In this document: one piece after another, positions 1-32,212 of the stretch
Layout of the letters: every line of letters starts with the position of its first letter
Position numbering within the stretch: position 1 is the stretch's first letter
DNA from: Candidatus Daviesbacteria bacterium RIFCSPHIGHO2_01_FULL_40_11
GTDB taxonomy: Bacteria; Patescibacteriota; Microgenomatia; Daviesbacterales; UBA10151
Direction of reading: 5' to 3'
DNA length: 32,212 bases
NCBI GenBank assembly: GCA_001776635.1
Contig: MFCP01000007.1
Location: 1-32,212, forward strand
Notes under the pieces: model-generated
What the model was told of the DNA's origin: nothing
The model's input: only the letters and a program-made list of their open reading frames with translations
The model's database searches: none
Program-made: the position numbers and the translations under genes

Positions 1-138
1 ATCAAGACTCGTTTAAATTTATATCATGAACAGACCAAGCCGCTTCTGGATTATTATAAAGATCAGGGGATATTGATTGAGGTTGACGGGGTAGGGAGCA
101 TAGAGAAGATCCGGGATGAGATTAGAAAGCAAGTTTAA
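1..138 (+). CDS. adk: Adenylate kinase, C-terminal end (truncated by window start)
   Basis: Frame 1 reads IKTRLNLYHEQTKPLLDYYKDQGILIEVDGVGSIEKIRDEIRKQV*, typical of the Adk C-terminus; lies directly upstream of map, a common order. Confidence 0.8.
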   Translation: MKTRLNLYHEQTKPLLDYYKDQGILIEVDGVGSIEKIRDEIRKQV

Positions 139-141
139 GGG

Positions 142-912
142 ATGAAAGCAAGAAATACCTACGAACAAAGCTTGATGAGGAAATCAGGTGTTATTGCTGC
201 AAAAGCTCTTAAGAAGGCAGTAGAAGCGATTAAGGTTGGTGTAGCAGAACTTGAAATTGATGAAATTGCCAGAAAAGAAATCATCAAACTTGGTGGAGAT
301 TTGTCTTATAAGACAGTACCCGGATACAAGTATGCTACTTGCATCACGGTAAACGAACAGGTGGTGCATGGGATACCTACAAATAGAAAGTTTGAAAGCG
401 GTGATTTGGTCAGCGTAGATCTGGCGGTTGTGTATAAAGGTTGGCATACGGATTGCGCTTGGAGTATTTTAGTAAGCGAACAGGGGATCGGGGACTGGGG
501 ACAGTTGAAAAAAACAAAATTCTTGAAAATTGGAGAAGCAGCACTGTGGGATGGGATAGAACAGGCAGTAGACGGTAATAGAGTGGGGGATATCTCATCT
601 GCTATTCAAGAAAAGATCGAAGGATCAGGTTATTCTGTCGTCAGGAGTTTAGTGGGACACGGGGTGGGTAGAAGTTTGCATGAGGATCCGGAGATACCTG
701 GATTTGGGAAAGCGGGCAGCGGTTTAAGTTTAAAAAGTGGTATGGGTTTGGCAATTGAAGTAATTTACACAGTGGGGTCGCCTGATGTGATTCTAGATAG
801 TGACGGCTGGACTTTTTCTTCCTCTGATAAATCATGGGGAGGACTTTTTGAGATGACTGTGATTGTAGGCAGAAAGGAAGTTGAAGTACTGACGGATTGG
901 CGTAAAGCTTAA
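142..912 (+). CDS. map: Type I methionine aminopeptidase
   Basis: HGIPTNRKFESGDLVSVDLAVVYKGWHTDCA, VGHGVGRSLHEDPEIP and the metal-binding layout; sits between adk and infA. Confidence 0.95.
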   Translation: MKARNTYEQSLMRKSGVIAAKALKKAVEAIKVGVAELEIDEIARKEIIKLGGDLSYKTVPGYKYATCITVNEQVVHGIPTNRKFESGDLVSVDLAVVYKGWHTDCAWSILVSEQGIGDWGQLKKTKFLKIGEAALWDGIEQAVDGNRVGDISSAIQEKIEGSGYSVVRSLVGHGVGRSLHEDPEIPGFGKAGSGLSLKSGMGLAIEVIYTVGSPDVILDSDGWTFSSSDKSWGGLFEMTVIVGRKEVEVLTDWRKA

Positions 913-924
913 AAATTCTATGGG

Positions 925-953
925 TTGTAAGATGAAGCTAATTCTGATAAAAT
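925..953 (+). promoter_or_regulatory. Candidate sigma70-type promoter upstream of infA
   Basis: TTGTAA (925-930), 17 nt spacer, TAAAAT (948-953). Confidence 0.45.
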
Positions 954-969
954 ACCTTAACCTAGATTT

Positions 970-1212
970 ATGATAAAGGATGTTATTGAGGTAGAAGGCA
1001 AAGTTAAAGAGGTTCTGCCTAATACTTTATTTAGAGTAGAGATTGACAGAAGTAGCGATGTGCCTGAACTTTTGGGAAGAGTGATTTTGTGCCATATCTC
1101 GGGCAAGATGAGAATGCACTATATCAGGCTTTTGGAAGGCGACAGGGTGCGGGTGCAGATGAGTCCGAAATATGATTTGGATAAGGGTCGTATCACTTTC
1201 AGATTAAAGTGA
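970..1212 (+). CDS. infA: Translation initiation factor IF-1
   Basis: [20 protein letters not shown]...[42 protein letters not shown]-type sequence. Confidence 0.95.
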
Positions 1213-1295
1213 GGGAATACAAGGACCTGCTTCGCTCGCAGAACCTTGCCTTTTTAAATCGAAGGCTATTATATTTTTAAGGAGGATTTAAAAAC

Positions 1296-1412
1296 GTGAA
1301 AGTAGCAGCTAGTATAAAAACAAGGTGTAAATTTTGTAAAATAGTCAAGCGCGAGGGCATACTATATGTCATTTGCCCCCGTGACCCAAGGCACAAGCAA
1401 AGACAAGGATAA
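1296..1412 (+). CDS. rpmJ: Ribosomal protein L36 (bL36), absent from the supplied ORF track
   Basis: GTG start after AAGGAGG SD-like sequence; [38 protein letters not shown] with CxxC..C..H zinc pattern. Confidence 0.95.
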
Positions 1413-1416
1413 AAAT

Positions 1417-1839
1417 ATGGCTAGAATTGCAGGAGTTGATTTGCCGGAACAAAAACGAGTTGATATTGGACTGACCTATATTTTTGGTATAGGTAGGTCT
1501 AATGTGGGCCAGGTGATCAAAGAGGCGAATGTTGATGGAGCAAAAAGGGTGAAAGATTTAACAGAAGAAGAAATCAATAAATTACAAAAAGCAGTTGAAC
1601 AATTTAAAGTAGAAGGAGATTTAAAGCAAGAGATTGAACAAAATATCAAAAGATTGGAAGAAATCGGCAGTTACAGAGGCACAAGGCATAGAAAAGGCTT
1701 GCCGTCCAGAGGACAGAGAACCAGGTCTAATGCCAGAACCAAACGAGGCAAAAGAAAAACTGTTGGTACTGTCAGGAAAGAAGTAGTTACAAAGATGGGT
1801 GGTCCATCGGCAGGACCCGAGGGAGGAAAAGCACAGTGA
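1417..1839 (+). CDS. rpsM: Ribosomal protein S13 (uS13); ORF-track start at 1366 is over-extended into rpmJ
   Basis: [28 protein letters not shown]... [25 protein letters not shown]. Confidence 0.95.
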
Positions 1840-2231
1840 CAAAAAGACAGATAAAACTCAAATCAATGAAAAAGGTAGAGAAAAGAGTTACTAGCGGCAG
1901 GGTATATGTCACCGCAACTTTTAACAATACCCTTATTACTTTAACAGATACTTCAGGTAATACTTTGGCCTGGGGAAGTTCTGGTACAGCGGGTTTTAAG
2001 GGAGCCAGGAGATCAACACCGTATGCTGCAATTTCTGCTATGGAGAAGTTAGCTCAAACTGCCAAGGGATTAGGAATGATCTCGGTTGAAGTATACATCA
2101 AAGGCCCAGGATCAGGTAGGGATGCCACTATCAAAGCCTTAAGAGGAGCAGGTATTAATATTACGATGATTGCTGATGTTACCCCAATACCACACAACGG
2201 CCCAAGACCGAAAAAGAGGAGGAGGGTTTAA
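1836..2231 (+). CDS. rpsK: Ribosomal protein S11 (uS11)
   Basis: [39 protein letters not shown]...[18 protein letters not shown]...[13 protein letters not shown]. Confidence 0.97.
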
Positions 2232-2833
2232 TGGCACGCTATACTGGTCCAAAAAGAAGATTATCAAGAAGAGAAGGTTTGGCTTTATTTGCTAAAGATG
2301 CAAAAGCTATTGAGCGAAAAGGAGCAGTGCCTCCAGGACAGCATGGACTAGGTAGAAGACGGCGAATATCGGAATATGGTGTGCAGCTTAGAGAAAAACA
2401 GAAAGCAAAAAGAATTTTTGGTTTGTTGGAGAAACAATTTAAACGATATTTTGAGGAGGCTAGTAAAGTCAGAGGAGCAACCGGTCTTGTCTTGCTTCAA
2501 ACCCTGGAGACCAGGTTGGATAATGTAGTCTACCGATTAAACTTTGCAAAAAGTAGAGCCGGGGCGAGGCAATTGGTTAGTCATGGTCATATTAAGGTTA
2601 TGGGTAAAAAGGTCAATATTCCATCTTTCCAAGTTAAGGTTGATCAGACTATTGAAATATCGGAAGATTTAAGAGATAATACACAGGTTAAAAAGAGTTT
2701 AGAGGAAGCTCAAACCTTGCCGGAGTGGCTTGATAGACGTGCCACAGTAGGCAAGGTTTTAAGAATGCCAGAGCGGGAGGAAATGGAACTATCAATTGAT
2801 GAACAATTGATAGTTGAGTATTACTCTCGCTAG
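2231..2833 (+). CDS. rpsD: Ribosomal protein S4 (uS4)
   Basis: [16 protein letters not shown]...PPGQHG...REKQKAKRIFGLLEKQFKRYFEEA...ETRLDNVVYRLNFAKSRAGARQLVSHGHI. Confidence 0.97.
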   Translation: MARYTGPKRRLSRREGLALFAKDAKAIERKGAVPPGQHGLGRRRRISEYGVQLREKQKAKRIFGLLEKQFKRYFEEASKVRGATGLVLLQTLETRLDNVVYRLNFAKSRAGARQLVSHGHIKVMGKKVNIPSFQVKVDQTIEISEDLRDNTQVKKSLEEAQTLPEWLDRRATVGKVLRMPEREEMELSIDEQLIVEYYSR

Positions 2834-2845
2834 TCCAAAATAAAT

Positions 2846-3751
2846 ATGTTTAAAGTTAAAACAGAGAAAGAATCAGAAAATTTTGCAAAGTTAGCAATCG
2901 AGCCACTTGAGGTAGGTTTCGGTCATACCTTAGGAAATAGCTTAAGGAGAGTACTGTTAACCGCTTTACCGGGAGCTGCCGTGACTTCAATCAAGATTGA
3001 TGGAATCTCTCACAGGTTTTCAGTACTTGACGGTATTTTGGAAGATGTTATTGAGATCATCCTAAATATTAAAAAAATCCGCTTGAATGTTCATTCTGCG
3101 AATGGGATAAAACTAACCCTTAAAGCATCAGGTAAAGGTATTGTCAAAGCTTCAGATTTGGTAGTTGAGGGAGATGGAGAAATCGTAAGTCCTGATACTC
3201 ACATTGCAACCCTAACAGACGCTAAATCAAAACTTAATATAGAAATGATTGCTCAACAAGGTAAGGGTTATTCAATTGCAGAAGAGAGGAAGACTGATGA
3301 GATCGGTGTAATTTCGGTAGATGCTTTATTTAGTCCGGTTGTATCAGTCAATTATAACGTGGAACCTACCAGGGTAGGACGAAGGACAGATTTTGATAAA
3401 TTAATATTAGATGTGACAACTGATGGGACTATTTCCCCGCTGGAAGCGTTAAATTCCGCCGCAAGAATTTTGTCGGATACCTTCCATAGCGTCTTCGAAC
3501 CGGTGGTTGAGGAAGAAGTAGAGGATTCGGGTTCCAAAATCTCTGAAGAGACTTTGAAATTAACTATTGAAGAACTTGATTTACCTGTCAGAATTACCAA
3601 CGCCTTAAAGGCTATAGAGATAAATATTATTGAGGATTTAATCAATACTCCGCGTCCGCAGCTACTGAAAGCTAAGAATTTAGGAACGAAATCCATCAGG
3701 TTAATATCGGAAAAGTTAGCGGAGAGGGGGTTGACTCTTCGTGAGGCATAG
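2846..3751 (+). CDS. rpoA: RNA polymerase alpha subunit
   Basis: FAKLAIEPLEVGFGHTLGNSLRRVLLTALPGAAVTSIKIDG ... alpha-CTD RITNALKAIEINIIEDLI. Confidence 0.97.
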   Translation: MFKVKTEKESENFAKLAIEPLEVGFGHTLGNSLRRVLLTALPGAAVTSIKIDGISHRFSVLDGILEDVIEIILNIKKIRLNVHSANGIKLTLKASGKGIVKASDLVVEGDGEIVSPDTHIATLTDAKSKLNIEMIAQQGKGYSIAEERKTDEIGVISVDALFSPVVSVNYNVEPTRVGRRTDFDKLILDVTTDGTISPLEALNSAARILSDTFHSVFEPVVEEEVEDSGSKISEETLKLTIEELDLPVRITNALKAIEINIIEDLINTPRPQLLKAKNLGTKSIRLISEKLAERGLTLREA

Positions 3752-4244
3752 AGTTTATGGTAAACACCTTGGAAGAAATAAGGACCAGCGCAAGACACTC
3801 TTTAAAGGGTTAGTATATTCTCTTTTATCCCATGGGACAATACAAACTTCTGAGGCTAAAGCTAAAGCAATTAAAGGTTTAGTGGATAGGATAATTAACT
3901 CCGCCAAAGAAAATCCAAAACTGCCAGGACATCTAGTGCAATCTTTTGTAAGCGATAAGGCTTTGCAGAAAAGATTAACTGACGAAGTTCTCCCCAAGTT
4001 AGGGACAAAGAGTTCAGGGTTTACCCGAATGGTAAGGTTGGGAACAAGATTAGGTGATCAAACTACTATGGTTAGGATGAGTTTAATTGGGAGTGAAGAG
4101 CTAAAACCAATCAGTAAAGACAAGGTATCACGGGAGGAACGAGTACCCCGCCAGAGGCGAGGCTCGCTAACGGCGGCACAAGTACCACAAGTAGAAAAAC
4201 CCCGTGGTACTGCTAAAAGAAAAACTAAAGCAAAGACTAAATAA
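3741..4244 (+). CDS. rplQ: Ribosomal protein L17 (bL17) with extended basic C-terminal tail
   Basis: [55 protein letters not shown] start overlaps rpoA stop. Confidence 0.95.
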
Positions 4245-4246
4245 TT

Positions 4247-4639
4247 ATGTCAACAAATAGATTATCAGCAAAATCGATAAAGAGAGAAAAACATACCATT
4301 GACGCGAGCGGAAAGATCTTAGGAAGGCTTGCAACAGAGGCGGCGATGATTTTAATGGGTAAGAAAAAGCCTGAATATGTGCCGTATTTAGATACAGGAG
4401 ATTTTGTGGTGGTGACAAATGCAAGTAAGGTTAAGGTAACAGGGAAAAAGATGAAAGATAAACTCTATACTAGGCATTCAGGTTATCCCGGAGGTTTAAA
4501 GACCGAAACGTTTGATAAGCTAGTAAACAGAAAGCCCGAATATATTATTGAACATGCAGTCAAAGGTATGCTGCCTCATAATAAGTTAGGTAGTCAAATG
4601 GTTAAAAAGTTAAAGGTTTTCTCCGGGGAGGCAAAGTAA
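4247..4639 (+). CDS. rplM: Ribosomal protein L13 (uL13)
   Basis: [68 protein letters not shown]. Confidence 0.96.
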
Positions 4640-5028
4640 TGGAGAATATATCTACTGTGGGACGCCGTAAAGAAGCAGTTGCCAGGGTTAGATTGTCAGA
4701 TGGTAAAGGTCAGGTAACTGTTAATGGTAAACCTATTGTGGAATATTTCCCGGGGTCAGTGGCGCAAAAGCAATATAACCGGCCTTTGGAGATTACCAAG
4801 ACTTCTGGCAAATATACAATTTCGGTAAAAGTAAAAGGCGGAGGGCAAGTTTCGCAACTGGGAGCAGTTATTCATGGGATCGCGAGAGCCATAGCTAAAA
4901 CAAACCCAACTTCGAGGACTGTTTTGAAAAAAGAGGGCCTCTTGACACGTGATGCCAGGGTTAAAGAGAGAAGAAAGTACGGCTTAGCCCAAAAAGCCCG
5001 TGCCAAAAAACAATCTCCAAAACGGTAA
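4639..5028 (+). CDS. rpsI: Ribosomal protein S9 (uS9)
   Basis: TVGRRKEAVARVRLSDGKGQVTVNGKPIVEYFPG ... LTRDARVKERRKYGLAQKARAKKQSPKR; TAATG overlap with rplM. Confidence 0.97.
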   Translation: MENISTVGRRKEAVARVRLSDGKGQVTVNGKPIVEYFPGSVAQKQYNRPLEITKTSGKYTISVKVKGGGQVSQLGAVIHGIARAIAKTNPTSRTVLKKEGLLTRDARVKERRKYGLAQKARAKKQSPKR

Positions 5029-5090
5029 AATAATTATTACTTAAACAGTGTATTTGTTGCTAAGGTTTGGTAAAATATTTTGAAGACAAA

Positions 5091-6500
5091 ATGAACAAAT
5101 CAATTCCTCCGGAGAGTATTTTCAAGAGCTATGATATTAGAGGCATATACCCTTCTGAAATTAATGAACAATTCACCACGCCTATCACTCGTGCCATCTA
5201 TAAACTTATTTCCGATCAACTTTCTACCACTAAACCTCTCACAATAGCTGTTGGTCGGGACATGAGACTTTCCTCCCCGGCGATTTTTAAATCAGTCAGC
5301 AACACTTTAGTAGAGCTAGGAGCCAAGGTAATTGATTTAGGAATAGTTTCTACCCCTACTTTTTATTTTGCCGTTTTTAAACTAGGTTACGACGGCGGTA
5401 TCCAAATTACTGCTTCTCATAATCCCAAGCAGTACAATGGTTTGAAAATAGTCAGAAGATCTCCAACAGGACTTATTAAAATCGGCAAAAATACCGGCAT
5501 GAGTGAAATTAAACATGGGAGTAGGGAAGGAGTGGATATGATGCCCAGAGAAAAAGGCAGTATTATTAAAAAAGAGGCTGTACTAGAAGAAGAAGTCCAA
5601 AACGCCTTAAGGATTGTAGGATATCCTGAAATCAAAAAATTTAAACTGGTCGCTGATGCGGCTAATGCACTAGGCGGTCTTTATATTGATGCTTTATTTA
5701 AAGCAATTCCAGGTGAACTTATTAAGATGAATTTCGAACTGGATGGCAACTTTCCTGCTCACCAGGCCGATCCGCTGCAACCAGAAAATATAAAAGATTT
5801 ACAAAAAAGAGTTTTAGAGGAAAAGGCTGACTTGGGATTGGCGCCAGACGGCGACGGGGATCGGATGTTTTTCATTGACGAGAAAGGACAGATCGTAAAT
5901 CCGTCCCTTATTACTGCTTTAGTTGCCAAGGAACTGCTTTCTGAGAAAAAGGGTGAAGTAATACTTTTTGATATCCGATATATATTGACTCCTAAAAAGA
6001 TTGTTGAGGAATACCAGGGAAAATATGAGATTACCAAAGTTGGCCATGCTTTTATAACTGAGAAAATGGCAGAAACTGGCGGCATTTTTGCGGGGGAATC
6101 TTCCGCTCATTATTATTTTAGAGAAACTGGTAATGCGGAATCACAACTACCGGTAATTTTAATGGTTTTAAAAGTCATGACTAGGGAGGGTAAATCTCTT
6201 TCGGAAATTATAAACTCTTTAAAAAGAAGTCATGAATCCGGAGAAACTAATTTCAGGGTCAAAAATGCTTTGGAAATTATTGAGGCTTTAAAAGAAAAAT
6301 ATTCGGATGCAGAGATTAGTACGTTAGATGGTGTAGCTGTGTCTTACAAGGATTGGCGTTTTTCCCTTCGTACATCTAATACAGAGCCGCTGCTGCGACT
6401 TAATATTGAACACATTGGTAAAGAAGACCTAGAGGATAAGAAACAAGAGCTTTTGGCAGAAATAGAAAAGCATGCAGTTTTTGAGGACTTGCCAAAGTAG
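5091..6500 (+). CDS. Phosphomannomutase/phosphoglucomutase family protein
   Basis: FKSYDIRGIYPSEI, GRDMRLSSP, ITASHNPKQYNGLKI, PDGDGDRMFFIDEKG, RTSNTEPLLRLNIE. ATG 5091 preferred to the upstream start at 5067. Confidence 0.93.
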   Translation: MNKSIPPESIFKSYDIRGIYPSEINEQFTTPITRAIYKLISDQLSTTKPLTIAVGRDMRLSSPAIFKSVSNTLVELGAKVIDLGIVSTPTFYFAVFKLGYDGGIQITASHNPKQYNGLKIVRRSPTGLIKIGKNTGMSEIKHGSREGVDMMPREKGSIIKKEAVLEEEVQNALRIVGYPEIKKFKLVADAANALGGLYIDALFKAIPGELIKMNFELDGNFPAHQADPLQPENIKDLQKRVLEEKADLGLAPDGDGDRMFFIDEKGQIVNPSLITALVAKELLSEKKGEVILFDIRYILTPKKIVEEYQGKYEITKVGHAFITEKMAETGGIFAGESSAHYYFRETGNAESQLPVILMVLKVMTREGKSLSEIINSLKRSHESGETNFRVKNALEIIEALKEKYSDAEISTLDGVAVSYKDWRFSLRTSNTEPLLRLNIEHIGKEDLEDKKQELLAEIEKHAVFEDLPK

Positions 6501-6530
6501 GCAGTTTATGGTTTACTAATAATACATACA

Positions 6531-6650
6531 TCAAGAGATCGTGTACCCGAGTTTCACGAGTGGTACACGGCGGCAACCGTTTTAGTCACGGTGCCAATCC
6601 CGCATCATATGGTGCGGGAGATGCGGTCCAGATCTGGGATAAACTTACTG
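6531..6650 (+). ncRNA. Candidate SAM-I/SAM-IV clan riboswitch aptamer in the metK leader
   Basis: ATCAAGAGATC start; stem GTGTACC(6541-6547)/GGTACAC; GGCGGCAACCG...CGGTGCCAATCCC core resembling the SAM-clan GGCAACC/GGTGCCAA signature; CCCGCA-tcatatgg-TGCGGG hairpin; closing AGATC(6536-6540)/GATCT(6631-6635); located directly upstream of metK. Confidence 0.7.
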
Positions 6651-6652
6651 AG

Positions 6653-6677
6653 ACCTCTCCTGATGAGAGGTTTTTTT
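6653..6677 (+). terminator. Intrinsic terminator between riboswitch-like aptamer and metK start
   Basis: ACCTCTC-ctgat-GAGAGGT perfect 7 bp stem with T7 run (6671-6677), ending 9 nt before metK ATG. Confidence 0.85.
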
Positions 6678-6686
6678 GAAGGAATT

Positions 6687-7805
6687 ATGAGTCATCTTAA
6701 TGGTGCTATAACCACTTTTACATCTGAATCAGTCTGCGCGGGTCACCCAGATAAGATATGTGACCAGATATCAGATGCAATTTTAGATGCTGTTTTAGTA
6801 CAGGATCCAAAAGGACGTACTGCAATTGAATGCTTGGCGGGCAATAATAGATTAATTATTGCCGGAGAGATTGGAGCAAAAGCTAAAGTTGATTTTAAAA
6901 AAGTTGCCAGAAGTCAAATAAAAAGACTTGGTTATACTGATCCTAAATTCAATTTTTCAGATGAATCCCCTGTTGAAGTATTTGTTCACGAACAATCACC
7001 GGAAATTGCAATTGGGGTAAAACGAAAAGGAGCAGGAGACCAGGGTATGATGTTCGGTTTTGCTTGTAGAGAAACAGATAGCCTGATGCCTCTTCCAATT
7101 TCCATAGCACATGCTTTGGCTAAGAGAATGGATCAGGTTCGAGAGGAGAATATGGTTAAATATCTTCGTCCCGACGGTAAATCTCAGGTAACCATAGAAT
7201 ACAGACAAGGAAAACCATATAAGATTAATCAGGTTGTCATAGCTGTACCTCACAAGGAATCCATAAATTTGGATGAGGTTAAAGATGATATCTATAATAT
7301 TGTCATCATACCGGTGTTGGATATTTTCGGCTTCAAAATCCAAAAAAAGGATATTATTGTTAACGGAACAGGTATTTGGCATCACGGCGGTCCGGCATCC
7401 GATTGTGGAGTAACAGGTAGAAAAATCGTGGTGGATACTTATGGTGGGTATGCCAGGGTAGGTGGCGGTTGTTTTTCCGGCAAAGAACCTTCAAAAGTTG
7501 ACCGGGGCGGAGCTTATGCAGCCAGGTTTTTGGCCAAAAATATTGTGGCAGAAGGATTGGCTGATCGCGCAGAGGTGAGGCTCGCTTATTTTATCGGAGC
7601 TAAAAAACCCACCATGCAGGATGTAGAAACTTTTGGTACTGCCAAAAAATCTCACAAAGTAATCCTGTCTTTTATGGAGAAAATTTTGGATACATCTGTA
7701 GAGGGAATTATTGATGGTTTAGATTTACAAAGGCCGATATATCTTCCGACTGCCGCTTACGGGCACTTCGGCCGCGAGCAGTTCCCCTGGGAAAAGATTG
7801 TCTAA
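6687..7805 (+). CDS. metK: S-adenosylmethionine synthetase; ORF-track N-terminus (6591-6686) is translated leader RNA
   Basis: FTSESVCAGHPDKICDQISDAILDA, GAGDQGMMFGFACRET, GRKIVVDTYGG...GGGCFSGKEPSKVDRGGAYAAR; ATG 6687 follows GAAGGAATT. Confidence 0.97.
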   Translation: MSHLNGAITTFTSESVCAGHPDKICDQISDAILDAVLVQDPKGRTAIECLAGNNRLIIAGEIGAKAKVDFKKVARSQIKRLGYTDPKFNFSDESPVEVFVHEQSPEIAIGVKRKGAGDQGMMFGFACRETDSLMPLPISIAHALAKRMDQVREENMVKYLRPDGKSQVTIEYRQGKPYKINQVVIAVPHKESINLDEVKDDIYNIVIIPVLDIFGFKIQKKDIIVNGTGIWHHGGPASDCGVTGRKIVVDTYGGYARVGGGCFSGKEPSKVDRGGAYAARFLAKNIVAEGLADRAEVRLAYFIGAKKPTMQDVETFGTAKKSHKVILSFMEKILDTSVEGIIDGLDLQRPIYLPTAAYGHFGREQFPWEKIV

Positions 7806-8068
7806 GATATTTCAAACCCGTTAAAGTTTTTAAGGGAGCTTTCTGATGTTTCAACCTTTTCTACCTGGGCCATCGTGGGGCCGAGATTGCACCATTTAAC
7901 AAATTTATCCAAATTTTTCTTTTCTCCTTCTGCTTCTATATAGACTGATCCGTCCGACATGTTTTGGGCAAATCCTGTTAACCTTAATTTATCTGCTTGC
8001 TCTTTGGCAGAAGCTCTAAAAAATATGCCCTGGACTAGACCATAGACTTTTATATTTAAATGTTGCAT
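7802..8068 (-). CDS. Acylphosphatase
   Basis: IKVYGLVQGIFFRASAKEQADKLRLTGFAQNMSDGSVYIEAEGEKKNLDKFVKWCNLGP. Confidence 0.93.
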   Translation of the reverse strand: MQHLNIKVYGLVQGIFFRASAKEQADKLRLTGFAQNMSDGSVYIEAEGEKKNLDKFVKWCNLGPTMAQVEKVETSESSLKNFNGFEIS

Positions 8069-8070
8069 AG

Positions 8071-8274
8071 TTACTTTGAGGTGGTTTCAGATTTGGTGGG
8101 CATAACTACTGCCATGAGTAGGTAGGCAATAAGGCCGGGAACAAATCCGGTGAAAACAAAGATTAAAATAAAAGCTACTCTTAGAATAACCGGATCGATG
8201 TTGAAATATTCTCCCAACCCCCCAAGAACCCCCAACCAAACTTTATTTTTTTCAGATCTATATAATCTTTTCAT
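8071..8274 (-). CDS. PspC domain membrane protein
   Basis: KRLYRSEKNKVWLGVLGGLGEYFNIDPVILRVAFILIFVFTGFVPGLIAYLLMAVVMP. Confidence 0.9.
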   Translation of the reverse strand: MKRLYRSEKNKVWLGVLGGLGEYFNIDPVILRVAFILIFVFTGFVPGLIAYLLMAVVMPTKSETTSK

Positions 8275-8351
8275 AACTTAAATTGTAACATTCTTTATTA
8301 AGAAAATTGTAAGAAATAAATCTGCACCGTAAGTATGTTATTATTTTATTA

Positions 8352-9068
8352 ATGCAAAAAGGTTCTATGGCGATTCTGTTATTGGTAGGGGTTCTAATAA
8401 TAGCAGGGATAGTTGGTGGCGTATATTATTTGGGACTTCAAAAGAATACAAATACCCGATTGGAAACAAAAAATTCTTTAAATGATACAAATGTAGTTTT
8501 ACCGCAAGCCAAACAGGAATCCCAACAACCTAAAGTACCGTCAGGAAGTGTATTGTTTGAATCCAAAAAACTGGGGATCCGTCTCTTTCATGCAAAGAGC
8601 CTTGATGACATAACTGAAAAACAAGATCGGATAGAGATTAAGACTTTAGAAAGAGGCAATAAGATTTATGTTTATCAAGATCTAGAGGTTTTTAGGCCAG
8701 AAGACGGACAATATGTAGAAGTTTTTGAAAAAGATCGAAAAATATCTTTAAAAGAAGCAATTGAGCAACAGTTCCTGAAAGGGTATTCAGCCAATGATTG
8801 TTATGTCGAGGAAGGAACGGGTATTGGTTCTGATAATGTCTTGACTGCCACAATAAGATATACAAAGGGTTTATTGAATGAAGATCCATCATCTTCACCA
8901 AACATCTGTCCTACTGATTATGCTGAGACTATGGGGATTAGGTATTTCTTCATGTTTAAAAACTATCCTTCTAAATTTGGATTTCTAAGTATTGGCCACT
9001 ACTCGCTGCCAGCAGAGAGCGGGAAAGATATGTCAGCATGGCAAGAGACAATCGAATTTTTTGACTGA
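8352..9068 (+). CDS. Hypothetical protein with one N-terminal transmembrane segment
   Basis: ORF of 238 aa beginning MQKGSMAILLLVGVLIIAGIVGGVYYLGL; no family recognised. Confidence 0.75.
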   Translation: MQKGSMAILLLVGVLIIAGIVGGVYYLGLQKNTNTRLETKNSLNDTNVVLPQAKQESQQPKVPSGSVLFESKKLGIRLFHAKSLDDITEKQDRIEIKTLERGNKIYVYQDLEVFRPEDGQYVEVFEKDRKISLKEAIEQQFLKGYSANDCYVEEGTGIGSDNVLTATIRYTKGLLNEDPSSSPNICPTDYAETMGIRYFFMFKNYPSKFGFLSIGHYSLPAESGKDMSAWQETIEFFD

Positions 9069-9077
9069 ATGATTTTT

Positions 9078-9863
9078 TTATGAAAATTCCAATATCATGG
9101 GTAGATGGTCTGAGATATTGACAGGAGGGACCTGGAAATTAATTACCTTGATATCGGCAGATACAAAAGTGTAATCAGCGTACTTTTGAAAATCTGGCTT
9201 TCCAAAATAGGGGTTTAAATTACTCCTGGTCCGCCATATGTTATATTTCTTAATTAAATTTCTCATATCTTCTTCAAGAATCTTGATGCTTTGGGTTTGC
9301 GGCAAAAGATTAAAATCGCCGACCAAAACTTTTGCGCCCCGTTTGGAATTTAAAAAATTCTTTATTTCAGTAGAATGTTCCTGTCTTAGTTTTGTATCTA
9401 ATTTACTTCCCGGAAATGCCGTTCCATGGATATTGACTATGGTAAATGCTTTTTCTTTGGCAGTAAAACTAATGGATTGCAGAGTAACAGCAAGATTAGA
9501 AAAGTCTTGTTTTAAGAGTTTTTCTTCACGATCTCCATATAGCAAAATATCCTTAGCTTTATCTACTTTAAAATGATTCTTGATAAAGATAGTTTTACCG
9601 AAAGTTAAGTGGAAATCTACGGATTTAGGGGTGGAATCAAATCCAGCTGCCTCCATGGAATAGAAGAACTGGAAGTTGGGTAGAACCTTCATAAACTCAC
9701 CTAATAGATTAGCCCGAATATCTTTATAGTGTTTTACACTGGATTGTGTATTGTAAACTTCTTGAAAACAAAAAATATCGGTTTCTCTTGACTGTTGCTT
9801 GATAAAAACTATTAAGGGTTGGTAAACTTTCCCACCCCAAGTGTTCAAAGAAATGAGTTTCAT
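9078..9863 (-). CDS. Endonuclease/exonuclease/phosphatase (EEP) superfamily protein
   Basis: MKLISLNTWGGKVYQPL...DIFCFQEVYN, VNIHGTAFPG, VLVGDFNLLPQT, YADYTFVSADI, ISDHLPMILEF; internal ATG at 9863 preferred. Confidence 0.88.
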   Translation of the reverse strand: MKLISLNTWGGKVYQPLIVFIKQQSRETDIFCFQEVYNTQSSVKHYKDIRANLLGEFMKVLPNFQFFYSMEAAGFDSTPKSVDFHLTFGKTIFIKNHFKVDKAKDILLYGDREEKLLKQDFSNLAVTLQSISFTAKEKAFTIVNIHGTAFPGSKLDTKLRQEHSTEIKNFLNSKRGAKVLVGDFNLLPQTQSIKILEEDMRNLIKKYNIWRTRSNLNPYFGKPDFQKYADYTFVSADIKVINFQVPPVNISDHLPMILEFS

Positions 9864-9906
9864 AAATAGTATTCTACGGACGTGAATGGTAAAATACAAC
9901 AGGTTC

Positions 9907-9977
9907 CGGGGAATAGTATAGTAGCAACACGCCGCGCTGGGGGTGCGGAGTCAGGAGTGCAATCCTCCTTTCCCCGA
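9907..9977 (+). tRNA. tRNA-Pro (anticodon GGG at 9939-9941), CCA not encoded
   Basis: Acceptor CGGGGAA/TTCCCCG perfect 7 bp; anticodon arm CCGCG-CTGGGGG-TGCGG; T arm AGGAG-TGCAATC-CTCCT; C1-G72 and A73 match bacterial tRNA-Pro identity. Confidence 0.88.
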
Positions 9978-10013
9978 CTAACTATAGGTTTCATTTAACC
10001 ACAAATCTTCTTA

Positions 10014-10042
10014 TTGACATTTGGGTTTGTTTTGGGTAATAC
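10014..10042 (+). promoter_or_regulatory. Strong sigma70-type promoter for the endonuclease-like gene
   Basis: TTGACA (10014-10019), 17 nt, TAATAC (10037-10042), 7 nt before the ATG. Confidence 0.65.
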
Positions 10043-10049
10043 TTAAATT

Positions 10050-10898
10050 ATGGCTTCGAGTTTAGTTACCTGCACATACTGTACCAAAAACTTTCTTAAG
10101 GATAATAGACACATCAATGAAAATATAAAACTAGGCAATAACTTTTATTGTTCTTCTGAATGCCAGTACTCTTTTAAGAATAAGAAAGTAGAATTAGGAT
10201 GTGAAAATCCAGCTTGTACGAATAAATTCAAACGTGCTCAAAATGAAATCTCTCTCCATAATTATTGTTCCAGATCTTGCGCAGTAGCTATAAACAACGC
10301 AAGATTTCCTAAAAGAAGAAAAATACTTTTAAGTGGTAAGTATTGCAGGCACTGTGGTATCAGTATATCAGGACGACGAAATTATTGTTCTATGATTTGT
10401 CAGCCACAGTCCCAATGTATCGTTAGCAAAGAATATATTATTAATCAGATACAAAACTTTTATGTAAAAAATAAAAGAATTCCTCTAAAGAGAGAATTTA
10501 ATCATTATAGTGCCGCTAGAAAACGTTTTGGCAATTGGAATAATGCAATAAAAACAGCTGGATTTAAGCCTAACCCGGTACTTTTTGCTGAGCATCAGAT
10601 TGCAAATGATGGTCACGTGTGTGATTCTATCGCTGAAAAGATTATTGATGACTATCTATCGGAAAAAAGTATTGTCCATGAGAGGAATATTTCTTATCCG
10701 GAAGGAGATTATTCTGTAGACTTCAGAATAGGGCTTAAATGGGTTGAGTATTTTGGATTAGCAGGCGAACACAAGAGGTATGATGAGTTAAGAAAGATTA
10801 AACTGGAGCTAGCCGAAAAGTATAAACTAAGCTTAGTAGAGATCTACCCTAAAGATCTTTATCCCTATAATAGGCTTGAAGCTATTTTTGGGTCTTGA
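10050..10898 (+). CDS. Multi-zinc-cluster protein with homing-endonuclease-associated repeat and PD-(D/E)XK-like C-terminal domain (putative endonuclease)
   Basis: Cys pairs CTYC, FYCSSEC, CENPAC, NYCSRSC, YCRHC, NYCSMIC; KRIPLKREFNHYSAARKRFGNWNNAIKTAGFKPN repeat-like segment; DSIAEKIIDDYL..ERNISYPEGDYSVDFRIGLKWVEYFGL acidic motif pattern. Confidence 0.7.
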   Translation: MASSLVTCTYCTKNFLKDNRHINENIKLGNNFYCSSECQYSFKNKKVELGCENPACTNKFKRAQNEISLHNYCSRSCAVAINNARFPKRRKILLSGKYCRHCGISISGRRNYCSMICQPQSQCIVSKEYIINQIQNFYVKNKRIPLKREFNHYSAARKRFGNWNNAIKTAGFKPNPVLFAEHQIANDGHVCDSIAEKIIDDYLSEKSIVHERNISYPEGDYSVDFRIGLKWVEYFGLAGEHKRYDELRKIKLELAEKYKLSLVEIYPKDLYPYNRLEAIFGS

Positions 10899-10922
10899 CC
10901 TTTGGGAAATATTTGGTATCTT
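10895..10922 (+). promoter_or_regulatory. Candidate recA promoter
   Basis: TTGACC (10895-10900), 16 nt, TATCTT (10917-10922), only 6 nt before ATG 10929. Confidence 0.55.
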
Positions 10923-10928
10923 TAACCT

Positions 10929-11987
10929 ATGACACAAAACGGTGATGCAAGAAAGCTGGCGATTGATGCCGCCATGGCACAAATTCAAAAACAATATGGT
11001 ACCGGTTCTATCATGCGTTTGGGTGAGCGGGTTGAGAAATTCGCAACAGATGTTATCCCGACAGGTTCCCTTGCTCTTGACCTAGCGCTGGGTGTTGGCG
11101 GTCTTCCTAAAGGCCGGATTATAGAAGTCTATGGCCCTGAAGCTGGCGGTAAAACGACAGTTACACTACATGTAATTGCTGAGGCTCAGAAGAAAGGTGG
11201 GGTGGCAGCGTTTATTGACGCGGAACATGCCCTGGATCCTCAAAGAGCAGAAAAGATCGGAGTTAATTTAGATGATTTGTTAATTTCCCAACCAGATACA
11301 GGGGAGCAAGCGTTAGAGATTGCCGAGGCGCTGATCCGCTCCGGAGGGGTGGATGTTTTGGTGATAGATTCTGTGGCAGCCTTGGTGCCAAGGTCAGAGT
11401 TGGAAGGGGAGATGGGAGATTCTTCAATGGGTGTACAGGCCCGTTTAATGTCACAGGCTCTTCGAAAATTAACCGGCGCAGTCTCCAACACCAATACGAT
11501 TGTGATTTTTACCAACCAACTGCGGCAAAAAATCGGAGTAATGTTTGGAAATCCGGAAACAACTCCCGGCGGGTTGGCTTTAAAATTCTATTCTTCTGTT
11601 AGGTTGGATATCAGGAAGATCGAAAATATCAAAGAAGGGGATTTGGTAGTAGGTTCAAGACACAGGGTGAAAGTTGTTAAAAATAAAGTTGCTCCCCCCT
11701 TCCGGATTGCGGAATTTGATATGAACGAGAATGGAATTTCCCATGAAGGGGAGTTGTTGGATATTGGGATAGAGTTGGGGATTTTAACTAAATCCGGCGC
11801 ATTTATCCGCTGGGGAGAAAAGATGTTGGGTCAGGGCCGGCCGGCGTCTATTGCTTACCTAAAAGAGAACAAAAAAGAAGCACAAGCTTTGGAAAAAGAG
11901 ATTAGAGATGCTTGGGGAAAACAAAAAGAAGGTAAGGAAAAAATTGTCGTTGGTCCGCAAGAGGCAGGTGTTGAAGAAGCTGTTTAA
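10929..11987 (+). CDS. recA: Recombinase A
   Basis: [98 protein letters not shown]. Confidence 0.98.
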
Positions 11988-12671
11988 ATGCCTAAAATTA
12001 CTTCAGTAGAACCTCAGAAAAAAACCCTTCGACTCAGCGCAGGGCAAGGTCCCAAAAGATTTAATGTATTTTTAGACGGAGAGTTTGCTTTTGGTGCAGA
12101 TGAAGATTTGGTGGTGGAATATCGGCTAGTCCCTGGCAAAGTACTTGATACAGCGGATGTGGAAAAATTGTTATTTGAGGCAGAGGTGGGGAAGCTCACG
12201 GAAAGGATGTACAGGTTGTGGAATGTTAGACCTAGATCGGAGAAAGAAGTTCGGGGATACTTACGAAATTTATCTTTTAAAAGAAAAGTTAAGGGAAGTG
12301 ATGAGATTTCTGATAAGGCAATAGATCTTTTAGTCAGTAAACTTAAACAAAAGAGGCTTCTGTCTGACGAAGAATTCGCTAAGGCTTGGGTTGAGGGAAG
12401 AAGGAGATCCAAGAAGAAGGGTAAAGTTGCCCTTAAGCAGGAGCTTTTCCAAAAGGGGATTGATAAAGAAATTATTGAAGAAGTGTTGAGTCAAACAACA
12501 GATGAAATGGAACAAGAATTAGCAAAGCAGGCTTTAGAAAAAAAGATGAAGGTATGGAAAAATTTACTCCCCTTAGAATTCAAGAAAAAAGCGTTTGAAT
12601 TTTTAACGAGAAAAGGATTTGAGTATGATATAGTTAAAGAAGTCATTGAAAAAACAACCCATTTAATGTAA
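11988..12671 (+). CDS. recX: Regulatory protein RecX
   Basis: Directly follows recA; helical RPRSEKEVRGYL...DLLVSKLKQKRLLSDEEFAKAWVEGRRR...KQELFQKGIDKEIIEEVL repeats. Confidence 0.88.
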   Translation: MPKITSVEPQKKTLRLSAGQGPKRFNVFLDGEFAFGADEDLVVEYRLVPGKVLDTADVEKLLFEAEVGKLTERMYRLWNVRPRSEKEVRGYLRNLSFKRKVKGSDEISDKAIDLLVSKLKQKRLLSDEEFAKAWVEGRRRSKKKGKVALKQELFQKGIDKEIIEEVLSQTTDEMEQELAKQALEKKMKVWKNLLPLEFKKKAFEFLTRKGFEYDIVKEVIEKTTHLM

Positions 12672-12754
12672 AATGAAAAAGTTGAGTAGTGGAAACTATA
12701 GGAAGTTTGCGGATATGGTGAATAAAGTTTCTCATCCATTTGTAATCCTTTCTA

Positions 12755-12775
12755 ACCGATTTTAATCGGTAATTT
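12755..12775 (+). terminator. Candidate terminator downstream of recX
   Basis: ACCGATT-tt-AATCGGT perfect 7 bp inverted repeat followed by AATTTT. Confidence 0.5.
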
Positions 12776-12795
12776 TCCATACCTCAATTTTGAAT

Positions 12796-14130
12796 ATGCA
12801 GAGAACATTTGGGCCTATTAATTCGCCGGGTAGTAGTACGGCGCAATCAAATACAAACGCAACAGAGCTCGCCAAGCGAGAGGGAATCTTAGAAGAAAGA
12901 GAACGCCAGATTGCTGAGAAACAAAAACTGATTGATGAAAAACTTGAGCAACTTGAAAAAGTCCGCAAAGATTTAGTTTCCAAGCTAGAAAAGGTTTCTT
13001 CTATGTCCAAAGAAGAAGCCCAAAAAATTCTTTTAGAGAATGTAGATAAAGAACTCGCTGCTGAAATATCCAAAAGAATAAAAGAAGCAGAGGAAGAGAT
13101 TAAACTGACGGCAGATGAAAAAGCCAAAGAAGTCTTAGCCGAGGCAATGCGCCACGGTGTGACAGATTATATTTCAGAGTTCACCACTTCCAAAGTTAAA
13201 CTGCCTGATGAAGAGATGAAGGGTAGAATTATTGGTAAAGAAGGCAGGAATGTGAGGACTTTTGAGCAAGCGACTGGTGTTGATGTAGTCATGGATGATG
13301 AAATCCCGGATACCTTAATTCTTTCCTCATTTGATTCAGTTAGACGGGAGATTGCGAGAGTTGCTTTGGAGAGGTTGATGGAAGACGGCAGGATTCAACC
13401 GCAAAGGATTGAAGAAATTGTGGAAAAAACAAAAGAAGATATTAATAAACTTATGCGAGCGGCCGGAGAGAAACTTTGTCATGATGTTGGAGTTTACAAT
13501 TTACCTGTTGAACTGGTTGATATGATTGGTAGATTTAAGTACCGTTTCTCATATGGTCAAAATTTGATTGTTCATACCCAAGAAGAAACGCAAATTGGTA
13601 TTGCTCTGGCAAAAATGATCGGGGCTGATGTTAATGTAGTACGCCTGGGATGTTTACTACATGATATAGGAAAAGTAGTGACCGATGGTGACGAGGGTAC
13701 ACACGTTGAAAAAGGGGTGCAACTGGCGAAAAAATTCGGCTTGCCAGAAAAGGTGATCAATTGTATTGCCGAGCATCACGAAGATAAACCTTTTTCAGCT
13801 GATGAATCGGTCTTGGTTTATATTGCCGATGCTATATCCGGAGGAAGGCCGGGGGCAAGGCACGAAAATGTTGAGGATTATATTAAGAGGATGGATGATA
13901 TAGAGAAAATTGCCACCTCTTTTGAAGGCGTGGAAAAAGCCTTTGCCGTGCAAGCAGGACGAGAAGTGAGGGTAATTGTGACTCCAGAGAGGATTCCCGA
14001 TGACGAACTACCCAAACTTGTACATGATATAGCAGAGCGAATTTCCAAAGAAGTGATGGTTCCCGGAGCTGTTAAAATAACAGCCATTAGAGAAACCCGT
14101 TATTCAGAGTCTACGATGACAACTCCGTAA
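12796..14130 (+). CDS. rny: Ribonuclease Y (KH + HD domains)
   Basis: KLPDEEMKGRIIGKEGRNVRTFEQATGVDVVMDD, SSFDSVRREIARVALERLMEDGRIQPQRIEEIVEK, LLHDIGKV, ISGGRPGARHENVEDYIKRM. Confidence 0.95.
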   Translation: MQRTFGPINSPGSSTAQSNTNATELAKREGILEERERQIAEKQKLIDEKLEQLEKVRKDLVSKLEKVSSMSKEEAQKILLENVDKELAAEISKRIKEAEEEIKLTADEKAKEVLAEAMRHGVTDYISEFTTSKVKLPDEEMKGRIIGKEGRNVRTFEQATGVDVVMDDEIPDTLILSSFDSVRREIARVALERLMEDGRIQPQRIEEIVEKTKEDINKLMRAAGEKLCHDVGVYNLPVELVDMIGRFKYRFSYGQNLIVHTQEETQIGIALAKMIGADVNVVRLGCLLHDIGKVVTDGDEGTHVEKGVQLAKKFGLPEKVINCIAEHHEDKPFSADESVLVYIADAISGGRPGARHENVEDYIKRMDDIEKIATSFEGVEKAFAVQAGREVRVIVTPERIPDDELPKLVHDIAERISKEVMVPGAVKITAIRETRYSESTMTTP

Positions 14131-14145
14131 AGGTAAAACCCATGA

Positions 14146-14178
14146 GCATTTTGCTAAAATGATAGAAAAGCAAAATGC
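14146..14178 (+). terminator. Inverted repeat downstream of rny, possible terminator
   Basis: GCATTTTGC (14146-14154) / GCAAAATGC (14170-14178), perfect 9 bp, followed by GTTTT. Confidence 0.4.
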
Positions 14179-14188
14179 GTTTTGGGGC

Positions 14189-14217
14189 TTTACATTAGGT
14201 AAAACATTTGGTAATTT
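14189..14217 (+). promoter_or_regulatory. Candidate promoter for HU operon
   Basis: TTTACA (14189-14194), 17 nt, TGG-TAATTT (14212-14217), 9 nt before ATG 14227. Confidence 0.5.
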
Positions 14218-14226
14218 ATTTGTCGT

Positions 14227-14499
14227 ATGACAAAGAATGAACTGATTGAGAAAGTTGCTAAGAAAGCAAACCTGACCAAAAGAGCTGCTGCTGATGCAGT
14301 GAATAGTACATTTAATTTGATTAGAGATGGGTTGGTTCGAGGAGAAAAGGTAGTAATAACTGGTTTTGGAACTTTTCTGATAAGGTCCCGGGCCGCCAGA
14401 CGTGGCAGAAATCCTCAAACTGGAGAAACCATCCAAATCCCCAACAAGAAAACTCCCGGTTTTACCTCCGGCAAAACTTTAAAGAGATTGATAAAGTGA
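14227..14499 (+). CDS. HU/IHF family DNA-binding protein
   Basis: MTKNELIEKVAKKANLTKRAAADAVNSTFNLIRDGLVRGEKVVITGFGTFLIRSRAARRGRNPQTGETIQIP. Confidence 0.95.
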   Translation: MTKNELIEKVAKKANLTKRAAADAVNSTFNLIRDGLVRGEKVVITGFGTFLIRSRAARRGRNPQTGETIQIPNKKTPGFTSGKTLKRLIK

Positions 14500-14786
14500 C
14501 TTCTTTTAAAAAGAAATATTGGTCAAAGTTTGTTACAGAACACAGTTTCGCTTTAGATTTAGAAGAAGGGGTTTTTACATGGGATAATCCGAAAAAGATC
14601 GCAAAGTCACTCAAGAAATCGGCAGAGCAGAGTTTGCGAAGAAAAGGAACACCATTTCAATCTGCGATGAGTATGTTGAATTTTTATATCAATCGTGCTG
14701 GCAAAAATTTAACACCTGAAAGAAAAAATATTTTGGAACAAGCCAAAGTGGAACTTAGGAAACTTTTTGATCAACTCAAAGTATGA
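14496..14786 (+). CDS. DUF3175 family protein
   Basis: KKYWSKFVTEHSFALDLEEGVFTWDNPKKIAKSLKKSAEQS..PFQSAMSMLNFYINRAGKNL; 4 nt overlap with HU gene. Confidence 0.82.
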   Translation: MTSFKKKYWSKFVTEHSFALDLEEGVFTWDNPKKIAKSLKKSAEQSLRRKGTPFQSAMSMLNFYINRAGKNLTPERKNILEQAKVELRKLFDQLKV

Positions 14787-15622
14787 CTAGAGTTTTGAAT
14801 CCATTTCCTCAACAAATTATTACTTCGCTCACAAGTATTCTTCAAAAGAACCCTTACGTGCTAGGATTGATATTGGTTGGTTCGCAAGCCAGGACAAGTA
14901 TTTATATGGACAATGAGCATTCAGATATGGAAGCCTACATTATTGTTAAAGACGAAAAAGTTAAGATTTTTGAGAAGCAATTACCTGAAATAGTTAATAG
15001 ATTGGGGAAAGTAATTTTTTCTTATAAGAATAGGTGGGCAGGTTTTTCTACAGTATTTGATGATTTATTTAGACTAGAGCTCCCTATTGCCAAGCAGAGC
15101 GAATTGTCCTCTGTTTTTTCCAGACCCAAAACCCAAACAGTTAAAATTCTAATTGATAAAACTAAAGGTAGTTTGGAGCAGGTGCTTAAAAAACGTCCGC
15201 AAAGCATTGATTTTCAAAAATTTTTTCAGGAGATAGTATTAGACTTTTGGTATATGACAGTGGTTGCTGTCCAGTACTATCAAAAAAGGGAAATTTGGAA
15301 TTCCCGCAGCGCTCTGCAAGTGCTGCTTTCGTCACTTATTAAATTAATGGAGCTTTTACAAGATAAAAATATTTTATTACTTGAAACAAACAAACGAATG
15401 GAACAGTTTTTATCCAGTGAGCAGATTAGGTTATTACAAAAAATAACTCCGGTATATAATAAAAGACAGATAAAATATTCTTTAAAAAAGATTATAGAGA
15501 TCTTTCCTCAGGTTTGCGGAGAGATAACTAGAAAACATCATTATTCTTACAGAAAAGAAATTGAAGACGAAATCAAGCAAAAGATTAATAAGCTGATTAA
15601 AAAGGGTTTTTTGATAAATTAG
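14783..15622 (+). CDS. Nucleotidyltransferase-superfamily protein (aminoglycoside adenylyltransferase-like architecture)
   Basis: LGLILVGSQARTSIYMDNEHSDMEAYIIVKD matches the GSxxR...SDxE nucleotidyltransferase motif; helical C-terminal half; 4 nt overlap with the DUF3175 gene. Confidence 0.72.
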   Translation: MTRVLNPFPQQIITSLTSILQKNPYVLGLILVGSQARTSIYMDNEHSDMEAYIIVKDEKVKIFEKQLPEIVNRLGKVIFSYKNRWAGFSTVFDDLFRLELPIAKQSELSSVFSRPKTQTVKILIDKTKGSLEQVLKKRPQSIDFQKFFQEIVLDFWYMTVVAVQYYQKREIWNSRSALQVLLSSLIKLMELLQDKNILLLETNKRMEQFLSSEQIRLLQKITPVYNKRQIKYSLKKIIEIFPQVCGEITRKHHYSYRKEIEDEIKQKINKLIKKGFLIN

Positions 15623-16811
15623 TCAGGAAGAAAAACTTAATAAAATTTCTTTCAAGAGGTATTCCTGTGAGGTATGGGAACATTAGAATAAAGCTAATCG
15701 CTGTGAGCAATAAAAGCAGCAGAGCTAGTTTTTTCCCTTGTTTATTAGTTAAGAGCTTGTTTAATTGGTATCCTAGGGTAAGAGACAAGAAAGGGACAGA
15801 GGGGCTGAAGTGGTATAAGAACATGATGCGGGGAGAAAGAGACCATGGTAGCCAAAATGCGAGAAAACCTAATAGAATAATTATTAAATTTATCGATCTT
15901 TTTTTAACTATTTCCCAGACGGTTAAAATAACGGCAACGCTTCCAGCCCAAAAGAGCGCCGGATTACCGGATGCAAATATATTGGACATAGTGTTTTTTT
16001 GATAATCCACAAAATACCAAATAGGGTATAAATTAAGCGGCCACGACCACCAGGGCGAAGAATAAGGATGGGTAGCCTTAAGACTGGTTTGATACCACCA
16101 GATTTGTTTATGTAATTCTAAGAAGTCATTCCAGTTGTATCCCATTAAAAAATAATGGGTATAGCTCAAAAGATAGATAACAGGAGGAAGTAAAATATAA
16201 TAAATTAAATTTTTAAATTGGCGATGATATAGAAGGATAGGAAAATATATTAATGCTAAAAAAATCCCCGGCCATTTAGTAGCCATCGCAATTCCCATAA
16301 ATAGCGCTGAAAGAATATATCTTTTTTGAACAAAGAAAATAACGCTTACTAAAATGAAGGCTACCAGATAAACATCATTCATGCCGGTTCTGGATTGGAC
16401 AAAAACCAATCCATCGATGGAAAAAACCCCAGCAGAAATCAAAGCTGTGGTTTCGTTTTTGAATAAAAGTAACGCTAATTTATACACCAAAAACACTGAC
16501 AGAATTCCCAGTAGTGCTCCGGGTAACCGGTAAGCCCAAGCATCGCTGCTTTGGAGAATAAACATTGATGCGGTCATAATCTCTTTTTCGATAGGTGGGT
16601 GTAACCATTCAAAAGCTACACCAGGAGGGGATTTTCCCCAAGGACTCCAGGCCTCTTTATTTCCCTTTAAATACTCTTTAGCAGTATAAGCGTGATATAC
16701 CTCATCAAAGACATATTTGTTTGGATAATCAAGGCGGTATAAACGCAAAAATGCAGATATTAGCAAAATTAAAATTAATAGGTTTTTTGTTTTAAGAAAT
16801 TTTCTGAACAT
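15597..16811 (-). CDS. Dolichyl-phosphate-mannose protein mannosyltransferase-like GT-C membrane protein
   Basis: FVFDE-type YVFDEVYHAYTAKEYLKG, WLHPPIEKEIM, AWAYRLPGALLGILSVFLVYKLA, multiple TM segments. Confidence 0.85.
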   Translation of the reverse strand: MFRKFLKTKNLLILILLISAFLRLYRLDYPNKYVFDEVYHAYTAKEYLKGNKEAWSPWGKSPPGVAFEWLHPPIEKEIMTASMFILQSSDAWAYRLPGALLGILSVFLVYKLALLLFKNETTALISAGVFSIDGLVFVQSRTGMNDVYLVAFILVSVIFFVQKRYILSALFMGIAMATKWPGIFLALIYFPILLYHRQFKNLIYYILLPPVIYLLSYTHYFLMGYNWNDFLELHKQIWWYQTSLKATHPYSSPWWSWPLNLYPIWYFVDYQKNTMSNIFASGNPALFWAGSVAVILTVWEIVKKRSINLIIILLGFLAFWLPWSLSPRIMFLYHFSPSVPFLSLTLGYQLNKLLTNKQGKKLALLLLLLTAISFILMFPYLTGIPLERNFIKFFFLTNLSKNPF

Positions 16812-18042
16812 GTTTTTCCTTTGTATTTATGCATTTATAATATAACAAAATTAATATTCCAAAACCAAGTAAATTAAGTATAGTAAAAAAGTTATAATAT
16901 TTACTTAACAGTCGGTAAATTAATTGGGATGAAAACTGAGGGTTTGAATATACATAATTATAATAATAGTAAACGTACCACAGATTGATAAAGTGAACTA
17001 AGGATAAAGTTAAATAGATAATCTTTAGTTTTACTGAATTTATTAGGAATGCTGTAATAAGTAAGAACGGGAAAAAAGGAAATAAATACCGCTGATGAAT
17101 TCTAGTCAAAAATAAGAAAAAAGCAAAGCTTGCCAAAGCACAGGCAAAATAGATTAGATAGTTGTCTTTATATCTTTTTTTAAATACAAGCGGAGTTAAG
17201 ATTAAAATTAAGATAAAAAGAAAGATCAAGGTACCCCATATTTGATAGCTGAAACTTAAAAATTTAGTCGAATCAGATACCCACCATCCGGCAAAAGACC
17301 AGAAGTTATATGAAAACATTGATGTATAAGGATAGGTACTGGCGCTTTTTTGAAATAGATGAAAAAGTCCCAAGATGGGATCTTTTAAGAAAAATGGTAA
17401 GGATAGAAAAATTAATAAAAAGGGAATTAGTAATAAACTAAAAATCTTGGAGAATTTAAAGTTAGTAATTAGAAAAGATAGCATTACCGGAAATACTGCC
17501 AGTCCTTGAGGCTTGACTAGAATTGACAAAGCTAAAGCGAAACTGAAATGGTAGGCTTTTTTAAGCTCTATTAAGTAATATGCCGCACAGATCAGGAAGA
17601 ATGTGAGGATTCCATCAACCTGGCCCCAAGAGGAGGAATTAAAAGCTAAAGCCGGATTTGCCAGATAAAAAACCGCAGAAAGTAAGCCGAGGTTTTTGCG
17701 ATAGTTAGAGATAATTTTGTAGATATAATAGGCAGTAGCTATATCAAAAATATTAGTGAAGATCTTTAAATAAAACTCAAATCCTAAACTAAATATAGAT
17801 GCATGAGGAAATAAAAAGTTAAATGAGGCACCAAGAAACCAGAGCATATAGAGATACCCCGGGAAATAATCCGAGAAATAAGTTGGAGAGTAAAAGTGAA
17901 GAGGCGTGACTTCTACTAATCTACCACTCCAAGCTTGCCAATCATTCATGTCGATTTTAAAGCTTGGCAATAAAATTAAAAATACCCTTATCGTAACCGC
18001 CAAAATCAAAAGCTTATGATTAGTAAAAATTTTAGATAACAT
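16792..18042 (-). CDS. Polytopic GT-C-type glycosyltransferase-like membrane protein
   Basis: DMNDWQAWSGRL, SSWGQVDGILTFFLICAAYYLIELKK, many TM segments; overlaps the downstream PMT gene by 20 nt. Confidence 0.72.
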   Translation of the reverse strand: MLSKIFTNHKLLILAVTIRVFLILLPSFKIDMNDWQAWSGRLVEVTPLHFYSPTYFSDYFPGYLYMLWFLGASFNFLFPHASIFSLGFEFYLKIFTNIFDIATAYYIYKIISNYRKNLGLLSAVFYLANPALAFNSSSWGQVDGILTFFLICAAYYLIELKKAYHFSFALALSILVKPQGLAVFPVMLSFLITNFKFSKIFSLLLIPFLLIFLSLPFFLKDPILGLFHLFQKSASTYPYTSMFSYNFWSFAGWWVSDSTKFLSFSYQIWGTLIFLFILILILTPLVFKKRYKDNYLIYFACALASFAFFLFLTRIHQRYLFPFFPFLLITAFLINSVKLKIIYLTLSLVHFINLWYVYYYYNYVYSNPQFSSQLIYRLLSKYYNFFTILNLLGFGILILLYYKCINTKEKHVQKIS

Positions 18043-18045
18043 AAT

Positions 18046-19251
18046 TCATCCTTGTAGTAAGATATGTGTTGTTAATAAATAGACGTTAAATAGGCTACTT
18101 ACTGTAATGAGTATTTTCTGAAAGCCCGTTAACTTAGGTCGATTTAAAGCATATAAAGTTAGAAGATACAGTATAGGCATAAAATCAGCCGTATATCTTG
18201 GTCCAAACTGAACCCATCCCGGGGCGTAGTAGCTAAGTTGAACAAATAAAGTTACAACTACCACCAGCCAGAGGGATTTTAAATAACCTGTGGTTTTTTT
18301 CAAAGACCTTACAGAATAAAGGAAGAATGGTGCTACAAAAAGCAAGCTTAGTCCCCATTCAGAATATTTTATATAAGGAAACTTTAGATGAACACTGATG
18401 TTAGACGTAATAGGTTCTACAGAAGCCAGAAAATAATAATAAAAATTAGTTGGAATATGTTGCAAGCTGAAAAGCCCCAGACTTCTGAGCGGATCGATAA
18501 ATCCTCCCACATCATTTTTTAAGTAACCGTTATCAACTAGGTTTCCAAATCTAGCGTAATTAAACCACATAAGTGCAACTAAGCTTATAAAAAGCGGTAT
18601 TAAGAAAGGGATGACACGGTTTATTTTTCTTTGCAATGGTTCCTTTTTGATGTAGAGTAAAACAACTAAGGCAAGAATGATAAATCCTGAGGTGGGTCGG
18701 GTGGCAATAAGAGCAGCTTCCAAGATCCCTATCAATAACAATCTTCTTTTAGTTTCTAATTCTAGAAGCAGTAGAGTTAATGTTGTAACAGTTACCACTT
18801 GAGCAAAAAACCAGCTCTTAGGATCTACAATTAATCCCACAACTGGTGAACCCATCAGGAAGGCTGCGGTTAAATAAAGGCTGTCGGGAAAATTAAATTC
18901 TTTTATTCTGGCTAATTTAAAAAGAGAAAGCAGGAGTATGACAATGAGAATAAGCTGCATAATTCCCTGTTGAAAGTTAGATCCAAAAAGAAACTGAAAA
19001 GGTAACAGTAAAACAGAGGGGAAAGGACCTTCCGGCCAGTAGTATTTTCCGTCTTTTATAACATAATCGTGTTTATCAAAATCAAGGGGATTAGCATCCA
19101 ACCTTCCGTGTAAAAAGCTTTGTGTTTGGTCAGAGAAGTGTTTCCAGGGAGTATCAAAGTTTAAAAAAAATATCGAGATAGCAAATATGGAAATTGCAGC
19201 TAAAAAAATTAAATTAAGAAATTCAATTCGGTTTACGTTTTTGAAATACAT
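18046..19251 (-). CDS. Polytopic membrane protein, possible glycosyltransferase
   Basis: 401 aa with repeated hydrophobic segments and an extracytoplasmic loop KHDYVIKDGKYYWPEGPFPSVLLLPF; clustered with GT-C genes. Confidence 0.65.
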   Translation of the reverse strand: MYFKNVNRIEFLNLIFLAAISIFAISIFFLNFDTPWKHFSDQTQSFLHGRLDANPLDFDKHDYVIKDGKYYWPEGPFPSVLLLPFQFLFGSNFQQGIMQLILIVILLLSLFKLARIKEFNFPDSLYLTAAFLMGSPVVGLIVDPKSWFFAQVVTVTTLTLLLLELETKRRLLLIGILEAALIATRPTSGFIILALVVLLYIKKEPLQRKINRVIPFLIPLFISLVALMWFNYARFGNLVDNGYLKNDVGGFIDPLRSLGLFSLQHIPTNFYYYFLASVEPITSNISVHLKFPYIKYSEWGLSLLFVAPFFLYSVRSLKKTTGYLKSLWLVVVVTLFVQLSYYAPGWVQFGPRYTADFMPILYLLTLYALNRPKLTGFQKILITVSSLFNVYLLTTHILLQG

Positions 19252-19284
19252 AAAGATTAATTAAGTTCGTTATCTCAATGATAT

Positions 19285-19312
19285 TTGTTATTGGTCTTTG
19301 ATGCAATATAAT
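19285..19312 (+). promoter_or_regulatory. Candidate promoter for the PIG-V-like gene
   Basis: TTGTTA (19285-19290), 16 nt, TATAAT (19307-19312). Confidence 0.5.
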
Positions 19313-19340
19313 TAGTTTATTGCCGGATTGTTCCATAAAG

Positions 19341-20459
19341 ATGAAAATTTTGAGACAGGTAATAAAACAATATCATATACCTATTCTTATTGTTTTAACT
19401 TGTAAAATATTAATTCTTTTCTTGATTGCGAAATTATCAGCTTCTATAGTTCCAAATTCCAGAGCCCTACATTTAAATGTATGGGAATTATGGAATGTTT
19501 GGGATGCCCCCCATTATATATCAGTAGCATCATCTGGCTATCAAAAAATTGGAGATGAGGCTAATTTTATTATCCTGTTGCCTTTTTTCCCTTTGTTAAT
19601 TTATATTTTTAAATTTATATTCCAAACAAGTTTTTTAATTTCAGGTTACTTAGTTTCTTTTGTCTCATCCGTGCTGCTGGCAATAATGCTTTATAAACTA
19701 GTTTTACTTGATTATTCCAAAAAAACAGCCATATTAGCAGTTCTAGTATTATTCCTTTTTCCTACCTCGTTTTTTCTTCACATTCCTTATACAGAAGCTG
19801 TGTTTATGTTGGTATCGGTTGTTGCATTCTATTTTGCCAGAAAAAGACGTTACTTTTTAAGCTTTCTTTTTGTTTCCTTAGCGGCGTCTACAAAAATTGC
19901 AGGATTAGCTTTAATTCCAGCCATTTTTGCAGAGATATTTTTTTCAGACCGACAAAATTTTAATAAACGGAATATTACGATTGGTTTATTAATTTCACTG
20001 AGCGGGTTTTTATTCTATTTGTTCTTAAATTATTTTTTGTGGGGTGACTTTTTCTATTTTACAATAATTCAAAAACAGCACTGGTTTGAAACATTTGCTC
20101 CTTTCGGACAAGGACTAATTACTGTCTTTAAAAGTTTATCCTGGAGGACAGGACTTGAGATGATTATGCTGGGGTATGGACAAATCGTGGCGTTTTTCTT
20201 AGCCTTAATATTGTCATTATATGTATTAATTAAAGTTAGGATCAGTTATGGAATTTTTTCAATTATTGTTTTATGGGTATCATATTCTATGAGTTTTTGG
20301 ATATGTATGCCCCGTTATATACTCAGCATTTTTCCTATGTTTATAGGGATAGCCTTACTTTCCGAAAATATATTATTTAAATATAGTTGGATTTATTTAT
20401 CGACTATTTTACTGTTGATATTATCATTAATTTTTTTACAGTATGGGCCCGTGTTGTAA
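19341..20459 (+). CDS. PIG-V/mannosyltransferase-like GT-C membrane protein
   Basis: LWNVWDAPHYISVASSGYQKIGDEANFIILLPFFPLLI resembles the PIG-V WDxxHYxxIAxxGY motif; multiple TM. Alternative TTG start at 19320. Confidence 0.75.
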   Translation: MKILRQVIKQYHIPILIVLTCKILILFLIAKLSASIVPNSRALHLNVWELWNVWDAPHYISVASSGYQKIGDEANFIILLPFFPLLIYIFKFIFQTSFLISGYLVSFVSSVLLAIMLYKLVLLDYSKKTAILAVLVLFLFPTSFFLHIPYTEAVFMLVSVVAFYFARKRRYFLSFLFVSLAASTKIAGLALIPAIFAEIFFSDRQNFNKRNITIGLLISLSGFLFYLFLNYFLWGDFFYFTIIQKQHWFETFAPFGQGLITVFKSLSWRTGLEMIMLGYGQIVAFFLALILSLYVLIKVRISYGIFSIIVLWVSYSMSFWICMPRYILSIFPMFIGIALLSENILFKYSWIYLSTILLLILSLIFLQYGPVL

Positions 20460-20465
20460 CTATAA

Positions 20466-21464
20466 ATGAGTAAAATATTAGTTATTTTAGGCTCCACCTC
20501 AACTGGGAAAACAGATTTGGCGTTAAACTTGGCAAAAAGGTTTAATGGTGAACTGGTAGCTTGTGATTCAAGGCAAGTGTATAGAGGTTTAGATATTGCG
20601 ACAGGGAAACTTCCTGGTAAGGAAGTAACAGTTAAAAAAGAGAAATGGTTTTGGGAGTTGGATGGTATAAAAATTTGGATGTATGATGTAGTGGATCCAA
20701 AGAAGCAATATACAGTTTATGATTATGTCAAAGATGCCGGGAGAGTGATAGATAATGTTTGGGAAAGAGGAAAATTACCTATTATAGTTGGCGGAACTGG
20801 TTTTTACCTTAAAGCAGTGCTTGAAGGGTTACCTAATTTAGCTATTCCAGTAGATAAAGATTTAAGAAAGAAATTAGAAAAGTTCTCCAAAGAACAGTTA
20901 CAAAAGAAGTTGCAACAAATTTCACCTGATAAATGGGAAAGTCTTAATACATCTGACAGACAAAACCCACGTAGACTCATTAGGGCGATTGAACTATCCA
21001 TATCTTCATTGCGAGGAGCGAAGCGACGAAGCAATCTTCATCGGATTGGGAAGATTGCCACGCTCCCTTTGGTCGCTCGCGATGACATGTTGAAGATCGG
21101 ATTAACTGCCCCCAGAGAAATTCTCTATCAAAGAATTGATGAACGAGTTGTGAGAAGGATAGATCAAGGCATGATAGATGAGGCAAGGAGATTACAAAAG
21201 GATGGTTTAAGTCTTAAAAGAATGAAACAATTAGGACTTGAGTATGGAGTTTTGGCAGATTATTTAAAGGGTAAGATTACCAGTGCGCAGGAGTTGATTA
21301 AGTTGCTGGAGGGGAAGATTCATGGTTACGCCAGACGCCAACTAACTTGGTTTAAGAAGGAGAAGGATGTTTCATGGTTTAATATAATTGATAAACACTT
21401 TCCTAATGGTGTGGAAAAAATAGTAAGCAAATGGTATTATTACTCTGATGCCGCAAAAAGTTGA
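20466..21464 (+). CDS. miaA: tRNA dimethylallyltransferase with in-frame repeat-derived segment
   Basis: VILGSTSTGKTDLALNLAKRFNGELVACDSRQVYRGLDIATGK, IIVGGTGFYLKAVLEGL, NPRRLIRAIE, KQLGLEYGVLADYLKG, YARRQLTWFKK. Confidence 0.95.
   Translation: MSKILVILGSTSTGKTDLALNLAKRFNGELVACDSRQVYRGLDIATGKLPGKEVTVKKEKWFWELDGIKIWMYDVVDPKKQYTVYDYVKDAGRVIDNVWERGKLPIIVGGTGFYLKAVLEGLPNLAIPVDKDLRKKLEKFSKEQLQKKLQQISPDKWESLNTSDRQNPRRLIRAIELSISSLRGAKRRSNLHRIGKIATLPLVARDDMLKIGLTAPREILYQRIDERVVRRIDQGMIDEARRLQKDGLSLKRMKQLGLEYGVLADYLKGKITSAQELIKLLEGKIHGYARRQLTWFKKEKDVSWFNIIDKHFPNGVEKIVSKWYYYSDAAKS
21007..21087 (+). repeat. REP/RPE-like palindromic element inside miaA
   Basis: CATTGCGAGGAGCGAAGCGACGAAGCAATCTT ... AAGATTGCCACGCTCCCTTTGGTCGCTCGCGATGACA; ends and inner GCAATCTT/AAGATTGC are inverted; translates in frame as SLRGAKRRSNLHRIGKIATLPLVARDDM. 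Confidence 0.85.
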
Positions 21465-22416
21465 TGTTTCTCATAAGACGATTATATTTATTGCCCTTTT
21501 TATCTTATCCCTTTGGATAATATATTTGATCCGGGATCTTTTGATAATTTTATTCGTGGCAGTAATTTTTGTTTCCGCGCTGTCCCCCTTAGTCAATTTT
21601 TTTATCAAATTAAAACTACCAAAAGTTCTAAGTATTGGTTTGACATACGTTATTATAATTTCTGTTTTAGCGGGGTTTCTGGTTAGCATCATACCTCCAT
21701 TGGTAGAACAAAGTAACAGACTGATAGTTTCATCTCCACCACTGGTCAGCCAGTTTTTTAATGGTATCAATATCGATAAAACTCTTCTATCCTCAGAACT
21801 GACAGCCCTTTCGAAAAACCTATTTTCGATCACCTTATCTGTATTCGATAATCTACTGGCAATAATATTTCTGTTAGTCTTAACCTTTTATATGTTACTG
21901 GAGAAAGATAATCTTGAAAGCCGCCTTGCATCACTGTTTAGAAATAAGGAAGAGAGAGCCAGAAGGTCTATTGTAAAGATAGAGGAGAAATTAGGGGCTT
22001 GGGTACAGGGTCAGTTAATCTTGAGTCTACTGGTAGGCACCATGTCATATATTGGCCTGACTATTTTAAATATTCCGTATGCCTTACCACTGGCCCTGAT
22101 AGCTGGAGTAATGGAAGTGATACCGGTCATTGGACCGATAATCTCAGCTATACCGGCGATTTTTATTGCATTAACAATCTCTCCACTTTTAAGTATTATA
22201 GTTGCCGCCCTGTATCTTATCATTCAGCAACTGGAAAATAGTTTGATAGTACCTCAAGTGATGAATCGAGCCGTCGGTTTAAACCCCCTGATAGTAATTT
22301 TAGCAATTGCCATAGGCAGTAGATTATTAGGTATATCCGGAGCGCTCCTGGCGGTTCCAATTGCAGTAGTATTTCAAATTATAGCGGCAGAGATAATTGA
22401 AGGAGAGAAAGTTTAG
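21448..22416 (+). CDS. AI-2E family transporter/permease
   Basis: LRDLLIILFVAVIFVSALSPLVNFFIKLKLPKVLSIGLTYVI, GVMEVIPVIGPIISAIPAIFIAL, QQLENSLIVPQVMNRAVGLNPLIVILAIAIGSRLLGISGALLAVPIA. Confidence 0.92.
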   Translation: MPQKVDVSHKTIIFIALFILSLWIIYLIRDLLIILFVAVIFVSALSPLVNFFIKLKLPKVLSIGLTYVIIISVLAGFLVSIIPPLVEQSNRLIVSSPPLVSQFFNGINIDKTLLSSELTALSKNLFSITLSVFDNLLAIIFLLVLTFYMLLEKDNLESRLASLFRNKEERARRSIVKIEEKLGAWVQGQLILSLLVGTMSYIGLTILNIPYALPLALIAGVMEVIPVIGPIISAIPAIFIALTISPLLSIIVAALYLIIQQLENSLIVPQVMNRAVGLNPLIVILAIAIGSRLLGISGALLAVPIAVVFQIIAAEIIEGEKV

Positions 22417-22425
22417 TTGTATAAT
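22397..22425 (+). promoter_or_regulatory. Candidate rnpB promoter overlapping end of the permease gene
   Basis: TTGAAG (22397-22402), 17 nt, TATAAT (22420-22425); predicted start about 22432 agrees with the RNA 5' end. Confidence 0.65.
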
Positions 22426-22431
22426 ATATAA

Positions 22432-22697
22432 GCCTAGGAAGAAGGATGATCGAGGTGTACCATACAGTACGCTTAGGAAAGTCCAGACAGCATAAAGCAG
22501 GGTGATCGATGTAAATCGATACGGGTAACCGCTAGTTAGAGCAACAGTGACGAACCGAGATAATGCTCGGGTGAAACGTGGCAATCCTCCCCGCTGCAAT
22601 CCTAGAACCGACAAAGCTGCTTGCTTTAATGTCGAAATCAGGAGCATTAGATAAATGATCGTCTAAAAACAGAATCTGGCTTACTCTCCTCCTAGGC
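22432..22697 (+). ncRNA. rnpB: RNase P RNA (bacterial)
   Basis: GCCTAGGA/TCCTAGGC closing stem; conserved TAGGAAAGTCCAGACAGCATAAAGCAGGGTG, GGGTGAAACGTGGCAATCC, GATAAATGATCGTC, ACAGAATCTGGCTTAC. Confidence 0.94.
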
Positions 22698-22732
22698 ATT
22701 TTATCTTCATTCCTCCCATAGTATACTGTTAT

Positions 22733-22784
22733 AAGCGGAGCTTGAAAACTTCGTTAGAAAGCAGAGCTTACAAACTCGTTTATA
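22733..22784 (+). repeat. Two imperfect tandem copies of an AAGCRGAGCTTnnnAACT(T)CGTT unit
   Basis: aagcggagcttgaaaacttcgttag aaagcagagcttacaaactcgtttat; related copy on the minus strand at about 24388-24415. Confidence 0.7.
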
Positions 22785-22785
22785 G

Positions 22786-24319
22786 ATGCTTGCAAAGATC
22801 ATATCAGCCGCCAATATTGGACTTGATGCCAGTTTAGTTACTTGTGAGGTAGATATCTCGATGCAAGGTCTGCCCTCCTTTACAATAGTTGGACTGGGGG
22901 GATAGAGCGGTTGAGGAAAGTAAAGAAAGGGTGCGGGCTGCATTTAGAAACTCTGGTGCAGATTTTCCTCTTCATCGAATCACTGTTAATCTGGCACCGG
23001 CCGATATGCCAAAAGAGGGCCCGGCTTATGACTTACCAATTGCCTTAGGACTTCTGGTGGCCTCTGGTCAGATTAGCCCTAATCCGGAAAAAGTAGATCT
23101 TACTAAGACTTTAATTGTCGGGGAGTTATCTTTGGATGGATCCTTGCGAAAAATTAACGGAGTGTTACCACTGGCTATTTTAGCTAAACAATGCGGCATA
23201 AAAAGGATAATAGTACCAAAGGAAAATGGTCAAGAGGCGGCCATTATAGAAGGTTTGGAAGTTTTAGCTCCGGAATCTTTGCAACAGTTGGTCAGACTGC
23301 TTTTGGGACAAGAAGATTTAGAACTTGTAAAGAGGCCAGTTCTAAATTTAGAAGATGGTTTAAATTATGAATATGACTTTTCCCAAATTAAGGGCCAAGA
23401 AAGCGCCAAAAGAGCTCTGGAAATATCGGCGGCAGGCGGGCATAATATTTTACTGAAAGGTCCGCCGGGAGCAGGTAAAACCATGTTGGCTCGAAGTTTC
23501 CCCTCTATTTTGCCACCATTAACTTTTGATGAGGCAATAGAAGTTACCAAGATTTATTCTATAGCAGGTCTTCTGGATGGTAATAAATCATTAGTAGCTA
23601 CGCGTCCCTTCCGCTCGCCTCACCACAGTGCTTCATATGTAGGTCTTTTAGGTGGTGGCAATAGCATCAGACCAGGAGAGATTTCGCTGGCACACAGAGG
23701 GGTGTTATTTTTGGATGAAGTGGCAGAATTTCCCCGCCAGAGTTTAGAAAGTTTGCGGCAACCTCTGGAAGATCGCCGTATTACCATTTCCCGAGCATCG
23801 GGGTCAATAAGTCTGCCAGCCCAATTTGTTCTGTTAGCGGCCCAAAATCCTTGCCCTTGCGGGTTTTTAGGAGACAGAAAAAGAAACTGCACTTGTATGC
23901 CGGGGCAGATTGCCAAATATAAACGCCGGATCTCTGGGCCATTTTTAGATAGGATAGATATTTATTTGGAAGTGCCGCCAGTGGAGGTAGAGAAATTATC
24001 CGCTGATTTGAAAGTGGAAAGCTCTTCTGAAATTAGAAAAAAGGTGACTGCGGCAAGGAAAATCCAGCTGGAAAGATTTAAGGGCAGAATTTTGACTAAT
24101 TCAGAGATGGGCAATAAAGACATTAAGGAGTATTGTACTCTAACTCAGGAAGGTTTAGATCTTTTAAAAATGGCAGTTTCCTCACTCAACCTTTCTGCCC
24201 GCGGTTATCACCGGGTATTAAAGCTTGCCAGAACCATTGCCGATTTGGCCGCTTCGGAAAATATCCAAGCGGAGCATATCGCAGAAGCTTTACAATACCG
24301 AGCACGGGAAGAATCTTAA
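22786..24319 (+). pseudogene. comM: ComM/YifB-family Mg-chelatase-like AAA ATPase, split by a +1 nt change in a G6 run
   Basis: 5' part MLAKIISAANIGLDASLVTCEVDISMQGLPSFTIVGLGG* (22786-22905); 3' part continues in another frame as GDRAVEESKERVRAAFRNSGADFPLHRITVNLAPADMPKEG...; removing one G from CTGGGGGGATAG restores TIVGLGDRAVEESK. Confidence 0.88.
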
Positions 24320-24342
24320 ATATTATCTCAGTATCTCTTTTT

Positions 24343-24379
24343 GTCATTGCGAACCCGCCGAAGGCGGGTGTGGCAATCG
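24343..24379 (+). repeat. Half copy of the same REP-like palindromic family
   Basis: GTCATTGCGAACCCGCCGAAGGCGGGTGTGGCAATC; shares TCATTGCGA and GGCAATC/GATTGCC ends with the miaA copy and has its own ACCCGCCgaaGGCGGGT hairpin. Confidence 0.75.
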
Positions 24380-24438
24380 TGTTTTATACGAGTCTTCGAG
24401 TAGCAAGCTCTGCTTATTATCTAACACATTTTTCTTCA

Positions 24439-24462
24439 CACTTTTGTGACCAAAAGTGTGCA
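24439..24462. repeat. Perfect 10 bp hairpin
   Basis: CACACTTTTG-tgac-CAAAAGTGTG just downstream of comM. Confidence 0.75.
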
Positions 24463-24488
24463 AAAGTCCAGGTAGTGGTGTTCGAGCT

Positions 24489-24581
24489 AAAATTTTCAAT
24501 TTCGTTAATGGGGGCTCACCCCCTCGGAAATTCACTAATCGTTCAGTTTCCGGTTCCCCCTGTTGCCTTATTGAAAATTTT
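24489..24581. repeat. Nested inverted-repeat element (possible structured RNA or mobile-element remnant)
   Basis: Outer 12 bp AAAATTTTCAAT (24489-24500)/ATTGAAAATTTT (24570-24581); inside GGGGG-ctca-CCCCC and CGGAAA...TTTCCG. Confidence 0.65.
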
Positions 24582-24642
24582 TTAACGCTCTCTGCACCAA
24601 AACCGATAAAGATCCGCAGGTGTCAATATAAATCCACCCCAA

Positions 24643-24666
24643 GTGTGGACGAATGTGTGGACGAAT
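24643..24666. repeat. Perfect 12 bp tandem duplication
   Basis: GTGTGGACGAAT x 2, contiguous. Confidence 0.85.
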
Positions 24667-24679
24667 AAGTTGGAAGTAC

Positions 24680-25225
24680 TTATCTAAATTTCAAAAGATC
24701 TAAGTGACCTTGGTTATTCCGAACTAGTTTTAATAGATTTTTAGCATCTTCTTTTGGGGAGTTAATGTTTTCATAAACATGACCATACCATTTTTTTATT
24801 GCATCTCTTTCTCTTTGATCCTTTTCTAGATCTAATAAAGGATTATATTCTCTTTTGTGGTTTCTTTTACGTCTTAAAGATAAAGAGACGTTTAAGTGAT
24901 AAAGGTAAACAGGAATATTGGTTTTCAAATTACTAAGATAACGAATTAAATCCCTTTTAATTAAAAATGTCCCAACTGTGATGACAATAAAATTTTGCTT
25001 AAGATATTTATCTGTGTCATTGGCAAGACTTGCCCCTGCGATGCCTTTATCTCTTTCTTCGTTTTGCTTGTTATCCCAGACCCAAGTTGGGTTTACCGCC
25101 TCTACATAATCATCCCAATCCAGAAATCTTGCCTTGTCACCACGCGCCCCAAGCTCCTCTACCAGCAATTTTCCTAAAGTAGTTTTTCCTGAAGCAGGAC
25201 TACCATCAATGATAATTAATTTCAT
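24680..25225 (-). CDS. P-loop kinase-like NTPase
   Basis: MKLIIIDGSPASGKTTLGKLLVEELGARGDKARFLDWDDYVE; Walker A GSPASGKTT. Confidence 0.78.
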   Translation of the reverse strand: MKLIIIDGSPASGKTTLGKLLVEELGARGDKARFLDWDDYVEAVNPTWVWDNKQNEERDKGIAGASLANDTDKYLKQNFIVITVGTFLIKRDLIRYLSNLKTNIPVYLYHLNVSLSLRRKRNHKREYNPLLDLEKDQRERDAIKKWYGHVYENINSPKEDAKNLLKLVRNNQGHLDLLKFR

Positions 25226-25256
25226 AGGAAGAGTATATCAGAAGTTACATTTTCAT

Positions 25257-25306
25257 TGAAAAACCCCACTTGCATCCGACAAAGCCGGATTTCGTGGGAT
25301 TTTTCA
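25257..25306 (-). terminator. Strong (possibly bidirectional) intrinsic terminator
   Basis: AAAAACCCCAC ttgc ATCCG acaaag CCGGAT ttc GTGGGATTTTT. Confidence 0.7.
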
Positions 25307-25350
25307 AGATGGTGAACGTTCACCAGCCCCGATTTAATCGGGGTTATCTT

Positions 25351-25491
25351 TTAGCCACCAATTCTAAACATAGAGGTTCCGCAAACTGGACAAGTGCCTT
25401 TGCTGGCTTTCTTGCCATTTTTCATAGTCACCTCTTGTACATTTTCAGCGTCTCTTTTTTGGCGACACTTAACACAATACATTTGTGCCAT
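25351..25491 (-). CDS. DUF5679-like zinc-ribbon small protein (46 aa), absent from ORF track
   Basis: Reverse strand reads MAQMYCVKCRQKRDAENVQEVTMKNGKKASKGTCPVCGTSMFRIGG*; CxxC...CxxC with the family's VTMKNG...KGTCPVCGTxMFRIG pattern. Confidence 0.85.
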   Translation of the reverse strand: MAQMYCVKCRQKRDAENVQEVTMKNGKKASKGTCPVCGTSMFRIGG

Positions 25492-25513
25492 AAAATAAAA
25501 ACTCACCCCCTTT

Positions 25514-25834
25514 CTAGAAGAAATTTAGATTTAAAATATGATTTTTTAAAAGAAAGAACAGAACAATTTGTGCACCTATTGCGAAAGATGAAAAAATGAG
25601 AATTTTCAGTAAGTCATGACGGAGATATGCAAGGTCGGATGAGATCGGTGTGCCAGATGAGATCTGAGTTTCAGTGTACCGGAAAGCCAGATTTTCTGAT
25701 TTACCGGTTTGCTGATGATCTCTGATCTTATCCGATTTTACTGATCTATCTGGTTCCTTCCCATACACCTGTCTGCGCAGTAGCATCAAGCGTTTTTCCA
25801 GATCTGATTGTTTTTTAGTCTGTTGTATAGCCAT
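25514..25834 (-). CDS. Hypothetical small protein, charged N-terminus and C-terminal transmembrane segment
   Basis: 106 aa; LLKILIFSSFAIGAQIVLFFLL at C-terminus. Confidence 0.65.
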   Translation of the reverse strand: MAIQQTKKQSDLEKRLMLLRRQVYGKEPDRSVKSDKIRDHQQTGKSENLAFRYTETQISSGTPISSDLAYLRHDLLKILIFSSFAIGAQIVLFFLLKNHILNLNFF

Positions 25835-25950
25835 ACTAAAGTGAACTATTACGCTCAGTTGAGCCTAGCATGATATAGCGAGCCTGTCAAGCACCAATTG
25901 AATCTAAAACTACAGGCTATCCACGATATCTGTGGTATATTTGTAAAGTA

Positions 25951-26637
25951 ATGATTAAAGATAATGTGGAAATTATTCGCTGTAAGGATAAAAAAGAGGC
26001 TTCAGAGAAAGCCTTAGAACTTCTTTCAAAAGCAGTAGATAAAGATACATTGTTATTTTTATCCGGAGGCACCTCTCCGGATTTGTTGTACCAATTGATT
26101 GCTCGGGATAAAAAGTTAAGGCCAGGCGCAATAGCGTTGATTGATGAAAGATACGGTTTGCCTATGCATGAAAACAGTAACGAGAAAATGATAGAGAATA
26201 CTGGTTTGGTAAGGCATTTAAATAATGAAGGAATTCCCTATTTTAAAATTTTAAAGGAAGACAATATGGATATTGTAGCTGAACAATACGAACAAACGAT
26301 TCAAAAACTTTTTAAAAAGTTTCCCAAGAAACTGGCAGTCATGGGGATTGGTAGCGATGGTCATACAGCCGGTATCAAGCCGGGGTTGGATTATGACCAC
26401 AGTCGATGGGTAGTCGCCTATGATGATATCAACGGGCCTTTCGGCAAAAGAATTACTTTAACATTTGAAGCTTTAAATGAAGTTAATGAGTTTATAATTA
26501 TTGTCTTTGGAGAAAACAAAAGAGCTATTTTAGAAAAAATGTTTCAGGAACAGGATATCAAGAGTCTTCCCGCGGCATTTTATGCAAAAAATTCTGCGAA
26601 GGTGATCATATTAACTGATATAAATTTAGACTCTTAA
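25951..26637 (+). CDS. pgl: 6-phosphogluconolactonase/glucosamine-6-P isomerase-family protein
   Basis: LFLSGGTSPDLLYQLIA, ALIDERYG, LAVMGIGSDGHTAGIKPG. Confidence 0.88.
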   Translation: MIKDNVEIIRCKDKKEASEKALELLSKAVDKDTLLFLSGGTSPDLLYQLIARDKKLRPGAIALIDERYGLPMHENSNEKMIENTGLVRHLNNEGIPYFKILKEDNMDIVAEQYEQTIQKLFKKFPKKLAVMGIGSDGHTAGIKPGLDYDHSRWVVAYDDINGPFGKRITLTFEALNEVNEFIIIVFGENKRAILEKMFQEQDIKSLPAAFYAKNSAKVIILTDINLDS

Positions 26638-26686
26638 GCTCTCATTGACAAACTTTAGCAAGATCGTTATATTTAAAGAGTAACTT

Positions 26687-27154
26687 ATGTATTCGGATTG
26701 GGTTGGTCCCGCAACTCTGGGTATCTTGGTAGTTTGGCTTGGAGTTTTAAGTTTATTTTTTTTGCGGCAAAGTAAGTTTTTAAAATCGTTTTTTCCAAGG
26801 TCTGGAGAAAGAGATATCAGAAAAAAGTTTGAAGAGATATTGAAAACGATTGAAAGTTTTAGGGGTGAGTTGTCTGATTTGGAGAGTGCAGTCGAAGCAT
26901 TTAGAAATCAAGGGTTACAACACATACAACGGGTGGAGCTTTTGCGTTTTAATCCTTATGATGATACAGGAGGGGACATAAGTTTTACAGCTTGTTTCCT
27001 GGATCAGAAAGGGTCGGGAATTGTAATAACAAGTTTACATGCAAGGGTGGGAACCAGAGTATTTGGCAAAGAAGTAATTTGCGGAAAAAGCAAGAAGTAT
27101 CAGTTATCAAAAGAAGAGGAACAGGTAATTAAAAAAGCAATGGAAGATGAATAA
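26687..27154 (+). CDS. DUF4446-like membrane protein
   Basis: N-terminal TM, coiled segment, then RVELLRFNPYDDTGGDISFTACFLDQKGSGIVITSLHAR. Confidence 0.8.
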   Translation: MYSDWVGPATLGILVVWLGVLSLFFLRQSKFLKSFFPRSGERDIRKKFEEILKTIESFRGELSDLESAVEAFRNQGLQHIQRVELLRFNPYDDTGGDISFTACFLDQKGSGIVITSLHARVGTRVFGKEVICGKSKKYQLSKEEEQVIKKAMEDE

Positions 27155-28325
27155 AATTATAAATATATTTCAAGGTTTAACAAATTTACAAAAGGTTTTG
27201 AGTCTAATTATACTAGGGGTAGTCTTATATGGGGCCTCAACAAGTCTGTCCTATTCTTTATTTAACCAATTCAGGGTGACTCCTGCTCCCGGGGAAGATT
27301 TAGTATCATCATTACCGACTCCCACTAACGCACTTGTTGAGGATCCAAATGAGCCTAAAACCGAAAATTGTCCATTAAACGGCAGCAAGCACACAAAAAA
27401 GGCAAAAGAGTTTTGGGAAAAGAGAAGACCTTTGGCTGTGATGATTGAAAATCACATCGAAGCAAGGCCTCAATCAGGAATAGCTTCGGCTGATGTCATA
27501 TATGAGGCAGTCGCAGAAGGTGGAATTACCAGATTTATGGCACTTTTTTACTGCAATCTTTCAGATATCCAAGTTGGACCTGTTAGATCAGCCAGAACTT
27601 ATTTTCTTGATTGGTTAGGAGAGTATGATGCACTTTACGCACATGTGGGAGGAGCTAATACTCCGGGCCCGGCTGATGCGCTGTCACAAATTATTAAATA
27701 TGGCGTTAAGGATTTAAACCAATTTAGTATTGGGTTCCCTGTTTTTTGGAGGGATTATCAAAGATTAGGTCATCCTGTTGCCACAGAGCACACCATGTAT
27801 TCGACCACCCAAAAACTTTGGGAAGTCGGAGCAAAACGCGGCTTCCTGGCCACAGATTCGGCAGGGGTAAAATGGGATGATAATTTTGTCCCTTGGAAGT
27901 TTAAGGAAGATAAGAGTGGTAGTACCACCACTAAAATTACAGTTAACTTCTGGGAGTCACAGCCGGGGTACCAAGTAGAGTGGAATTATGAGATGACTAC
28001 AAATTCATACAAAAGGAAAAATGGCGAACCCCATATTGATTTAAATAATAAGCAACAACTTGATGCAAAAGTTGTTATTATTCAATTTGAAAGAGAATCT
28101 AATGCCAATGATGGCTATCCGGGGAATGTTCATCTATTGTATGGAACAGTCGGTTCAGGTAAGGCATTAATTTTCCAAGATGGTAATGTAGTGGAGGGTA
28201 AATGGGTTAAACCCAAAAGAACTGCAAGAACTAAATATGTAGATGGTACAGGTCGCGAGATAGAGTTTAATAGGGGTCAAATTTGGATTCAAACTGTCCC
28301 GGAGGGATCGAAAGTAAGTTACTAA
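27147..28325 (+). CDS. DUF3048 (YerB-like) membrane-anchored protein
   Basis: RRPLAVMIENHIEARPQSGIASADVIYEAVAEGGITRFMALFYCN...VGPVRSARTYFLDW. Confidence 0.88.
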   Translation: MNKIINIFQGLTNLQKVLSLIILGVVLYGASTSLSYSLFNQFRVTPAPGEDLVSSLPTPTNALVEDPNEPKTENCPLNGSKHTKKAKEFWEKRRPLAVMIENHIEARPQSGIASADVIYEAVAEGGITRFMALFYCNLSDIQVGPVRSARTYFLDWLGEYDALYAHVGGANTPGPADALSQIIKYGVKDLNQFSIGFPVFWRDYQRLGHPVATEHTMYSTTQKLWEVGAKRGFLATDSAGVKWDDNFVPWKFKEDKSGSTTTKITVNFWESQPGYQVEWNYEMTTNSYKRKNGEPHIDLNNKQQLDAKVVIIQFERESNANDGYPGNVHLLYGTVGSGKALIFQDGNVVEGKWVKPKRTARTKYVDGTGREIEFNRGQIWIQTVPEGSKVSY

Positions 28326-28353
28326 AACTTTCTGCCCGGAAAGGAGGTTTACA

Positions 28354-28941
28354 ATGCTTGAGGAACTTTTTATCTCAAGAGTCCGGGTAAAAATACTACA
28401 ACTTTTTTTATCTTCTACTGATGCGCTTTTTCATGTCCGTGAGATAGTCCGCAGGGTTTCTGAAGAGATTAATGCTGTCAGAAGAGAGCTCGCCAGGATG
28501 GAAAAATACGGGATGGCCTCATCAGAATGGCGGGCAAACAGAAGGCTGTATAGATTTAAAAAGGATTATATCTACTACAAGGAACTCCTATCATTAGTTG
28601 CTAAAACTACAGGTTTAGGTGGAAATTTGATCAAGAATAAACAAAAACTTGGTAAAGTAAGGTTTGCTTTTATTTCAACAAAATTTTTAAAAGGTAAACT
28701 ATCGGCAACAGATGATGTTGATATGTTGGTTGTAGGGAATATCGTACTACCGGAGTTGCAAGCAATCATCTCAGACGAGCAAGCAAAGAGAGAGACAGAG
28801 ATAAACTATTCATTTATGGATGAAGCGGAGTTTCGATTTAGAGTCAAAAGACGTGACCCGTTTATCTTACGAGTATTAATTCAACCAAAAGTTATGTTGA
28901 TTGGAGATGAGGACGAGCTTTTAGAAGGGGTTATGGTTTAA
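28354..28941 (+). CDS. Winged-helix plus nucleotidyltransferase-like domain protein
   Basis: FHVREIVRRVSEEINAVRRELARMEKYGMASSEWRANRRLYRFKKDYIYYKEL then KLSATDDVDMLVVG; AAGGAGG SD before ATG. Confidence 0.7.
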   Translation: MLEELFISRVRVKILQLFLSSTDALFHVREIVRRVSEEINAVRRELARMEKYGMASSEWRANRRLYRFKKDYIYYKELLSLVAKTTGLGGNLIKNKQKLGKVRFAFISTKFLKGKLSATDDVDMLVVGNIVLPELQAIISDEQAKRETEINYSFMDEAEFRFRVKRRDPFILRVLIQPKVMLIGDEDELLEGVMV

Positions 28942-30257
28942 TGCGACCGAGAGTAATTTTATGGATAATATTGGGTTTGACTTTTCTTGCGCTCTGGGTA
29001 AATATCCCGCCTATTGAGCAAGCGCCTACCTTAAAAATCCTTGGCAAGAAAATTAACTTTTTGGGAATATTTCCTTTGAAATTAGGACTTGATTTACAAG
29101 GTGGGACCGAACTAATCTTGGAGACCCAGATGGACAAGATTGGTTCAGAAGACCGTGACAGTGCACTGGAATCTGCAAAAGGAGTCATAGAGCGAAGAGT
29201 AAATTTATTCGGTGTTTCAGAAGCACTGGTGCAGACATCAAAACTGGGAGAACAAAGAAGAATTTTAGTGGAGCTGCCAGGAATTAAGGATGCTTCATCT
29301 GCCGCAAATTTGGTGGGGAAAACAGCTCAGCTTGATTTTAGGGAATTACCTGCCACTTTATCTGCAGAAGAGGCTGAAGCCACTAAATCCGGGGTGCCTC
29401 TGGTATTATTTGCTAAACCAACAGGATTAACCGGAGCGGATTTGAAAAAAGCGCAGGTCACTTTTGGTTCAGATCAGGGAGCAAGAGCAGGGCCGCAGGT
29501 GGCAATTGAGTTTACCGGCGAAGGCAGCAAAAAATTTGCCGAAATTACTAAAAGAAACATCAATAAACCCCTGGCGATATTTTTGGATGACGAGCCTGTT
29601 TCTGCCCCGACTGTCCAGCAGGAGATTGCCGGCGGAAACGCTGTAATCACCGGGCAGTTTACCACAGAACAAGCAAAAAATTTAAGTGTGCAACTCAATG
29701 CCGGCGCATTGCCAGTACCGATAAAACTAATCAGCCAACATTTTATTGGGCCGACACTAGGTCAGGAATCAGTGAATAAAAGTTTAGTAGCCGGCATCAT
29801 CGGACTTTTGGTGGTAGCTGTTTATATGGGGGCATACTATGGTATTTTGGGATTGGTTGCTGATGGCGCACTAATTATCTATACCCTTTTGATCCTCTCA
29901 ATTTTTAAAACCGGTCTTTTTATTTTACCTCCTGTGACTTTAACTTTGGCAGGGATTGCCGGGTTTATATTATCAATCGGTATGGCAGTTGATGCCAATA
30001 TCTTAATTTTTGAAAGGATGAAGGAAGAAATCCGTTGGGGTAAGAATAAAACCCTGGCTTTAGATCTGGGATTTAAAAGAGCTTGGTCTTCAATCTGGGC
30101 TTCAAATGTCTCTTCGCTTATTACTGCAGCCATTTTGTATGGCATGGGTACATCTTTGGTACGTGGTTTTGCCATAACTTTGGCAATTGGAGTAATAGTC
30201 TCTATGTTTACTAGCTATGTGGTAACAAGAACATTTTTGAGGTTACTTATTAGATAA
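28941..30257 (+). CDS. secD: Protein translocase subunit SecD
   Basis: LKLGLDLQGGTELILET, GVIERRVNLFGVSEALVQ, GPTLGQESVNKSLVAGIIGLLVVAVYM, AVDANILIFERMKEE. Confidence 0.95.
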   Translation: MRPRVILWIILGLTFLALWVNIPPIEQAPTLKILGKKINFLGIFPLKLGLDLQGGTELILETQMDKIGSEDRDSALESAKGVIERRVNLFGVSEALVQTSKLGEQRRILVELPGIKDASSAANLVGKTAQLDFRELPATLSAEEAEATKSGVPLVLFAKPTGLTGADLKKAQVTFGSDQGARAGPQVAIEFTGEGSKKFAEITKRNINKPLAIFLDDEPVSAPTVQQEIAGGNAVITGQFTTEQAKNLSVQLNAGALPVPIKLISQHFIGPTLGQESVNKSLVAGIIGLLVVAVYMGAYYGILGLVADGALIIYTLLILSIFKTGLFILPPVTLTLAGIAGFILSIGMAVDANILIFERMKEEIRWGKNKTLALDLGFKRAWSSIWASNVSSLITAAILYGMGTSLVRGFAITLAIGVIVSMFTSYVVTRTFLRLLIR

Positions 30258-30283
30258 ACCATGGGACTATTTTTCTTCGAAAA

Positions 30284-31156
30284 ATGAAATTTAAAACAAA
30301 AACACCACACTATGAATATTTAAGGAAGAAATGGACAGGGCGTCATCGCACCATCCAAAATAAATTTTGGGAAAAGCACGGTCAATCTCTGAAGCATTTG
30401 GCCCTAGGATCATTGGGAGGGCTGATGTTAATATCTAGCCCTAACAAACAACAATTACCCGCTCCTAATTTAATTGTCAGTCATGATGGAATCTTGAAAG
30501 GTTATGATCAGAATGTATTACTTGCTCAAATTTTATCTGATAGAATACCTAAAGAAATAAGACCTTTGGATTCTTTAGAGGAGCAAGATATAGAGAGTAT
30601 TTTATCCCGAAGTTTTGGGTTTAAAGTGATAGCAGAAATAGATGGCATTCGGCTTAATAGAAATTATGGTTTAATTGGGGGAGAGCAGCATTTGTACCGC
30701 TACCCCGGTGATAACTTATACGCTCATGCAGATACTGCCTCGGATTTTGCAAACTACGGTAGTGCTGGAATTGCGCCAGGTTTAGGCGCTTGGGGTTATT
30801 TTGCACCTACAAAGCAAGATTTCAGCGAAATTGATAAGCAGAGGGAGCGTTATTATTTGGCCGTACAAACATTTTTAGCTCCGGGTTTTGCGGAGAATCT
30901 TGTAAAATATAGGGATTTTTTTAAATTTAGAAAGATGTTGATTGTTAATCCTAGTACTGGTCAAGCAGTAGTTGCGGTAGTTGGTGATGCAGGTCCTGCT
31001 GATTGGACCGGCAAACACCTGGGAGGATCGCCTGAAGTGATGGATGCATTAGGACTTGCAACGGGTTCTAGAAAAGGCCCGGTGTTGTATTTTTTTATTG
31101 ATGACCCAAAAAATGAAGTTCCTTTGGGTCCGGTTAAAGTTAAAGGAGAAGCATAA
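30284..31156 (+). CDS. Hypothetical secreted/membrane-anchored protein between secD and secF
   Basis: 290 aa; N-terminal hydrophobic stretch LALGSLGGLMLISS; C-terminal KMLIVNPSTGQAVVAVVGDAGPADWTGKHLGGSPEVMDALGL. Confidence 0.75.
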   Translation: MKFKTKTPHYEYLRKKWTGRHRTIQNKFWEKHGQSLKHLALGSLGGLMLISSPNKQQLPAPNLIVSHDGILKGYDQNVLLAQILSDRIPKEIRPLDSLEEQDIESILSRSFGFKVIAEIDGIRLNRNYGLIGGEQHLYRYPGDNLYAHADTASDFANYGSAGIAPGLGAWGYFAPTKQDFSEIDKQRERYYLAVQTFLAPGFAENLVKYRDFFKFRKMLIVNPSTGQAVVAVVGDAGPADWTGKHLGGSPEVMDALGLATGSRKGPVLYFFIDDPKNEVPLGPVKVKGEA

Positions 31157-31162
31157 GGACCA

Positions 31163-31205
31163 TGATGTTCTCGCAGTGTTTAAAAATTATACTGCTCGAA
31201 CATCA
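31163..31205. repeat. Inverted repeat/hairpin in the intergenic gap
   Basis: TGATGTTCtcGCAGT ... ACTGCtcGAACATCA, 15 nt arms with a 2 nt internal mismatch. Confidence 0.65.
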
Positions 31206-31234
31206 GAACCTGTTAATTTTGAAGTAACAAAATT

Positions 31235-31558
31235 ATGAAACAATTTTATTCACATTTAATTGAAATAGAATCTATAGTAGTGGAATTAGATAAGATGGAT
31301 TTGACAGAGGAACAGAAAGTTCACCTGACCGGTTTAATAGATTCCAGTCTGCATCATACAATTTTAGATGCCGTCTTGTCTGAACTTTCCCCTCAGGACA
31401 AACGGGTTTTCTTAAACCACCTGCAGGATGGTGACCACAGTAAAATTTGGAAATTCTTAAATGAAAAGGTTGATAATATTGAAGACAAAATAAAAACAAC
31501 TGCGGATGATTTAAAAGAAGAACTCAAGAAAGATTTAAAGGAGGCAAAAAATAGATGA
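31235..31558 (+). CDS. Hypothetical helical protein between secD and secF
   Basis: 107 aa, highly charged C-terminal coiled coil; stop overlaps secF start (ATGA). Confidence 0.75.
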   Translation: MKQFYSHLIEIESIVVELDKMDLTEEQKVHLTGLIDSSLHHTILDAVLSELSPQDKRVFLNHLQDGDHSKIWKFLNEKVDNIEDKIKTTADDLKEELKKDLKEAKNR

Positions 31559-32212
31559 GTAATTTAATGAAGTATAAATTTTATTATTTTGTTTTTTCTT
31601 TGCTGATTATTTTACCGGGGTTATATTATTTAATTACCTCGGGACTTAAGCTCGGCATAGATTTTACCGGAGGAGCTCTACTTGAATATAGTTTTGAAAA
31701 AAATGTAAATTTGGATGAATTAAACAAACAAATTTCCTCACAAGGTATTGAGATAGGTCAAATAACTTCTTCTGAAAATAAAACTTACATCATCAGGACC
31801 AAACCTGTAGAGCAAAGTAAAATAAACGATCTTAAAGTTAACTTAAATGAAAAGTTCGGTAAGGTAGAAGAAAGAAGGGTGGAATTTGTGGGACCGATAA
31901 TAGGATCAGAGCTTCGACAAAAAGCACTACTTGGAGTAATCGTAGCGTCTTTAGTAATAGTTCTCTATATCGCCTTCTCTTTTAGAAAAATACCCAAGCC
32001 GGCCTCATCTTGGAGGTTTGGTATAACTGCAGTTTTGGCGCTGGTGCATGATATCTTATTAGTTGTCGGGGTATTTGCAATTCTGGGAAAATTTTTAAGT
32101 GTTGAAGTCGATACTCTTTTTATGACAGCTCTTCTAACGGTTATCGGTTTTTCTGTTCATGATACTATCGTTGTTTTTGATCGGATTAGGGAAAATTTAA
32201 CTAAACATATGG
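31555..32212 (+). CDS. secF: Protein translocase subunit SecF (truncated by window end)
   Basis: ATG 31555; MSNLMKYKFYYFVFSLLIILPGLYYLITSGLKLGIDFTGGALLEYSF ... VEFVGPIIGSELRQKALLGVIVA ... TALLTVIGFSVHDTIVVFDRIREN. Confidence 0.95.
   Translation, partial: MSNLMKYKFYYFVFSLLIILPGLYYLITSGLKLGIDFTGGALLEYSFEKNVNLDELNKQISSQGIEIGQITSSENKTYIIRTKPVEQSKINDLKVNLNEKFGKVEERRVEFVGPIIGSELRQKALLGVIVASLVIVLYIAFSFRKIPKPASSWRFGITAVLALVHDILLVVGVFAILGKFLSVEVDTLFMTALLTVIGFSVHDTIVVFDRIRENLTKHM

Follow-up and report, generated by a model that had tools for sequence, protein, structure and literature searches.

The metK leader in the window (the whole 32,212-nucleotide stretch of DNA analyzed) is very probably a SAM-I/IV-type riboswitch that, at high SAM levels, switches off metK. 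A SAM-clan aptamer occupies positions 6528 to 6646 of the forward strand, and behind it lies an intrinsic terminator whose end is 9 nt 5′ of the ATG at 6687. The aptamer family, its helices and the pseudoknot PK2 (through covariation), the pocket residues, the terminator, and two near-equal folds were identified computationally. Judged from its sequence, the leader is almost certainly a further copy, missed by the databases, of an already known riboswitch class, with predicted SAM binding and switching. The SAM-I/IV class was first described mainly from metagenomes.

The metK locus and the anatomy of the aptamer

The metK gene (6687..7805, forward strand) encodes a 372-aa S-adenosylmethionine synthetase with the Pfam N, M, and C domains and PDB relatives to an E value of 1e-109; its closest named relative, at 78% identity, is MetK of Ca. 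Daviesbacteria (L001), which assigns the window, from an uncultivated ultrasmall bacterium, to the Microgenomatia within the CPR (Patescibacteria). The ORF caller had instead reported a 404-aa ORF from GTG 6591, whose N-terminal part the original prediction had dismissed as false. This ORF is indeed over-extended; the MetK proteins of relatives begin level with ATG 6687 or among the first residues encoded from there. Leader length varies freely among the relatives' metK genes. A candidate promoter would place the predicted transcription start at ∼6522 to 6527, immediately 5′ of P1, and TTG(C/T)CA...TGGTTTACT, resembling this candidate, is present in several same-genus leaders. The candidate is considered tentative because a consensus promoter scan found no site, that at 6489..6517 included. 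Elsewhere in the window, an ORF with a homing-endonuclease-associated HNH repeat (PF18780; 10050 to 10898) lies just upstream of recA and downstream of tRNA-Pro(GGG) (9907 to 9978), and another ORF (14783 to 15622) matches streptomycin adenylyltransferase (PF04439) above the Pfam cut-off.

Table 1. Sequence and structure features of the metK leader (positions in the window)
Feature	Positions	Strand	Details
Possible promoter	6489..6517	+	TTGCCA, 17-nt spacer, TTTACT (weak -10); by eye, tentative
P1 5′ strand, CAUC	6529..6532	+	Pairs with 6620-6623; alternative partner, terminator loop (antiterminator)
J1/2, AAGAG	6533..6537	+	Part of SAM pocket (G6535, A6536); identical to SAM-I residues 11-12
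P2, plain hairpin, 8 bp	6540..6569	+	CGUGUACC 6540-6547 / GGUACACG 6562-6569; fold and covariation
P3 and L3, GGCAACCG UUUUAGUCA CGGUGCC	6572..6595	+	Pocket residues 6574-6577, 6592-6594
PK2 5′ strand, AGU in L3	6584..6586	+	Pairs with 6643-6645
P4, 9 bp, AUAU loop	6598..6619	+	UCCCGCAUC 6598-6606 / GGUGCGGGA 6611-6619; fold and covariation
P1 3′ strand, GAUG	6620..6623	+	Fold and covariation
GGUC	6625..6628	+	Alternative partner of GACC 6652-6655; in predicted ON fold
P5 hairpin, GUCC-AGAUCUG-GGAU	6626..6640	+	Directly after P1; 6626-6629/6637-6640; fold and covariation
PK2 3′ strand, ACU (AAACUU after P5)	6643..6645	+	PK2 swap test
Intrinsic terminator, AGACCUCUC-CUGAU-GAGAGGUUU with U7	6651..6677	+	In ON fold, 6529-6538 pairs with the 5′ arm and loop
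Shine-Dalgarno-like AAGGA	6679..6683	+	Sequence

Direct reading of 6500 to 6700 recovered every sequence named in the original prediction at its position, including the core sequences GGCGGCAACCG (6569 to 6579) and CGGTGCCAATCCC (6589 to 6601), and the CCCGCA/TGCGGG stem noted there is P4 (Table 1). The prediction had thus located the core, but it started the element too late, given that the 5′ strand of P1 begins at 6529, and it left P1 unrecognized, as well as P5 and the PK2 strand (together 6626 to 6646). The leader RNA is more stable than its shuffled counterparts, with a folding z-score of −4.31 and 0/200 shuffles equally stable. P1 has only 4 bp in this copy, and P2 folds as a continuous helix in which no kink-turn, internal loop, or PK1 was found, in agreement with the absence of a kink-turn proposed originally. 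PK2 is weak here, with 3 contiguous bp (AGU/ACU) followed by a U6583-U6646 mismatch and a U6582-A6647 pair; an alternative 5-bp pairing 4 nt further on joins UUAGU (6582 to 6586) to ACUGA (6647 to 6651). P4 is absent in several relatives. In the SAM pocket, 14/14 of the contact bases checked are identical to those of SAM-I (residues within 5 Å of SAM, plus residue 88; all except residue 88 are listed in PMC6890682).

SAM-I/IV is distinguished from SAM-I by a P2 without an internal loop (PMC2864571) and from SAM-IV by the lack of PK1 and the presence of P4 (PMC6890682), and it carries P5 and PK2 (PMC5393176). With SAM-I/IV (RF01725, SAM-I-IV-variant; structure 4L81), the metK leader shares the plain P2, the lack of PK1, the GGCAACC...GGUGCC core, P4 inside the core, P5 after P1, and, as a weak candidate in this copy, PK2 between L3 and the post-P5 strand, and relatives lie above the Rfam cut-off. 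It differs in that this copy is unreported by RF01725 and has a short PK2, that some relatives have no P4 or no recognizable PK2, and that the expression platform here is a terminator with a predicted 5′-strand antiterminator. The features in common with SAM-I (S box, RF00162) are the core, J1/2 AAGAG, all SAM contacts checked, P4, the association with metK, and the terminator, whereas the kink-turn, P2 internal loop, and PK1 are missing here, P5 and a candidate PK2 are added, and the score is well below the RF00162 cut-off. SAM-IV likewise has P5 after P1, and PK2, a candidate here, but it has P2a/P2b with PK1 and no P4 (PMC6890682), in contrast to the single P2 helix without PK1 and the P4 found here.

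Covariance models and covariation among relatives

At gathering cut-offs, the Rfam models detected only RNase P and a tRNA in the whole window, with nothing near metK, and RF00162 (SAM) had no match in the window's own genome. At a permissive threshold, RF00162 aligned end to end with 6525 to 6627 at 24.3 bits, below the cut-off of 44.4 (whole-genome E value of 0.0018); the fit is poor at P2, where the internal loop and kink-turn of the model are missing. RF01725 (SAM-I/IV; curated cut-off of 41.1) had no match in the same genome up to an E value of 10, the metK leader included. Model R1, a covariance model derived from the metK leaders of 13 relatives with the window left out, scored 57.8 bits (E value of 6e-12) against the window, and the metK leader was the sole match there, with R1 carrying only two P2 pairs because P2 was badly aligned by MAFFT alone. 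A second R1 match in the genome (C16:13370; E value of 0.02) falls inside a long open reading frame and was rejected as chance. The RF01725 cut-off was exceeded by the relatives' metK leaders L003 (47.2 bits), L096 (44.5 bits), L127 (same genus; 42.9 bits), and L121 (42.5 bits), and RF01725 is often the best-scoring family for such leaders. Across 187 class genomes, 13 were above the cut-off for RF01725 and 28 matched at an E value of 0.05; for RF00162, 13 were above the cut-off in the same set.

Covariation was assessed in metK leaders gathered from the class Microgenomatia, excluding kink-turn leaders, in which P1 was parsed poorly. The consensus order of elements is AUC-AAGAG, a plain P2, GGCAACC...GGUGCC, an optional P4, the P1 3′ strand, P5, and AA plus a strand complementary to L3. 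Covariation of PK2 is supported by a test on 43 leaders, with 0/2000 swaps matching the leaders' own pairs, and the outcome is the same among the 13 leaders that belong neither to the family nor to the Shapirobacteria group. Restricted to the family, the figure is 88/2000, a weaker test because the strands scarcely vary. The arms of P1 (40 leaders) and those of P2, P4, and P5 also covary (0/2000 swaps each). The L3/post-P5 pairs themselves include AAAGU/ACUUU (many leaders in the family), AACU/AGUU (L099), AAAGACU/AGUCUUU (L108), AACACA/UGUGUU (L121), UAAUUU/AAAUUA (L109), AAACAG/CUGUUU (L205), and AUAGAU/AUCUAU (L236). P5 was called with short loops and hand-set ends after a first automated detection had chosen long false hairpins in some leaders; a few ends are still wrong (e.g., L127 and L135), which is expected to weaken rather than inflate the swap test. 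Two of the checks proposed with the original prediction did not refute it, with covariance matches to SAM clan models (sub-threshold for RF00162 here, above the RF01725 cut-off in relatives) and covariation of PK2, P1, P2, P4, and P5 in homologous leaders.

The putative assignment to SAM-I/IV draws on anatomy and kinship, this copy alone being below the RF01725 score. It is conceivable, but rather unlikely, that the leader is instead a SAM-I riboswitch lacking the kink-turn and PK1, whose likeness to SAM-I/IV arose by convergence within Microgenomatia. This copy is reported by RF00162 and not by RF01725, canonical kink-turn SAM-I riboswitches occur at other genes in the same genus and, within the family, also at metK (L134, 49.3 bits; L143), and the leader types are interleaved on the metK tree (at least 8 changes for the S type), as such a history would have it. 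Against it, relatives' leaders, one from the same genus, pass RF01725, and PK2 after P5, a trait of SAM-I/IV and SAM-IV, covaries. As for the "divergent subclass" suggested originally, membership of the SAM clan and divergence from SAM-I are supported, and by anatomy the leader belongs to the known SAM-I/IV class (RF01725), already named as a candidate there.

Terminator, antiterminator, and predicted switching

As DNA, the terminator reads AGACCTCTC-CTGAT-GAGAGGTTT (6651 to 6673) with a T-run at 6671 to 6677, confirming the intrinsic terminator predicted 9 nt before the ATG. A simple terminator scan did not list it, probably a limit of the scan, since the stem extended into the T-run leaves only four T. 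RNAfold of 6522 to 6677, which ignores PK2, ligand, and co-transcriptional order, gave an antiterminator (ON) fold as the optimum (−59.4 kcal/mol) versus −58.9 kcal/mol for the terminator (OFF) fold, and slightly longer transcript ends favor the terminator form. The modeled ON and OFF folds are thus near equal, as expected of a switch, and the transcription-termination logic proposed upstream of metK is supported. The ON fold keeps P2, P3, and P4; in it, CAUCAAGAG (6529 to 6538), which comprises the P1 5′ strand and J1/2, pairs with 6656 to 6665, and GGUC pairs with GACC.

Of 24 terminator-bearing leaders, 13 have an ON fold in which the 5′ P1 strand extends into pairing with the terminator, and 11, including the close relative L124, do not. 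None of 200 shuffles of the terminator loop pairs as well with the 5′ P1 strand; swaps between leaders are borderline (95/2000 as good) because that strand scarcely varies. Joint departures of P1 strand and terminator loop from the usual sequence are seen in L106 (CAUAC/GUAUG) and L137 (UAUC/GAUA). The 5′-strand antiterminator of the predicted fold is, on these results, supported but not proven.

The ON structure was first written differently, with GGAGA (6617 to 6621) and GGTC (6625 to 6628) pairing with GACCTCTCC (6652 to 6660), all confirmed in position. We doubt this version, in which GGAGA and GGUC of the RNA would occupy GACCUCUCC. In its best duplex with the terminator arm, the 6617 to 6628 region reaches −19.9 kcal/mol, a strong pairing; its own terminator suits it better than those of other leaders (6/2000 swaps as good); and GAGAGG of P4 can pair with CCUCUC in some relatives. 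However, the structure melts P1 and the strong P4, and it was evaluated at −22.7 kcal/mol, with P2 and P3 only, versus −59.4 kcal/mol for the P4-keeping fold. GGUC/GACC is thus retained from the earlier antiterminator, whereas GGAGA/UCUCC would melt P4, and the 5′ P1 strand is the likelier partner of the terminator.

The metK leader is most likely a SAM-dependent OFF switch at the level of transcription, and we infer SAM binding, the direction of the response, and formation of the antiterminator in cells. When SAM is abundant, it would be bound in the pocket of P1, J1/2, and P3 and would keep P1 (CAUC/GAUG) closed, with P5 and the L3 pseudoknot assisting; this would leave the terminator's 5′ arm free, and transcription would halt before metK. 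When SAM is scarce, P1 would open, the released 5′ strand would pair with the terminator's 5′ arm and loop, and GGUC with GACC, so that the terminator would be blocked and metK transcribed. Recognition of a related but different ligand, such as SAH or another adenosyl compound, is very unlikely: this copy is divergent, and SAM aptamer variants with other ligands are known (PMC10853860), but all checked pocket residues are those of SAM-I and the gene is metK. Even less credible is the absence of any riboswitch, with the open frame from GTG 6591 coding for a MetK N-terminal extension or the terminator being an ordinary one of the upstream gene, given that leader lengths vary out of frame, the RNA covaries, and homology to MetK sets in near ATG 6687.

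Leader types across Microgenomatia

SAM-clan riboswitches, SAM-I/IV included, are thereby placed at metK across a CPR class for which a literature search found no paper describing any native riboswitch, and Rfam thresholds miss many of these leaders. They also offer candidate SAM-responsive parts native to organisms for which genetic tools are scarce. A detectable metK is present in 76/187 of the sampled class genomes, and loss of MetK seems common even in near-complete genomes.

On the MetK tree, the leader types, labeled according to our own reading of each leader, are clustered yet interleaved, and therefore either the type has changed repeatedly at metK or the gene has moved between lineages. 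Canonical kink-turn SAM-I riboswitches are found at non-metK genes in the same genus (L180 in G007 and L184 in G005) and in the same family (L188 in G020). L180 and L184 precede small unknown ORFs, with L180 adjoining a gene for S-adenosylhomocysteine hydrolase on the opposite strand, and L188 precedes a cobalamin-independent methionine synthase-like (MetE-like) gene. The occurrence of SAM-I and SAM-I/IV within one genus, with type changes at one locus, provides natural material for class interconversion. One speculative scenario, which we hold to be possible but improbable, is that the SAM-I/IV riboswitches of Microgenomatia arose at metK, perhaps more than once, from kink-turn SAM-I riboswitches persisting elsewhere in the same genomes, and that part of them were further reduced (no P4, ∼60 nt, Shapirobacteria). 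If true, Microgenomatia would illustrate the conversion of one riboswitch class into another.

Leaders without a terminator have the start codon or Shine-Dalgarno sequence in or beside P5 or PK2 (e.g., L096, L132, and L236), an arrangement that suggests translational control in these leaders. In L096, L097, and L236, the start codon is either part of P5 (GUCAUUAUGAC) or shared in part with the PK2 strand (AUCUAUG), and the aptamer itself may thus control translation. L003 and L226, from the Shapirobacteria group, are very compact SAM-I/IV-like aptamers (∼60 nt, P1 to P1) that have a P2 of 4 to 5 bp, no P4, and no clear PK2; in both, an AAGG Shine-Dalgarno sequence is paired inside P5, and L003 is above the RF01725 cut-off (47.2 bits).
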